DNA from: Hydrogenophaga sp. 2FB
Lineage (GTDB): Bacteria; Pseudomonadota; Gammaproteobacteria; Burkholderiales; Burkholderiaceae_C
Reading direction: 5' to 3'
DNA: 64,000 nt
Assembly: GCF_005503365.1 (NCBI RefSeq)
Contig: NZ_SCML01000003.1
Span: 1 to 64,000, forward strand
Shown: positions 1-64,000 of the stretch, one piece after another
Position numbering within the stretch: the stretch's first letter is position 1
Layout of the letters: each line of letters begins with the position of its first letter
Translations under genes and position numbers: made by a program
Notes under the pieces: model-generated
Databases searched by the model: none
Told to the model about the DNA's origin: nothing
Seen by the model: the letters and a program-made list of their open reading frames with translations, nothing else

Positions 1-122
1 GGGTGGGACTCAGAGAAGGCACGGGAGCGATGGTCGGGCGGGGCAAGGCAGGGGATGGCGTATTGTCGGTGAACGGCGCATGGCCGCCGGAAGGTTGGTT
101 TCGGCTCGGTTGGCGGCTTATC

Positions 123-3280
<3,158 letters not shown>

Positions 3281-3284
<4 letters not shown>

Positions 3285-4096
3285 TTCCGGTAGGCGATGC
3301 CCACGGTCGCGCCGTAGGCGATCTTGCGGCCGGTCAGCGGGCTGCGCGCGGCCGCTCCCTGCAGCTGCGCCACGCTCACGCCGCCGTATGCCACCCAGTG
3401 GTGGCTGAGCGCCGAGGTGATGCGCCAGCCGAGCGAGACGCTGTCCCAACCCGAACCGATGGCGTACGCCGGCAAGCCGGTGGCCGCGGCCGACGCGGGG
3501 TCGATGCCGTAGTAGGTCTGCCGGTGGGTGCGATTGGCCCAGCCCGCGCCCAGGGACAGGTCCCAGTGGGTCTGCTTCGACACCGGATGGCGGTAGCTCA
3601 GGCCCTGGTCCAGGCGCAGGCCCCCGCCACGGCCCAGCAGGTCTTGCGAGGCGCGCACCGAGTACGTCCAGCGTTTCTCCTTGCCGATCGCCGCATTCGC
3701 CGCGACGCGCCCGCGCAGGGTGGCCCGCACGTCGGGCAGGCCGCGGAACACGGCATCGTCTTTCCACGAGCGCTTGTCGTCGATCGCCAGCGAGGTGCTC
3801 AGCGACCACGTGTCGTTGCCCGCGAGTTCGGTGCTCACACCCGAGTCCACCGTCTTGCGTCCCTGGCTCAGCAAGGCGCTGGCGCCCGAGGTGGCGAAAC
3901 GGAAGCGCCCGAGCTGGAAGGCCCAGATCGGCCGCAGCCGCAGGCGCTGATCGACGTCGCTGCCCAGGTGCGGCGCGGACGACACCAGCCCGAAACCCAC
4001 GAGGTAGTCGCGACTGGCCTCCAGCGCGACCGGGTCGGCGGCATGTGCGCCCGTGGTCAGGGCGATCAGGGTGCTGGCAACGATGGCGGGGCGCAT
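3281..4096 (-). CDS. MipA/OmpV family outer-membrane protein
   Basis: 271 aa with a signal peptide (about residues 1-19, cleavage after AHA) and alternating beta-strand patterns to a C-terminal GIAYRN strand, typical of a small outer-membrane barrel of the MipA/OmpV family. Members have been described as scaffolds for murein hydrolases or as antigenic porin-like proteins; the substrate here cannot be told from sequence. The gene is monocistronic and converges on uvrA with overlapping stop codons. It is divergent from the CYTH-CHAD gene, sharing an upstream region of about 90 bases. Confidence 0.8.
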
Positions 4097-4185
4097 GGCG
4101 TTCGTGTAAGGGCTTGTGGCGCCATGGTAGATGCATTCGCCATTCGACGGCAGACTCTCGAGGTCCGCCCTCCGTTCACTGTCCG

Positions 4186-5745
4186 ATGCCCGTCGAAACC
4201 GAACTCAAACTCGAACTGCACCCCGACGATCTGTCGCGCCTGCTCGCGCACCCGCTGTTGAGCGCGCAGCCGCCGCGCCGCGAGCGGTTGTTCAACACCT
4301 ACTTCGACACGTCCACACTCGCTCTGCGCGCGCAACGCATGGCCGTGCGCGAGCGCCGCGTGGGCCGCAGCACCTTGCTCACCGTGAAAACCGCGGGGAC
4401 CTCGGTGGGCGGTCTGTCGCGCCGTGGGGAGTGGGAAGCGCCCTGCCGCCCAGGCCAGTTCGATTTCGCCGCGCTGGTCGATGACGAGACCCTGGCGCAG
4501 GCGCTGGTGCGCGTGGCCTGGCAGCTGGTGCCCGTGTTCCGCACCGACTTCACCCGCCGCAGCTGGCTGCTGCAACAGGGACCGGCGTGCGTCGAGGTGG
4601 CGCTGGACGAGGGTGTCATCACCACCGGCAACGCGCAGGGGCGGCATTGCCAGCCCATCCTGGAGCTGGAGCTCGAACTCAAGAGCGGGCCGGTGGATGC
4701 CTTGCTGGACCTGGCGCACACGCTGGCTCTCGGTCCATCAGGACAGGCCGCGCAGGGCTTGCGCCTGCTGCCGGCGCAGCGCAGCAAGGCCGAGCGCGGC
4801 TACGCCTTGTTCGTCGGTGAGCGGGCACAACCGGCGAAGTCGTCACGGGTTGAACTCGACGCCGACATGCACCCTGTGCAGGCGTTCCGTGCCGTGGCGT
4901 TGAGCTGCCTGACCCACTTGCAGGCCAACGAGACGGGGGTGTTGCCGCCCAGCGACGACGGCGGCCTGCCCGACCCGGAGTTCGTGCACCAATGCCGCGT
5001 CGCGCTGCGGCGTCTGCGCACCGCGCTGCGCGTGTTCCGCGACCACCTGCCGCGGCGGTTCGTGGCGCATTGGTCGCGCGAATGGCGGTCGGTGGCGGGT
5101 GCGCTCGGCGATGCGCGCAACTGGGATGTGTTCGTGGCCGAGCGGCTGCCGGACTGGAGTGCCGCTACCGGTGATGGGCAGACGCCACCGGACTTGCTGG
5201 CCCATGTGCAGGCGCTGCGCCTCGATGCGGGACGGCGGGCGGCCGAGGTGCTGAGCGGGTCGGCGCACGCGCTGCGCCTGCTGGCTTTCACCCGCGCGGT
5301 GCTCGCGCTGGAACCGGTTGACACGCCGGCATCTGCTGAATCTTCGGCGCTTTCATTGACCGACTGGGCCCGCACCGCTGTTCGCGAACGCCACGCCGCC
5401 GTGAAGAGGGCGGCGCACGTCGCCCGCCGTGCAGGGCCCGAAGGCCGGCACGAACTGCGCATCGTGTTGAAGAAGCTGCGCTACGCGCAGGAGTTGCTGG
5501 CCGGCGTGCTGCCGCCCAAAGGGGTGGCGCGCAGCACGGCGATGTTGGCCAATGCGCAAGCACTGTTGGGGCATCTCAACGACCTCAACACCGCACAGGC
5601 CTTGCTGGCGGGCTTGCCGCCGGCGCTCGCGTCGGCGTGGGTGCAGCGCTGGCAGCACGCGCTGGACGAAGAGCTTCAAGCCAAATTGAAGGAGCTGCCC
5701 GCGATGGAGCGGGCATTGGAGCGGCGTCCGACGCCCTGGCACTGA
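4186..5745 (+). CDS. CYTH and CHAD domain protein (inorganic triphosphatase, YgiF-like)
   Basis: 519 aa. The N-terminal CYTH domain (about 1-210) opens with the ExExK motif, ETELK at residues 3-7, which binds triphosphate and metal in the triphosphate tunnel. The C-terminal CHAD domain (about 240-510) is helical and rich in Arg/His, including VHQCRVALRRLRTALR near residue 268; CHAD domains bind polyphosphate. The likely activity is tripolyphosphate hydrolysis or polyphosphate-granule association, as for E. coli YgiF. ATG 4186 is chosen because the CYTH motif must lie at the very N-terminus; the frame is open further upstream but overlaps the mipA-like gene. Confidence 0.87.
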   Translation: MPVETELKLELHPDDLSRLLAHPLLSAQPPRRERLFNTYFDTSTLALRAQRMAVRERRVGRSTLLTVKTAGTSVGGLSRRGEWEAPCRPGQFDFAALVDDETLAQALVRVAWQLVPVFRTDFTRRSWLLQQGPACVEVALDEGVITTGNAQGRHCQPILELELELKSGPVDALLDLAHTLALGPSGQAAQGLRLLPAQRSKAERGYALFVGERAQPAKSSRVELDADMHPVQAFRAVALSCLTHLQANETGVLPPSDDGGLPDPEFVHQCRVALRRLRTALRVFRDHLPRRFVAHWSREWRSVAGALGDARNWDVFVAERLPDWSAATGDGQTPPDLLAHVQALRLDAGRRAAEVLSGSAHALRLLAFTRAVLALEPVDTPASAESSALSLTDWARTAVRERHAAVKRAAHVARRAGPEGRHELRIVLKKLRYAQELLAGVLPPKGVARSTAMLANAQALLGHLNDLNTAQALLAGLPPALASAWVQRWQHALDEELQAKLKELPAMERALERRPTPWH

Positions 5746-5775
5746 GCGACGTCGACGTGGTGCCGCGTGGCGGAC

Positions 5776-6336
5776 TCAGAACCGGCCGAGGTCTTCGATC
5801 GCGTCGACCACCATGGACGTGCCCACGGCGATCAGCAGAATGTCGGCTGCCACGCGCACGTATTTGTAGCCGGCTGGCGGCACGCCCAGCTGCACGCTCA
5901 CCGCGCTGGGCACGGGGTAGTACACGACGTCGTGCGGCAGCACATAGCCCTTGCGCCACTTCTTCGCCTGGCCGGGCGGCATGCAGCCGTTGTTTTTCTT
6001 GGCCAGGCCCGGTGGGCAATTGCCGGCCTTGAAACGTGGCTCGTAGTACGAATAGGCAGCGCGGCGTTGCGGTTCGCCGAAATAGCTGCCGATCTGGATG
6101 TTTACCGTCACGCCGGAGGACGGCGCCCGCACGACCTCGCGGGGACGGTAGTCGTCGCGGCGGTCATCCTGGCGAGACGACCCATGCTTCTCACGTTTGT
6201 CTTGCTTCTGGTGTTTGTCATGCTTGCCCCCGTGCTTGTCGTCGCGGTCGGGTTTTTCGGCCAGGGCCGGTACACCGGCCGTCAACGCCAGACCAAGCAG
6301 CATCAGGGGGACGGAGGCGCGGAGTGAAAAGGTCAT
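5776..6336 (-). CDS. CigR/RcnB-like periplasmic protein
   Basis: 186 aa with a signal peptide (about 1-26, VPALA before the mature N-terminus). A highly charged, low-complexity Asp/His/Lys/Arg stretch follows (about 27-65), then a GNCPPGLAKKNNGC..PPGQAKK segment and a C-terminal hydrophobic region with the VxVAADILLIAVGTSMVVDAI pattern common to CigR and RcnB-type proteins. RcnB affects nickel/cobalt homeostasis and CigR is an anti-virulence regulator in Salmonella. Which role applies here is not known, though the His-rich stretch would suit metal binding. It converges on the CYTH-CHAD gene, 30 bases away. Confidence 0.65.
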   Translation of the reverse strand: MTFSLRASVPLMLLGLALTAGVPALAEKPDRDDKHGGKHDKHQKQDKREKHGSSRQDDRRDDYRPREVVRAPSSGVTVNIQIGSYFGEPQRRAAYSYYEPRFKAGNCPPGLAKKNNGCMPPGQAKKWRKGYVLPHDVVYYPVPSAVSVQLGVPPAGYKYVRVAADILLIAVGTSMVVDAIEDLGRF

Positions 6337-6517
6337 ATCGTGGGACTGTTTGTGAAGTGTTGTGTCAGCCGGTAGGCCTGCGTGGTTCCAAGCCTGTTGC
6401 GATTCTGGCAGTGCGCTCTGCGGCGGCTGTTACAAGGCGTAAGCCAGCGTGCTGTGGGTCTTTATGTGCTGGGGCAGGTCATCCGCGCCAACCTCAAGCG
6501 CCGGATGGCGCGCGGCG

Positions 6518-7135
6518 CTACACCTTCGCGCTGGCCCGTGCGGCCACGCGATCACGCCAGGCCTGCAGGGCGTGCAGGCCTTCGCCGGCGGGGTTGAAAC
6601 GCGCCAGGCGCGCGAACTCGACCGTGCAGAACGCGGTGATGTCCGCAATCGTGAAGCGCTCGCCCGCCACCCACGGCTGGCGTTGCAGCTCGCCGTCGAG
6701 CCAGGCGGCGGTCTCGCGCGCCTTGATGAGCTGCGACTGCCCGAAGTCCGGGAACTGCGGTTGCTCCAGCGGCGCCAGACCGGGATGGGTGTGGCGGATC
6801 GAGTTCGCCATGGGCAGCATGAAGTACCACTCCATGCGGCGGTCGGCCATTTCGATGAAGGCGCGCTCGTCCGCGTTGTGCCCCATCAGGTTGGGCTCGG
6901 GGTAACGGCCTTCGAGCCAGGTGCAGATGGCGCGCGTCTCGGTGAGCACGCGGCCGTCGTCGAGCTCCAGCGCCGGCACGCGCGCCAGGGGGCTCTTGGC
7001 GCGGTAGTCTGCGGCTTTGTGTTCCTGGGCGTTCAGATCGATGTTGATGAGCTCCAGGCGGTTGATGTTTTTCTCCACCAGAAACATCAGCACCCGGCGC
7101 GGGTTGGGCGCGCGCGGCGACACATAGAGCTTCAT
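6518..7135 (-). CDS. Glutathione S-transferase family protein
   Basis: 205 aa. The N-terminal thioredoxin-like domain (about 1-80) has the [15 protein letters not shown] opening, the cis-Pro loop VPALEL and the glutathione gamma-Glu site [11 protein letters not shown]. The C-terminal all-helical domain carries the N-capping box FTIADITAF. It probably conjugates or reduces glutathione adducts; the substrate is unknown. Its ATG overlaps the stop codon of the upstream transferase gene by 4 bases (ATGA), so the two are translationally coupled. It is a different subclass from its neighbour, which argues against a recent tandem duplication. Confidence 0.85.
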
Positions 7136-7860
7136 GCCGTTCCCTTGCCGGTCTTCCCGGCTTGAAGGCTCTGGCCGGTTTCCACCATGCGCCGCGCGTC
7201 CTCGGCAAAGCGCTTCGCGCCGGCATCGCCATCGCGCTCGAGGTCTGTCGTCGACGCCGGTTGTTCGATGCCGCGCTGCACCGCGGGCCGCGCGCGGATC
7301 GCATTGCGCCAGCGCTTGAGGTGCGGCAGGTCATCGATCTCCACGCCCGACCACCGGTGCGTGCGCACCCAGGCCCAGTTGGCGATGTCGGCAATGGAGT
7401 AGTCGCCCGCGAGGTACTCGTGGTGTTCCAGATGGCCGTCCAGCACGCGGAACAGGCGCCGGCATTCGCCCTGGTAGCGGTCGATGGCGAGCGGGATCTT
7501 TTCGGGGAGGTAGCGGAAGAACACATTGGCCTGGCCCATCATCGGACCGATGCCCCCCATCTGGAACATCAGCCACTGCAGAACGCGCGAGCGGCCCTGT
7601 ACATCGGCGGGCATGAGGCGCCCGGTCTTCTCCGCCAAGTAGATCAGCACGGCGCCGGACTCGAACACCGCGAAACCACCGGCTTCGTGGTCGACGATGG
7701 CAGGGATGCGGCCGTTGGGGTTGATCTTGAGGTAGTCGGGGTGCCGCTGCTCCCCTTCGCTCAGGTTGAGCGCCTTGAGCGTGTAGGGCAGGCCCAGTTC
7801 TTCGAGCGCGATGGACACCTTGTGTCCGTTGGGTGTGGCGGCGGTGTAAAGATCGATCAT
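7132..7860 (-). CDS. yfcG: Nu-class glutathione transferase (YfcG/YghU-like disulfide reductase)
   Basis: 242 aa. The N-terminus [21 protein letters not shown] closely follows E. coli YfcG, whose TPNGHK motif positions two glutathione molecules for disulfide-bond reductase activity rather than classical conjugation. Also visible are the cis-Pro segment [10 protein letters not shown], the [15 protein letters not shown] glutathione-binding helix and [12 protein letters not shown] in the helical domain. The C-terminus extends about 30 residues past the usual family length. It is the first gene of a two-gene unit with the next glutathione transferase (4-base overlap). Confidence 0.85.
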
Positions 7861-7935
7861 GCGCGGCGGTCCCGTTGGTGCGAGCAGCGAGCATCCTAGC
7901 GCGCTGTCGCATCTGGCCTGTCGCGCAGGCTACGG

Positions 7936-9399
7936 TCAGGCCATGAAGCCGAGGTTGGTCGGGTAGTCGACACCACCGAAGTTGCCGAGCTGGGGCAGGA
8001 TGCCGTTCATCTCGGCGCCCTGCACGCCAAACCAGGTGGCCATGGTGGCGGCGTACTGGTCCACTGAGGTGCTGGGCAGCAGGCGGCCCTGGCCCACGTG
8101 CCACTGGTCGTTGGCGTCCACGGTGGAGTTGCCCACGCTCACCGGTGGCGCCTTGCCATAGAACGCCTTGCCCTTGACCCCACCGCCGACCACGACATGG
8201 TGGCTGCCCCAGCCGTGGTCGGACCCGTCGCCGTTGGAGGTGAGCGTGCGGCCGAAGTCGGACGCGGTGAACGTGGTCACCTTGTCGGCCACACCCAGCG
8301 CCGCGGTGGCGTTGTGGAACGCGGTGAGCGCCTCGCTCAGCCGGGTCATCAAGGTGGCCTGGCCGTTGACGAGGTTGTCGTGCAGGTCGAAGCCACCCAT
8401 GGAGACGAAGAACACCTGGCGGCGGTTGCCCAGGTCATCGCGCGCGGCGATCAGGCGCGCGACCATCTTCAGCTGGTCGGCGAGGTTGTTGCTGGTGGGA
8501 AAGGCGTTGAACGGCGCGGTGTTGGCGGGGCGTGCGGCCAGCGCGGTGCTCAGCGCGTTCTCGGCGCCCACGGCACGCGCGGTCACGAGGTTGTATTCGT
8601 TCTCCAGCACGTGGGTGCGGGTTTGCTGGGCTAGCTGCGCGATCGCCGCGCGCACCTGGGGCGAGTTGTAGACGTTGCCCGTGACCGCGCCGATCTTCAC
8701 CGCGCCACTGGTGCTGACCTGGTACGACAAGGCCTGGTCGCCGCTGAGGAACACCGTGTTGCCGGTGACGGAGACGCAGGTGAGCACGCGGTTGCTGCTG
8801 TTGGCGGCGAGCGCCAGGTCGCCCAGGTGGCCGCCCCAGCCGGTGGTGGCGCCTTCGGGTTGCGAGGATTGCCAGACCGACTGCTGGTCGTTGTGCGAGA
8901 ACAGCTTGGGCGGCAGCGGATAGAGCGCGCGGTTGCTGCCGTTGTATTGCTGGCGCGTGATCGGAGCCACCAGTGGCCCGACATTGAGTTGCACCGCCGC
9001 GGCGCCGCTGTTGAAGAGGCCGGCCAGGCCCGGCATGGACGGGTGCAGTGCGTACTGCCGGCCGTTCGGCAGGGCGGCGGTGGGGTCGAGCAAGGTCGGA
9101 CCGAGGGCCGCGTGCGCGAGGGCAATGCCGCCCGCCGTGCGGTTCGCGCCGCCGCCGCGCACCGCGCTGTAGAGGTCGTAGGTCGCGGTGTCGTAGGGGA
9201 TGACGGTGTTGGCATAGTCGTTGCCGCCGTTGAGGAACACGCAGACCAGCGCCTTGTAGTCGGTGGCGTCGAGCGCCGCCGCCTCGCCCATGGCGGCGAG
9301 GTTGAGCGCGGTGGGCAGGGCCGCGCCGGTGAAGGCGAGCTGGCCGGCGCGGCGCAGGAAGGCGCGGCGGGTGTGCAGGTCGGGCTGGATGAAGTGCAT
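7936..9399 (-). CDS. DUF1501 family secreted protein (Tat substrate)
   Basis: 487 aa. The N-terminus has a Tat-type signal (TRRAFLRRAG, then a hydrophobic AFTGAALPTALNLA stretch), implying folded export, possibly with a bound metal. The body matches the DUF1501 family, related to the alkaline phosphatase/sulfatase fold: GGNDYANTVIPYD near residue 58, a GGFDLHDN motif in the middle and DFGRTLTSNGDGSDHGWGSHH towards the C-terminus, with several Asp/His that could bind metal. It lies 10 bases downstream of the DUF1800 gene on the same strand. This pairing is widespread but has no established function; a role at the cell surface is likely. Confidence 0.85.
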   Translation of the reverse strand: MHFIQPDLHTRRAFLRRAGQLAFTGAALPTALNLAAMGEAAALDATDYKALVCVFLNGGNDYANTVIPYDTATYDLYSAVRGGGANRTAGGIALAHAALGPTLLDPTAALPNGRQYALHPSMPGLAGLFNSGAAAVQLNVGPLVAPITRQQYNGSNRALYPLPPKLFSHNDQQSVWQSSQPEGATTGWGGHLGDLALAANSSNRVLTCVSVTGNTVFLSGDQALSYQVSTSGAVKIGAVTGNVYNSPQVRAAIAQLAQQTRTHVLENEYNLVTARAVGAENALSTALAARPANTAPFNAFPTSNNLADQLKMVARLIAARDDLGNRRQVFFVSMGGFDLHDNLVNGQATLMTRLSEALTAFHNATAALGVADKVTTFTASDFGRTLTSNGDGSDHGWGSHHVVVGGGVKGKAFYGKAPPVSVGNSTVDANDQWHVGQGRLLPSTSVDQYAATMATWFGVQGAEMNGILPQLGNFGGVDYPTNLGFMA

Positions 9400-9409
9400 G
9401 GCGCGCCCC

Positions 9410-11278
9410 TTACTTCTGGATCAGGTATTCGGGACAGGCCATGACCATCAGGATGGCCGCCCACACGCGCCGCCGCTTGGCCGTGTCGGTGCTGGCGGTG
9501 GTCACGGGCGTGGCCTCGAGCGCCGCGACCATGATGGCGCGCGTGGCGTTGGACATGTTGCCCGCGGCCAGCACGAGGCAGACGTGGTTCACCAGCGCCG
9601 TGGCGTCGGCGACCAGCGAGAGTTCACGCGTGTAGTTGGCCTGCACGTCGTAGGCATAGTTGGTCCAGGCGGCTTGCGGCACGCCGGGTTCGGGGCAGTG
9701 GATGCCGTTCTGGATCGCGCCTTGCATGAAGTTCAGGTAGCCGCCGACCGTGGACTCGTTGACCAGCTGAAACTCCGGCGCGGTGGCGCCCGAGGCCGAC
9801 AGCGCGGTGCCCGGTGGCACGTAGCCCGGGCGGAAGAAGCCGAAGACCGAGGGCGAGCGCAGGGGGCTCTGGCCGAGTTGCGTGGCCACGTTGTTGAGCT
9901 CGAAGATCTTCCAGCTGCCCGCGGCCGAGGTCACGCCGAAGGTGCGTGCCCACTGGATGAAGCGCAGCATAGGCTCGCGCAGTTTGCCGAAGGTGGTGCT
10001 TTGCAGCGTGTGCGGTCCACGCGCCTCGTCGTCGAGCAGGATCGCGGCCCACACCGCCTTCAGGTCGCCGCGTTCGCCCGCGCCGTTGTCGTTGAAGCGC
10101 GTGGCGACGCGTTCGACGTAGGCCGGGCTGGGGTTGCTGGTCACCAGGCGCTGGATCATCTGGCGCGCGAAGAACGGGCCGACGTTGGGGTGGTTGAACA
10201 AGGTGTCCAGCGCGGTCTTCAGCGCGGCCGGCCCGGACGTGCTGGCCGGCACCGTGGTGCCGAGGAAGCGCGCTTCCAGCAACGAGTGGCGGTTGGCGTT
10301 GAACGCCATGCGCTTGCCCGCGAAGGCGCGCGACTCGATCGTGTAGCTCTGACCGGGCACGGCGTGGCGCACGCCGTCGGAGGTGTCGAAGTCGTAGCCG
10401 GTGAACACGCGCGCCAAGCCGGTCACGTCGGCCTGGCCGTAGGTTTCCACCGGCACGCCGCCGCTGAGTTTCGGCGTGCCATCCAGGTTGAGCTCGACCA
10501 CGCCGACGGTGAAGAGCTGCATCACCTCGCGGGCGTAGTTTTCGTCGGGCACGCGGCCGTTGGCGTTCTCTTTCTGGTTGCCCTTGGTGTTGAGGAATGC
10601 ACCCATGGCGGGGTGCAGCGTCACGTCCTCGAGCAATTGTCGGTAGTTGCCGAAGGCGTGGCGCATCAGCATGTCCCACCAACTGGCGTAGGCATGGGAG
10701 AACCAGGTGAAGTCGCTCGAGGCGAGCGAGGCCACGAAGAATTCGGAGAGCGCGAGCGCGATGCGCTTGCGCATCATGTCCGGCCCGCTCAGGAGCTGGC
10801 TCCAGAGCATGAAGTCTGCTTGGTAGGCGTTGAAGAAATGGCCGTAGCTGTCGACCGCACCGTAGCCCCGCGCCTCGAGCCAGTTCCAGCCAGTGATGCC
10901 CTGGTAGCGCACGAACTGGTTGGCCAGCCATTGCGCGTAGCCCGTGCTGCGCAGCTCGGCGATCTCTGCGGTGGTGGACGAGAACTGGGCCTGCTGCAGG
11001 AAGCGCGCTGCGTCTTCGGCGGTGGGAGCGTTGAGGTACGCGTAACCGCTGATGGGGAAGTCGACCACGCCCGTCGGCGCTGCAGCGCTGCCGCTGCCTC
11101 CGCTTCCACTGCTGCCGCTGCTGCCACCACCACCTCCGCCGCCGCAGGCGGCCAGCAGTGCGGCAGCGGCCACCACGCTCAGTGCGTGTGCGGTGTGCGC
11201 AGGTGCTGGGGCGTCGGCGCGCCAGGGCGCAGTGACGGTGTCACCGTCGGGTGTATCCGGTGTTTCGATGTCCATCAT
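9410..11278 (-). CDS. DUF1800 family lipoprotein
   Basis: 622 aa. After an unusually long N-terminal region comes a hydrophobic stretch and lipobox LLAAC (Cys45), followed by a Gly/Ser-rich linker of about 20 residues. It is probably a lipoprotein tethered by a flexible arm. The rest matches DUF1800: the ARFLQQAQF start of the domain, WWDMLMRHAFGNYR, the PDENYAREVMQLFTVG motif and HPNVGPFFARQMIQRLVTSNP. It forms a two-gene unit with the DUF1501 protein. The family's activity is unknown; the conserved pair suggests a complex outside the cytoplasm. A start nearer the hydrophobic stretch is possible but no better ATG was found. Confidence 0.85.
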   Translation of the reverse strand: MMDIETPDTPDGDTVTAPWRADAPAPAHTAHALSVVAAAALLAACGGGGGGGSSGSSGSGGSGSAAAPTGVVDFPISGYAYLNAPTAEDAARFLQQAQFSSTTAEIAELRSTGYAQWLANQFVRYQGITGWNWLEARGYGAVDSYGHFFNAYQADFMLWSQLLSGPDMMRKRIALALSEFFVASLASSDFTWFSHAYASWWDMLMRHAFGNYRQLLEDVTLHPAMGAFLNTKGNQKENANGRVPDENYAREVMQLFTVGVVELNLDGTPKLSGGVPVETYGQADVTGLARVFTGYDFDTSDGVRHAVPGQSYTIESRAFAGKRMAFNANRHSLLEARFLGTTVPASTSGPAALKTALDTLFNHPNVGPFFARQMIQRLVTSNPSPAYVERVATRFNDNGAGERGDLKAVWAAILLDDEARGPHTLQSTTFGKLREPMLRFIQWARTFGVTSAAGSWKIFELNNVATQLGQSPLRSPSVFGFFRPGYVPPGTALSASGATAPEFQLVNESTVGGYLNFMQGAIQNGIHCPEPGVPQAAWTNYAYDVQANYTRELSLVADATALVNHVCLVLAAGNMSNATRAIMVAALEATPVTTASTDTAKRRRVWAAILMVMACPEYLIQK

Positions 11279-11398
11279 GGGCTTCCTCCAGATCGAGACG
11301 AGCGCGAGTGTAGGTAGCCGCCCGCCGCGGAACGGGGCGGGTTTTCAAGTGGTTACAGGTAGGTGTGGCGCCGCCGCGGCAGTGGTTTCGCAGCCCTA

Positions 11399-11419
11399 CC
11401 GCCGGCGATTCGCCGGCGG
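11399..11419. repeat. Perfect GC-rich palindrome in the pyrF/DUF1800 gap
   Basis: The arms CCGCCGGCGA and TCGCCGGCGG pair perfectly around a single T. It lies 15 bases beyond the pyrF stop, so on the minus strand it could act as a transcript-end hairpin. No T-run follows it, so a standard intrinsic terminator is not supported. Confidence 0.5.
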
Positions 11420-11433
11420 CCATTGGTCGAAAT

Positions 11434-12273
11434 TCAGCTGCGCGCTGCGTGCAATTCGTCTCGCGTTTTCAGGGCCACCTGCCGCGCCGCGCTGGCGAAG
11501 TTGGCGTCCGCCGACGCGTACAGAATCGCGCGCGACGAGTTCACGACGATCGCGCCGGTGGTCTCGTCGCCGTGCGTGCGCAGACCCGCTTTGACAGTGG
11601 CGACCGCGTCGCCGCCCTGCGCGCCGACACCAGGGATCAGCAGCGGCAAGGTCGGTGCGATCTCGCGCACACGTTCGATTTCGGCGGGGTAGGTCGCGCC
11701 CACCACCAGGCCGAGCTGGCCATTGAGGTTCCAGGGGCCTTGCGCCAGGCGCGCCACATGTTCGTACAGCCGGGGCTCCCCATCGATGGAGGCCAGGCGC
11801 TGGTTCTGCAGATCGTCGCCACCGGGGTTGGACGTGCGGCAGAGCAGGAACGCGCCTTTGCCGTGGTACGCCAGGTAAGGCTCCACCGAATCGAAACCCA
11901 TGAAGGGCGAGAGCGTGACCGCGTCGGCACCGTAGCGCTCGAAGGCTTCGATGGCGTACTGCTGCGCCGTGCTGCCGATGTCACCGCGTTTGGCGTCCAG
12001 GATCACCGGCACCTGCGGTGCGACGCGGCGCATGTGCGCCATCAGGCGCTCGAGCTGGTCTTCCGCGCGGTGCGCCGCGAAGTAGGCGATCTGCGGCTTG
12101 AAGGCGATGGCGGTGTCGGCGGTGGCCTCGACAATGGCGGCGCAGAAGTCATAGATGCGGCTGGCGTCGTTCTTCAGGTGGGCGGGGAAGCGGGCCGGGT
12201 CCGGGTCCAGGCCAACGCACAACAGGGAACGGTTCTGGCGCTCGGCGTTTCGCAGCATGTCGAGAAAAGTCAT
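11434..12273 (-). CDS. pyrF: Orotidine 5'-phosphate decarboxylase (subfamily 2)
   Basis: Last step of UMP synthesis, decarboxylating OMP. The 279-aa protein starts [19 protein letters not shown]; the frame is open far upstream, but this start gives the family N-terminus and length for the longer (type 2) bacterial PyrF. Active-site residues are visible in [12 protein letters not shown] (the Asp-Lys-Asp network), with SPFMGFDS, the GVVGATYP-like strand VVGATYP and the phosphate-binding [12 protein letters not shown]. It stands alone on its strand and is divergent from the EamA exporter, 76 bases away. Confidence 0.95.
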
Positions 12274-12349
12274 GTCCGCGATTTTAGTTGGCGGCTTGGC
12301 GCGAGGTGTTGGCGGCCGAGCGACGGAGCGCGCCCCTAAGATCGCGGCC

Positions 12350-13249
12350 ATGCATACCCTGACCCGCCAACAGCTCGTTCTGCTTGCCCTGATCACTTTG
12401 GTCTGGGGCGTCAACTGGCCGATCATGAAGTTTGGCGTGACCGGGTTTCCGGCGCTCACGTTTCGCGCCATCTGCATGTGGATCGGGTTGTTCGTGCTGG
12501 GGCTGTTCGTGTGGTGGCGGCGCACGCCGCTGCGCATTGAGCGAGCGCACTGGATCGAGCTGGCCTGGCTCACGGTGTTCAACATGTTGATCTGGCACGC
12601 GCTGGTGATCATCGCGCTGCAGACCTTGTCCAGCGGTCGCGCGGCCATCCTCGGTTACACGATGCCGGTGTTCTCGGCGCTGGTCGGCAGCCTGTGGTTC
12701 GGGCAGCGACTCAGAGGCCGTGCGTGGGGTGGCGTGGCCGCGGCCGGCCTGGGCGTGGCGCTGTTGTTGTGGCACGAGCTCACCAACCTGGCCGGCAAGC
12801 CCTGGGGCGTGGCCATGATGCTGGTGGGCGCGGCCACCTGGGCGGTGGGCACGCAGATGCTGCGCCACACACGCATTCCGCAGCCGACGCTGACCATCTC
12901 GTTCTGGCTCACCGCCTTCACCACGGTGTGGATGTCCCTGCTGGCGCTGGTGTTCGAGCGCGATGCCTGGATTTGGCCCACGCCCGGGATCTGGTGGGCG
13001 ATTCTGTACAACGCGGTCGGCGTGTTCGCCTTCGCGCAGGTGGCCTGGCTCTCGCTCGCGCGCGACCTGCCCCCGATCGCGTCCACGCTGTCGGTGATGT
13101 TCATCCCCGTGCTCGGCGTGTTCACCGGCGCCTGGTGGCTGGGCGAGGTGCTGCACTGGCAGGACTGGGCCGCCGTGGCGCTGGTGATGGTGGCGATCGC
13201 GTCGGTGCTGTGGCCTGCCTCGGCGGCGTCTCGCCGAATGCGGCCTTAG
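12350..13249 (+). CDS. EamA/DMT superfamily permease
   Basis: 299 aa with about ten hydrophobic helices arranged as two EamA repeats (roughly 5-145 and 155-290). Typical starts and loops are [13 protein letters not shown] and FRAICMWIG in the first half, and [22 protein letters not shown]-like text ([14 protein letters not shown]) at the end of the second. Such proteins export amino acids or small metabolites; the substrate is unknown. ATG 12350 gives the normal short cytoplasmic start. Its stop overlaps that of the convergent udg gene. Confidence 0.87.
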
Positions 13250-14097
13250 CGGGCCGGTGCCTTGTCCAGCGTGTCCATCGCCAGGCACAGGTCGGCCCAG
13301 GCCTTGCCCTTGTCACCCGGGGTGCGCAGCAGGTAGGCCGGGTGGTAGGTCACGATCACCGGCACACCCTCGTAGCGGTGCACCTTGCCGCGCAGGCGGC
13401 CGATGGGCTCGGTGGTCTTGAGCAGCGCCTGCACCGCGAACCGGCCCATGGCGACGATGACCTTGGGTTTCACCAGTGCCACCTGGCGCACCAGGTAGGG
13501 CTCGCATTGAGCCACTTCCTCGGGCTGCGGGTTGCGGTTGGCCGGCGGGCGGCACTTGAGCACGTTGGCGATGAAGGCGCCCTTCGCGCCTTCGGCATGG
13601 CGGCTGCGGCCCACGGCGCGCAGCATGTTGTCGAGCAACTGGCCGGCCGCGCCCACGAAAGGTTCGCCCTGCCGGTCTTCGTTTTCGCCGGGGGCTTCAC
13701 CCACGATCATCCAGTCGGCTTGCGTGTCGCCCACGCCGAACACCGTGTTCTTGCGGCTCTGGCACAGGCCACAGGCCTGGCAACTGGCGACGGCTTCGCG
13801 CAGCGCGGGCCAGTCCATGGTGTCCACCGGACTGGTGCGCGGACGCTCTGCGACAGGGCTCTCGACGGGTGGGGCTTCCTCCAGCGGCGGCGAGGCAGGC
13901 AGCTGGCGCACGGGCGTTGCGAGGGGCGGCGTGGCGGCGGGTGGCGTGGGCGCGCTGGCCCGTGGCGCGACGGTGGGTGCAGCGGCTTCCTGCGGCGGTG
14001 TGGGCCGCGGTGCCCAGACGCGCACGCCCATCTCGGCCAGCATGGCGCGCTGGCGCGCGTCGAGCTGGGGCACGAAGGAGGTGTCGTCGGCGGTCAA
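13246..14097 (-). CDS. Family 4-type uracil-DNA glycosylase (Fe-S)
   Basis: Removes uracil from deaminated DNA. The catalytic part (about 95-283) has CQAC (Cys106, Cys109) and later LKC and QC cysteines that would ligate a 4Fe-4S cluster, the motif GEAPGENEDRQGEPFVGAAG, and the C-terminal VTYHPAYLLR. Residues 30-90 form a Pro/Ala-rich, probably disordered linker. I chose the TTG start at 14097 because it overlaps the rimI stop (TTGA), the usual coupling in tightly packed operons. The first internal ATG (14043) would remove 18 residues. Third gene of tsaB-rimI-udg. Confidence 0.85.
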   Translation of the reverse strand: MTADDTSFVPQLDARQRAMLAEMGVRVWAPRPTPPQEAAAPTVAPRASAPTPPAATPPLATPVRQLPASPPLEEAPPVESPVAERPRTSPVDTMDWPALREAVASCQACGLCQSRKNTVFGVGDTQADWMIVGEAPGENEDRQGEPFVGAAGQLLDNMLRAVGRSRHAEGAKGAFIANVLKCRPPANRNPQPEEVAQCEPYLVRQVALVKPKVIVAMGRFAVQALLKTTEPIGRLRGKVHRYEGVPVIVTYHPAYLLRTPGDKGKAWADLCLAMDTLDKAPAR

Positions 14098-14696
14098 GGC
14101 TGCGTCTCCGCTGTGTTGTCGGGTGCGAGGCTCAGGCTCATGACCACCGCGTCCTCGCGCCGCAGATGGCCGGCCGGGTAGTAGCCCTTGCGCAGCCCCA
14201 CCTGCGTGAAGCCATACCGCTCGTAGAGCCGGCGCGCGGGCGCGTTGCTCTCGCGCACTTCGAGCCAGAGCCAGTGCGCGCCCTGTCCGCGCGACCACAG
14301 CGCCAGTGCATCGAGCATGAAACGCGCCCAACCCTGGCGCTGGTGCGCGGTGGCCACGGTGACGTTGAGCAGGTGCACCTCGTCCACGCCCGGCATCGCG
14401 ACCAGGTAGCCCAGCAGCAGGCGGCCGTCCGCGCGCGCCGGGTAGGGCGGTCTTTCGTGTGGCAGCGCCTCGCCGAGCAGCAGCACGGCCGGGTGGCCGG
14501 CCTGCAGCGAATCGTGGAAGTGCTTGCGCGACCAGGGGTGGGCATAGGTGGCGGACTCGAGGGCGTGCACCGAGTCCAGATCGGCCTCGGACATGGGCTC
14601 GAAGGCAATGCGGCGTTCCTGCGCGGTGGGGCTTACGGCCTGCGCCGTTGGCCAGGCTTGGGGTGCCCGCAGCAGGTCGTTCACGGCATGGCTCAT
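14094..14696 (-). CDS. rimI: Ribosomal protein S18 alanine N-acetyltransferase
   Basis: GNAT-family acetyltransferase of 200 aa. The core has AFEPMSEADLDSVHALES, the beta4 strand VDEVHLLNVTVATAHQRQG containing the acetyl-CoA Q/RxxGx[GA]-type loop (QRQGWA), and ESNAPARRLYERYGFTQVGLRKGYY, which is typical of RimI. About 30 extra N-terminal residues precede the domain. It sits 13 bases after tsaB, the partnership seen across bacteria, and overlaps the next gene's start. Some RimI homologues acetylate other N-termini, so the exact target is inferred. Confidence 0.9.
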   Translation of the reverse strand: MSHAVNDLLRAPQAWPTAQAVSPTAQERRIAFEPMSEADLDSVHALESATYAHPWSRKHFHDSLQAGHPAVLLLGEALPHERPPYPARADGRLLLGYLVAMPGVDEVHLLNVTVATAHQRQGWARFMLDALALWSRGQGAHWLWLEVRESNAPARRLYERYGFTQVGLRKGYYPAGHLRREDAVVMSLSLAPDNTAETQP

Positions 14697-14709
14697 GGAG
14701 AAGACCTCC

Positions 14710-15486
14710 TCACCGCGCTGCCGCGTGGGCGGCCACGCGCAACCGTTCGCGCTCGTCGGTGGTCTGGGCCACCTTGTCGCGCACGTACAGCGGCAGGGCG
14801 TCGCGCGCCGCCAGCGCCGCGCCTTGCGCGATCAGGGCGGGCGCCAGACGCAGCAAGGCGGTGGCGGTGGGCAGGGCGTGCCGACGCAGACCGGGGATGG
14901 CCGCAAGGTCAGGGGCATAGCTGTCGAACACGTTGCCGGCCAACAGGGTGTCGTCGGTCACAGACCCTTGAAGATGGGCGGCGAGGTCTTTCGGCGCGCA
15001 CAGGCGCGGCGGCGCCAGCGGCGACAGCCCGGTTGGCGTGCAGGCATAAGGCGCGAGGTACAGCTCGCTCATGCGGGCGTCCAGCAGCGCGACCACGGTG
15101 TCGGGCCTTGCCCCACCTGCCTGTGCGTGGGCATGGCGCGCCTCTTCGGCCAGGGCCAGCAAGGTATCGACCGGCAGCACCGGCACGCCGCCGGGGCGGG
15201 CCGTCTCCTGCGCGCCATAGGCCAGGCCCTGGGCCACGGCGCAGGCGGTGCGCAGGCCGGTGAACGAGCCTGGGCCGCGGCCAAACACCACCGCGTCCAG
15301 ACTGCTCAGCGTCCAGCCCGAGGCATCGAGCAGCTGTTTCACCAGGGGCAGCAGGGTGGTGGAGGCCATCGCGCCGCCAGGGCCGGTGTGTTGCCACAAG
15401 GGCCCGTCGGCCGCACCGCTGCCCAGCGCCACCGAAAGGGTGTCGGTGCTGGTTTCGATGGCAAGCAGGCGCAGGGCAGAGGGCAT
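14710..15486 (-). CDS. tsaB: tRNA t6A biosynthesis protein TsaB
   Basis: 258 aa, ASKHA-fold protein that partners TsaD and TsaE to transfer the threonylcarbamoyl group to A37 of ANN-reading tRNAs. Motifs seen are LLAIETSTDTLSVAL at the N-terminus and the diagnostic FGRGPGSFTGLR near residue 75. ATG 15486 is chosen because it places the ETSTD strand at the N-terminus; the frame is open further upstream but antisense to dacB. It leads the tsaB-rimI-udg unit and is divergent from dacB. The t6A enzyme Sua5 is encoded about 3 kb away. Confidence 0.93.
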   Translation of the reverse strand: MPSALRLLAIETSTDTLSVALGSGAADGPLWQHTGPGGAMASTTLLPLVKQLLDASGWTLSSLDAVVFGRGPGSFTGLRTACAVAQGLAYGAQETARPGGVPVLPVDTLLALAEEARHAHAQAGGARPDTVVALLDARMSELYLAPYACTPTGLSPLAPPRLCAPKDLAAHLQGSVTDDTLLAGNVFDSYAPDLAAIPGLRRHALPTATALLRLAPALIAQGAALAARDALPLYVRDKVAQTTDERERLRVAAHAAAR

Positions 15487-15603
15487 GGGGTGGATTATCG
15501 ACCACCGTGTCGGGCGGGCAGATGGGCTGCCGCGTGTGCTTTCGCGCACCACCGGCCTGGCGAAGGTGCGCACGGGGGTCCCGCGTTTCATAATGAAACA
15601 CCT

Positions 15604-17142
15604 ATGTCGACACGCGTCCTGCTCCTGCGATTTCCGTTCCTCGCGCGCCTGCTCGCGCTGTGGCTGCTGGCCTGCGTCGGGCTGCCGGCCTGCGCGCAGA
15701 TGCCCGGGCGTGGCGCAGGTTTGCCGCCCGCAGTTGTAGAGGCGCTGAACCGCGCCCAGGTGCCGACCAGCGCGCTCTCGGCGATGGTGGTGTCGGTGGC
15801 GCCCGAGGCGCGCGAGCGCCTGCGCCACCAGGCCGGCGTACCGGTGAACCCGGCGTCGGTGATGAAGCTGGTGACCACCTACGCCGCGATCGACATGCTG
15901 GGCGCCGACTTCACCTGGAACACGCGCTTCTACACCGACGGGATGGTTGAAAACGGCATCCTGCGCGGCAACCTGTACGTGCGCGGCGGTGGCGACCCCA
16001 AGCTGGTGCTCGAACGCGTCCACGAGGCCTATGCCGCCCTGCAGGCCAAGGGCGTGACCGTGATCCTGGGCGATATGGTGCTCGACCACAGCGCGTTCGA
16101 ACTGCCGCCCATCGACCCTGGTGCCTTCGATGGGGAGGCCCTGCGCCCGTACAACGCCACGCCCGATGCGCTGCTGGTCAACTTCAAGTCGGTCATCCTC
16201 ACCTTCCAGCCCGACCTGGCCAATGGCGTGGCCACCGTGATCAGCGAGCCGCCGCTGGCGGGCCTTGCGATCGACGCCACCGTGCCGCTCTCGCGGGGCG
16301 CGTGTGGCGACTGGCGCAATGCTTTGCAGGCGCAGTTCGACGATCCCAACGCCATCCGCTTCGAAGGCCGCTACCCGCAAAACTGCGGCGAACTCAAGTG
16401 GCCCGTGGCCTACCAGCAGCCGGCCAGTTACGCCGCGCGCGCCCTGGAAGGACTGTGGCGTGCCAGTGGCGGCGCCATCACCGGCCGCGTGCGCGACGGC
16501 ACCATGCCCACGGAAGTGCAACTGCTGCACGAAGCGCGCTCGCTGCCGCTGTCCGAGGTGATCGTGGACGTGAACCGCTGGAGCAACAACGTGATGGCGC
16601 AGCAGGTGTTTCTCACGCTGGGGCAACTGGCGGTGCCGCAAACGGCTGCGCCCCGGTTCTCACTGGTGACCCCGGCCTTCGCCGCCGACCGGCTGGTGCC
16701 TTCGCGCCCCGCGCGTTTCGAGCACTCGCGCGAGGTGGTGGCCGACTGGTGGAAACGCACCTTCGGCCAACGCGTACCCGGCCCGGTGCTCGAGAACGGA
16801 TCGGGCCTCTCGCGCGAGGAGCGCATCACACCCGAAGCGCTGGCGAGTCTGCTGCGGCACGCAGCACGCCATCCCCAGGGCATGTCGTTCGTCGAGTCGC
16901 TGTCCGTTGCCGGTGTCAACGGCACGGCGGTGCGGCTGGCACGCGGCGGGAACAGCGCCGCGCGCGGCAACGCCTTCATCAAGACCGGCACGCTGCGCGA
17001 TGTGACCGGTATCGCGGGCTACGTCAACGCCGCCAGCGGCACGCGTTACGTGGTGGTGGGGTTCGTCAACCACCCCAACGCCCCGGCCGCGCGGCCCGCG
17101 CTGGACGCGCTGCTGGAGTGGACGGCGGCGCTGCCCGACTGA
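15604..17142 (+). CDS. dacB: D-alanyl-D-alanine carboxypeptidase/endopeptidase (PBP4 type)
   Basis: Periplasmic low-molecular-weight class C penicillin-binding protein of 512 aa that trims or cleaves peptidoglycan crosslinks. A signal peptide spans about residues 1-31 (LACVGLPACA before QMPG). The three active-site motifs are present: SVMK at 85-88, SNN at 327-329 and KTG at 460-462. ATG 15604 is the only start giving a proper signal peptide. It is divergent from tsaB, 117 bases away. Nothing clearly regulatory was seen in that gap. Confidence 0.93.
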   Translation: MSTRVLLLRFPFLARLLALWLLACVGLPACAQMPGRGAGLPPAVVEALNRAQVPTSALSAMVVSVAPEARERLRHQAGVPVNPASVMKLVTTYAAIDMLGADFTWNTRFYTDGMVENGILRGNLYVRGGGDPKLVLERVHEAYAALQAKGVTVILGDMVLDHSAFELPPIDPGAFDGEALRPYNATPDALLVNFKSVILTFQPDLANGVATVISEPPLAGLAIDATVPLSRGACGDWRNALQAQFDDPNAIRFEGRYPQNCGELKWPVAYQQPASYAARALEGLWRASGGAITGRVRDGTMPTEVQLLHEARSLPLSEVIVDVNRWSNNVMAQQVFLTLGQLAVPQTAAPRFSLVTPAFAADRLVPSRPARFEHSREVVADWWKRTFGQRVPGPVLENGSGLSREERITPEALASLLRHAARHPQGMSFVESLSVAGVNGTAVRLARGGNSAARGNAFIKTGTLRDVTGIAGYVNAASGTRYVVVGFVNHPNAPAARPALDALLEWTAALPD

Positions 17143-17202
17143 GCCGACGCGCCGCCCGCGGCCCCGTGGCGTGGAGCACCGATGGCGCGTTCGGCGCCAC
17201 CC

Positions 17203-17310
17203 ACCGGCGGCGGGTGGACGTCCCATGTGTTCTCGGACAACTTCCACGGCACACCGCGCACCCCCGAGCTGACGGGTGACGTGGTCGTGAAGGCCCTTGA
17301 GGTCATGGGC
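17203..17310 (+). pseudogene. Remnant of a GDSL esterase paralogue (3' end only)
   Basis: The in-frame text GGGWTSHVFSDNFHGTPRT-PELTGDVVVKALEVMG closely matches the last 34 residues of the downstream GDSL lipoprotein (WWKTYVFSDNFHGTPRT-NELMGELVVKALEAKG). It carries the catalytic Asp/His block SDNFH but nothing of the rest of the enzyme. It lies between dacB and the intact paralogue, in the same reading frame as the latter, though a proper start with lipoprotein signal occurs only at 17407. The simplest reading is that a tandem duplicate was deleted except for its 3' end. A functional short peptide is unlikely. Confidence 0.75.
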
Positions 17311-17406
17311 AGGAAGCAGCGTCGGCCAGATGGCCTAGGCCGCATGCAAGCGCTCCTTTCCCGGGCACATTCGGCGCTTCGCTCTGTCAACGACAAGGAC
17401 CTCCCC

Positions 17407-18507
17407 ATGTTTATCCGTATCGGCCTGGCGGCGGCCATGACCGCCACGATTCTTGCCGCGTGTGGTGGTGGCGGCGGTGACGGTGGCAGCAGCGGCAGCG
17501 CCTCGAATTCGGGGGTGCAAACCACGTCCGTGAAGGTGGTCGGTGACAGCCTGAACGACAGCGGCACCTTCGGCTTCAAGTTCACCGTGCAGGGCACGCC
17601 TCCTTACCCGATCTGGACAGAGCGTGTGGCCGCATCCGTGGCTGCGCCGGCCCTGTGTCCGCGGTACTCGGCGGCGGGCGGTGCTCCGGCGCTGAACCCG
17701 GCCGCGACGGCATGTACCAGCTATGGTGTCGGGGGCGCCGCCATCAACCCCCGCGATGCCGCGAACGACAACACACCCCTGTCGATCGTGCAGCAGCTCA
17801 AGGACTTGCGGACCCAAAGCCTGTACAAGCCCGAGGAGCTGCTGCTGGTGGATGGTGGTGGCAATGACCTGGCGTATCTGGCGGAAGATTACGCCAAGGC
17901 CTTGCTTCTCGATGGCGGCACGGCGTTCAATGCGTTGACGGGCGAGCTGATCCTGGCGGACGAAAAAATCGGGCTGACGCGGGATGAGATCGGCAATCTG
18001 TACGTGACGAGGCTGGCAGACTTGTTGGTCGACACCCTGTTGAGCGAAGCCCTGAACCGGGATGCACAGCGCATCGCGGTGATCACCGCGCCGGACGTGG
18101 CCCGCACGCCCCGGTTTGTGCAGTCGCTGGCGATTGCGGAGCTTCTCAACCCTCCTGCGGCGGCCCAAATCAAGCTCGCGGTGCCGCAATGGGTCAAGAC
18201 CTTCAACAACCAGCTCAAGACCCGGCTGGGCATCCAGAGCCGCGTGGTACTGGTGGACTTCTACGCCGAGTTCAACAAGTGGCTGGACACGCCGGCCACC
18301 TATGGACTAACCAACACCACCCAGCCGGCCTGTCCGGGCAACATCGCGACCTGCACCGACACCTCGCTCAGTGCAGTACAGGGGAAAAGTAGTCCCGACT
18401 GGTGGAAGACCTATGTGTTTTCCGACAATTTCCACGGCACGCCGCGCACCAACGAGTTGATGGGCGAACTCGTGGTGAAAGCCCTGGAGGCCAAGGGCTG
18501 GAAGTAA
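17407..18507 (+). CDS. GDSL/SGNH-family lipoprotein hydrolase
   Basis: 366 aa. Lipoprotein signal with lipobox ILAAC (Cys19) and a Gly/Ser-rich tether. SGNH hydrolase motifs: block I VVGDSLNDSG with nucleophile Ser48, a GGGND block III analogue (VDGGGNDLAYL) and the C-terminal SDNFHGT with catalytic Asp340 and His343. It is likely an outer-membrane or periplasmic esterase/lipase; the substrate is unknown. ATG 17407 follows the signal-peptide logic; the open frame upstream contains the remnant of a second copy. It is convergent with sua5, with 4 bases between stops. Confidence 0.85.
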   Translation: MFIRIGLAAAMTATILAACGGGGGDGGSSGSASNSGVQTTSVKVVGDSLNDSGTFGFKFTVQGTPPYPIWTERVAASVAAPALCPRYSAAGGAPALNPAATACTSYGVGGAAINPRDAANDNTPLSIVQQLKDLRTQSLYKPEELLLVDGGGNDLAYLAEDYAKALLLDGGTAFNALTGELILADEKIGLTRDEIGNLYVTRLADLLVDTLLSEALNRDAQRIAVITAPDVARTPRFVQSLAIAELLNPPAAAQIKLAVPQWVKTFNNQLKTRLGIQSRVVLVDFYAEFNKWLDTPATYGLTNTTQPACPGNIATCTDTSLSAVQGKSSPDWWKTYVFSDNFHGTPRTNELMGELVVKALEAKGWK

Positions 18508-18511
18508 GCCC

Positions 18512-19525
18512 TCAGGCGGCCGCGCGCTGCAAGCGGTCGCGCACGCCGTCCCAGGCCTGGTCTTCGGGCGGTGTTTCCACCCAGATCAGGTTCACGCCGG
18601 TGGCGTCCAGTTCGCGCAGCACCGCAAAGAGTTCCTGCGCGGCAGCGGCGGCATCGTCGGGCATGCGACGGCGCGGCACGCCACGGGCGGTTTCGAACGT
18701 GCTGCGGGCGTACACCGCAATGTGTTTTGCATCGCTGCCCAGCACCTGAAACGCCGCACGCAACTGTTTTGCATCCATCAGTCGCACCTTGGCGCGCGGT
18801 GCGTAGTGCGATTCGAGCGTGCCCGAGGCGCGTGGCGCGGCCTCGTCGCGCTCGCGCAGCGGCTGGCCGCAGGCGGCTTCGAGTTGCGCAACAGTGACCA
18901 TGCCGGGGCGCAGCAGCACCGGGTGCGCTCGCGTGCAGTCGACGATGGTGGACTCGATGCCCACGGGGCAAGCGCCGCCGTCGAGGATGAGCAGGTCTTC
19001 GTCGGCCAGCGCCGAAAACTCCTCGGCCACGTGGGCGGCGGTGGTGGGGCTGACGCGGCCGAAGCGGTTGGCGCTGGGGGCGGCAACACCCGTCACGCCC
19101 TGCGCGGCGGCGGCGCTCAGCAGCGCCTGGGCCACCGGGTGAGACGGGCAGCGCAGGCCCACCGAATCCTGCCCGCCGGCCGCCACCGCCGCCACGCCGT
19201 CGCGGCGCGGCAGGATCAGCGTGAGCGGGCCGGGCCAGAACGCCTGCATGAGCGCGGCGGCGAAGGGGGGCACGTCGCGCGCGTAGTGGTCTACACCCGC
19301 GCGCCAGCCCTGTGCGCCATCGCCAGCGGCCAGGTGCACGATCAATGGGTGGTCGGCCGGGCGGCCCTTGGCTTCGAAGATGCGGTGCACCGCCGTGGCG
19401 TTGTCGGCATCGGCGGCGAGGCCATACACGGTTTCGGTCGGCATACCCACCAAGGAGCCAGCGGCCAGCCGCTGCGCGGCGGTGGTGATGGCCGCGGGGT
19501 CGGCGGCTTTCAGGAGCAGCGGCAT
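18512..19525 (-). CDS. sua5: L-threonylcarbamoyladenylate synthase (Sua5 type)
   Basis: Makes threonylcarbamoyl-AMP from Thr, bicarbonate and ATP, the first step of tRNA t6A37 synthesis. 337 aa: the YrdC domain (about 10-205) has PTETVYGLAADA, the KGRPADHPLIVH substrate loop and SANRFGRVSPT; a PGMVTVAQLE linker follows, then a C-terminal Sua5 domain (about 220-337), so this is the long form rather than the short TsaC. The start is 7 bases after the purK stop, so the two are probably co-transcribed. Confidence 0.93.
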   Translation of the reverse strand: MPLLLKAADPAAITTAAQRLAAGSLVGMPTETVYGLAADADNATAVHRIFEAKGRPADHPLIVHLAAGDGAQGWRAGVDHYARDVPPFAAALMQAFWPGPLTLILPRRDGVAAVAAGGQDSVGLRCPSHPVAQALLSAAAAQGVTGVAAPSANRFGRVSPTTAAHVAEEFSALADEDLLILDGGACPVGIESTIVDCTRAHPVLLRPGMVTVAQLEAACGQPLRERDEAAPRASGTLESHYAPRAKVRLMDAKQLRAAFQVLGSDAKHIAVYARSTFETARGVPRRRMPDDAAAAAQELFAVLRELDATGVNLIWVETPPEDQAWDGVRDRLQRAAA

Positions 19526-19532
19526 GGCGAGC

Positions 19533-20771
19533 TCAGGCGCCGAGCGCGGGCAGGCCCAGCAGGGCCAACACCTGCGCGGTGGTTTCGCGCACCTGCGCCA
19601 CGCTGCTGCCCGTGATGTTGAGATGGCCCATCTTGCGGCCTGCGCGCGCGCCCAGCTTGCCGTAGAGATGCAGATGCGTGCCCGGCAGCGCGAGCACCGC
19701 GCCCCAGGGTGGCGACACGGGTTGTTGGCTGGCTTGCGCGCGCGTCGCGTTGGGTTCGAACCAGAGATCGCCCAGCAGGTTGACCATGATGCTGGGGCTG
19801 TGCTGGCGTGGCACGGGCAACGGCAAACCGGCGAGGGCGCGCACCTGGGCCTCGAACTGCGACAGGTCGCAGGCGTTCTGCGTGTAGTGGCCGCTGTTGT
19901 GCGGGCGGGGCGCCATTTCGTTCACCACGAGGTCGAGCGCGCCATCGGCTTTCTCGACCACGAAGTACTCGACGCACAGCACGCCCACGTAGTGCAGGTG
20001 GTTCGCAATCGCCACGGTGCTGGCCTGCGCACGCTGCGCCAAGGTGGCGTCGAGCGCGCCGTCGTAGACCTCGGTCAGCGCGAGGATGCCGTCGTGGTGC
20101 GTGTTCTTCTGCACCGGAAAGCACACCACCTGGCCGTCGGCGCCACGCGCCACGATCACCGAGCACTCGGCGCGCAGCTTGAGCATCTTCTCCAGCACGC
20201 AGGGCACTTTGTCCAGGCCGTCCCAGGCGGCAGCGAGTTCCTCGCGCGTGGACACGCGCACCTGGCCCTTGCCGTCGTAGCCCATGCGCGCGGTCTTCAG
20301 GATGCCGGGCAACAGGTCGGCCGGCACGGCGGCGAGGGCCGCGTCGGTGGTGATGACCGCGTGCGGCGCGGGCGCCACGCCGCTGATGGCCGCGCACTGC
20401 TCGAAGTGGGCCTTTTCCTTGCTGCGGTCCTGCGCCACGGCCACGCACGACGCCGATGGCGCCACCACGCGCTGCGCGGCGAGCGTGGCCAGCGCGGCGG
20501 CCGGCACGTTCTCGAATTCGGTGGTGATCGCGTCGCAGCGCTGGATCAGCTGGGCCAGGCCTTGCTCGTCGTCGTACGCCGTCTTGATGTGGTGGTGGCT
20601 GACCAGGCCGGCGGGGCTGGACGGATCGGGGTCGAGCACCACGGTGAAGTAGCCCATGGCCTGCGCCGCCTGCACGAACATGCGGCCCAGCTGGCCGCCG
20701 CCCATCACGCCGAGCGTGGTCTGCTGGCCGTTGACGGAGGGACCACCGGGAAGAAATGTCTTGAGGCTCAT
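19533..20771 (-). CDS. purK: N5-carboxyaminoimidazole ribonucleotide synthase
   Basis: ATP-grasp enzyme that carboxylates AIR with bicarbonate in purine synthesis. 412 aa: the N-terminal LGVMGGGQLGRMFVQAAQ glycine loop, TTEFENVP, the ATP-grasp region ILKTARMGYDGKGQ and the C-terminal EMAPRPHNSGHYT substrate/metal motif. ATG 20771 places the glycine loop near residue 22. The order purE, repeat, purK, sua5 on the minus strand suggests one transcript, though a 128-base gap with a repeat element separates purE from purK. Confidence 0.94.
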   Translation of the reverse strand: MSLKTFLPGGPSVNGQQTTLGVMGGGQLGRMFVQAAQAMGYFTVVLDPDPSSPAGLVSHHHIKTAYDDEQGLAQLIQRCDAITTEFENVPAAALATLAAQRVVAPSASCVAVAQDRSKEKAHFEQCAAISGVAPAPHAVITTDAALAAVPADLLPGILKTARMGYDGKGQVRVSTREELAAAWDGLDKVPCVLEKMLKLRAECSVIVARGADGQVVCFPVQKNTHHDGILALTEVYDGALDATLAQRAQASTVAIANHLHYVGVLCVEYFVVEKADGALDLVVNEMAPRPHNSGHYTQNACDLSQFEAQVRALAGLPLPVPRQHSPSIMVNLLGDLWFEPNATRAQASQQPVSPPWGAVLALPGTHLHLYGKLGARAGRKMGHLNITGSSVAQVRETTAQVLALLGLPALGA

Positions 20772-20809
20772 GAGATAGGGTGGTGGGTGAGCGCCTGTCC
20801 AGAAGCATC

Positions 20810-20899
20810 GCGGAACCGGCTTTGCCGGGCCGCAGATGCTGCCCCCTTGAGGGGTGATGCGGCTACGCGCAGCGAGCAAGCGACGGGGGTGGGTTTTTT
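20810..20899 (-). repeat. Dispersed hairpin repeat, copy 1 (behind purE)
   Basis: Read on the minus strand it begins directly after the purE TAA: an A-run, then CCCACCCCCG, then the palindrome CCCCTCAAGGGG with short flanks, then a hairpin whose arms are GCGGCCCGGC and GCCGGTTCCGC. The same module order occurs after the dps stop at 51692. In both places it starts at a stop codon and lies before a same-strand gene. It contains no coding potential of note. Confidence 0.75.
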
Positions 20900-21388
20900 T
20901 TATGCGGGAAGGGTCATCGCGCGTGCGGCGGCGGTTTGTTGTGCGCGGAAATCGTTGAGTTTCTGGCGCAGCGCGGGGTCGTGGCTGGCGAGCAGGGCCA
21001 CGGCGAACAGCGCGGCGTTGGCGGCTCCCGCCGCGCCGATGGCAAAGGTGGCCACCGGAATGCCCTTGGGCATCTGCACGATGCTGTGCAGCGAGTCCAC
21101 GCCGCTGAGGTGCTTGCTGGCCACGGGCACGCCGAGCACCGGCACCACCGTCTTGGCCGCGAGCATGCCCGGCAAATGCGCCGCGCCGCCAGCGCCCGCG
21201 ATGATGGCCTTGAGCCCACGATCGGCGGCGGCCTCGGCGTAGGTGAACATGTCGTCGGGCATGCGGTGGGCCGAGACCACGCGCGCTTCGTGCGCGATGC
21301 CAAAGTCCTGCAGGATCTGCACGGCGTGCTGCATGGTGTCCCAGTCGCTGCTGGAGCCCATGAGCACACCCACTTGGATGGGGTTCAT
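20900..21388 (-). CDS. purE: N5-carboxyaminoimidazole ribonucleotide mutase
   Basis: Converts N5-CAIR to CAIR in purine synthesis, as an octameric cytosolic enzyme. 162 aa. Visible are [14 protein letters not shown] (phosphate-binding loop), [11 protein letters not shown] with the catalytic His, and [17 protein letters not shown] 21388 gives the normal length; longer upstream reading frames are not supported. It is divergent from cnoX (113 bases) and upstream of purK. Confidence 0.95.
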
Positions 21389-21501
21389 GAAGGTGCCTCT
21401 TGGCGGATGCGCCCCAGGGCCGGGGCTGGACCGGCCACGCGCATGGCAGGGCATGGCGTCTCCGGTAAAGTGTCGATTTTACGTTTGCCCAGGCCGCTCT
21501 C

Positions 21502-22410
21502 ATGATCAACGTCACCGTCGCCAACTTTGAAGCCGAGGTCATCGAAGCCTCCATGCACACCCCCGTGTTGGTGGATTTCTGGGCCCCGTGGTGTGGCCCC
21601 TGCAAGGTGATCGGCCCGCTGCTTGAGAAGCTGGAAGCCGATTACGCGGGCCGTTTCAAGCTGGTCAAGATCGATTCCGACCAGGAGCAGCAGCTCGCCG
21701 CCGCGTTCGGCGTGCGCAGCATTCCCACCTGCGTGCTGCTCATGAACGGCCAGCCGGTCGACGGTTTCATGGGCGCGTTGCCCGAAGGCCAGATCAAGGC
21801 CTTCCTCGACAAGCACCTGCCCGAGGGCGAAGCGCTCGAAGCCGAAGAAGTGGAGCCCGATGCGCAGGACGCGCTCGCCGAGGGTGACCTCGAAACCGCG
21901 TTGGCGAAGATGCAGCAGGCCGTGCAGGCCGCGCCCGACAACGACGACGCGCGCTTCGACCTGGTGAAGCTGCTGCTGGAGATGGGGCAGGACGACGATG
22001 CCAAGGTGGCCTTTGCGCCCGTGATCGCCAAAGCGGCTGGCGTGCGCCGGCTCGACTCGCTGCAGCGCTGGATGGCTGCGCGCGACGCGCAGGCCGAAGT
22101 GGCCGACCCGGACGCGCGCGCCACCGAACTGCAGGCGGCCATTGCCGCCAACAAGCGCGACTTCGATGCACGCTTCGCCCTCGCGCAATTGCTCATGGCC
22201 TTTGGCCAGTGGACGGCGGCGATGGACGAGTTGCTGGAGATCCTGATGCGCGACAAGACCTGGAAAGAGGACCTGGCGCGCAAGACCTTCATCGCCATTC
22301 TCGACGTCATCGATCCGCCCAAGCCCAAGGTGGCCGAGGGCCAGGTGCCGCCGGAAGACCCGACGGTGGCGACTTACCGGCGCAGGTTGTCGTCGGTGGT
22401 GTTGAGCTGA
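21502..22410 (+). CDS. cnoX: Chaperedoxin CnoX/YbbN (thioredoxin-TPR protein)
   Basis: 302 aa. A thioredoxin domain (about 1-107) is followed by TPR-like helices (about 112-300). CnoX protects proteins from chlorine-induced overoxidation and hands them to chaperones such as GroEL. The thioredoxin motif here is intact, WCGPC (Cys31, Cys34), whereas E. coli CnoX has lost the first Cys. Redox activity is therefore expected. The cis-Pro RSIPTCVLL is in place. The gene is monocistronic, divergent from purE and convergent with purC. Confidence 0.88.
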   Translation: MINVTVANFEAEVIEASMHTPVLVDFWAPWCGPCKVIGPLLEKLEADYAGRFKLVKIDSDQEQQLAAAFGVRSIPTCVLLMNGQPVDGFMGALPEGQIKAFLDKHLPEGEALEAEEVEPDAQDALAEGDLETALAKMQQAVQAAPDNDDARFDLVKLLLEMGQDDDAKVAFAPVIAKAAGVRRLDSLQRWMAARDAQAEVADPDARATELQAAIAANKRDFDARFALAQLLMAFGQWTAAMDELLEILMRDKTWKEDLARKTFIAILDVIDPPKPKVAEGQVPPEDPTVATYRRRLSSVVLS

Positions 22411-22418
22411 GGTGAGCT

Positions 22419-22434
22419 GGGCCCGAACGGGCCC
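22419..22434. terminator. Possible bidirectional hairpin between cnoX and purC
   Basis: GGGCCCG and CGGGCCC form a perfect 7-bp stem around AA in the 27-base gap between two converging genes. No T-run follows on either strand, so termination activity is only suggested. Confidence 0.4.
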
Positions 22435-22437
22435 TGA

Positions 22438-23346
22438 TCAGCCCATCAGGCGCGTGAGCGCTTCCTGGTATTTCGCCGCGGTCTTCTCGATCACTTCCTT
22501 GGGCAGGCGCGGCGCGGGCGGCGTCTTGTCCCAGGGCTTGCCGCTGACCTGCGTGGTTTCCAGCCAGTCGCGCAGGAACTGCTTGTCGTAGCTCGGCGGG
22601 TTCTGCCCCACCACATAGCTCTCGGCCGGCCAGTAGCGCGAGCTGTCGGGCGTGAGCACTTCGTCCATCAGCACCAGCTTGCCGGCCTTGTCCAGGCCGA
22701 ACTCGAACTTGGTGTCCGCGATGATGATGCCCTTCTTCAGCGCGATCGCCGCCGCGGCCTTGTAGAGCGCGATCGACACGTCGCGGATCTGCGCCGCCAG
22801 CGCGGGGCCGATCATCTCGACCGTGCGCTCGAAGGTGATGTTTTCGTCGTGCTCGCCCATGGCCGCCTTGGCCGCCGGGGTGTAGATCGGCTCGGGCAGT
22901 TGCGACGCGTTCTGCAGGCCCTCGGGCAGCTTCACACCGCAGACCGAGCGGCTTTCCTGGTATTCCTTCCAGCCGCTGCCGGCCAGATAGCCGCGCACCA
23001 CCGCTTCCACCGGAATCGGCTTCAGGCGTTGCACCAGCATCGAGCGGCCGACCACCTGCGGCACCTCGGCGGGCGAGACCACGCTCTCGGGCGCATCGCC
23101 GGTGAGGTGGATCGGGCAGATGTTCAGGCCCTTGGGGCCCAACTGGTCGAACCAGAACAGCGAGAGCCTGGTCAGCAGCTCGCCCTTGCCGGGAATCGGC
23201 TCGCCCATGATCACGTCGAACGCGCTGATGCGGTCGCTCGCCACCATCAGGATGCGGTCGTCGCCCACGGCGTAGTTGTCACGCACCTTGCCCCGCGCCA
23301 GCAGGGGCAAAGAGGTCAGGGCCGAGGTGTGCAAGGCAGAGGTCAT
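22438..23346 (-). CDS. purC: Phosphoribosylaminoimidazole-succinocarboxamide synthase
   Basis: Condenses CAIR with aspartate using ATP to give SAICAR. 302 aa, the longer yeast-like form. Motifs: [11 protein letters not shown] at the N-terminus, [12 protein letters not shown], the SAICAR-synthase signature [19 protein letters not shown]-like segment ([14 protein letters not shown]) and [12 protein letters not shown] with [17 protein letters not shown] 23346 is chosen over an upstream ATG because the upstream region overlaps the terminator of fba. With purE and purK it forms a local purine cluster, but each has its own orientation context. Confidence 0.94.
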
Positions 23347-23374
23347 GATCGGATCAAAGAAAAAGCGGGACAAG

Positions 23375-23405
23375 AAAAAAGCCCGTTGAACAGCCAACGG
23401 GCTTT
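23375..23405 (-). terminator. Intrinsic terminator of fba
   Basis: On the minus strand the arms AAAGCCCGTTGG and CAACGGGCTTT form a stable stem with a short loop, followed directly by TTTTTT. It lies about 100 bases past the fba stop and just upstream of purC, so it separates the two transcription units. Confidence 0.88.
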
Positions 23406-23502
23406 GAACCATTCCGGGGGATTATCGCAAGTTGGCGACGGGGCGGGCCGAAAGTTGACTTCCCTTGCCCGTGCCGCCTTTGCGGTGGTCCCGGCAGCGC
23501 GC

Positions 23503-24567
23503 TCAGTGCACGACTTGCGCGAGTTCGCCCTTGGCGTACTTGGCCGCCACCACCTGCAGGCTTTCGCCCTTGATCTTGCTGCCCTGGCCTTCGCAGCCGA
23601 ACTCGAGGTAGCGCGCCTTGCAGATCTGCTTGGCGGCTTCGCGCGCGGGCTTGAGCCATTCGCGGGCGTCGAACTTGTCCGGGTTCTCGGCCAGGAACTT
23701 GCGCACCGCGCCGGTCATGGCCAGGCGGATGTCGGTGTCGATGTTGATCTTGCGCACGCCGTGCTTGATGGCTTCCTGGATTTCCTTGACCGGCACGCCG
23801 TAGGTTTCCTTCATCTTGCCGCCGTACTGGTTGATGATGGCCAGCAACTCGGCGGGCACCGAGGACGAGCCATGCATCACCAGGTGGGTGTTGGGGATGC
23901 GCTTGTGGATTTCCTTGACACGGCTGATGGCCAGGATGTCGCCGGTGGGCGGGCGGCTGAACTTGTAGGCGCCGTGGCTGGTGCCGATGGCGATGGCGAG
24001 CGCGTCGAGCTGCGTGGCCTTGACGAACTGCGCGGCCTCTTCGGGGTCGGTCAGCATCTGGCTGTGGTCCAGCTTGCCTTCGGCGCCGATGCCGTCTTCC
24101 TCGCCGGCTTCACCGGTTTCCAGGTTGCCCAGGCAGCCGAGTTCGCCTTCCACCGTGACGCCGACCTTGTGCGCCATGTCGACCACTTTGCGGGTCACGT
24201 CGGTGTTGTAGTCGAACGAAGCCGGGGTCTTGCCGTCTTCCATCAGCGAGCCGTCCATCATCACCGAGCCGAAGCCCAGGTTGATCGCGCCTTCGCAGAC
24301 CTTGGGCGAGGTGCCGTGGTCCTGGTGCATCACCAGCGGAATGTGGGGGTAGGCCTCCATCGCGGCCTGGATCAGGTGTTTGATGAAGGGTTCGCCGGCG
24401 TATTTGCGGGCGCCGGCGCTGGCTTGCAGGATCACCGGTGCGCCGACTTCGTCGGCCGCGGCCATGACGGCCTGCACCTGTTCGAGGTTGTTGACGTTGA
24501 AAGCCGGAATGCCGTAGCCGTTGATGGCGGCGTGGTCGAGCAGTTCGCGCATGGAAACGAGCGCCAT
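23503..24567 (-). CDS. fba: Fructose-bisphosphate aldolase, class II
   Basis: Zinc-dependent aldolase interconverting fructose 1,6-bisphosphate with DHAP and GAP. 354 aa. Seen: [12 protein letters not shown], the zinc/catalytic segment [11 protein letters not shown], the second site [22 protein letters not shown] and the phosphate-binding [11 protein letters not shown]. Length and motifs fit the class IIB (CbbA-like) enzymes of Burkholderiales that also serve the Calvin cycle, but no other cbb gene is nearby. It ends in a clear terminator. Confidence 0.95.
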
Positions 24568-24707
24568 GAAAGATCCCCTTATCAGTTGGTAACCGTGGTG
24601 TAACCCGGCATTTTAACTTTCGGCCTTTTGGCCGGATGTATGGGCTTGTGTCATTTCACACAGCCTTAATGTGCGCGGGCCAGACTGGGTCGAACTTCAG
24701 GCAACCC

Positions 24708-25292
24708 ATGACCCGACTCGACCACCTGCTTTTCCTCTGGATCAACGCCACGCCCGACACACCGGCCTGGCTGCTGGCGCTGGCGCGCTGGCTGTCCACC
24801 GACCTGCCCGCCCTGGCCGTGCTGGCGCTGCTGCCTCTGCTGCTGTTCGGCTCGGCCGCGCGCCGGCAGGTGCTGGGCGTGGGGTTGGCCATGGCGCTGG
24901 CCTGGCTGGCGGTGCGCGGCATTCGCGAGACCGTGCACGTGGCCCGGCCCTTCGAACTGGGCCTGGGCGGGCAGTGGCTCGCGCACGCCGCCACGGCGAG
25001 TTTTCCCAGCTTTCACGCCGCCGTGGCGGGGGCCTGGGCCGCGGCGCTGGCGCTGTTTGCGCCGCAGCGCCCGCGCTGGTGGCTGCTCCTGGCCGGCGGC
25101 CTGGCGCTGGCCATCGCCTGGAGCCGGGTGTTTCTGGGCCTGCATTTCGTCTCGGACATCATCGCCGGGCTGTTGCTGGGCGCGGCGTGCGCGGTGACGG
25201 CGCGGCAGGGATTCGCGGGATGGCGGCGGGCCTGGATACCAATCGTCACAAAACCAGGGGAACCAGGGGCGCGCCATCGGGAATCCTTCTAG
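24708..25292 (+). CDS. PAP2-family membrane phosphatase
   Basis: 194 aa, several transmembrane helices. The three PAP2 signature parts are present: RETVHVARP (the KxxxxxxRP-like block), PSFH, and SRVFLGLHFVSD (SRxxxxxHxxxD). Likely substrates are undecaprenyl diphosphate or lipid phosphates at the periplasmic face. ATG 24708 is preferred over an in-frame ATG at 24636 because it gives a normal short N-terminus. It is divergent from fba, and the 25326 gene follows 33 bases later. Confidence 0.85.
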   Translation: MTRLDHLLFLWINATPDTPAWLLALARWLSTDLPALAVLALLPLLLFGSAARRQVLGVGLAMALAWLAVRGIRETVHVARPFELGLGGQWLAHAATASFPSFHAAVAGAWAAALALFAPQRPRWWLLLAGGLALAIAWSRVFLGLHFVSDIIAGLLLGAACAVTARQGFAGWRRAWIPIVTKPGEPGARHRESF

Positions 25293-25325
25293 GGATACGC
25301 CAAACCCTACAAGAAAGGAACCCGC

Positions 25326-26093
25326 ATGCCTTGCCGCTCCCTGATCGCGACGCTGACGTCCACCGCGGCCCTGCTCGCACCCATCCTCGCGCATGCCCAG
25401 GTCACGCTCAAGCCCGATGGCCAGTGGCGCTACCTGTTGACCGCGGGCGCCAACGTCTCGTCCGGCAACAACAATGCCGGTTCGCTGAACCTGTCGGCCG
25501 AGGGAGCGCGCCAGAGCGACCACGACAAGTGGACCTGGGGCGCCAAGGCCGACCGCGCGCGCAGCGCCGGCGTCGACACCACGGACCGCTACGGCTTGCG
25601 CACCCAGTACAACCGGGATTTCTCGCTCGACTGGTTTGGCTTCGGTTCGGGCGAAACCCTGCGCGACAAGCTGGCCAACATCGCCGCGCGGTATTCGGTG
25701 GCCAGCGGCGTGGGTCGCCACGTGTGGGCCGATGAACGCGGCTTTTTCGACGTGTCCGTGGGCCTGGGCTACACGCACGACCGTTATGTCAGGTCCACCG
25801 ACATCTCGGGCGAGATGCGCGACCGGTATGGCCGGTTGGAGCTGGTGCTGGCCGAGGAGTCCAGCCACAAGCTCACCGACACCACGCAGTTTCGCCAGAA
25901 ATTCACGCTGTACCCGGACCTGCGCGATTCAGGCAAGTACCGCGCCGTGCTGGACACCGGTTTGACGGTGGCCATGACGCAGACCATCAACCTGTCGGCG
26001 GGCCTGAGTTACCGCTACGACAGCGACCCGGGCGCGAACCTGAAGAAGGGCGACGCGATGTTCGTGACCGGCGTGTCGATGCGGATCGACTGA
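25326..26093 (+). CDS. DUF481 outer-membrane protein (YdiY-like)
   Basis: 255 aa. Signal peptide about 1-24 (ILAHA before QVTLK), then alternating aromatic/polar strands consistent with a beta-barrel (for example WTWGAKADRARS, RYGLRTQYNRDFSL, SAGLSYRYDSDPG). The DUF481 family covers salt-induced outer-membrane proteins of unknown function. A good ribosome site (AAGAAAGGAAC) precedes the ATG. It ends 7 bases from the convergent pyk stop. Confidence 0.75.
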   Translation: MPCRSLIATLTSTAALLAPILAHAQVTLKPDGQWRYLLTAGANVSSGNNNAGSLNLSAEGARQSDHDKWTWGAKADRARSAGVDTTDRYGLRTQYNRDFSLDWFGFGSGETLRDKLANIAARYSVASGVGRHVWADERGFFDVSVGLGYTHDRYVRSTDISGEMRDRYGRLELVLAEESSHKLTDTTQFRQKFTLYPDLRDSGKYRAVLDTGLTVAMTQTINLSAGLSYRYDSDPGANLKKGDAMFVTGVSMRID

Positions 26094-26100
26094 TCGCGCG

Positions 26101-27534
26101 TCAGGCTGCGCGGCAGATCTTCAGCGTGTTGGTACCGCCCGCCTGGCCCATGGGCTCGCCCACGGTGATCGCATACACGTCGCCCGTCTGCACGATGCCG
26201 CGTTTCTGCAGATGCGCTTCGGCGTCCGCCAGCGCGTTGTCGCGGTCGGCGTTGTTGTCCATCAACAGCGGGCGCACGTTGCGGTAGAGCGTCATGCGGC
26301 GCTGCGTGGAGAGGTTGGGCGTCATGGCGTAGATCGGCATGCGCACGTTGTGCCGGCTCATCCACAGCGCGGTGGAACCCGAATCGGTCAGCGCCACGAT
26401 GGCCTTGGCGCCCAGGTGGTGGGCGGTGAACAGGGCACCCATGGCGATCGACTGGTCGATGCGCTTGAAGGTCTTGCCCTGGAAATCGGCGCTCAGTTCG
26501 CGGTACTCGGCCTTCTCGGCCTCCGAGCAGATGTTGGCCATTTCCATCACCGTCTCGAGCGGGTATTTGCCGGCGGCGGTTTCGGCGCTGAGCATCACCG
26601 CGTCGGTGCCGTCGAGCACGGCGTTGGCCACGTCGCTCACCTCGGCGCGCGTGGGCACCGGGTTGACGATCATCGACTCCATCATCTGCGTGGCGGTGAT
26701 CACCACCTTGTCCATTTCGCGCGCCAGCCGGATCATGTGCTTTTGCAAGCCCGGCACCGCCGCGTTGCCCACTTCCACCGCCAGGTCACCGCGCGCGACC
26801 ATGATGCCGTCGGACACCTTGAGGATGTTGGCCAGCTCGGGGATCGCCTCGGCGCGCTCGATCTTGGCGATCAACGCGGGCTTGTGCCCGACCGCCGCAC
26901 CCGCGACGTTGCAGAGCTGGCGCGCCAGCTCCATGTCGGTCGCATTCTTGGGGAAACTCACCGCCACGTAGTCGGCCTTCAGGCCCATGGCGGTCTTGAT
27001 GTCGTCCATGTCCTTGGCGGTCAGCGCGGGCGCGGTCAGGCCGCCGCCCTGCTTGTTGATGCCCTTGTTGTTGGACAGCTCGCCGCCGAGCTTGACGGTG
27101 GTGTGCACCGCCGGGCCGGCCACCTTGTTGACGGTGAGCACGATCAGGCCGTCGTTGAGCAGCAGCGTGTCGCCGGCCTTCACGTCGCGCGGCAGTTCCT
27201 TGTAGTCCAGGCCCACGCCTTCGATGTCGCCCGGTTCGGTGCGCGAGGCATCGAGCACGAAGGGCTGGCCCGGCTCCAGCATCACCTTGCCTTGCGCGAA
27301 CTTGCCGACGCGGATCTTGGGCCCCTGCAGGTCGGCCATGATGCCGACCTCGCGGCCCGCGCGCTGCGCGGCCGCGCGCACCAGCTCGGCGCGGTCGATG
27401 TGGTCCTGCGCGATGCCATGCGAGAAGTTGAGCCGCACCACGTTCACGCCGGCGCGGATCATGCGTTCAAGCAGATCCGGGTCGCTGGAAGCAGGGCCGA
27501 GGGTGGCAACGATCTTGGTGGCGCGCATGGGCAT
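26101..27534 (-). CDS. pyk: Pyruvate kinase
   Basis: 477 aa. Converts PEP and ADP to pyruvate and ATP. Motifs: TKIVATLGPASSD at the N-terminus, LNFSHG, the active-site segment ALIAKIERAEAI with catalytic Lys, GIMVARGDLAVEVG for Mg binding and ITATQMMESM. The C-terminal effector domain (about 345-477) is present. Upstream, centred about 65 bases before the start, is an extended inverted repeat that could be an operator. Confidence 0.95.
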   Translation of the reverse strand: MPMRATKIVATLGPASSDPDLLERMIRAGVNVVRLNFSHGIAQDHIDRAELVRAAAQRAGREVGIMADLQGPKIRVGKFAQGKVMLEPGQPFVLDASRTEPGDIEGVGLDYKELPRDVKAGDTLLLNDGLIVLTVNKVAGPAVHTTVKLGGELSNNKGINKQGGGLTAPALTAKDMDDIKTAMGLKADYVAVSFPKNATDMELARQLCNVAGAAVGHKPALIAKIERAEAIPELANILKVSDGIMVARGDLAVEVGNAAVPGLQKHMIRLAREMDKVVITATQMMESMIVNPVPTRAEVSDVANAVLDGTDAVMLSAETAAGKYPLETVMEMANICSEAEKAEYRELSADFQGKTFKRIDQSIAMGALFTAHHLGAKAIVALTDSGSTALWMSRHNVRMPIYAMTPNLSTQRRMTLYRNVRPLLMDNNADRDNALADAEAHLQKRGIVQTGDVYAITVGEPMGQAGGTNTLKICRAA

Positions 27535-27581
27535 GGAAACTGTCTCCTGAAGGGAACGAGGAAGTGGCCGTACAGGCCGGT

Positions 27582-27620
27582 TTGTAATTTGGTTTCAATT
27601 ATCTGTGAAACCAGTTACAA
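27582..27620. promoter_or_regulatory. Extended inverted repeat upstream of pyk
   Basis: The left arm TTGTAA-TT-TGGTTTCA and right arm TGAAACCA-G-TTACAA mirror each other around an 8-base spacer; the inner 8-bp arms are perfect. It lies about 50-85 bases before the pyk start and 14 bases after the sensor kinase stop. No T-run marks it as a terminator, so an operator for pyk is likelier. Its TGTAAT/TTACA outer half-sites recall HexR-like sugar regulators, but the spacing differs. Confidence 0.5.
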
Positions 27621-27634
27621 CCCGGTTACCACCG

Positions 27635-28996
27635 TCACGCGCTGCGTTCCGTGTCGGTCGAGACCTCGGGCGCCTGCGCCGGCAACTCGGCCTCGACGTG
27701 CGTGCCCAGGTTGGGTGCGCTGATGATCTCGAGTTTGCCTGCGTGCGCCTCCACGCGCACGCGCATGCCCAGCAGGCCATGGTGGCCGGGGGCCACGGCG
27801 TCGGTGTCGAAGCCACCGCCATCGTCGCGCACCGACACGCGCACCCACGGGCCGGTCTGCGCCAGCTCCACCCAGACCTGTTTGGCCCGCGCGTACTTGC
27901 TCACGTTGGTGAGCGATTCCTGCACCAACCGGTACGCGGTGAGCTCGGCATCCTTGCCCAGTTCCACCGGTGAGAGCTGCATGTGCACCGGGACGCCGAG
28001 GCCGCCCGCCGCGTCCTGGCACAACATCTCCAGCGCCGGGATGAGGCCGAGTTGGTCGAGCGACGACGGGCGCAGGTGTTCGATGATGCGGCGCTTGACG
28101 GCAATGCCTTCGTTGAGCCGCTGTTCGATGCCGGCCAGGCGCTCTCGCGCGGCGTCGGGCACGTCGGCCACGCGCCGCAGGCGGGCGATCTCCAGCTTCA
28201 TGGCGGTGAACAGGCCACCCAGTTCGTCGTGCAGCTCGCGCGCCACGCGGCTGCGTTCGTCCTCGCGTGCGTTCACGTGGTGGCCGGCCAGGTTGCGCAG
28301 GGCCTGGGTGCGCAGGGCTACCTGGGAAGCGAGGCGGCCGAGTTCCTCGGCCTCGCGGCGATCGCCTTCGCGCAACTGGCGCATGAAGAGGGCCAGCGCC
28401 AGCACCGCCAGCACCACCAGGGCGTGCAGGGCGACGCGGTTGATCAGCATGGCGTCGAAGAGCGAGACGCGTGTCGAGCGCTGGGCGATCGCCGTGCGCT
28501 CGAGCACGGATTCAAATTCGTCGCGCATGGTGGCATAGCGCTGGCGGCTCTGGTTGCCGTTGGCCAACGCCTGGGCCTGCGCGCTGCGCCCTTGCTCGGC
28601 CGTGCGAACCCACTCGTCCAGCGTGGCTGCGTGCGCATCGATTCGCTGGTTCACGTTGCTCAGGGACAAGGTGTGGCGCGGGTCGAGGACGTTCAGCAAC
28701 TGGGCCACACCCTTGCGCACGCCCTGCATTTCGTTGATCGCCTCGCGGTAGGTCGCCAGGTCGTCCTGACGGCCGCTGGCAATGAACGCGCGCGCGGCGT
28801 TTTCCGCATCGGTCAGCGTTTGCAAGGTGCGTGCGGCCTGCAGGCGCGCGTCGGACAACATGACGCCTTGTTCGAGCGTGGAGCGCGAGTGCTGGTAGGC
28901 GCTTTCGGTGATGGCGATGGTGATTACGGCCAAGGCCACGATGATGGGCATCACGTACCGGGCGCGGGCGACGCGTTCGATGGACGACTTGATCAT
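27635..28996 (-). CDS. Membrane sensor histidine kinase (CHASE3-like, HisKA_3)
   Basis: 453 aa. Two transmembrane helices (about 14-33 and 188-208) enclose a helical periplasmic domain with a CHASE3-like pattern ([21 protein letters not shown]). The HisKA_3 dimerisation helix has the phosphoacceptor ELHDELGG (His256), and the HATPase_c domain ends with DDGGGFD and [14 protein letters not shown]. Such kinases usually pair with NarL/LuxR-type regulators. Third gene of a unit (receiver, kinase, kinase) with a 4-base overlap to the upstream kinase. Confidence 0.88.
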
Positions 28997-30378
28997 GGCG
29001 GGCTCTCGGATCGCAATGCTTGAGGGTCAGGGGTGGGCAAACGCACCTGCACGTAGGTGCCTTCGCCTGGCGTGGAGCGCACGGAGAAATGGCCGCCGCG
29101 CGATTCGATGCGGTGGCGCAGGTTCCTCAGCCCGAGCGCCGATGTGGAGCGGGGTTGGCCGGCGAAGCCCCGGCCATTGTCGGACAGGGTGAGCACCAGT
29201 TCGGCGCCATCGGCCACCAGCGACAGCGTCACCTGGCTGGCCTTCGCGTGCCGTTCGATGTTGGAAAAGATGCCCTGCACCACCGAGAACAGCGCCTGCC
29301 GGGTGGCGGCGTCGGTGTCCACCACCTGCACGTCCAGGTCGACCGGAACGCCCGTGAGCTGGCGGAACGCACGCACACGCTCTTCGATCGCCGCCTGCAA
29401 CCCGAGGTTGTGCAGGGCCGCCGGCATGAGACCTTCCATCAGCCGCCGCTTTGTGTCGATGCCCTGGTCCAGGGTGGCGCTCAGGTGTTGCAGACGTGTC
29501 ATCACGTCGGCGCTGGGGGCTGGCAGGGCGTGGCGCAGGCGCGTGAGGTCGAACTTGGCGGCGGTGAGCAGCGCGCCCAGTTCGTCGTGCATCGAGCGCG
29601 CCAGCCCGCTGCGCTCGCCGTCGCGCAGTTCCTGCAGGCTCAGGTTGAGCTGCGCGAGTTCTTCGGTGCGCACGCGCACCTGGTGTTCGAGCGAATCGCG
29701 CTCGGCTTGCAACTGCTGGGCGTGTGCCAGCTGGCTGGCCTGCAGCGCGGCGTTCTTGCGCAGAAAGAACACATAGGCCAGCAAACTCAGCACGGTCAGT
29801 CCATGCACGCTCAGGCGCCCGACATCGAGCGTGCGGTAGATGCCGGCGCGCTCGATCGCCACGCGGCGGTCTTCGGTCACCAGAAGCACGTCGGCGATGC
29901 GGCGCGCACTCTCCATTTTTTCGCGCCCGATGTCGGTCAGCAGCAGGCCCTTCCAGCTCTCGTGCGAGCCCTGGTTGTATAGCGCAATGGTCGCTTCGAC
30001 CTCGGACGTCTTCTGCAGCACCTGTTCTTCCAGCGCACCGACCAGCCGCAGGAGTTCGGGATCGTTCCGATGGTGTTCGCGCAGCCGGATGATGGCGTGG
30101 GTCATGTCGGTTTCCGCGGCGTTGTAGGGTTCCAGGTACTGGGGGCGACCCGTGAGCAGGTACCCGCGCTGGGCGGTTTCGACGTCGAGCAGACGGCGCA
30201 TCACCGTCTGCACGGCCGTGCGCGCGTTGTCGCGCGCGCCCAGGCTGAACATGGAATCGCGCGCGCGCTGGTAGACCCATTCCGAACCGACGAAGACCGC
30301 GAGCGCCAGCACCGCCGCCACCGCCATGGCCAGCGATGTGCGCCACGGCGCGAAGCGCCAGGGGTGGGCGGTGGGCAT
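28993..30378 (-). CDS. Membrane sensor histidine kinase (CHASE3-like, HisKA_3)
   Basis: 461 aa. A TM helix near 15-35 and another near 195-215 flank a helical sensor region (LLDVETAQRGYLLTGRPQYLEPYN, a classic CHASE3 opening). A coiled coil follows (about 220-255), then SMHDELGA with phosphoacceptor His264 and an HATPase_c domain (SDNGRGFAG). ATG 30378 is chosen over an upstream ATG because it follows the receiver gene by 20 bases without overlap. It shares architecture with the next kinase but the sequences are diverged, so they may read different cues. Confidence 0.88.
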   Translation of the reverse strand: MPTAHPWRFAPWRTSLAMAVAAVLALAVFVGSEWVYQRARDSMFSLGARDNARTAVQTVMRRLLDVETAQRGYLLTGRPQYLEPYNAAETDMTHAIIRLREHHRNDPELLRLVGALEEQVLQKTSEVEATIALYNQGSHESWKGLLLTDIGREKMESARRIADVLLVTEDRRVAIERAGIYRTLDVGRLSVHGLTVLSLLAYVFFLRKNAALQASQLAHAQQLQAERDSLEHQVRVRTEELAQLNLSLQELRDGERSGLARSMHDELGALLTAAKFDLTRLRHALPAPSADVMTRLQHLSATLDQGIDTKRRLMEGLMPAALHNLGLQAAIEERVRAFRQLTGVPVDLDVQVVDTDAATRQALFSVVQGIFSNIERHAKASQVTLSLVADGAELVLTLSDNGRGFAGQPRSTSALGLRNLRHRIESRGGHFSVRSTPGEGTYVQVRLPTPDPQALRSESPP

Positions 30379-30398
30379 CGGGGTTCGGCGCAGCGGAC

Positions 30399-30800
30399 TT
30401 ATTGCAGGCCGGCGGGCAAGGTGGCCGTGCCGTCGGAGATGCGAGCGCAATACGTGATCAGGTCTTCGAGTTCGCTGGACTTGTCGAACACCCGATCGGC
30501 ACCCAGCGCCGCGCAGCGCTGGCGGATGTCGGCGGTGGCGTAGTTGGTCAGCACCACCCGGCGCACCGGCAGGCGCGAGTCCTGGGCGGCTTTGAGCACG
30601 CCCAGGCCCGAGCCGGAGGTGAGGAAGATGTCGATGATCATGAGGTCGCAGGTGTCACCGCTTTGGAGCCAGCGCACCGCATCGGTTTCATCGCGCGCGT
30701 GCCCGACCACCTCCACATTGGTCAGCTCTTCAAGCGTCGAAACCAGGTTCTCGTAGATCACCTTGTTGTCCTCGACGATGAAGGTTCTGAGCGGAGACAT
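30399..30800 (-). CDS. Single-domain response regulator (receiver only)
   Basis: 133 aa, a receiver domain with no output domain. Key residues are present: acidic pair Glu10/Asp11, phosphoacceptor Asp57 (MIIDIF), Thr85 and Lys107. First gene of the unit with the two HisKA_3 kinases. With no DNA-binding domain it may act by protein contact or as a phosphate sink or relay; the NarL-type regulator encoded 1.6 kb away is the nearest candidate output. Start 30800 is the first ATG that puts the acidic pair at the proper distance. Confidence 0.87.
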   Translation of the reverse strand: MSPLRTFIVEDNKVIYENLVSTLEELTNVEVVGHARDETDAVRWLQSGDTCDLMIIDIFLTSGSGLGVLKAAQDSRLPVRRVVLTNYATADIRQRCAALGADRVFDKSSELEDLITYCARISDGTATLPAGLQ

Positions 30801-30888
30801 GGGAGCAGGGCCTGACCGTTGTGGGGAAGGAGCACGAAGGCTTGAATCGTGCCGCGTTCGCATTCCCATTGTGCCGCTGGCATTGCGC

Positions 30889-30920
30889 ATTGTGGTGTAG
30901 GACTTTGCCTACACCACAAT
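30889..30920. promoter_or_regulatory. Perfect 13-bp inverted repeat (operator candidate)
   Basis: ATTGTGGTGTAGG and CCTACACCACAAT pair perfectly around a 6-base spacer (ACTTTG). It lies 88 bases upstream of the receiver gene start and 9 bases past the stop of the BON gene. No T-run follows on either strand. The core TGTAGG recurs in other gaps of this block, which favours a protein-binding site over a simple terminator. Confidence 0.6.
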
Positions 30921-30929
30921 GCGGCCGAC

Positions 30930-31244
30930 TCAGGGACGCACGACGATGTCGTTGCGCACCGACTTCACGCCGTCGACGTTGCGTGCCAGGCGTTCGGCCG
31001 CGCCGCGTTCGGCTTCGGACTTGGCGAACCCGGAGAGCTGCACCGTGCCCTTGAGCGTCTCGACGTTGATGGACGTCGCGGCGACGGTCGGGTCCTTGGC
31101 GTAGGCGGCTTTCACCCGGGTGGTGAGGGTGGCGTCGTCGATGAAGGAGCCGACGGTCTGCTGGTCGCGGGCGACCGCGCAGCCGGTGACTTGCACAACA
31201 GCGAGGGCCGCAGCGGCGGCGAGAACAACATGGGTCAGCTTCAT
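30930..31244 (-). CDS. BON-domain lipoprotein
   Basis: 104 aa. Signal with lipobox VTGC (Cys22), then one BON domain (about 37-103: TTRVKAAYAKDPTVAATSINVETLKGTVQLSGF). BON domains bind phospholipid or peptidoglycan; OsmY-like members respond to osmotic stress. A second, longer BON lipoprotein follows upstream on the same strand. The upstream gap holds TCAATGTATGGGACTGCCGG, similar to the sequence ahead of the CsbD-like gene. Confidence 0.85.
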   Translation of the reverse strand: MKLTHVVLAAAAALAVVQVTGCAVARDQQTVGSFIDDATLTTRVKAAYAKDPTVAATSINVETLKGTVQLSGFAKSEAERGAAERLARNVDGVKSVRNDIVVRP

Positions 31245-31357
31245 GGCAATCTCCTCAGGTCAATGTATGGGACTGCCGGCGAAGGGGCTTCGAGATCGGG
31301 GCCATTTCGCGCGGCAGGGTGGTCATTCGAAACGTGCGGGAACAGAGTGAGCTGGCG

Positions 31358-31819
31358 TCAGCCCTTGGCGTCGACGGTCAGGCGGTTTTCCACCTTCACG
31401 ACGCCTTCGACGGCCGAGGCCAACATGGTCGCGCGGTCGCGCGCTGCGGCATCGGGGGCGGTGCCTTTGAGCTCGACGAGCCCGTTGTGGGTGTCCACGT
31501 TGATGCGCAATGCGCTCAATTGGGTATCGCCCGCCAGTGCGGCGTTGACCTTCGCGGTGATCGCCACGTCGGCGGCGCCGATGGCCATCTTGTCGCCGGC
31601 GGCGCTCAGCTTGTCGGCGGCTTCATTGCCGGCGGCCTTCAAGTCCTGGCCGGCCTCCTTGGCGTCGGCGCGCAGCTCGGCGCCCGCGCTCTGGGTGCTG
31701 TCGACCGCACCGTCGACGCGCTGGCCCACGGTGGCGTCTTCGCGCTCCCCACAAGCCACCAGCAAGGTGGCGGCCAATGCGGCGGCGGCCAGGGCGGTGT
31801 AACGTGTGTTGCGTGTCAT
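31358..31819 (-). CDS. BON-domain lipoprotein with Ala-rich spacer
   Basis: 153 aa. Lipobox LLVAC (Cys23), then a charged Ala-rich helical segment (about 30-85, many Ala/Lys/Glu/Asp, possibly coiled coil) and a C-terminal BON domain (about 85-150: AITAKVNAALAGDTQLSALRINVDTHNG). It is probably a periplasmic stress protein. It lies between the shorter BON protein and the CsbD-like gene on the same strand, with gaps of about 113 and 75 bases, so separate promoters are possible. Confidence 0.83.
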   Translation of the reverse strand: MTRNTRYTALAAAALAATLLVACGEREDATVGQRVDGAVDSTQSAGAELRADAKEAGQDLKAAGNEAADKLSAAGDKMAIGAADVAITAKVNAALAGDTQLSALRINVDTHNGLVELKGTAPDAAARDRATMLASAVEGVVKVENRLTVDAKG

Positions 31820-31894
31820 GTGTGTGTCCTTTGTGAATGGCGGGGTCGAACGTGGCGACCCTGCTGTTGAAGAAATAGCGTGGCGCTTGCCTGC

Positions 31895-32146
31895 TCAGCT
31901 TCCGAGCGGACCCTTGTCCTGCTTCGGCGTCTCGTCCATCCAGGCGTCGCCCACACGGCGTTCCCAGTCGGCGACCTGGCGTTCGGCTTCGTCCTTGGCA
32001 ACGCCATAACGCTCCTGGATCTTTCCGGACAGTTGTTCGCGCCGGCCAGCGACCACGTCGAGGTCGTCGTTGGTGAGCTTGCCCCACTGCTCGACCACCT
32101 TGCCCTTGGCCTGCTTCCAGTTGCCTTCGATGCGATCCCAGTTCAT
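31895..32146 (-). CDS. CsbD-like stress protein
   Basis: 83 aa. The start MNWDRIEGNWKQAKGKVVEQWGKLTNDDLD is the typical CsbD/YjbJ pattern: a small, highly charged, soluble protein abundant under general stress. The middle part KIQERYGVAKDEAERQVADWE also fits. ATG 32146 has a ribosome site (AAGGAGT) close upstream. The function of the family is unknown. The gap to the divergent NarL-type regulator contains three TGTAGG sites. Confidence 0.88.
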   Translation of the reverse strand: MNWDRIEGNWKQAKGKVVEQWGKLTNDDLDVVAGRREQLSGKIQERYGVAKDEAERQVADWERRVGDAWMDETPKQDKGPLGS

Positions 32147-32211
32147 GTGCGACTCCTTGAATGGATGGTTGTGAAACCGACCGTGAACGCTGGAGGGCGT
32201 CGGGCCGTAGC

Positions 32212-32299
32212 TCAATGTAGGCAATGCCGGCCGTGGGCGGTGTCGGGCAGGTCGCCGCGGCCGTGTAGGACAGAGCCGATGCGCGGGCAGGGTTGTAGG
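32212..32299. promoter_or_regulatory. Cluster of TGTAGG sites in the csbD-like/narL-type divergent region
   Basis: TGTAGG occurs at 32216-32221, 32264-32269 and 32294-32299, all on the plus strand, within the 239-base divergent region. The first is embedded in TCAATGTAGGCAATGCCGGC, which resembles the sequence at 31260 before the short BON gene. These look like repeated binding sites of a shared regulator or parts of its promoters. Confidence 0.45.
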
Positions 32300-32385
32300 A
32301 GCTGTCTGACTGCCGGCGTGCGATGCGCCTGTTAAATTGCATCGGCACACCCGCCCACCTCACACCAAGCGAGAAGAAGGACACC

Positions 32386-33018
32386 ATGATCAAGGTAGGC
32401 ATCGTCGACGACCACGCCATCGTGCGGTCCGGCCTGCGCCAGTTTCTCGGGGAGCACGTCGACCTGAAGGTGACGGGCGAAGCCAACAACGGCCGCGAAG
32501 CGCTCGAACTCGCGCGCGGTGGCGATGTGGACGTGCTGCTGATGGACATCTCCATGCCCGACCAGGGTGGCGTGGACGCGCTGCAGGCCATCCGGGCGCG
32601 CTTCCCCGACCTGCCAGTGCTCATCCTCAGCGGTTTTCCCGAGGCGCAGTACGCCACCACGCTGCTGCGCAACGGCGCCAGCGGCTACCTCAACAAGGAA
32701 TGCGAGCCCGAAGACATCGTCAACGCCATTCGCACCGTGGCGCGAGGGCGGCGCTACATCAGCCCGGCGGTGGCCGAGCTGCTGGCCGACAACGCGGCGG
32801 GCGATGCCGACCGCGCGCCGCACGAACTGCTGTCGGAACGTGAACTGCAGGTGTTCCTGCGCCTGGCCCAGGGCGAGACCATCGGCAACATGGCCGAGGC
32901 GATGTTCCTGAGCGTCAAGACCGTGAGCACCTACCGCACGCGCGTGCTGGAAAAGCTCAAGCTCACGAGCAACAGCGAACTCACCTATTACGCGCTCAAG
33001 AATGGCCTCATCCAGTGA
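32386..33018 (+). CDS. NarL/FixJ-family response regulator
   Basis: 210 aa. The receiver domain (about 1-120) has Asp8/Asp9, phosphoacceptor Asp54 (LLMDISMP) and YLNKE with the conserved Lys. The LuxR-type HTH (about 145-205) reads LLSERELQVFLRLAQGETIGNMAEAMFLSVKTVSTYR. It activates or represses target promoters when phosphorylated. No kinase is adjacent on this strand; the HisKA_3 kinases at 27.6-30.4 kb are the natural partners by family. ATG 32386 has a good ribosome site (GAGAAGAAGG). Confidence 0.92.
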   Translation: MIKVGIVDDHAIVRSGLRQFLGEHVDLKVTGEANNGREALELARGGDVDVLLMDISMPDQGGVDALQAIRARFPDLPVLILSGFPEAQYATTLLRNGASGYLNKECEPEDIVNAIRTVARGRRYISPAVAELLADNAAGDADRAPHELLSERELQVFLRLAQGETIGNMAEAMFLSVKTVSTYRTRVLEKLKLTSNSELTYYALKNGLIQ

Positions 33019-33158
33019 GGGCTGTCGGCTTTTTCCTACGCACACGCGGGATGCGGGCTTGCAGCGCTCGCGCGGGCCGCTGCCTACAGTGAGGTCATCA
33101 CAACGGCGGTCGTTGTGAACCCCCACCGGGTCGGCCCGCCGACCCTCAGGAGCCGACC

Positions 33159-33323
33159 ATGCTGCACTACGCTGTCGTTTTTTTCGTCATCGCACTGATC
33201 GCGGCCTTGCTGGGCTTCGGCGGTATTGCCGCCAGTGCAGCGGGCATTGCCCAGATCCTCTTTGTGATCTTCCTTGTGTTGGCCGTCGTGTCGGTCATCT
33301 TCGGGTTGATCCGCAAGCGGTAG
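33159..33323 (+). CDS. DUF1328 (YtjA-like) small membrane protein
   Basis: 54 aa, from [22 protein letters not shown] to FGLIRKR: two hydrophobic helices around a Gly-rich turn ([14 protein letters not shown]). This is the DUF1328/YtjA family, small inner-membrane proteins often induced by stress and of unknown role. A ribosome site (CAGGAG) precedes the ATG. The gap upstream contains CCTACG at 33035 and CCTACA at 33083, matching the TGTAGG sites seen elsewhere in this block. A terminator follows. Confidence 0.85.
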
Positions 33324-33354
33324 ACAAGCATTTCTCTGTTCTCCAGGACTTGAG

Positions 33355-33386
33355 GTCCGCGGTACGCAAGTGCCGCGGACTTTTTT
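33355..33386 (+). terminator. Intrinsic terminator after the DUF1328 gene
   Basis: GTCCGCGGTAC and GTGCCGCGGAC form an 11-bp stem (one G-T pair) with a GCAA tetraloop, followed by TTTTTT. The T-run overlaps the stop codon of the convergent MFS gene. Confidence 0.9.
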
Positions 33387-34578
33387 ATGGAGATGAGCGC
33401 CGCGTCTCTTCGCGCCACAGGGGCCGCAAAGCCCACAGCCCCAGCGCCGGGCCGATCGCCAGCCAGGGCAGCAGCGCGCCCAGGGGCACATGCCCGGCCA
33501 GCGACACGAACAGCAGGATGCTCGCGATCGAGATCGCGAAGCCGATGCTGTTGGTCAGCGTGAGCACGCTGCCCACGGCTTGCGGCGGCGCGTTGCGTGC
33601 GGTGAGGGTGGAGAACTGCGGCGAATCCCCGGCCACCGTGACACCCCAGAGCAACAGCCAGCCGAAGAACAGCGCATCGGGTGCGCCGATGGCCCATGGC
33701 GCGGCCAGACAACACAGCCCGCTGAGCCCCAACTGCACGCCCGCCACGCGCGCGCTGCCCCAGCGCTGCGCCACCCAGCCGCCACCGGCGCAGCCGATCG
33801 CGCCCGCGCCGAGCACGAAGAACGCCATCCAGGACAGCGCGGCGCCCTGCATGCGCGTGGCCAGCACCAGCGGCACCATCACCCACATGGTGTAGAGCTC
33901 CCACATGTGGCCGAAGTAGCCCAGCACCGAGCTGCGCACGCGCACGTCGGTCCACAGTGTGGCCAGCGCGCGCCACTGCAACACCGTCACGCGCGGCTGC
34001 GCGCCGGGTGGGTCGGCGGTGCAGAAGAACAGCAGCAGGCCGCCACTGGCCGCCAGGGCCGCCACACCCAGCATCAGCGTGGGCCAGGGCAGCGCGCCAC
34101 CCATGGCGCGCAGCGCGTGCGCGCTGGCCGAGCCGAGCACCAGCGCGGCGATGAGCAGGCCCAGCGCAGCACCGAGGCCGCGCGTGTACCACTGCGCGGC
34201 GATCTTCATGCCCACCGGGTAGATGCCCGCGAGAAAGAAACCGGTGGCAAAACGCCAGGCGAGCAGGGCCGTGTAGTCGCGCACCGTCCACCAGGCGCCC
34301 ACGGTGCAGGCCGCGCCCGCGAGCGCGCAGACCAGAAACACCCGGCGCGGCGCAAAGCGGTCGGCGATGGCCAGCAGCGCGAACACCAGCGTGCCCAGGA
34401 TGAAGCCGAACTGCAGCGACGAGGTGAGCGTGCCGACCGCGCTGGTGGCCCAGCCCAGCTCGCGCTGCAGGTCGGGCATGACGGCATTGACCGCGAACCA
34501 CAGCGAGGTGCCGAGAAACTGCGCCAACACCAACACCGGCAGGACGTGGCGCGGGACGGTGGTGCTCTGTGTGGTCAT
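33385..34578 (-). CDS. MFS transporter
   Basis: 397 aa with 12 predicted transmembrane helices. N-terminal text FLGTSLWFAVNAVMPDLQRELGW and the loop DRFAPRRVFLV fit a cyanate/nitrite-like or drug-proton MFS group. GFFLAGIYPVGMKIAAQW marks helix 4-5. The substrate is unknown. It starts 5 bases after the stop of the XRE-family regulator, so both form one operon and the regulator likely controls it. The stop overlaps the terminator of the preceding plus-strand gene. Confidence 0.83.
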   Translation of the reverse strand: MTTQSTTVPRHVLPVLVLAQFLGTSLWFAVNAVMPDLQRELGWATSAVGTLTSSLQFGFILGTLVFALLAIADRFAPRRVFLVCALAGAACTVGAWWTVRDYTALLAWRFATGFFLAGIYPVGMKIAAQWYTRGLGAALGLLIAALVLGSASAHALRAMGGALPWPTLMLGVAALAASGGLLLFFCTADPPGAQPRVTVLQWRALATLWTDVRVRSSVLGYFGHMWELYTMWVMVPLVLATRMQGAALSWMAFFVLGAGAIGCAGGGWVAQRWGSARVAGVQLGLSGLCCLAAPWAIGAPDALFFGWLLLWGVTVAGDSPQFSTLTARNAPPQAVGSVLTLTNSIGFAISIASILLFVSLAGHVPLGALLPWLAIGPALGLWALRPLWREETRRSSP

Positions 34579-34583
34579 CGTGG

Positions 34584-35315
34584 TCAGCGCCTGAGTTGTG
34601 TGAACGCCTCGAACTCCCAGCTGCGCATGGCCAGCACCAGGGTGTAGCCCTCGCGGTCCTTCTCGTGGAGTTTCTGGTCGGTCTGGTGCTGCTGGGCAAA
34701 GTCCTGCGCCACGCGCTGCAGCCGCTCCAGGAAAGCCGGCGCGAGCGTGCGGCTGACCGAGCCGTGCACCAGCATCACGCCCTCGCCGGTGCCGTCGAAG
34801 CCGCCAGCGAAGTAGTCGAGCAGGGCGTGTTCGCGAAAGTAGTTCATCACCGGCCCATGCGGCCGCCAGCGGAAGGTCTTGGCCAGCTTGAGGCGGTAGC
34901 GGTTCAACGGGCGCAGGTCGATGATGCCGATGCGGTCGAGCTGCGCCAGGTACTTCACGCACTCGGCTTCGCTCAGGCGGTACTGCGCCGTCATCTGCTC
35001 TAGCGTCCACTGGCTGAGCACGCAGATGGCGACCAGCAGCAGCTTCTTGTCGGCCACCACCGCACGCTCCTGCTCTTGCGTCATCTCGCGCAGCAACGGC
35101 TGTGTGTCGGCCACGCGGCGCGAGAGTTCGGCGAAGTCCAGCTTGAGCGCACGGCAGATTTGATCCACGCGCGAGAGCGACATGTCACCGCCAGCCAGCA
35201 TGCGCTTGACGCTGGACTCCGCCATGCCGATCGCCTGCGCCAGGTCGGCGTACGTCATCTGCGTGGCCTTGAGTTCCTTCTTCAGCACGGTGACGAGGTC
35301 GGCGGTGGTGCTCAT
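34584..35315 (-). CDS. XRE-family transcriptional regulator with C-terminal sensor region
   Basis: 243 aa. The HTH_3 domain (about 5-65) reads LKATQMTYADLAQAIGMAESSVKRMLAGGDMSLSRVDQICRAL. The remaining 170 residues lack a recognised domain; LSEAECVKYLAQLDRIGIIDL resembles a second winged-helix-like part. It probably binds a ligand and regulates the downstream MFS gene. ATG 35315 is chosen because the HTH then starts near residue 15. It is divergent from the ceramidase-like gene (122 bases). Confidence 0.83.
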   Translation of the reverse strand: MSTTADLVTVLKKELKATQMTYADLAQAIGMAESSVKRMLAGGDMSLSRVDQICRALKLDFAELSRRVADTQPLLREMTQEQERAVVADKKLLLVAICVLSQWTLEQMTAQYRLSEAECVKYLAQLDRIGIIDLRPLNRYRLKLAKTFRWRPHGPVMNYFREHALLDYFAGGFDGTGEGVMLVHGSVSRTLAPAFLERLQRVAQDFAQQHQTDQKLHEKDREGYTLVLAMRSWEFEAFTQLRR

Positions 35316-35437
35316 GGCCTTGAAGTATCGACAGGCGGTACTTGCGGTTGGGAATGCTGCGACTGTATCGGAATGCAATGCCGCGTGGGGCATCGCCCGC
35401 CCACACTGCGCCGCATCTCAACCTCAGGAGTGACCGC

Positions 35438-36268
35438 ATGGTGGTCCGCGCCGCATCTTCGTTCTCCGCCGAAAAGCGCCTTCAGGCCGTCGGCGTCCTT
35501 CTGGTCGCGCTCTGGCTGCTGGCGGTGCTGGGTGGTCCGGCGCTCGCCGGGGCGCTGGGCCTGTCGCTCAACCCGCACGGCCACAGCCACCTGTACGCCC
35601 ACGGCCACCCGTTCGTGGATGCCCGTGTGTTGTGGGGCGTGCCCAATGCCCTGGACGTTTTGAGCAACCTGCCTTTGGCGGTGGCCGGCTTGTGTGGTGG
35701 GTGGGCGATGGGACGCTGTCGCATCGATGCGCAGGTGCGCCCCGCGCTGCACATGTTCTTCGCGGGTCTCGTGCTCACCGCGTTGGGTTCGGCCTGGTAC
35801 CACTGGTCACCCGACCCGATGGGCTTGGTGTGGGACCGGCTCGGCATGGGCGTGGCTTTCGCCGGCGCGCTGGCGCTGGCCGTGGCGGAACGGGTCAGCG
35901 CCCGGGCCGCCGTGCTCGCGCTGTGCGCGGTGCTGCCCATGGCAATGACCTCGGCCGTGCTGCCGGTGGTGCAGGGCAACGTGTTGCCCTGGGCGGTGGT
36001 GCAGTTCGGCGGCATGTTGCTCTTCGTCTGGTTGGCGCTGCAGCCCGCAGCGGCCCGTGCCATGGGCGTGCGGCTGGGTCTGCTGGTTGCGCTGTATGCG
36101 GTGGCCAAGCTGCTCGAAATCGGTGACGAGGCGGTGTTTCACGGCACGGGCGGGCTGGTGTCCGGCCACAGCCTCAAGCACGTGGTGGCCGCCCTGACCG
36201 CATGGCCCGTCGTTCAAGCCATGCGGCAGAATGCGCGAGCCGCGGGCTTCACGAGGGCACCCGCATGA
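35438..36268 (+). CDS. Ceramidase-like (CREST superfamily) membrane hydrolase
   Basis: 276 aa, about eight transmembrane helices. The CREST metal site is visible: Ser118-x3-His122 (SAWYH), Asp133 (WDRL) and His244-x3-His248 (GHSLKH), matching the SxxxH, D and HxxxH pattern of alkaline ceramidases and related transmembrane hydrolases. Its substrate in a bacterium that may lack ceramides is unknown; a lipid amide or ester is plausible. A ribosome site (CAGGAG) precedes ATG 35438. Its stop lies 26 bases before the start of the LplT-PlsC fusion, implying coupling. Confidence 0.8.
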   Translation: MVVRAASSFSAEKRLQAVGVLLVALWLLAVLGGPALAGALGLSLNPHGHSHLYAHGHPFVDARVLWGVPNALDVLSNLPLAVAGLCGGWAMGRCRIDAQVRPALHMFFAGLVLTALGSAWYHWSPDPMGLVWDRLGMGVAFAGALALAVAERVSARAAVLALCAVLPMAMTSAVLPVVQGNVLPWAVVQFGGMLLFVWLALQPAAARAMGVRLGLLVALYAVAKLLEIGDEAVFHGTGGLVSGHSLKHVVAALTAWPVVQAMRQNARAAGFTRAPA

Positions 36269-36294
36269 AGACAGCACAACCGGAGGAGACCCGC

Positions 36295-38253
36295 ATGAAC
36301 AACACCGCCACCACCCCGTCCGCCGTGGCCCACACACCCGCTGCCCCGGCACACGAAGGCGGGCAGTTCGCCTTGCTCGGTCAGCGCCGCTTCGCGCCGT
36401 TCTTCTGGACGCAGTTCCTCGGCGCGGCCAACGACAACCTGTTCAAGTTCGCCTTCACCGTGATGGTGACCTACCAGCTGCAGGTGGCGTGGTTGCCGCC
36501 CGCCCTGGCGGGGCTGGCCATTGGCGCGTTGTTCATCCTGCCGTTCCTGCTGTTCTCGGCCACCAGCGGCCAGCTGGCGGACAAGTACGACAAGAAGACC
36601 CTGATCGTCTTCGTGAAGCGGTTCGAGGTGCTCATCATGGCGCTGGCCGCCTGGGGCTTTTTCACCGCGAGCATTCCGCTGCTCCTGGCGTGCACCTTCC
36701 TCATGGGCCTGCACTCCACGCTGTTTGGCCCGGTGAAGTTCGCCTACCTGCCGCACCACCTGAGCGAGCGCGAACTCACTGGTGGCAACGGCATGGTCGA
36801 GATGGGCACCTTCGTGGCCATCCTGCTGGGCAACCTCGCGGGGGGCCTGATCATCGCCATCCCGGAAATCGGCGCGCACCACGTCGGCTTCAGCTGCGTG
36901 GCGCTGGCCCTGGTGGGGCGTTTGACCGCGCAGGCCGTGCCGGCCACACCGGCCACCGACCCGGGCCTCACGATCAACTGGAACCCGTTCACCGAGACCT
37001 GGCGCAACCTCAAGCTCGCGCACGGCAACACGGTGGTGTTCCGCTCGGTGCTGGGCATCAGCTGGATGTGGTTCTTCGGCGCGGTCTTCCTGAGCCAGTT
37101 CCCGAGCTTCGCCAAGGAGGTGCTGCACGGCAACGAACAGGTCGCCTCCCTGCTGCTGATTGTGTTCTCGGTCGGCATCGGCACCGGTTCGCTGCTGTGC
37201 GAAGTGCTCTCGCGCCGGCACGTCGAGATTGGCCTGGTGCCGCTGGGCGCGTTCGGCATGAGCGTGTTCTCGATCGACCTGTACTTCGCCTCCCGTGGTT
37301 TGCCGCCGGTGGCGGCCCAGGGGGTGGCGCAGTTCGTGGCGGTGCCGGGCCACTGGCGCGTGCTGGTCGACCTGACGCTGCTCAGCCTCTTCGCCGGCCT
37401 CTACAGCGTGCCCATGTACGCGCTGATCCAGATGCGCAGCCAGCCCACGCACCGCGCGCGCATCATCGCGGCCAACAACATCCTCAACGCGCTGTTCATG
37501 ATCGCCAGCGCGGTCATCGCGGGCGCGCTGCTCAAGGCCGGCTTCACGATCCCGCAGATGTTCCTGCTCGTGGGCCTGGCCAACGGGGTGGTGGCGTTCT
37601 ACATCTTCCTGCTGGTGCCCGAGTACCTGCTGCGCTTCGTGGCCTGGGTGGCCTCGCGCTGCGTCTACCGCTTCAAGGTCACGGGCGATCTGCACATTCC
37701 CACCGAAGGCGCGGCCGTTCTCGTCTGCAACCACGTGAGCTTTGTCGACGCGGTGCTGCTCATGGCCGCGAGCCCGCGCCCCATGCGCTTCCTGATGGAC
37801 CACCGCATCTTCAAGGTGCCGGTGCTGGGCTGGCTGTTCAAGCTCGCCAAGGCGATCCCGATCGCGCCGCAGAAGGAAGATCCGGCCGCGTACGAGGCTG
37901 CCTTTGAAGCCGCCGCTGCCGTGCTGCGCGAAGGCGACCTGCTGGCAATCTTTCCCGAAGGCGGCATCACCGCCGACGGCACGCTGCAGCCCTTCAAAGG
38001 CGGCGTCATGAAGATCCTCGAAAGCGCCGAGGCCGATGGTCTGCAGGTGCCGGTGATCCCGATGGCGCTCACCAACCTCTGGGGCTCGTTCTTCAGCCGG
38101 GTGGAAGTGCGCAACGGCGCGAAGACCGCGATGGTGCGTCCGTTCCGCCGGGGCATCTTCAACCGCGTCGGGCTGAACGTGGGCGAACCCCTGGCGCCGT
38201 CGGCGGTGACGCCGGAAGGGTTGCACGGGCGGGTGGCGCAGTTGTTGAGCTGA
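36295..38253 (+). CDS. LplT-PlsC fusion (lysophospholipid flippase and acyltransferase)
   Basis: 652 aa. Residues about 25-430 form an MFS flippase of the LplT type (FWTQFLGAANDNLFKFAF). Residues about 445-652 form a PlsC/LPLAT acyltransferase with HxxxxD (NHVSFVD, His480 and Asp485) and FPEGG at 553-557. Together they would import lysophospholipid and re-acylate it, like E. coli LplT plus Aas but without the acyl-ACP synthetase domain. Two starts are possible: ATG 36265, overlapping the upstream stop, and ATG 36295 with a strong CGGAGGAG site; I chose the latter. Confidence 0.87.
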   Translation: MNNTATTPSAVAHTPAAPAHEGGQFALLGQRRFAPFFWTQFLGAANDNLFKFAFTVMVTYQLQVAWLPPALAGLAIGALFILPFLLFSATSGQLADKYDKKTLIVFVKRFEVLIMALAAWGFFTASIPLLLACTFLMGLHSTLFGPVKFAYLPHHLSERELTGGNGMVEMGTFVAILLGNLAGGLIIAIPEIGAHHVGFSCVALALVGRLTAQAVPATPATDPGLTINWNPFTETWRNLKLAHGNTVVFRSVLGISWMWFFGAVFLSQFPSFAKEVLHGNEQVASLLLIVFSVGIGTGSLLCEVLSRRHVEIGLVPLGAFGMSVFSIDLYFASRGLPPVAAQGVAQFVAVPGHWRVLVDLTLLSLFAGLYSVPMYALIQMRSQPTHRARIIAANNILNALFMIASAVIAGALLKAGFTIPQMFLLVGLANGVVAFYIFLLVPEYLLRFVAWVASRCVYRFKVTGDLHIPTEGAAVLVCNHVSFVDAVLLMAASPRPMRFLMDHRIFKVPVLGWLFKLAKAIPIAPQKEDPAAYEAAFEAAAAVLREGDLLAIFPEGGITADGTLQPFKGGVMKILESAEADGLQVPVIPMALTNLWGSFFSRVEVRNGAKTAMVRPFRRGIFNRVGLNVGEPLAPSAVTPEGLHGRVAQLLS

Positions 38254-38282
38254 CCCGGCCCGAGCAGGCGCTCTGGGCCCCG

Positions 38283-38301
38283 GGTATCGCCGTTCGATAC
38301 C
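38283..38301. promoter_or_regulatory. Inverted repeat GGTATCG-N5-CGATACC upstream of yiaA-like gene
   Basis: Perfect 7-bp arms around CCGTT, followed 13 bases later by a further half-site CGATACA (38316-38322). It lies about 100 bases before the YiaA-like gene. Similar TATCG half-sites occur in the XRE/ceramidase divergent region (35326 and 35366). An operator is possible; the regulator is unknown. Confidence 0.4.
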
Positions 38302-38398
38302 AGTCAATCAAATTTTCGATACAGGTGCAATCCGGTAGGCCTTTTCGGGCCGCGCCGCCGCACCATCGCGGCTCCTCAACAACCCCCAAGGGTTTTAT

Positions 38399-38902
38399 AT
38401 GGCCTCGAACCGTTCTCCCCTCATCGTGATGCGCGACACCCGCGCCTGGCAGCTCCAGGTCTGGGTGTCGTTCGGCATCGCCGTGTTCCTCTGCGCCACC
38501 GGCCTGGCCTACCTGCCGGGCCAGGCGCTGGACCGTGCCTTCATGGTGATGGGCTACGTGTTCTGTCTCTCGACCGTGTTCGTGCTGTCCAAGGCCGTGC
38601 GCGATGGTCAGAAGGCCAACCTGAATGGTGAGGCCGAAACGCCCATGTGGCGCATCGTGGTGTGGGGCGGCTTTGCCGTCGCCATGGCGCTCACCGGCTG
38701 GGGCCTGCTGCGCATGGACATCAACGACACCTACCGCGCCTACCTCGGCGTGAGCTGGCTCTACCTGGTCACTTCCGCCTTCACGCTGGCCAAGACGCTG
38801 CGCGACCGCCACGAAGCCGATCTGGCCGAAGCGCAAGTGCGCGGCGAGATGCAAGGCCGCCAACAGGCGATGCAGGAACGCGCCGCCGCCCACGCCGAAT
38901 AA
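38399..38902 (+). CDS. YiaA/YiaB-family inner-membrane protein
   Basis: 167 aa with four transmembrane helices in two YiaAB two-helix repeats: QVWVSFGIAVFLCATGLAYLP and DRAFMVMGYVFCLSTVFVLSKAVRD, then WRIVVWGGFAVAMALTGWGLL and YRAYLGVSWLYLVTSAFTLAKTLRD. A charged Ala/Gln-rich tail (about 140-167) follows. The function of the family is unknown. It opens a four-gene plus-strand cluster, and a second YiaA-like gene closes it from the other strand. Confidence 0.8.
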   Translation: MASNRSPLIVMRDTRAWQLQVWVSFGIAVFLCATGLAYLPGQALDRAFMVMGYVFCLSTVFVLSKAVRDGQKANLNGEAETPMWRIVVWGGFAVAMALTGWGLLRMDINDTYRAYLGVSWLYLVTSAFTLAKTLRDRHEADLAEAQVRGEMQGRQQAMQERAAAHAE

Positions 38903-38936
38903 GCCTCAACCCTTTCACAGACCACAGGACACTCTC

Positions 38937-39404
38937 ATGAACAAGATCACGTCAAACCTGATGGCGCTGGCCGCCAGCGTGTGCCTCGCTCTGACCATGG
39001 CCAGCACGCCCGCCCGGGCGCAAAGCGAGGCCTCGGTCGCGCTGTCGTTGTTGCCCGTGGCCTCGGTGGCCTCCGTCGCCACCTCTGCCTCCGTCGGTGC
39101 CGTGGCCGTCAGCGTGCTGCCGGTGGCCCTGTCCACCGCCGGCGCGGTGCTGGTGGTCAAGACGGTGGAGAGCACCGCGCGTGGCACGGTCTACCTGCTG
39201 GAGCGCGCATCGGATGGCGCGCGCGTCAGTGTGGAGGTGGCCGCGAGCGCGGTCTCGGGCGTGGTGGTCGGTGTCGGCACCGTTGTGACGGTGAGCGTGA
39301 TCGGCACCGGCGTGTTGCTGTCGGCGGCGGGCGAGGTGCTGGCCTTCATTCCGAACGAACTCGGCCGCGCGCTGCTGCACAACGAACGGGTGACACGGCA
39401 ATGA
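38937..39404 (+). CDS. Hypothetical secreted hydrophobic protein
   Basis: 155 aa, unrecognised. Signal peptide about 1-28 (TPARA before QSEAS). The mature part is strikingly rich in Val, Ala, Ser and Gly (LLPVASVASVATSASVGAVA), with two stretches long enough to span a membrane (about 48-75 and 97-125), and a short polar tail with Arg/Glu. Its stop overlaps the start of the DUF2145 gene by 4 bases, so they are translationally coupled and probably act together at the envelope. Confidence 0.6.
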   Translation: MNKITSNLMALAASVCLALTMASTPARAQSEASVALSLLPVASVASVATSASVGAVAVSVLPVALSTAGAVLVVKTVESTARGTVYLLERASDGARVSVEVAASAVSGVVVGVGTVVTVSVIGTGVLLSAAGEVLAFIPNELGRALLHNERVTRQ

Positions 39405-40204
39405 TCCAGGCCACGCTTCGATTCGTGTGCGGCCTCGCCGCCGCCCTGCTGCTCGCCTCTGCAGCCCACGCCGGCCGCTCCTGCGAACAGAAGCCTCTGA
39501 CCGCGCAGACCATCGAGCAGGGCATGGCCCTGGCGCTGCGCACGTCACAGGCGCTCGACGCCGAGCACGCCCGCAGCGGCGCGCGCGTGGTGGTGCTCGC
39601 GCGCGCCGGGCAAGACCTCAGCAAGTACCGGTTGCGCTATTCGCACCTGGGCTGGGCCTACAAGACTGCGCAAGGCCCCTGGCGTGTGCTGCACAAACTC
39701 AACCAGTGCGGCACCGCCACCGGTGATCTGTACCGCCAGGGCCTGGGCGAGTTCTTCCTGGACGACCTGTGGCGCCAGGAGGCGGCCTGGGCCGTGCCAT
39801 CACCGGCCCTGCAGGCGCCGCTGCTGGCGCTGTTGAACGATCCGCGCCGCTCGGCCGCGCTGCACGAGCGTGCCTACAACCTGGTGAGCTATCCGTGGAG
39901 CCAGCGTTATCAGCAGTCCAACCAGTGGGCAATCGAGACGCTGGCGATGGCTGCCGAGCCCGGTGTCACCACACGCGAGCAGGCCCAGGCCTGGCTGCGC
40001 TTCAAGGCCTACCAGCCGACCACGCTCAAACTCGGCGCATTCACGCGGCTGGGGGCACGCGCCGGCACGGCCAACGTGGCGTTCGACGACCACCCGAACG
40101 AGAAGCGCTTTGCCGATCGCATCGAAACCGTGACGGTCGATTCGGTGTTCGAATGGCTTTCGCGCAGCGGCCTGGCTTCATCGCCCCAGGCGCTCGCACT
40201 GTAA
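39401..40204 (+). CDS. DUF2145 family secreted protein
   Basis: 267 aa. Signal peptide about 1-24 (AAHA before GRSCEQ). The body matches DUF2145: RYSHLGWAYKTAQGPWRVLHKLNQCGTATGDLYRQGLGEFF, YNLVSYPWSQRYQQSNQW and TVDSVFEWLSRSG. The SHLG..., LNQCG and SNQW blocks recall permuted NlpC/P60 peptidases, but a catalytic role is not established. Coupled by a 4-base overlap to the preceding hypothetical protein. Confidence 0.78.
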   Translation: MIQATLRFVCGLAAALLLASAAHAGRSCEQKPLTAQTIEQGMALALRTSQALDAEHARSGARVVVLARAGQDLSKYRLRYSHLGWAYKTAQGPWRVLHKLNQCGTATGDLYRQGLGEFFLDDLWRQEAAWAVPSPALQAPLLALLNDPRRSAALHERAYNLVSYPWSQRYQQSNQWAIETLAMAAEPGVTTREQAQAWLRFKAYQPTTLKLGAFTRLGARAGTANVAFDDHPNEKRFADRIETVTVDSVFEWLSRSGLASSPQALAL

Positions 40205-40231
40205 AAACACATCTACCTGGAGGGCATCAAC

Positions 40232-41281
40232 ATGGGCAAGGCATTGCGTTGGTCGGAGAAGTGGTTTCACCGCGGGCTGTGGCTGGTGGCGTTCCTGTTC
40301 GCATGGTTCCTGGTGGGGCTGGGCAGCACCATCGTGGGCGACCTGCCGCAGGTGGAACAACAGCGCACGCTGGACGACTTTCTGGACCCGCAGCAGGCGC
40401 CCGCGCTCAAGCGCGCGGTCGAAGACGCCCAGCGCGCCGCGCGCGACGCACGGAGCGCGCTGGACCAGGCGCAGCTGCGCCAGCAAACCGCGCAGGCCAA
40501 CCACCGCGCGGCGCGCGACACCTTCGGCAACTGGCTGGCCACGCGCAACGCCACGCAGCGGCCCGAGCAGGATCCGGAACTGATCGAGCGCACGCGCCAG
40601 CTGGACGGCTACCGCCAGGCCGAGCGCGACGCCTTGGCGGCGGTGGAGGCGCAGCAGCAGGCGGCGCTGAACGCGAGCCAGGCGCAGCAACGCGCGCAAG
40701 AAGGTTTGCAGGTGCTGGAAGACCAGGCGCGCGACACCTTCATGGCGGCCCAGCGCGCCCAGGAACTGCGCGTGTTCCTCTACCGCCTGGCGCTCACGCT
40801 GCCCTTGCTGGTGGTGGCGGGCTGGCTGTTCGCCCGGCAACGCAAGAGCACCTACTGGCCCTTCGTGTGGGGCTTTATCTTCTTCGCGCTGTTCGCGTTC
40901 TTCGTGGAGCTGGTGCCGTACCTGCCGAGCTACGGCGGCTATGTGCGCTACATCGTGGGCATCGTGCTCACGGTGATCGGTGGTCGCTACGCCATCGGCG
41001 CGCTGCAGCGCTACCTGCAGCGCCAGCAGCAGGCCGAGGCCTTGCCCGACCGCGAGCGGCGCCAGGAGCTGGACTACGACCTCGCGCAGACCCGGCTGGC
41101 CAAGAGCGTGTGCCCAGGTTGCGAACGCCCGGTGGATCTGAAAGACCCGAAGAACGATTTCTGCCCGCACTGCGGCATGGGCCTGCACAACCACTGCGGC
41201 GCGTGCAACGCGCGCAAGAGTGCGTTCACGCGCTACTGCTATGCCTGCGGGGAGCCGGCGCGGGCCGAGCCGGCGGGTTGA
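40232..41281 (+). CDS. Membrane protein with coiled coil and C-terminal double zinc ribbon
   Basis: 349 aa. One helix at about 15-35, a long Ala/Gln/Arg-rich coiled coil (about 60-175), three more helices (about 180-255) and a C-terminal double zinc ribbon (about 288-340) with four CxxC knuckles: CPGC, CPHC, CGAC and CYAC. No enzyme domain is recognised. The ribbon is probably cytoplasmic and the coiled coil extracytoplasmic. It follows the DUF2145 gene by 27 bases; a ribosome site (CTGGAGG) precedes the ATG. Confidence 0.75.
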   Translation: MGKALRWSEKWFHRGLWLVAFLFAWFLVGLGSTIVGDLPQVEQQRTLDDFLDPQQAPALKRAVEDAQRAARDARSALDQAQLRQQTAQANHRAARDTFGNWLATRNATQRPEQDPELIERTRQLDGYRQAERDALAAVEAQQQAALNASQAQQRAQEGLQVLEDQARDTFMAAQRAQELRVFLYRLALTLPLLVVAGWLFARQRKSTYWPFVWGFIFFALFAFFVELVPYLPSYGGYVRYIVGIVLTVIGGRYAIGALQRYLQRQQQAEALPDRERRQELDYDLAQTRLAKSVCPGCERPVDLKDPKNDFCPHCGMGLHNHCGACNARKSAFTRYCYACGEPARAEPAG

Positions 41282-41291
41282 GCGGTGGCGC

Positions 41292-41738
41292 TCAGCGCAC
41301 GGTGGGAATGTCGTCGTCGTCCGGCGCGGCCACACCTTTGAATTGCGCACCGTCGCGGATGTTCTTCTGCACCGTCACCGAGCCGAACAGCGACAGCAGG
41401 AAGGCCATGGCGTAGAAGCCTTTCTCGCTGTCGGCGAGCGTGGCGTTCCACAGGCCCACCGTCAGCAGCAGCACGGCCAAGCCCAACGAGAGCCAGCACA
41501 AGCCGTAGTAGATGCCGGTGACCGGGATGCCTTCGAGCCGGTCGCGCACCGACTTCTGCAGCGAGACCGCCGAGAACAGCCCGTACATCAGCAGCGTGAA
41601 GTAGTAGCCCTTTTCGTTGAGCTGCATCTGGGCGTTCCACAGGCCCGAGAGGTAGGTGAGGGCGCCGACCAGCATGGCCGCCCAGGCGGCGGCCACGAAC
41701 GCGCCGGTGGGCTTCTGGATGTGGGGTGACTTCTGCAT
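41292..41738 (-). CDS. YiaA/YiaB-family inner-membrane protein
   Basis: 148 aa with two YiaAB two-helix repeats: [21 protein letters not shown] and [26 protein letters not shown], then [21 protein letters not shown] and [23 protein letters not shown], with an acidic tail (DDDD). Each repeat ends with a V/Q-K-x-R-D motif as in E. coli YiaA. ATG 41738 has a ribosome site (GAGGAAGAG). It converges on the zinc-ribbon gene, 10 bases between stops. Confidence 0.83.
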
Positions 41739-41818
41739 GGGCTCTTCCTCTGGTTTTGAGATGCGCCACTGTAGTGGAAGCGGCGCGGCACACCTTGGCC
41801 CAGCAGGTCCCAAAGGTC

Positions 41819-44480
<2,662 letters not shown>

Positions 44481-44483
44481 CGT

Positions 44484-45749
44484 TCAAGGTTGCCGTGCGA
44501 TCACGATGACCGTCTTGTTGCGGTCTTCGACGATCCACAGGCGGCCTTCGGCATCGAAGGTGATGCCGGCCGGTGTGCCCATCGGGCGAACGCCCTTCTG
44601 AGCCTGCCAGCCGCTCACGAGGTTTTCGCGGGCACCCGTGGGGCGGCCCTGGTCGTCGAGCCGCCAGGCCACGATGCGGTGGCCGCCCGTGCGGTAACCG
44701 TGCCAGACCGCCAGCAGCCGACCCGCGAACGGACCCCTGGACACATCCTTCGGTGCGGCGAGCAGCTGCAGCGGCGCCACGTGTGCCGGCCACGCCGCAT
44801 GCGCTGCGGCGGTTTGAGTGCAACGCGCCCGGCCTTCATAGCCACGCGCCGGCACGGCCTTGCCTTTCGCATCGCTCACGCAATAGGGCCAGCCGTAGGA
44901 CGCGCCTTCTTTCAGTTCGTTGAGTTCCTCGGCGGGCAGCGTGGTATCGGTGTAGTCCACCGAGTTCTCTGCTTGCCACAAGCGCACCGTGCCGTCGCGC
45001 GCGGTGGTGCTGGCCAGGCCGAGGGAGTTGCGCAGGCTGGTCGCCAATGGCTTGAAGCTTTGCAGCGCGAAATCGCTGCCACCGAAGGTGGCCACGTACA
45101 CGGCGGCACGTGGCTTGGGTCCCGCCATCTCGGGGCAGGGCAAGGGCTGTTGTTGGTCTTCGCCGCGGCAGGCGTCGGTGATCGAACCCATGTTGACCAG
45201 CAGACGGCCATCGGGCGTGAACGCCAGTTCCTTGAGGGGGTGCGCGCCGTCGGCGGGCAGGTCGGTGATGACGTCTTGCCGCTGCACAGCCTCGCCCACC
45301 GGCGTGCGCCACACCGTACCGGCTTCGCCAATGTAGATGCGCCCGTCCGGCCCTTTCGCCAGTCCGTGTGGGCGGTCCATGCCGGAGGCCAGCACGCGCA
45401 CGCGCCCCGGCTGACCGCGTGCGATGTCGGTGCGCAGTTCGAGCAGGCGGCCTCGGCGCGGTTCCCAGTTGCCCATGTCGACGATCCAGAACCGGTGCGG
45501 CGCTATCTCAAGCAGGCGGCGCGGCATGCGCAGGCCATCGCGCGCATCGGCCACCAGGCCCGCGCACCAGCCAGCGGGCACGGTGAGCGCCACGCCGGGG
45601 TGACCGGCGCAGGTGGCCTTTGCCGCGTAGGGCGGCTCGGCGGCGGGCGTGGCGTGCGGCAGCAGCGGTGTGATGAGCAGCGCGGCGAGGCGATTCGCGA
45701 CGGAGGATCGCATGGGGCTGTGGCAAAAGCGGTGGGGTTGTGGCGTCAT
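44484..45749 (-). CDS. Secreted sugar dehydrogenase-like beta-propeller (PQQ-type fold)
   Basis: 421 aa. A signal peptide lies at about 13-36 (RLAALLITPLLPHATPA). The body is a six-bladed propeller of the soluble glucose dehydrogenase/sorbosone dehydrogenase fold: SGMDRPHGLAKGPDGRIYIGEAGTVWR, LKELAFTPDGRLLVNMGS, SLRNSLGLA, NELKEGASYGWPYC and GVRPMGTPAGITFDAEGRLWIVED. Cofactor use and substrate are unproven. ATG 45749 has a ribosome site (GAGGAA) and is 4 bases past the stop of the upstream reductase, so the two are co-translated. Confidence 0.78.
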   Translation of the reverse strand: MTPQPHRFCHSPMRSSVANRLAALLITPLLPHATPAAEPPYAAKATCAGHPGVALTVPAGWCAGLVADARDGLRMPRRLLEIAPHRFWIVDMGNWEPRRGRLLELRTDIARGQPGRVRVLASGMDRPHGLAKGPDGRIYIGEAGTVWRTPVGEAVQRQDVITDLPADGAHPLKELAFTPDGRLLVNMGSITDACRGEDQQQPLPCPEMAGPKPRAAVYVATFGGSDFALQSFKPLATSLRNSLGLASTTARDGTVRLWQAENSVDYTDTTLPAEELNELKEGASYGWPYCVSDAKGKAVPARGYEGRARCTQTAAAHAAWPAHVAPLQLLAAPKDVSRGPFAGRLLAVWHGYRTGGHRIVAWRLDDQGRPTGARENLVSGWQAQKGVRPMGTPAGITFDAEGRLWIVEDRNKTVIVIARQP

Positions 45750-45753
45750 GCGT

Positions 45754-46851
45754 TCATTCCTCGTCCGTGGGCATGCCCCAGCGCCGGAACTCGTCGGCAA
45801 ACGCGCTCAGCGGCAGCAGACCCGCGGCGGTGTGCGCACCAGGCGGCAGGGCGTGGAGCTGCCGCGCGAGCAGGAGGGCGGGCATGGTGGGGATTTCCGG
45901 TCCATGGCCGAGGCCTGCCGTCACGTGCCAGGCGCGGCGGATCGCCTGGCCCTTCGCGTCGAGGCCCGCGACGCGCACCACCATGCCGCCCAGCGCGCTG
46001 CCCCAGGGGTCGAGCAGCGGCGCGAGCGTGTTGAGCCATGGGGCCAGTCGCTCCGGCCGGTTCAGCCAACCCCGCCGGCGTGCGGTGGCCATCCAGGAGA
46101 ACGCGCGTTGCGACAGTGGCACCTCGAGTGCGGCCTCCACCCGCATCTCGTCGCGCACCCGGTAGCGCGCGGGGAAGAGTTCCAGGTCGGGCACATCGCA
46201 CAAGGCCCCCAGGCGAGGGCGCATGCGCGCGAATTCGACGCGCTGCCGCTTTTCCCAACCCGAGTCCTGTTGCCACGCGCCGTCGCGCCACACCTCAACG
46301 GGTGCGCCGCAATAGCTGAGCACGCCCGCGATCGTGGCCGCACCGCGCGGCGCGGTTTGTGCCGGTGCGATGCAGATGTCGATCGCATGGATGGCCTGCC
46401 ACCCCTCGGTGAGGTGATCGACCACCGCCGACGACAGCGCGGGCACCGTGCTGGCGCCGCTGATGGCGGTGCGACCGGCGCGCACGAAGCTGTCGTGCAG
46501 CGCGGCGGGAAAGTCGCAGACGAAGCGGCGGCCGTCGGCGAGGTCGATGTAGTGGCAGCCCGCCTCGGCACAGGCGCGCGCGACCGCGTAGCCCTGTGCC
46601 TGGAATGGCCCGGCGGTGTGGATGACCAGGCCAATGCCTTCTGCGCGCAGAACCGTGGCGAGTTCCGTGTTGCCCGCATCGATCCGCAGGGCCGACACGC
46701 TGCCGCCCAACTCGGCGGCCAGGCGGTTCGCGCGGTCCGCGTCGCGCCCTCCCACCACGACTTGCAACTCTGCGTCGCGCGCCAGCGAGCGAACCAGACG
46801 CGCGCCGAAGTTGCCATACCCGCCCAACACCAGTGTCTTCAGCGGTGGCAT
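45754..46851 (-). CDS. Saccharopine dehydrogenase-like NAD(P) oxidoreductase
   Basis: 365 aa. A Rossmann fold at the N-terminus: KTLVLGGYGNFGARLVRSLA then GRDADRANRLAAEL and VIHTAGPFQAQGYAVARACAEAGCHYIDLADGR, the typical pattern of the saccharopine dehydrogenase/trans-acting enoyl reductase group. The substrate is unknown. ATG 46851 puts the glycine loop near residue 9. It lies between queA (10 bases upstream) and the propeller gene on the same strand. Confidence 0.8.
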   Translation of the reverse strand: MPPLKTLVLGGYGNFGARLVRSLARDAELQVVVGGRDADRANRLAAELGGSVSALRIDAGNTELATVLRAEGIGLVIHTAGPFQAQGYAVARACAEAGCHYIDLADGRRFVCDFPAALHDSFVRAGRTAISGASTVPALSSAVVDHLTEGWQAIHAIDICIAPAQTAPRGAATIAGVLSYCGAPVEVWRDGAWQQDSGWEKRQRVEFARMRPRLGALCDVPDLELFPARYRVRDEMRVEAALEVPLSQRAFSWMATARRRGWLNRPERLAPWLNTLAPLLDPWGSALGGMVVRVAGLDAKGQAIRRAWHVTAGLGHGPEIPTMPALLLARQLHALPPGAHTAAGLLPLSAFADEFRRWGMPTDEE

Positions 46852-46861
46852 GCGGGCTTTC

Positions 46862-47962
46862 TCAGGAACGGCGCAGCAGCATGGCATCGCCATAGCTGAA
46901 GAAGCGGTAGCGCTGCGCGATGGCGTGGTCGTACAGCGCGCGGATGTGGTCGTAGCCGGCGAAGGCGCTCACCAGCATCATCAGCGTGGACTGCGGCAGG
47001 TGGAAGTTGGTGACCATCAGGTCCACCACGCGAAAGCCGAAGCCCGGGGTGATGAAGATGTTGGTGTCGCCCTGCGTCTCGCCCGAGCGCGCCCAGCTCT
47101 CCAGCGTGCGCACGGTGGTCGTGCCCACGGCGACCACGCGGCCGCCGCGCGCGCGGCAATCGGCGATGGCTTGCAAGGTGTCGGGCGGGATGGCGTAGCG
47201 CTCGTGGTGCATCACGTGGTCTTCGATGCGCCCGGCTTTCATGGGCGCGAAAGTGCCCGCGCCCACGTGCAGCGTGACGCTGGCGCGCCGCACGCCGCGC
47301 GCGTCGAGCGCGGCCAGCACGGCGTCGTCGAAGTGCAGCGCGGCGGTGGGCGCGGCCACCGCACCGGGCACGCGCGCGAACACGGTCTGGTAGCGGCGCT
47401 CGTCGTCCGCATCGTCGCCGTGGTCGATGTAGGGTGGCAGCGGCACGTGGCCGTGGCGCGCCATCAGGTCGTACGGCGTGTCGTCCGCAGGGCCGTGCAG
47501 GCGGAAGCGGAACAGCTGGCCTTGCGCGTCGGGCCAGCGCCCGAGGTAGACCGCGTCGAAGCCACCGCCTTCAAGGCCGCCGGCCATGTGCAGCCGTCCA
47601 CCGGGCTGCGGCTTCTTGCTCACACGCACGTGCGCCACCACTTCGTGCGCCGAACCGTCGAGGGCTTCGTGCGGCAGCAGCACGCGCTCGATCAGCATCT
47701 CGAGCTGGCCGCCGCTGGCCTTCTGGCCGAAGAGGCGCGCTTTCACGACTTGCGTGTCGTTGAACACCAGCAGGTCGCCCGCGTTGAGCAACGAGGGCAG
47801 GTCGCGAAAGATGCGGTCCACCGGCGCATCGCCCGTGCCGTCGAGCAAACGCGAGGCACTGCGCTCGGGCGCGGGGTGCTGGGCGATCAGCTCGGAGGGG
47901 AGTTGGAAATCGAAGTCGGCGACGGTGAAGGCGCGCGCGACGGTGTCGGAAGAAGAGGTCAT
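46862..47962 (-). CDS. queA: S-adenosylmethionine:tRNA ribosyltransferase-isomerase
   Basis: Adds the cyclopentene-precursor ribosyl moiety of SAM to preQ1 in tRNA, giving epoxyqueuosine. 366 aa. Motifs: [68 protein letters not shown] and the C-terminal [22 protein letters not shown] 47962 gives a short N-terminal extension before ADFDF. Divergent from recG (70 bases). Confidence 0.95.
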
Positions 47963-48032
47963 GCTGCTTGAGGGCTGAACAAGCCCGTGCCAAGTGAAAA
48001 GGAGACGATGAAGAACCGGGCAGAATTGTCCC

Positions 48033-50129
48033 ATGCCCGATGCCGCCCCGACCCGCAAGCCGCTCTCCGCCCCGCAGAAGGCCATGCACAAACTCGGGCT
48101 GGTGCGCGACATCGACCTGGCGCTGCACCTGCCGCTGCGCTACGAGGACGAGACGCGCATCGTCACGCTGCGCGGCGCGCGCGACGGGCAGCTGGCGCAG
48201 ATCGAAGGCACGGTGACGAACAACGAAATCAGCTTTCGCCCGCGCCGCCAGTTGCTGGTGACGCTGGACGACGGCACCGACACCTGCACGCTGCGCTTCT
48301 TCACCTTCTACCCGGCGCACCAGAAAACATTGGCCGTGGGCGAAAGGGTGCGCGTGCGTGGTGAACTGCGCGGCGGCTTCCTGGGCTGGACCATGGTGCA
48401 CCCCGCGTTCCACGCGGCGGGTGGCGAATTGCCCGATGCGCTCACGCCCGTCTACCCGACCAGCGCGCAGTTGCCGCAGGCGTATCTGCGCAAGGCTGTG
48501 GCCAGCGGTGTGCAGCGCGCGGACCTGAGCGAGACGTTGCCACCGGCGTTGCTGGGCGGCTTGCAGGCGGTGGTGCGCGGCACCTGGACCCTGCGCGACG
48601 CCTTGCGCTACCTGCACCACCCGGGGCCGGACGTGTCGCTCGACGCCCTGGAAGACCGCAGCCACCCCGCCTGGCAGCGCCTCAAGGCCGAGGAGTTGCT
48701 GGCCCAGCAGTTGTCGCAGTTCACCGCCAAGCAGGAGCGTGCGGCTTTGCGCGCGCCGGCCTTGCGCGCCGCGCCGGGCGGCTTGCACGAGCAGTTGCTG
48801 GGGGTGTTGCCCTTTCAGCTCACCACCGCGCAGCGCCGCGTGGGCGAGGAAATCGCGCACGATCTGACGCGCCAGGTGCCGATGCACCGCCTGCTGCAGG
48901 GCGACGTGGGCTCGGGCAAGACGGTGGTGGCCGCGCTCGCCGCTGCCATCGCGATCGACGCGGGCTGGCAGTGCGCGCTGATGGCGCCGACCGAAATCCT
49001 GGCCGAGCAGCACTTCGCCAAACTCATCGGCTGGCTGGAGCCGCTGCTCGCGCCGCTGGGCAAACGCGTGGCCTGGCTCACCGGCAGCCAGAAGAAAAAG
49101 CAGCGCGGCGAAATGCTCGCGCTGATCGCCAGCGGCGAAGCGGCGCTGGTGGTGGGCACGCACGCCGTCATCCAGGAACAGGTGGTCTTCAAGAACCTCG
49201 CCCTGGCCATCATCGACGAGCAACACCGCTTCGGGGTGGCGCAGCGGCTGGCGCTGCGCAGCAAGGTGGGCGTGGCGGAGGACGGCACCGAGCAGGAGCC
49301 CCACCTGCTCATGATGACGGCCACCCCGATCCCGCGCACGCTCGCCATGAGCTATTACGCCGACCTCGACGTCTCCACCATCGACGAGCTGCCGCCCGGG
49401 CGCACGCCCATCGTCACCAAGGTGGTCGCCGACAGCCGCCGCGCCGAGGTGGTCGAGCGCATCCGCAGCCAGGTCGCGCAAGGCCGGCAGGTCTACTGGG
49501 TCTGTCCGCTGATCGAGGAGAGCGAGGCGATCGACCTGTCGAACGCCACCGCCACGCACGCCGAACTGTCGCAGGCCTTGCCCGGCGTCCTCGTGGGCCT
49601 CCTCCATTCGCGCATGCCGGTGGCGGAGAAGAAGGCCGTGATGGCGCTCTTCACCGCCGGGCAGATGGGCGTGCTGGTCTCCACCACCGTGATCGAAGTG
49701 GGGGTGGACGTTCCCAATGCTTCGCTGATGGTGATCGAACACGCCGAGCGTTTCGGCCTCTCCCAACTGCACCAGCTGCGCGGCCGCGTTGGCCGCGGCG
49801 CGGCGGCGTCGGCCTGTGTGTTGATGTACACGCCACCCGATGGGGGGCGTCTGGGCGAGACCGCGCGCGAGCGCCTGCGGGCCATGGCCGACACCAACGA
49901 CGGCTTCGAGATTGCCCGGCGCGACCTGGAGATCCGCGGCCCCGGCGAGTTTCTCGGCGCACGCCAGTCGGGTGCCCCCTTGCTGCGTTTCGCCGATCTC
50001 GCCACCGACACCCACCTGCTCGAATGGGCGCGCGAGGCGGCGCCGGTGATGCTCACCCAATACCCACAGGCCGCGGAAAAACACATCGCGCGCTGGTTGG
50101 GCGGCAAGGCGGAGTACCTGAAAGCCTGA
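48033..50129 (+). CDS. recG: ATP-dependent DNA helicase RecG
   Basis: 698 aa. Regresses stalled forks and branch-migrates Holliday junctions. The wedge/OB domain is at about 50-150 ([30 protein letters not shown]). The helicase core has Walker [15 protein letters not shown], the DEQH box [23 protein letters not shown] (motif III) and [16 protein letters not shown] (motif VI). The C-terminal TRG region is [25 protein letters not shown]. It is followed after 55 bases by oxyR on the same strand. Confidence 0.96.
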
Positions 50130-50184
50130 GTGTTTGGGTGCGGCGGCGAGCGCACACCAGGCCGCTGGCGCAAAATACTTCGTC

Positions 50185-51144
50185 ATGACGCTGACCGAAC
50201 TCAAATACATCGTCGCCGTGGCGCGCGAGAAGCACTTCGGCAAAGCGGCCGAGGCCTGCTTCGTCTCGCAGCCCACGCTGTCGGTCGCCATCAAGAAGCT
50301 GGAAGAAGAGCTGGAGCTCAAGATCTTCGAGCGCAACGCCAACGAAATCGCCGTCACGCCGCTGGGCGAAGACATCGTGCGCCAGGCGCAGACCGTGCTG
50401 GAGCAGGCCGCGGCCATCAAGGAAATCGCCAAGCGCGGCAAGGACCCGCTGGCCGGGCCGTTGCGCCTGGGGGTGATCTACACCATCGGCCCCTACCTGC
50501 TGCCGGACCTGGTGCGCAACGTCATCGACCGCACGCCGCAGATGCCGCTGATGCTGCAGGAGAACTTCACCGTCAAGCTGCTGGAGCAACTGCGCCTGGG
50601 CGAGATCGACTGCGCCATCCTGGCCGAGCCGTTCCCCGACACCAACCTCGCGATCGCGCCGCTGTACGACGAACCCTTCCTGGCGGCGGTGCCCCACACG
50701 CACCCGCTCGCCCGGCAGGACAGCATCACCAACGAGGAACTCAAGCGCGAGACCATGCTGCTGCTGGGCACCGGCCACTGCTTCCGCGACCACGTGCTCG
50801 AGGTCTGCCCCGAATTCGCGCGCTTCTCCAACGACGCGGAGGGCATCCGCAAGAGCTTCGAAGGCTCGTCGCTGGAGACCATCAAGCACATGGTGGCCGC
50901 CGGCATGGGCGTGACGCTGGTGCCGCGTTTGTCGGTGCCCTCATCGGCGTTGCAGGGCGCGACCGCGCCGGGGCAGGACTTCGGCGACTCTTCTTATGTG
51001 CGCTACCTGCCGTTCAAAGGCGAAGCGCCCACGCGGCGCGTGGTGCTGGCCTGGCGGCGCAGCTTCACGCGCTATGAGGCGATCGCCGAGCTGCGCAACG
51101 CGATCTATGCCTGCGAGCTGCCGGGCGTCAAACGCTTGTCTTAA
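50185..51144 (+). CDS. oxyR: Hydrogen peroxide-sensing LysR regulator OxyR
   Basis: 319 aa LysR-type regulator. The HTH (about 1-60) reads LKYIVAVAREKHFGKAAEACFVSQPTLSVAIKKLE. The redox cysteines sit exactly as in E. coli OxyR, Cys199 (GHCFRDH) and Cys208 (EVCPEF), so disulfide switching is expected. dps follows 45 bases downstream in the same direction, a plausible direct target. No obvious OxyR site could be assigned in that short gap. Confidence 0.94.
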   Translation: MTLTELKYIVAVAREKHFGKAAEACFVSQPTLSVAIKKLEEELELKIFERNANEIAVTPLGEDIVRQAQTVLEQAAAIKEIAKRGKDPLAGPLRLGVIYTIGPYLLPDLVRNVIDRTPQMPLMLQENFTVKLLEQLRLGEIDCAILAEPFPDTNLAIAPLYDEPFLAAVPHTHPLARQDSITNEELKRETMLLLGTGHCFRDHVLEVCPEFARFSNDAEGIRKSFEGSSLETIKHMVAAGMGVTLVPRLSVPSSALQGATAPGQDFGDSSYVRYLPFKGEAPTRRVVLAWRRSFTRYEAIAELRNAIYACELPGVKRLS

Positions 51145-51189
51145 CCTCTCTCTCTCTTTTTTTCCATCGTTTCACAAGGAGCAGTACCC

Positions 51190-51693
51190 ATGGCCAAAAC
51201 CAGCGCAAAAGCCGCAGCCCCCTCGATCAACATCGGCATCGCGGAGAAGGACCGCGCCGCCATCGCCAAAGGCTTGTCCCATTTGCTGGCCGACACGTAC
51301 ACGCTGTACCTGACCACGCACAACTTCCACTGGAACGTGACCGGTCCGATGTTCACCTCGCTGCACACGATGTTCATGACTCAATACACCGAGTTGTGGA
51401 ACGCGGTCGATCCGGTCGCCGAACGCATCCGTTCGCTGGGCCACGCTGCGCCGGGCAGCTACGCGCAGTTCGGCAAGCTCAGCTCGGTGCCCGACGCGCC
51501 GGCCATGCCGCCGAAAGCGCTGGAGATGGTGCGCATCCTGGTGCAGGGCCACGAAGCCGTGGCGCGCACGGCGCGCCAGCTGTTCCCTGTGGTGGACAAG
51601 GCCGGTGACGAGCCCACCGCCGACCTGCTGACCCAGCGCCTGACCGTGCACGAGCAGACCGCGTGGATGCTGCGCTCCTTGCTCGAGGAATAA
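51190..51693 (+). CDS. dps: DNA starvation/stationary-phase protection protein (Dps)
   Basis: 167 aa ferritin-like mini-ferritin that oxidises iron with peroxide and shields DNA. The inter-subunit ferroxidase ligands are in place: His47 (NFHWNVTG), His59, Asp74 and Glu78 ([11 protein letters not shown]), with the spacing of E. coli Dps. The N-terminal tail ([12 protein letters not shown]) is short with a few Lys, so DNA binding by the tail is possible. A ribosome site (AAGGAG) precedes the ATG. Its stop codon is followed at once by repeat copy 2. Confidence 0.94.
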
Positions 51694-51772
51694 CCCACCC
51701 CCGCGCCGCGCCGGTGGCGCGTCACCCCCTCAAGGGGGCAATGCCTGCGGACCGGCGGAGCCGGATCCGCGG
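51692..51772 (+). repeat. Dispersed hairpin repeat, copy 2 (behind dps)
   Basis: Starts at the dps stop: AACCCACCCCCG, then CACCCCCTCAAGGGGGCA (near-perfect palindrome), then a hairpin with arms GCGGACCGGC and GCCGGATCCGC. It repeats the module order of the element behind purE (20810-20899, opposite strand) with moderate sequence divergence. The stretch up to ubiA (51773-51829) holds GGTGGGGTGAG and a T-rich segment but no gene. Confidence 0.75.
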
Positions 51773-51829
51773 CATTTCTTGGTGGGGTGAGCTTCACTCC
51801 AAAATCACTTTTCTTTTTTCGGTTTTCGC

Positions 51830-52684
51830 ATGCCTTTGCGTCTGGCCCTCTACCTCGACCTGATCCGCTGGAACCGCCCCGCAGGCTGGCTGCTGCTGTT
51901 GTGGCCGTCGCTGGCCGCGCTGTGGGTGGCGGCGGGCGGCTTCCCGGGCTGGCATCTGCTGGCGGTGTTCGTGTTCGGCACCATCCTCATGCGCAGCGCC
52001 GGCTGCTGCGTGAACGACGTGGCCGACCGCGACTTCGACAAACACGTCAAGCGCACCGCGCAGCGCCCGGTCACCTCCGGCAAGGTCTCCACGCGCGAGG
52101 CGCTCGCGGTGGGCGCGGTGCTGGCGCTGGCGGCCTTCGCGCTGGTGCTCACCACCAACACGCTCACGGTATGGATGTCGTTCGCGGCGCTGGCGATCAC
52201 GCTGGTCTACCCGTATGCGAAACGCTATGTGTCCATGCCGCAGGCGGTGCTGGGCGTGGCGTTCAGCTTCGGCGTGCCCATGGCCTTTTCGGCGGTGCAG
52301 TCGCAGGTGCCGTTGCCGGCCTGGGTGCTGCTGATCGGCAACCTGTTCTGGGTGCTGGCCTACGACACCGAGTACGCCATGGTGGACCGCGACGACGACC
52401 TGCGCATCGGCATGAAGACCTCGGCGATCACGCTGGGCCAAGCCGACGTGCCCGCCGTCACCGCGTTCTACCTGGTGTTTCTCGCGGTGTGGACCTGGGC
52501 ACTGTGGAGCGTGGTGAACCCCTGGGTGTGGATGGCCATGCTGGTGGTGGCGCTGGCCCAGGTGGCCTGGCATTTCAGTCTCATCAAGGACCGCACCCGC
52601 GACGGCTGCTTCAAGGCCTTCCGGCTCAACCACTGGCTGGGCTTCACCGTGTTCGCGGGCGTGGTGCTGGGCTTGCTGCGCTGA
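51830..52684 (+). CDS. ubiA: 4-hydroxybenzoate octaprenyltransferase
   Basis: Prenylates 4-hydroxybenzoate in ubiquinone synthesis, an integral membrane enzyme of 284 aa. The two Asp-rich Mg-prenyl diphosphate sites are present: [18 protein letters not shown] and [22 protein letters not shown]. About eight helices are predicted. ATG 51830 gives the typical start ([26 protein letters not shown]). Convergent with the Bug receptor gene, 12 bases between stops. Confidence 0.93.
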
Positions 52685-52696
52685 ACCGTCCAGCCG

Positions 52697-53665
52697 CTAG
52701 TCGAGCTTGGCGCCCGAGGTCTTGATGGCCTGGCCCCACACGCCGATGTCTTCGCGCAATTGCGCGGCGAACTCGGTCGGCGTGTTGCACACCACCTGCA
52801 CGCCCAGGGTCTCCATCTTCGCGACGAAATCCGGCTCCTTCGCCAGGGCCGCGAGTTCGGCCGCGATGCGGTCGACGACGGCCTTGGGCGTCTGGGCGGG
52901 CGCGCTCAAGCCGTTCCAGGTGGCCGAGCGAAAGCCCGCGTAGCCGGCCTCCGACACGGTTGGCACATCGGGCAACTGCGACAGGCGCTTGCTGCTGGAA
53001 ACCGCGAGCACGCGCACGCGGTTGCCACCCATGTGCGGCAGCACTTCGGGCACGTTGGCAAAGTAGACCGGCATGTGGCCGGCCATCACGTCGGCCATGG
53101 CGGGCGCGCCGCCCTTGTAGGTGATGTGCACCATGTCCAGCTGCGCGCGTTGCGCGAACATCGCCATGGACAGGTGGCTCACGCTGCCATTGCCTGCGGA
53201 GGCATACGACACCTTGCCCGGCGCTGCCTTGGCCGTGGCCACGAACTCCGACAATGTTTTGGCCGTTGAGCCCGGCCCCACCGCCAGCGCGAACACGTTG
53301 CTCGCGACGATCGAGATCGGCTCGAAGTCCTTCACCGGGTCGTACTTGGTCTTGGTCAGCTGCGGCAGGATCGCCATCTGCGGCGCCGTGGACATGAACA
53401 AGGTGTAGCCGTCGGCCGGGGCGCGCATCACGGCTTCGGCGGCCAATGCGCCGTTGGCGCCGGGCCGGTTCTCCACGATCACCGAGGTGTTGAGCTTGCG
53501 CGCCAGCGATTCGGCCGTCACACGGGCGATGCTGTCCGTGTTGCCACCGGCTGCGAACGGCACCAGGATGCGGATGGGTTTGTTGGGCCAGTTCTGCTGC
53601 GCTAACGCGGCCGAACCGAGGAGGGCGAGAACGAGGAAGGTGCCAAGGGCACGAAGGCTGGGCAT
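52697..53665 (-). CDS. Bug-family tripartite tricarboxylate solute receptor
   Basis: 322 aa periplasmic binding protein. Signal peptide about 1-22 (LGSAALA before QQNWPNKPIRILVPFAAGG). The Bug fold is shown by VENRPGANGALAAEAV, the YTLFMSTAPQMAI strand, SVSHLSMAMFA and YKGGAPAMADVMAGH. No TctA/TctB membrane genes are adjacent, as is common for Bug proteins. As the last gene of the GntR side of the catabolic cluster it probably captures the cluster's substrate. Confidence 0.88.
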   Translation of the reverse strand: MPSLRALGTFLVLALLGSAALAQQNWPNKPIRILVPFAAGGNTDSIARVTAESLARKLNTSVIVENRPGANGALAAEAVMRAPADGYTLFMSTAPQMAILPQLTKTKYDPVKDFEPISIVASNVFALAVGPGSTAKTLSEFVATAKAAPGKVSYASAGNGSVSHLSMAMFAQRAQLDMVHITYKGGAPAMADVMAGHMPVYFANVPEVLPHMGGNRVRVLAVSSSKRLSQLPDVPTVSEAGYAGFRSATWNGLSAPAQTPKAVVDRIAAELAALAKEPDFVAKMETLGVQVVCNTPTEFAAQLREDIGVWGQAIKTSGAKLD

Positions 53666-53693
53666 GGAGGTTTCCTTTCTGGACTGGCGTGGA

Positions 53694-54371
53694 TCATTTG
53701 GCTTGGGCCGCTTCCGATGTCTCCTCGAATGAGCTGCGCGCGGCATCGCAGGCTTGTTGAACGTGATGGACAGCGGCCGCGCGCGCGGACCGGGCGTTGC
53801 GCGCTTCGATCGCCGTGAACATGTCGGTGAGCTCGGCCAGGCTGTGGCGAGCGCGGCCGGGCGTCGCCATGGAGCGCGATCGCAGGAAGTTGATGCGGGC
53901 GATCAGGCCTTGCAGCATCTCCGCGATGATCCGGTTGCCGCAGCCGGCGAGGATCACCTGGTAGAAGCGGGCGGTGGATTCCAGGCGCTCGGGTGCATCG
54001 CCCTTTTTCACGGCGCGCTCGAAGTCCTTGAGCGCCTGGCGCATCTGCTCGATGCCGGCTTCGTCCGCGCGCGATGCGTACAGGTAACAGGCCTCGCCCT
54101 CGAGCATGGCGCGCACGTGGTAGATCTCCAGCGCTTCTTCGATGCCGACGTCGGCGATGAAGGGCCCGCGGTTGGGGATGATGGTCACCAGCTTCTCCGC
54201 CGCGAGCTGCCGCAGCGCCTCGCGCAAGGAGCCGCGGCTGATGCCGAGCATCTCGCCCAAGGTGGCCTCGACCAGCTTCTCGCCGGGCTGGAACACGCCG
54301 CGCAGGATGGCGGTGCGCATTTTTTCGACCGCTTGTTCCTGCACGCTCTGGCTTTGAATCTTCAGGTCCAT
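53694..54371 (-). CDS. GntR-family regulator (FCD/FadR subfamily)
   Basis: 225 aa. Winged HTH at about 10-75 (LRGVFQPGEKLVEATLGEMLGISRGSLREALRQLAAEKLV), then an FCD effector domain (about 80-215) with EIYHVRAMLEGEACYLYA and His/Asp residues suited to metal and carboxylate ligands. It should bind TNGTNNNACNA operators; such a site (TTGT-TTG-ACAA) lies at 55092-55102 in the divergent promoter. ATG 54371 has a ribosome site (AGAGGAAA). The second gene of its arm, 20 bases after the barrel-protein stop. Confidence 0.9.
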   Translation of the reverse strand: MDLKIQSQSVQEQAVEKMRTAILRGVFQPGEKLVEATLGEMLGISRGSLREALRQLAAEKLVTIIPNRGPFIADVGIEEALEIYHVRAMLEGEACYLYASRADEAGIEQMRQALKDFERAVKKGDAPERLESTARFYQVILAGCGNRIIAEMLQGLIARINFLRSRSMATPGRARHSLAELTDMFTAIEARNARSARAAAVHHVQQACDAARSSFEETSEAAQAK

Positions 54372-54391
54372 GGGGTTGTTTCCTCTCGTTG

Positions 54392-55072
54392 TCATGCTTG
54401 GGCTGCTGAATGGGTGGCGGTCTGCCGCGCGCCCTGGCGCTGGAACAGCAGGTAGTGCGCGTTGAACCAGGGTTCGCTGGCCAGGCGGGCGCGCCAGGGT
54501 GTGGCACGCGCCCGCTTCCGTTCGGGAGAGTTCAGCGCGTCTTCGTGGGCGAGGTAGTGCAGGGCGAGGTGTGTCCAACGGCCGGGCTCGCCGTCGCGGA
54601 TGCGAAAGCGCCGGCACATCAGCCAGTCCTGGTTGCCGAACAGCAGGGGCACGTGGTCCTGCTCGTACCAGGCGTTGAAGTCGTCCTCCCGCGCTTCGGG
54701 CACGTTGAAGAACACCGGGTAGAGCACCGCCGCGCCCAGCGCGTCGGCCGTGGCGTGCGGCGCGGTGGCTTGCCAGATCGTGTCGCACAGGTAGCGTGTG
54801 AAGCCGGAGACCGCACCCAGCATGTGGCGCGAGCGTTCGCTGGGTTGGCCCTTGACTTGCTGGTAGGCCGGGGATTGCAGCGTGTCCAGCGAATCCATCT
54901 CATAGACCGCGAGGTAGCTCGCGTCCTTGAGCGACCGGTAGCGCTGGGCGGAGCGAAAGCCCGGCACGCCCATGCGCAGCGGGATGTGTTCCTCGTCGTA
55001 CCAATGGTTGAAAGACGCCTCCTCGTTGGGGGGCGGCGTCATCTCGGAGAACAGGATGGAGTGGCCTTGCAT
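54392..55072 (-). CDS. Double dimeric alpha/beta-barrel protein (EthD/DABB-like)
   Basis: 226 aa, two homologous halves. Each carries the same pattern: FNHWYDEEHIPLRMGVPGFRSAQRYR in the first half and FNAWYEQDHVPLLFGNQDWLMCRRFR in the second. This resembles dimeric ferredoxin-like (EthD, DABB) folds found in ring-modifying monooxygenases, isomerases and lyases. No catalytic residues can be assigned beyond the repeated WY-H motif. First gene of the arm containing the GntR regulator and Bug receptor; divergent from the PF06684 gene. Confidence 0.7.
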   Translation of the reverse strand: MQGHSILFSEMTPPPNEEASFNHWYDEEHIPLRMGVPGFRSAQRYRSLKDASYLAVYEMDSLDTLQSPAYQQVKGQPSERSRHMLGAVSGFTRYLCDTIWQATAPHATADALGAAVLYPVFFNVPEAREDDFNAWYEQDHVPLLFGNQDWLMCRRFRIRDGEPGRWTHLALHYLAHEDALNSPERKRARATPWRARLASEPWFNAHYLLFQRQGARQTATHSAAQA

Positions 55073-55091
55073 GGTGACCTCGATCGATAAA

Positions 55092-55102
55092 TTGTTTGAC
55101 AA
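55092..55102. promoter_or_regulatory. GntR (FadR-type) operator candidate
   Basis: TTGT-TTG-ACAA fits the FadR-subfamily consensus TNGTNNNACNA exactly and extends to a perfect AATTGT/ACAATT 6-bp inverted repeat (55090-55104). It sits 20 bases from the start of the divergent minus-strand gene and overlaps the -35 box of the plus-strand promoter, so one bound regulator could control both arms. Confidence 0.75.
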
Positions 55103-55125
55103 TTCTACGATCTGACAAAAATAAT
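55096..55125 (+). promoter_or_regulatory. Sigma-70 type promoter of the catabolic arm
   Basis: TTGACA (55096-55101), an 18-base spacer and AATAAT (55120-55125) give a strong housekeeping-like promoter 34 bases before the PF06684 gene start. The -35 box overlaps the proposed GntR operator, which suggests repression by occlusion. Confidence 0.65.
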
Positions 55126-55159
55126 GCAACACCTTTTCACGGAACAACCAGGAGATGCC

Positions 55160-55741
55160 ATGCAGCTGAAGATCAAACGCACCATGACGGTGATCGACAA
55201 CCAACTCATCGACCACCAGGGGCTGGTGGCCGAGCCACCGCTGGTGAGGGCCGCCGTGGTGGTGGTCGTGGACAACCCCTTCGCGGGGCGCTATGTCGAA
55301 GACCTCACGCCCTATATTCGTGCCAGCGTCGGGATCGGCGAGCGCATGGGCGCCATGGCGGTGCAGGCGATGGGGGGCCACGGCGTCGAGAGCTACGGCA
55401 AGGCCGGCCTGGTCGGCATCCATGGCGAGCAGGAGCACGCCAATGCCTTGTTGACCAGCGACTTCGCCGAGCCGATCCGCCGCGCCATTGGTGGTGGCAA
55501 GGCCTGGATTTCGTCGATGACCAAGGTGGTCACGCCCGGCACACCGATCGACGTGCCCATGAACCACCGCCACGCGGTCTATGTGCGCTCGCACTACAAC
55601 GGCATGACGCTCACGCTGCACGATGTGCCCGGTCCCGAAGAAATCGCCATGATTTTCTGTCTTGCCAGCCGTGGGCGCCTGAACGCCCGCGTGGGTGGCA
55701 TCGCCCACGCCGACGTCAAAGGCGTCGACGGTCTTGTCTGA
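55160..55741 (+). CDS. PF06684 'amino acid synthesis' family protein
   Basis: 193 aa. Family text: MQLKIKRTMTVIDNQLIDHQGL, AAVVVVVDNPFAGRYVEDLTPYI, GGHGVESYGKAGLVGIHGEQEHANALL and VPMNHRHAVYVRSHY. The family's enzymatic role is poorly defined despite its name; it is often found next to amidohydrolases and Bug receptors. ATG 55160 is chosen over ATG 55124 because it has a ribosome site (CAGGAG) and gives the family N-terminus. First gene of the plus arm, 23 bases before the amidohydrolase. Confidence 0.8.
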   Translation: MQLKIKRTMTVIDNQLIDHQGLVAEPPLVRAAVVVVVDNPFAGRYVEDLTPYIRASVGIGERMGAMAVQAMGGHGVESYGKAGLVGIHGEQEHANALLTSDFAEPIRRAIGGGKAWISSMTKVVTPGTPIDVPMNHRHAVYVRSHYNGMTLTLHDVPGPEEIAMIFCLASRGRLNARVGGIAHADVKGVDGLV

Positions 55742-55764
55742 AACCTGAACAAAGGAAAGCCGCC

Positions 55765-56961
55765 ATGAAGACTGCCATCGTGAACCTCGGGACCATCGTC
55801 TCGGGAGACTGGCGCGACCCGTTCTGCGCCGGCGACACCCTCCTCATGGAGGGTGGACGGATCGTGTCGGTGGGCACGGCGTCCTGCGACGCGGTGAACG
55901 CTTGCGACGTCGTGATCGACGCGGGGGGCGCCACCGCCATCCCTGGCCTGATCGACTCGCAGATCCACAACACCTTCGGCGATTACACGCCGCGCCAGAA
56001 GACGGTCGGCTTCCTCGAGAGCTATGTGCACGGGGGCACCACCACCTGCATCAGCGCGTCCGAGGTGCACGTGCCGGGCCGGCCCAAGGACCCGGCGGGC
56101 GTAAAGGCGCTGGCGGTGGCAGCGAAGAAATGTTTTGACGACTTCCGCCCCGGTGGCATGAAGGTGCACGCCGGCTCCATCATCCTGGAGCCGGGCCTGA
56201 CCGAGGCCGATTTCGCGGACGTGGCGTCGCAAGGCGTGTGGCTGGCCAAGGCCGGGTTTGGCGGCGTGCTGACACCGTACGACTACGTGCCCATGATCGC
56301 CTGGGCGCGCAAGCACGGCATGATCACCACGGTGCACACGGGCGGCTCGTCCATTCCGGGTTCGGCCGGCATCTGGGCCGAGCACCTCATCGCGATGAAC
56401 CCGCACGTGTCCTTCCACGTCAACGGCGGACCGGTGGCCATGCCCGACGAGGGGTTCCCGCGCATGGTGCACGAGAGCGAGATCGCACTGCAGGTGTGCA
56501 CGGCGGGCAACCTGCGCACCACGCTGCTGCTGGGCGAGATGACGATGCAGGCGGACAAGTTCGACCGCTTTCTCATCGCCACCGACACACCGACCGGCAG
56601 CGGCATCATGCCGCTGGGCATGATGTACACCATCACCCACCTCGCCAGCCTGGGCAACATGCCGGTCGAATGGGCGATCGCGGCGGCCACCGGCAACAAC
56701 GCGCGCGTCTATGGCCTGAACAACGGCTTCCTGCGGGCCGGCAAGGACGCCGACGTGGTCATCCTCGATGCCTGTGTCGGTGGATCGAAGCACAACGCGC
56801 TGGACGCGCTGAAGAACGGCGACATCGCCGCCGTGGCCGCGGTGGTGACCAACGGCATTCCCCGCTTCGTCGGCCGCAGCCGCAACACGCCGGCGTCGAT
56901 GAAAACCGTGCGCGTCGCGCGCAATCAGATCCCGCACGACTTTTCCGGTGGAGGCCACTGA
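55765..56961 (+). CDS. Enamidase-like amidohydrolase
   Basis: 398 aa, composite amidohydrolase fold. It closely resembles enamidase of nicotinate-fermenting clostridia, which opens a tetrahydro-oxonicotinate ring: TPRQKTVGFLESYVHGGTTTCISA, HVPGRPKDPAGVKALA, ILEPGLTEADF, VHTGGSSIPGS and FHVNGGP, with ATDTPTGSGIMPLG near the C-terminus. Oddly, the canonical first metal His of the HxH motif is Gln66 here (DSQIH, His68 kept). The ribosome site is AAAGGAAA. Its stop overlaps the next start by one base. Confidence 0.83.
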   Translation: MKTAIVNLGTIVSGDWRDPFCAGDTLLMEGGRIVSVGTASCDAVNACDVVIDAGGATAIPGLIDSQIHNTFGDYTPRQKTVGFLESYVHGGTTTCISASEVHVPGRPKDPAGVKALAVAAKKCFDDFRPGGMKVHAGSIILEPGLTEADFADVASQGVWLAKAGFGGVLTPYDYVPMIAWARKHGMITTVHTGGSSIPGSAGIWAEHLIAMNPHVSFHVNGGPVAMPDEGFPRMVHESEIALQVCTAGNLRTTLLLGEMTMQADKFDRFLIATDTPTGSGIMPLGMMYTITHLASLGNMPVEWAIAAATGNNARVYGLNNGFLRAGKDADVVILDACVGGSKHNALDALKNGDIAAVAAVVTNGIPRFVGRSRNTPASMKTVRVARNQIPHDFSGGGH

Positions 56962-58172
56962 TGAGCAAATCCCAACATGTGATCGTGGCTGGCGCGGGGC
57001 CGGTGGGCGTGGTCGCCGCCATCGCGTGCGCGCAGCGCGGCTTTCGCGTCACCCTGCTGGAGGCGGCGGACCGCATCGACGACAACCCGCGCGCGGCCAC
57101 CACCCACCCGTCCACGCTGGAGTACCTGCACCAGGTCGGCATCATCGACACCTTCATCGACCGCGGGTTGGTGGCGCGCTACTTCCAGTTCTGGGACCGC
57201 GACACGCGCAGCCGCGTGGCGCAGTTCGACCACGATCTGCTGAAGGACGAAACCGCGTTCCCCTTCGTCGTGCAGACCGAGCAGCACAAGCTGGTGCGCA
57301 TCGGGCTGGACCGGCTCGCGACCTTTCCCGACACCGCGTTCCGCTCCGGCACACGCGTCACCGCGGTCGAGCAAGACGCGAACGCCGTGACGGTGACGGT
57401 GGAATCCGTTGGCGGCACCGAACGCCTCAGCGCGGACTACCTGGTGGCCTCGGACGGCGGGCGCAGCGTGATCCGCAAGGCATTGGAGATCCCGTTCGAG
57501 GGCTACACCTGGCCCGAGCGCTTCACCGTGTTGACCACGCTGCACGATTTCGAGAAGTCCCTGGGCTGCTGCTACCGCAACTACCTGGCGGGTTCGCAGG
57601 AGTGGGCCAACCTGTTCAAGGTGGCCGGGGACGACATGGCCGGCCGCTGGCGCGCCGTGTTCCCTACGCAGGAGCAGGAGAGCGACGAGCAGGCCTTGAG
57701 CGACGGTGCGGTCCGCGCGCGCTTGCAAGGCATTGACGAGAGCTGCTCGCTCGACGACGTCGTCCACCGCAACATCTACAACGTGCACCAGCGGGTGGCG
57801 GCGCGCTTTCGCGTGGGGCGCATCTACCTGGCGGGCGATGCGTCCCACCTCAACAACCCCATCGGTGGCCTCGGCCTGAACTGCGGCGTGCACGATGCGA
57901 TGGAACTGGCGACCACACTGGAGGCGGCGCGCAACGGTGCCTCCGAAGACGAGCTCGATCGTTACGACCGACGCCGCCGCAAGCTCAACGTCGACTTCAT
58001 CCAGGAGCAAACCATCTCGAACAAGAAGCGGCTGGAGGAGCGCGACCCGGCGGCGCGGGCGCAGCGCCTGGACGAACTGCGGGCGATCGAAGCCGACCCG
58101 GTGCGCCAGAAGCAGTTCCTCATGCGCTCGTCGCTGCTGGCCAGCGCGCGGCAGGCGAACGACATCGCCTGA
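56961..58172 (+). CDS. FAD-dependent aromatic-ring monooxygenase
   Basis: 403 aa flavoprotein of the UbiH/MhpA class. FAD motifs: VIVAGAGPVGVVAAIACAQRG (GxGxxG, residues 11-16), the DG motif ASDGGRSVIRKAL and the GD motif IYLAGDASHLNNPIGGLGLNCGVHDA. It probably hydroxylates an aromatic or N-heteroaromatic ring using NAD(P)H. Coupled by a one-base stop/start overlap to the enamidase-like gene, so it likely supplies or processes the same compound. It ends 13 bases from the convergent proC stop. Confidence 0.87.
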   Translation: MSKSQHVIVAGAGPVGVVAAIACAQRGFRVTLLEAADRIDDNPRAATTHPSTLEYLHQVGIIDTFIDRGLVARYFQFWDRDTRSRVAQFDHDLLKDETAFPFVVQTEQHKLVRIGLDRLATFPDTAFRSGTRVTAVEQDANAVTVTVESVGGTERLSADYLVASDGGRSVIRKALEIPFEGYTWPERFTVLTTLHDFEKSLGCCYRNYLAGSQEWANLFKVAGDDMAGRWRAVFPTQEQESDEQALSDGAVRARLQGIDESCSLDDVVHRNIYNVHQRVAARFRVGRIYLAGDASHLNNPIGGLGLNCGVHDAMELATTLEAARNGASEDELDRYDRRRRKLNVDFIQEQTISNKKRLEERDPAARAQRLDELRAIEADPVRQKQFLMRSSLLASARQANDIA

Positions 58173-58185
58173 ACCCGCGCCGACC

Positions 58186-59016
58186 TCAGCGCCCGAACTC
58201 CTTGCCGAGTTCTTCCGCGCGGTGCTGCGCCGCGAACAGCGCCTCTTCGAACTTCGCCTTCAGGCCCGCCGCGTCCATCGACCTGAGCGCCGCGTAGGTC
58301 GTGCCACCCTTGGAGGTGACGCGCTCGCGCAGCGTCTGCGGCGGGTCTTCCGAGCGCTGTGCCAGCGTGGCCGCGCCGACGAAGGTGCCCACGGCGAGCT
58401 GGTAGGCCACCTCGGGCGGCAGGCCCATGCGGCTGCCCGCGTCCCGCATGGCTTCGAGGAAATAGAACACGTAGGCCGGACCCGAGCCCGAGAGCGCGGT
58501 GACGGCGTCGAGCTGCGCTTCCTCGGCTACCCACACCAGGTCCCCGGTGGTCTTCACAACGGCTTCGACCAGCGCGCGGTCGCCATCGCCGGCACCCGCG
58601 CGGGCATACAGACCCGTCATGCCCAGGCCGACGAGCGCCGGTGTGTTCGGCATGGCGCGCACGATGCGCTGGGTCTGCAACCAGCCGGCCATGCTCTCGC
58701 TGGTGATGCCGGCGGCCACGCTCAGGTGCAGCGCGTTGGCCAGGTGCGGCTGGCTGGCGAGCGCGGCTTCCTTGAAGGTTTGCGGTTTCACGGCCCACAC
58801 CACGAGGTTCGAAGGCTTGAGCGCCGCGCTGGCAGCGGGCAGCAATGCCATGCCGGGGAACTGTTGTTCCAGCTTCGTGCGTTGCTCGTCCCAGGGTTCA
58901 ACGATCTGCAATGCGCTCGCGGGATGGCCCTGGCGGATCAGGCCGCCAACGATGGCGCTGGCCATGTTGCCGCCGCCGATGAAAGTGATGGTGGGGTGGG
59001 TGGATGCGGTGTTCAT
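58186..59016 (-). CDS. proC: Pyrroline-5-carboxylate reductase
   Basis: Last step of proline synthesis. 276 aa. The N-terminal Rossmann motif is ITFIGGGNMASAIVGGL; also VWAVKPQ, VRAMPNTPALVGLGMTG and the C-terminal signature ALSGSGPAYVFYFLEAM with GTTYAALRSMDAAG. ATG 59016 gives the normal length. It follows glpK by 22 bases on the same strand, an unusual pairing that suggests incidental co-transcription. Confidence 0.94.
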   Translation of the reverse strand: MNTASTHPTITFIGGGNMASAIVGGLIRQGHPASALQIVEPWDEQRTKLEQQFPGMALLPAASAALKPSNLVVWAVKPQTFKEAALASQPHLANALHLSVAAGITSESMAGWLQTQRIVRAMPNTPALVGLGMTGLYARAGAGDGDRALVEAVVKTTGDLVWVAEEAQLDAVTALSGSGPAYVFYFLEAMRDAGSRMGLPPEVAYQLAVGTFVGAATLAQRSEDPPQTLRERVTSKGGTTYAALRSMDAAGLKAKFEEALFAAQHRAEELGKEFGR

Positions 59017-59038
59017 CGCTCCATTGTCGCGCGTCGGC

Positions 59039-60532
59039 TCACGGCGCCACGGTCTGGCGCACCGCGTGCTCCCATTGCGCCATTTTTTCCGCCGCGCGCT
59101 CGCGCGACAGCGTGGGGTGGAAGGTGCGTTCGGCACGCCATTGCCGGGTGAGTTCGTCCAGCCCACCGTACACGCCGCTGTGCAGGCCCGCCAGATACGC
59201 TGCGCCGAGGGCCGTGGTTTCGATCACCTCGGGGCGCACCACCGGAATACCGAGCAGGTCGGCCTGGATCTGCATCAGGAGGTTGTTCGAGCAGGCGCCG
59301 CCGTCCACCCGCAACTCGCTCACCGGCACGCCGCCGGCCGCAACGGCGTCGCGCGCCATGGCGTCGAGCAAGGCCGCGCTTTGAAAGGCGATGCTCTCCA
59401 GCGCGGCGCGCGCAATGTGGGCGATGGTGCTGCCGCGCGTGAGACCGGTGATGCTGCCGCGCGCATCCGGTTGCCAGTAGGGCGCGCCCAGGCCGGTGAA
59501 GGCCGGCACGAGCATCACGCCGCCCGCGTCGGGCACGCTCTCGGCGAGCAGCTGCACCTCGCCGCTGGACTTGATCGCGTGCAGGCCGTCGCGCAGCCAC
59601 TGCACCACCGCGCCGCCAATGAACACGCTGCCTTCCAGTGCGTACTGCGGCGTGCCGGCCGGTTGCGCGGTGGCGGTGGTGATGAGGCCGTTCTGGCTGA
59701 CCTGGAAACGCTCGCCGGTGTGCATGAGCAGGAAGCAGCCCGTGCCATAGGTGTTCTTGGCCATGCCGGCGGTGAAGCAGGCCTGGCCGAAGAGCGCGCT
59801 TTGCTGGTCGCCGGCCACGCCGCCGATCTCCAGCGGCGCGCCCAGCCACTCGGCCTTCATCTGGCCGAAGTGCGCGCTCGACGGCAGGGCTTCGGGCATC
59901 AGGCTTTTCGGCACGTCGAGCAGGGCCAGCAGGTCGTCGTCCCATTCGCGCGTGTGCACGTTGAACAACATGGTGCGCGAGGCGTTGCTCACGTCGGTCA
60001 CGTGGCGATCGCCGCCCGTGAGTTGCCAGATCAACCAGCTGTCCACCGTGCCGAAGGCGAGTTCGCCGCGCTCGGCCTGCGCGCGCGCGCCGGGCACGTT
60101 GTCCAGAATCCACTTGAGTTTGGTGCCGGAGAAATAGGCATCGATGCGCAGCCCGGTTTTCTGCAGCACGGTGTCGCTCATGCCGCGCTCGCGCAACTCG
60201 GCACAGGTGCTTTCGGCGCGGCGGTCCTGCCAGACGATGGCGTTGTGGACCGGCTCGCCGGTCTGGCGGTTCCACACCAGCGTGGTTTCGCGCTGGTTGG
60301 TGATGCCCACGGCCTGAATCTGGTCGGCGCGCAGCTTCGCCTGCTTCAGCGCTTCGCGCGCGGTCTCCAGTTGCGTCTGCCACAGGTCGCGCGGGTCGTG
60401 CTCCACCCAGCCCGGCTGCGGGTAGATCTGGCGGAACTCGCACTGCGCCATGGTGACCACGCGGCCCCGGCGGTCGAACACGATGCTGCGCGAACTGGAG
60501 GTGCCCTGGTCCAGGGCGAGCAGGTAGGTCAT
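59039..60532 (-). CDS. glpK: Glycerol kinase
   Basis: Phosphorylates glycerol to glycerol 3-phosphate. 497 aa, FGGY family: [62 protein letters not shown], and the C-terminal [24 protein letters not shown] 60532 gives the standard N-terminus. Divergent from glpD with 110 bases between them, so a shared glp regulatory region is likely; no regulator gene is nearby. Confidence 0.96.
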
Positions 60533-60642
60533 GGTGTCTCCTGTGTACGGGCTCTGAGGACGATCAACGGGCAACATAATCGAAAAACCGCATGGTCACT
60601 CGGCCGTCACATGGAAGAATGGCCCGCCGAACCGATGTGACC

Positions 60643-62244
60643 ATGCCCTCTCTCCTTATGAAACGTGCAGAACTGCTTGAATCGTTGCCCCGCCACGGCG
60701 TGTTCGACCTGGCGGTGGTCGGAGGGGGCGCGACCGGCCTCGGCGTGGCGCTCGATGCGGCGCTGCGCGGCTTTTCGGTGGTGTTGCTGGAATCACACGA
60801 CTTCGCGGGCGGAACCTCGTCCCGGTCCACCAAGCTGTTGCACGGCGGTGTGCGTTACCTCGCGCAGGGCAACCTGGCGCTGGTGCGCGAAGCCTTGGCC
60901 GAGCGCGCCACGGTGCTGCGCATCGCACCGCACCTGGCGCAACCGCTGCCCTTCGTCATGCCGTCCTACCGCTGGTGGCAGACGCCGTTTTACGGCCTCG
61001 GCCTCAAGCTGTACGACCTGCTGGCCGGTGGCGCGGGCCTGGGGCGGACCGAGTTCCTGAACCGCGAACAAACCCTGCAGGCATTGCCCGGCGTCCAGCC
61101 AAAGGGTCTGCGCGGTGGCGTCAAGTATTGGGACGGCCAGTTCGACGACGCGCGTCTGGCGCTCGCGCTTGCCCGCAGCGCCGAGGCTGCGGGCGCCCAA
61201 GTGCTGAACTACGCCGAGGTCACCGCCGTTCGGCAGCTCTCCAGCGGCGACGCCCCGCTTTCGTTGCTGGACGTGACCGACCGGCGCGGCGGCGTGTTGC
61301 TCCAATTGCAGGCCCGGTGCGTGGTCAACGCCACTGGCGTCTGGGTGGACGCCTTGCGCGACCACACCCAGCCGGCGGCGAACCAGGGCGCAGCCTCCCG
61401 CATGGTCAGTCCCAGCCAGGGTGTGCACGTCGTGGTGGACCGCGATTTCCTCCCGGGCGGCCACGCCCTGCTGGTGCCCAAAACCCGCGACGGCCGGGTG
61501 CTGTTTGCCGTGCCCTGGCTGGGCAAGCTTGTGCTCGGCACCACCGACACCCCGCGCCGCGACCTGCCGCGCGAGCCCGATGCCTTTGCCGAAGAGCTCG
61601 AATTCATCCTCGGTGAAGCCAGCCAGGCGCTGAGTCGGCCGGTGCGCCGCGAAGATGTCCGCAGCCTCTGGGTGGGCCTGCGCCCGCTGGTGGCGGCGCC
61701 CGAAGCCGCCGAGGGTGGCACCAAAGTGTTGTCGCGCGAACACACCATCGTGGTCGACGCCAACGGCCTGGTCACGGTCACCGGCGGCAAATGGACCACC
61801 TACCGCGCCATGGCCGAGGACGTGCTCGCACGCTGCTTCGCCAGCCGATTGCTGCCCTACCGCGCCAGCGGCCAGAGCGCGTCCCACGTGTTGCTGGGAG
61901 CGGCCACCGCCAGCCCGACCACACCGCTGCACGCGGCGCCCGGGCTGCACCTGTACGGTTCGCAAGGGCCGCAGGTAGCGGCATGCCCGGGACAAGCCAA
62001 TGTCCTCGGGGCCGGTCTGACCGAGGCCATGGTGCGTTACGCGGTCCGCTTCGAATACGCCCAGACGGTCGAAGATGTGCTGGCGCGGCGCTGGCGTGTC
62101 CTGTTCCTGGACGCCGCCGAGGCCCACCGCCTTGCGCCCGCCGTGGAGGCGATCCTGGCCGAAGAGCTCGGTGCCGACCCGGAACTGGCGTCTTTTCAAG
62201 CGCTCTGCAAGCGGTACCTGCCAGCGGCCGCATTGGCTGGTTGA
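60643..62244 (+). CDS. glpD: Aerobic glycerol-3-phosphate dehydrogenase
   Basis: FAD enzyme at the inner membrane that feeds electrons from glycerol 3-phosphate to quinone. 533 aa. FAD site FDLAVVGGGATGLGVALDAALRG, then LLESHDFAGGTSSRSTKLLHGGVRYL, WVGLRPLVAAP and TVTGGKWTTYR. The start is ambiguous: ATGs at 60619, 60643 and 60658 are all in frame, none with a strong ribosome site; 60643 is a compromise. The stop codon lies inside the -35 box of the rplN promoter. Confidence 0.94.
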   Translation: MPSLLMKRAELLESLPRHGVFDLAVVGGGATGLGVALDAALRGFSVVLLESHDFAGGTSSRSTKLLHGGVRYLAQGNLALVREALAERATVLRIAPHLAQPLPFVMPSYRWWQTPFYGLGLKLYDLLAGGAGLGRTEFLNREQTLQALPGVQPKGLRGGVKYWDGQFDDARLALALARSAEAAGAQVLNYAEVTAVRQLSSGDAPLSLLDVTDRRGGVLLQLQARCVVNATGVWVDALRDHTQPAANQGAASRMVSPSQGVHVVVDRDFLPGGHALLVPKTRDGRVLFAVPWLGKLVLGTTDTPRRDLPREPDAFAEELEFILGEASQALSRPVRREDVRSLWVGLRPLVAAPEAAEGGTKVLSREHTIVVDANGLVTVTGGKWTTYRAMAEDVLARCFASRLLPYRASGQSASHVLLGAATASPTTPLHAAPGLHLYGSQGPQVAACPGQANVLGAGLTEAMVRYAVRFEYAQTVEDVLARRWRVLFLDAAEAHRLAPAVEAILAEELGADPELASFQALCKRYLPAAALAG

Positions 62245-62270
62245 CGCGAAGTTTGGATTCATGCCATAAT
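62241..62270 (+). promoter_or_regulatory. Sigma-70 promoter of the rplN operon
   Basis: TTGACG (62241-62246), an 18-base spacer and CATAAT (62265-62270) match the consensus well. The -35 hexamer overlaps the glpD stop codon. It lies 150 bases before rplN. Confidence 0.8.
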
Positions 62271-62419
62271 TCGCGGCTTCGCTTGAAAAGGCGGAGAGCT
62301 ATCTGCCCACCGAAGCGGGTGAGCCAGGCGCAATGTCTGGCAAACCTTCAACGACGGGCCCAAGACTGATCACTCCCGGCCGTGGTGGCTGGGGGGATTC
62401 AAGTTGGGACTTAAATCAA
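62271..62419 (+). promoter_or_regulatory. 5' leader of the rplN operon
   Basis: About 140 untranslated bases between the promoter and rplN. It holds a small hairpin (GCCAG 62323-62327 with CTGGC 62337-62341) and further GC-rich inverted segments. A leader of this length on a ribosomal protein operon could carry a feedback site for an r-protein, but no known site was recognised. The region is open in frame with rplN from ATG 62333; that extension does not match L14. Confidence 0.4.
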
Positions 62420-62788
62420 ATGATTCAAACGCAATCTCGACTCGATGTTGCTGACAACACGGGCGCGAAGTCCGTGATGTGCATCAAGGTGCTCGGCGGC
62501 TCCAAGCGTCGTTACGCCAGTGTGGGCGACGTCATCAAAGTCACCATCAAAGAAGCAGCGCCCCGTGGCCGCGTCAAAAAAGGCGAGGTTTACAACGCTG
62601 TGGTGGTTCGCACCGCCAAGGGCATCCGCCGTCAAGACGGCGCCCTGATCAAATTCGACGGCAACGCAGCAGTGTTGCTTAACGCCAAGCTGGAGCCTAT
62701 CGGCACCCGCATCTTCGGACCGGTCACGCGCGAACTGCGCACCGAGAAGTTCATGAAGATCGTGTCGCTGGCACCCGAGGTTCTCTGA
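62420..62788 (+). CDS. rplN: 50S ribosomal protein L14
   Basis: 122 aa, uL14, binds 23S rRNA at the subunit interface. The sequence [33 protein letters not shown] is typical, as are [22 protein letters not shown] and the C-terminal [11 protein letters not shown]. First gene of a spc-type cluster; rpsQ does not precede it here. rplX follows after 9 bases. Confidence 0.97.
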
Positions 62789-62797
62789 GGAATCATC

Positions 62798-63118
62798 ATG
62801 AACAAGATTCGTAGTGGCGATGAAGTCATCGTGATTGCCGGTCGCGACAAGGGCAAGCGCGGCAAGGTTGTGCTGCGCAGCGACGACAGCCGTCTGGTTG
62901 TCGAAGGCGTGAACCTCGTCAAGAAGCATGCCAAGCCGAACCCCATGAAGGGCATCACCGGCGGCATCATCGAAAAGACCATGCCTATCCACCAGTCCAA
63001 CGTCGCCATCTTCAATGGCGCCACCGGCAAGGCGGATCGCGTGGGTATCAAGCTCCTGGCCGACGGCAAGAAAGTGCGCGTCTTCAAGTCCAGCGGCGAA
63101 GAAATCAAGGTGGCATGA
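62798..63118 (+). CDS. rplX: 50S ribosomal protein L24
   Basis: 106 aa, uL24, an assembly initiator that binds the 5' end of 23S rRNA. The KOW motif is at the N-terminus ([18 protein letters not shown]), followed by [14 protein letters not shown] and [18 protein letters not shown]. The stop is two bases before the rplE start. Confidence 0.97.
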
Positions 63119-63120
63119 CC

Positions 63121-63660
63121 ATGGCACGTTTGCAAGACATTTTCCGCGACACCATCGCGCCCAGCCTGGTTGAGAAGTTCGGCTACAAGTCGATCATGGA
63201 GGTGCCCCGCATCACCAAGATCACGCTGAACATGGGTGTGAGCGAAGCTGTTGCTGACAAGAAGGTCATGGACAACGCCGTGGGCGACCTGACCAAGATT
63301 GCTGGCCAGAAGCCAGTGGTGACCAAGGCCCGCAAGGCCATCGCGGGTTTCAAGATCCGCGAGCAGCAAGCCATCGGCTGCATGGTGACCCTGCGCGGCG
63401 CTCGCATGTACGAATTCCTGGACCGTTTCGTTACCGTGGCATTGCCCCGCGTGCGCGACTTCCGTGGTATCTCCGGCCGCTCTTTCGACGGCCGCGGCAA
63501 CTACAACGTTGGCGTCAAGGAACAGATCATTTTTCCTGAGATCGAGTACGACAAGGTGGATGCCTTGCGCGGTCTCAACATCAGCATCACGACGACCGCC
63601 AAGAACGACGAAGAGTGCAAGGCTCTTCTGGCTGGTTTCCGTTTCCCGTTCAAGAACTGA
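63121..63660 (+). CDS. rplE: 50S ribosomal protein L5
   Basis: 179 aa, uL5, contacts 5S rRNA and the P-site tRNA. Seen: [64 protein letters not shown] and [20 protein letters not shown] 63121 is chosen over ATG 63115 since L5 proteins begin MARLQ; 63115 would overlap the rplX stop. Confidence 0.96.
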
Positions 63661-63668
63661 GGTGGCGC

Positions 63669-63974
63669 GTGGCTAAACAAGCACTACTCCAACGTGAACT
63701 CAAGCGCGAGAAGCTCGCCGCCAAGTTCGCCAAGAAATACAACGAGTTCAAGGCCGTCGCCAACGACGCCAAGAAGAGCGACGAAGAACGCGATGCGGCC
63801 CGCCTGGGTTTGCAGAAGCTGCCCCGCAATTCGAACCCGACCCGTCAGCGCAACCGCTGCGAGATCACCGGTCGTCCGCGCGGCACTTTCGCCCACTTCG
63901 GCCTGGCCCGCGCCAAGGTCCGCGAAATGGCGTTTGCCGGTGAAATTCCCGGCATCACCAAAGCCAGCTGGTAA
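63669..63974 (+). CDS. rpsN: 30S ribosomal protein S14
   Basis: 101 aa, uS14, long zinc-free form (no CxxC knuckles, typical of Proteobacteria). GTG start at 63669 ([20 protein letters not shown]), preceded by GAGGTGG as a ribosome site. C-terminal region [39 protein letters not shown] is conserved. Confidence 0.96.
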
Positions 63975-63992
63975 GCACTAGGAGAACCACAA

Positions 63993-64000
63993 ATGAGCAT
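63993..64000 (+). CDS. rpsH: 30S ribosomal protein S8 (start only, cut by window end)
   Basis: ATGAGCAT at the window edge, 18 bases after rpsN, preceded by a good ribosome site (AGGAGAACC). By spc operon order this is rpsH; only the first two codons are visible. Confidence 0.75.

Follow-up and report, generated by a model that had tools for sequence, protein, structure and literature searches.

A putative dyad box and a rigidly spaced promoter module beside a NarL/FixJ-type response regulator in Hydrogenophaga

Results

Genes and candidate sites of the block

Within the window (the whole stretch of 64,000 nucleotides that was analysed), two sensor histidine kinases, a single-domain receiver protein, two BON-domain proteins, a CsbD-like protein, a response regulator and a DUF1328 small membrane protein are encoded side by side (Table 1); a codon-usage caller put the start of the second kinase at 30327. 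The CsbD-like and DUF1328 proteins scored above the cut-offs of their families (PF05532, 75 bits, cut-off 40; PF07043, 55.8 bits, cut-off 27). A BON domain was found in both BON proteins, which reached 63.8 and 44 bits with the OsmY model NF007858, below its cut-off of 174. The regulator combines a receiver domain (PF00072, 95.6 bits) with a C-terminal LuxR-type (GerE) helix-turn-helix (PF00196, 53.4 bits), both over cut-off—the architecture that defines NarL/FixJ membership. Among the 95 NCBIfam models that it matched, UvrY/SirA/GacA (NF007018) ranked first; because the score of 188.2 bits lies below the equivalog cut-off of 280, we do not regard it as a UvrY/SirA/GacA equivalog.

A first-pass annotation of this DNA had listed TGTAGG at 30896, 32216, 32264 and 32294, its complement at 30908 and 33083, a near copy (CCTACG) at 33035, and two similar 20-mers at 31260 and 32212; all of these are present exactly where it placed them. 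They belong to two kinds of site: a dyad box, TGTMGG-N6-CCTACA, of which the block holds four copies (two of them degenerate), and −10-like hexamers that merely contain CCTACA.

The pairing of half-sites had been missed in that annotation. The sites at 30896–30913 form a single dyad with a spacing of 6, CCTACG at 33035 is the right half-site of a box whose left half, TGTCGG, starts at 33023, and the half-sites at 32264 and 32294 each belong to a degenerate dyad, likewise with a spacing of 6.

Table 1 Genes and putative regulatory features of the block (window positions)
Feature	Position	Strand	Basis
Sensor histidine kinase, CHASE3-HisKA_3-HATPase	27635..28996	-	Pfam
Second sensor histidine kinase, CHASE3-HisKA_3-HATPase	28993..30378	-	Pfam
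Single-domain receiver protein	30399..30800	-	Pfam Response_reg
Putative regulator box, perfect dyad TGTAGG-N6-CCTACA, BON-receiver gap	30896..30913	.	Kept in relatives; spacing
BON-domain protein, distantly OsmY-like	30930..31244	-	Pfam; NCBIfam OsmY 63.8 bits, below cut-off
BON-domain protein	31358..31819	-	Pfam
CsbD-like protein	31895..32146	-	Pfam
Putative -10 hexamer TACATT, CsbD promoter (first-pass site 32216)	32214..32219	-	+50 rule, row L224
CCGACA element, -35 region of CsbD promoter, +23 from box	32241..32246	-	
Putative regulator box, degenerate dyad CATCGG-CTCTGT-CCTACA, CsbD promoter	32264..32281	-	Score 10/12
Putative regulator box, degenerate dyad TGTAGG-AGCTGT-CTGACT	32294..32311	+	Score 10/12
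Putative -10 region TTAAATT, regulator gene	32332..32338	+	
NarL/FixJ-type response regulator, nearest UvrY/SirA/GacA branch	32386..33018	+	
Putative regulator box, dyad TGTCGG-CTTTTT-CCTACG, DUF1328 promoter	33023..33040	+	Score 11/12
Putative -10 hexamer TACAGT, DUF1328 promoter (inside first-pass site 33083)	33085..33090	+	+50 rule
DUF1328 small membrane protein	33159..33323	+	Pfam

The hexamer is enriched in the block and in its relatives

Over the whole window, TGTAGG occurred 17 times against 6.5 expected, a count reached in none of 100 shuffles. Across its seven gaps (828 bp), the block held six TGTAGG/CCTACA sites (7.2 per kb), compared with 15 sites in 266 other gaps of the same genome (0.36 per kb; 41,426 bp of 464 kb), with genes called by a codon-usage script; of 374 gaps in total, 101 were left out (shorter than 20 bp, or about 1500 bp and longer), and these were without any site. 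Because the motif is about 20 times denser in the block gaps (Poisson p = 8e-7), the outcome that had been named as counting against a shared regulon, namely TGTAGG being no commoner here than in other gaps, falls away.

Since the hexamer had been picked after the window was seen, it was tested in relatives. Upstream of CsbD, BON, receiver, DUF1328 and regulator genes at 80 loci, with divergent gaps counted twice, CCTACA was the most enriched of 2041 hexamers (230 seen, 59.5 expected); with each gap counted once, it ranked second of 2053 (170 seen, 35.8 expected), after GTAGGA, which overlaps it. Its density was 8.6 per kb in close relatives and 4.7 per kb in more distant ones, versus 1.5 and 1.6 per kb, respectively, at other genes in the same loci. 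The orientation was nearly uniform, with gene-strand ratios of CCTACA to TGTAGG of 43:0 before CsbD, 28:1 before DUF1328, 14:0 before the first BON gene and 7:0 before the second.

The dyad has a selected spacing and a recognizable left half

In 60 genomes of the genus, TGTAGG-N6-CCTACA was found at 62 exact places (48 genomes), while the 16 other spacings together yielded 11 (N0–5, five; N7–16, six) and the dyad pattern read backwards was present in three genomes; by these counts, the spacing of 6 is selected. Most exact dyads (57 of 62) lie near a gene for the orthologue of the window's regulator or for a paralogue: 38 have a paralogous NarL/FixJ-type regulator gene no more than 100 bp away, whose identity was read from Pfam on one example (L057:808–1488, receiver plus GerE domains), and a further 19 are within 5 kb of the orthologue. 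An NCBIfam query with L053:784–1487 matched no model, probably owing to a wrong reading frame. Of 43 loci with a BON-receiver gap, 13 retain the exact dyad there; these all belong to the closer relatives (L121–L143), and none of the 23 loci from L147 on has it.

Beside the 101 CCTACA copies outside −10-like sites stands a left half of the form nGT(C/A)GG, with a mean score of 3.81 of 6 versus 1.83 for background. The 23 copies that precede GT or TT have background-like left halves (2.0 versus 1.83), and the hexamer at the −10-like place varies (TACAGT, TACATT, TAGAGT); for both reasons we read these copies as −10 hexamers and reject the idea that each CCTACA marks a regulator site. The first-pass view that all of its sites are bound by the regulator goes too far, as 32216 and 33083, and perhaps also 31260, resemble −10 promoter hexamers. 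A left half scoring at least 4 also accompanies 14 of 44 CCTACA copies before background genes, so either more genes belong to the set or the box is less specific.

Box scores are to be read against their background: 10/12 was also reached at 11 intergenic background places and 11/12 at one more (42,970 bp), and the window contains 26 coding matches, mostly scoring 10/12, which is also the score of the two degenerate boxes (32264 and 32294). Neither BON gene of the window has a dyad scoring 10/12 or higher in the gap immediately upstream; a single transcript that starts at the CsbD promoter may cover both genes.

Looser boxes did not extend the set across the window's own genome. GTMGG-N6-CCTACA gave nine matches versus 16 for the backward pattern, and dyads with up to two mismatches gave 231 versus 211, so that a wide regulon defined by looser boxes was rejected, the counts not standing out above the backward control. 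Six of the eight one-mismatch dyads fall in called coding sequence and two are intergenic. Three other GTCGG-type places were seen (one coding, two intergenic before genes without a clear stress role), and the motif GCCTACANTGANNT matches exactly at four places, of which two lie beyond the block, ahead of genes without a clear stress role. No plasmid record searched had a single place covering 80% of the block.

As a side observation, the intergenic one-mismatch dyad at C34:75971 precedes a small membrane protein, and ERGEQRRLQQRT is common to the small membrane proteins that follow this dyad and the one on C104, which we note as a lead only.

A rigid promoter rule

The predicted promoters follow a fixed order: CCTACA, CCGACA about 23 bases on, and a −10 hexamer at exactly +50. 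When 38 composites were searched from +36 to +65, the hexamer appeared in 32, always at +50; TAN[AG]NT, sought from +40 to +56 in 80 box rows, was found in 29, again always at +50. At the DUF1328 promoter, TACAGT at 33085 likewise starts 50 bases after the CCTACG of the box. The promoter of the regulator gene has a spacing of its own: in 16 of 22 rows, a −10-like hexamer stands at +39 relative to the box (in the window, 38–39 bases on for the box at 32294..32311); here the distance from box centre to −10 equals that from CCGACA to −10 in the CsbD module.

The composite GTCCTACA-N16/17-CCGACA occurs at two places only in the window's own genome: the CsbD promoter and an unlinked site that precedes a hemerythrin gene (PF01814) and carries TAGACT at +50. 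Elsewhere, three unlinked composites in one genome (G011) precede genes without a clear stress role, two of them lacking the +50 hexamer, and one in another genome (G029) lies inside a called gene.

Regulator and composite co-occur

Of the 34 genomes that have the regulator (69% identity or more), 30 carry the composite, versus none of the 26 without; the exact composite was absent from G005, G006, G076 and G077 despite the regulator. CCTACA is present in 17 of 18 CsbD upstream regions at regulator loci with CsbD. A search for CsbD in 13 of the 26 regulator-less genomes returned six genes, none with CCTACA in about 270 bases upstream; one of the six, the broken-frame CsbD gene of G013, has TGTAGG upstream. 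The co-occurrence is confounded by linkage, the regulator gene being a near neighbour of most composites, and also by incomplete assemblies; a tree-aware count gave four independent pairs in agreement, none opposed and two undecided (p = 0.125, a small test).

These genomes also bear on whether another NarL/FixJ-type regulator reads the boxes; candidates include the C35:28460 paralogue and, in relatives, the one whose gene adjoins the dyad. NarL-type paralogues can have boxes in common, the same dyad adjoins one paralogue's gene, and the recognition helix of that dyad-adjoining paralogue is nearly identical (TVSTYRARVLEK versus TVSTYRTRVLEK; C35 paralogue, TVSVYRARVLEK). Yet many regulator-less genomes retain one or both paralogues without the composite, the C35 paralogue is the only one in the window's own genome at E 1e-40, and the neighbours of the half-site differ by eye, mostly GT-CCTACA at stress genes versus GC-CCTACA in most paralogue-side dyads. 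We consider a paralogue an unlikely reader of the block's boxes.

Less probable still is that CCTACA is simply part of −10 hexamers, as a promoter or sigma-factor element without a dedicated binding protein: this suits 32216 and 33083, which behave as −10 hexamers, but leaves unexplained the dyad with its selected spacing of 6, the left halves, and the box that precedes the −10 site by 48 bases. The palindrome at 30896, with arms of about 16 complementary bases in the window, might instead form an RNA hairpin in the BON-receiver gap, serving as a terminator or processing site and unrelated to the other sites. We reject this reading: in the gaps of six other genomes, most of which had been chosen for their dyad, recurrence is limited to the 18-base core, its flanks lack the same symmetry and no T run directly follows it (by eye), and no Rfam family matched positions 27000–34000 at the gathering threshold.

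Discussion

A regulator gene set among putative stress genes with conserved, rigidly spaced boxes probably switches them on together. We put at roughly 80% the probability that the regulator encoded at 32386 binds the dyad boxes and acts as an activator of CsbD, of DUF1328 and of its own gene, which as a whole best explains the comparative sequence evidence: the dyad geometry, the nearness of dyads to the gene of the regulator or a paralogue, the rigid promoter spacing, and the unlinked composite in the same genome. The original proposal of one regulon, probably under this NarL-type regulator, thus finds good support in the comparison, while its assumption that every listed site is a regulator site does not stand.

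In the mechanism that we propose, the CHASE3/HisKA_3 kinases encoded beside the regulator would phosphorylate it, and the phosphorylated protein would bind TGTMGG-N6-CCTACA. If position −12 is assigned to the first base of the −10 hexamer, the centre of one box or half-box falls near −42.5, where it would replace a poor −35 element, and a further box would sit at −65.5. The bound regulator would then activate its own gene, DUF1328 and CsbD, perhaps along with the BON genes behind CsbD. Feedback on the receiver/kinase operon could come from the dyad upstream of the receiver gene, and the same module at the unlinked place would add the hemerythrin gene to the regulon.

More tentatively, and with the odds against it, this GacA-derived system, with its pair of CHASE3 kinases and a free receiver that may serve as a phosphate sink, could be a principal stress regulator of Hydrogenophaga and related Burkholderiales, acting directly on CsbD, BON, DUF1328 and hemerythrin genes by way of the rigid module (box; CCGACA at +23; −10 at +50). 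Elsewhere, alternative sigma factors take this role. OsmY-type genes are sigma-S genes in enterobacteria.

The analysis offers a concrete candidate regulator, box and promoter rule for CsbD, BON and DUF1328, widespread stress proteins of unclear function, and together these make the regulon predictable from sequence. Moreover, two paralogous regulators in one genus adjoin almost identical GacA-like dyads, and the base that flanks the half-site is a candidate for discriminating between them (GT versus GC before CCTACA). This makes the pair a useful example of how target separation between paralogues is maintained.

Among the open-access papers listed on CsbD, BON, DUF1328, response regulators and TGTAGG/CCTACA, we recognised none on this system. 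A CsbD/BON/DUF1328 cluster rises in an antimonite-resistant Achromobacter mutant, for which the accessible text of the report names no regulator or box for these genes (PMC11719878). Compared with EvgA, a NarL/FixJ family member (PDB 5f64, 8zwn) whose box did not turn up in one literature search, the regulator is similar in the recognition helix region (KTVSTYKSRLMEKL versus KTVSTYRTRVLEKL) but scores 98 with the NCBIfam model against a cut-off of 251. GacA and UvrY are closer, this being the NarL/FixJ branch nearest to the regulator, yet not at equivalog level. GacS-type kinases are hybrids, whereas both kinases here are CHASE3-HisKA_3 proteins. GacA/UvrY systems act through Rsm/Csr small RNAs; in the one stretch scanned here (27000–34000) no Rfam family was found, and the boxes of the block precede protein genes at a fixed distance from the −10 hexamer. 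There is also a likeness in the DNA site: the Pseudomonas GacA box, given as TGTAAG-N6-CTTACA in the accessible text of PMC4950607, has the same 6-base spacer, and the dyad of the window differs from it by one base per half-site.

Density of TGTAGG sites in the gaps of the block

The genes between about 27635 and 33323 encode two CHASE3-HisKA_3 kinases, a single receiver, two BON proteins, CsbD, a NarL/FixJ regulator (32386–33018, forward strand) and DUF1328. In the gaps of this block, the first-pass annotation had claimed six TGTAGG or CCTACA sites, a near copy and a 20-base resemblance, all of which are present, and had asked whether TGTAGG was any commoner there than elsewhere. The block proved far denser, with six sites in seven gaps (828 bp; 7.2 per kb) versus 15 in 266 other gaps of the same genome (41,426 bp; 0.36 per kb); of 374 gaps between genes called by our own script, 101 very short or long ones, none with a site, were excluded. 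The Poisson p of 8e-7 for this difference overstates it because the hexamer had been chosen by eye; multiplying by the roughly 2000 possible hexamers leaves a value close to 0.002.

Across 80 loci from relatives, CCTACA headed the ranking of 2041 hexamers by enrichment before the block-type gene group relative to other genes there, a ranking in which a divergent gap enters twice, once per gene. With each gap entered once (185 group gaps, 267 others), it ranked second of 2053 (170 observed, 35.8 expected), behind GTAGGA, which overlaps it. CCTACA was strand-specific, outnumbering TGTAGG on the gene strand before CsbD (43:0), DUF1328 (28:1), BON1 (14:0) and BON2 (7:0).

Two kinds of site

At −12 of the 101 CCTACA copies with neither GT nor TT directly after them lies a left half, nGT(C/A)GG, whose mean score (maximum 6) is 3.81; the 23 copies that do have GT or TT after them average 2.0, close to the 1.83 of background positions. 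The first kind of site is thus the dyad TGTMGG-N6-CCTACA, the predicted regulator box. The only intergenic dyads of at least 10/12 in the window all fall in the block (30896, score 12; 32264, 10; 32294, 10; 33023, 11), and 26 lie within coding sequence; a 400 kb background held 12 in 42,970 intergenic bp. Located where a −10 hexamer is expected, the sites at 32216 and 33083 are of a second kind, putative −10 hexamers, and the hexamer at this type of place varies among relatives (TACAGT, TACATT, TAGAGT). The element at 31260 would also be of this putative −10 type; by eye, it was not seen in the other BON1 upstream regions inspected. The first-pass proposal of a single regulon is largely right; the sites listed for it include both predicted regulator boxes and putative −10 hexamers.

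A search of 60 genomes from the genus gave 62 exact dyads with a six-base spacer (48 genomes), against five occurrences in total at spacings of 0–5 and six in total at 7–16, counts that point to selection on the six-base spacing. Thirty-eight of the 62 lie at most 100 bp from a paralogous regulator gene, and 19 lie at most 5 kb from an orthologue of the window's regulator; of the 42 paralogous genes listed, 38 have an exact dyad no more than 100 bp away. The remaining five comprise one on contig C104 of the own genome, single ones in genomes G010, G060 and G070, and the second dyad of G065. That of G060 sits between BON and receiver genes, an arrangement found in 13 of the 43 BON–receiver gaps of the named loci (13 of 20 in L121–L143, 0 of 23 from L147 onward) and hence peculiar to Hydrogenophaga and near relatives. 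The substrate-binding protein encoded past a paralogue's dyad (see table) belongs in L057 to the NMT1-like family PF13379, the family of nitrate-transport proteins.

Promoter architecture

Upstream regions of CsbD, DUF1328 and BON genes are dominated by CCTACA–CCTACA pairs at 48 (13 times) and CCTACA–CCGACA pairs at 23 (22 times) or 22 (nine). Among 38 composites, GTCCTACA-N16/17-CCGACA, scanned from +36 to +65 of the box's CCTACA, 32 had the −10-like TAN[AG]NT, always at +50, where the other six had CACACT (three) or nothing similar (three). Scanning +40 to +56 in 80 box rows, other boxes and other genera among them, gave 29 positives, again always at +50. Of 22 rows for the gene of the regulator itself, scanned from +26 to +52 of the box, 16 have a −10-like hexamer beginning at +39. 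Taking the −10 hexamer start as −12 would place the box centres at −65.5 and −42.5 from the predicted start sites.

In Pelomonas/Roseateles-type loci of other genera (L156–L193), GTCCTACA and TCCGACA appear by eye to be kept before the BON1 gene, with a GATAGT-like element downstream replacing TACAGT.

Co-occurrence of composite and regulator

Of the 34 genomes that carry the regulator (69% identity or more), 30 have the composite, whereas none of the 26 regulator-less genomes does. The Fisher p of 8e-13 for this association ignores kinship among genomes, and the association itself is confounded by linkage and incomplete assemblies. Independent pairs on a paralogue tree of 49 of the 60 genomes gave four in agreement, none opposed and two undecided (p 0.125). 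In a second genome set with regulator presence predicted beforehand, 11 of 11 expected carriers were positive (77–92% identity) and 10 of 12 expected non-carriers were without it, G076 and G077 having one; G060, outside the prediction, is without it. Less exposed to linkage is the comparison of CsbD upstream regions: CCTACA occurs in 17 of 18 from regulator loci and, within about 270 bases, in none of the six genes found in the 13 of 26 regulator-less genomes examined, one of which, a broken gene, has TGTAGG upstream.

Sites away from the regulator

The own genome has two composites, in the CsbD promoter and at C104:124648. The latter precedes a hemerythrin gene (PF01814) and has TAGACT at +50, a feature outside the search pattern. 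In the adjoining gap, ahead of a gene for a small membrane protein that matched no Pfam family, lies the one exact dyad that this genome has besides that at 30896.

Features at individual loci of the own genome and its relatives
Feature	Locus	Position	Source
Hemerythrin gene with full box/CCGACA/−10 module, then gap with exact dyad before small membrane protein	L101	1648–2544	own genome, C104
One-mismatch dyad upstream of small membrane protein sharing ERGEQRRLQQRT with that of C104	L108	2622–2989	own genome, C34
Composite with TAGACT at +50 before short Q/N-rich protein gene, separate contig	L316	1252–1628	G011, C170
Paralogous NarL/FixJ regulator, then dyad TGTAGGGCTGGCCCTACA, then substrate-binding-protein gene	L053, L057	around 1501	G022, G003

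Possible further members of the regulon are the C34 small membrane protein gene and the Q/N-rich protein gene of G011, a genome whose three unlinked composites precede genes without a clear stress role and have the +50 hexamer in only one case. Composites off the regulator's contig also precede a BON gene in G002 and, in G064, a CsbD gene and a DUF1328 gene, the last 2.7 kb from its contig end, where linkage to the regulator is possible; one in G029 lies inside a called gene and, like the three of G011, counts against control in trans. Looser boxes showed no enrichment across the whole own genome, suggesting that the regulon is probably small.

Relation to known regulators

We infer that the regulator binds the box and activates, and that the kinases play a part. 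The stand-alone receiver (30399–30800), encoded with two kinases of one type, could serve as phosphate sink or adaptor. A regulator copy is also found on the Ideonella dechloratans plasmid NZ_CP088082.1 (L080, 6014–10172), close to genes for a CHASE3 protein, a receiver and BON proteins. No Rfam family was found in 27000–34000 of the window, and no description of this system was recognised in the open-access literature searched.

The nearest named relative of the regulator, from Hydrogenophaga sp. ECS22B1, is 95% identical. The top NCBIfam model for the window's regulator is UvrY/SirA/GacA, at 188 bits versus a cut-off of 280, which makes the regulator a relative of that family and, by the NCBIfam test, no member. 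As given in PMC4950607, the GacA box in Pseudomonas is TGTAAG-N6-CTTACA, identical in geometry to the box described here and different by one base in each half. EvgA, too, has a recognition helix close to that of the window's regulator.
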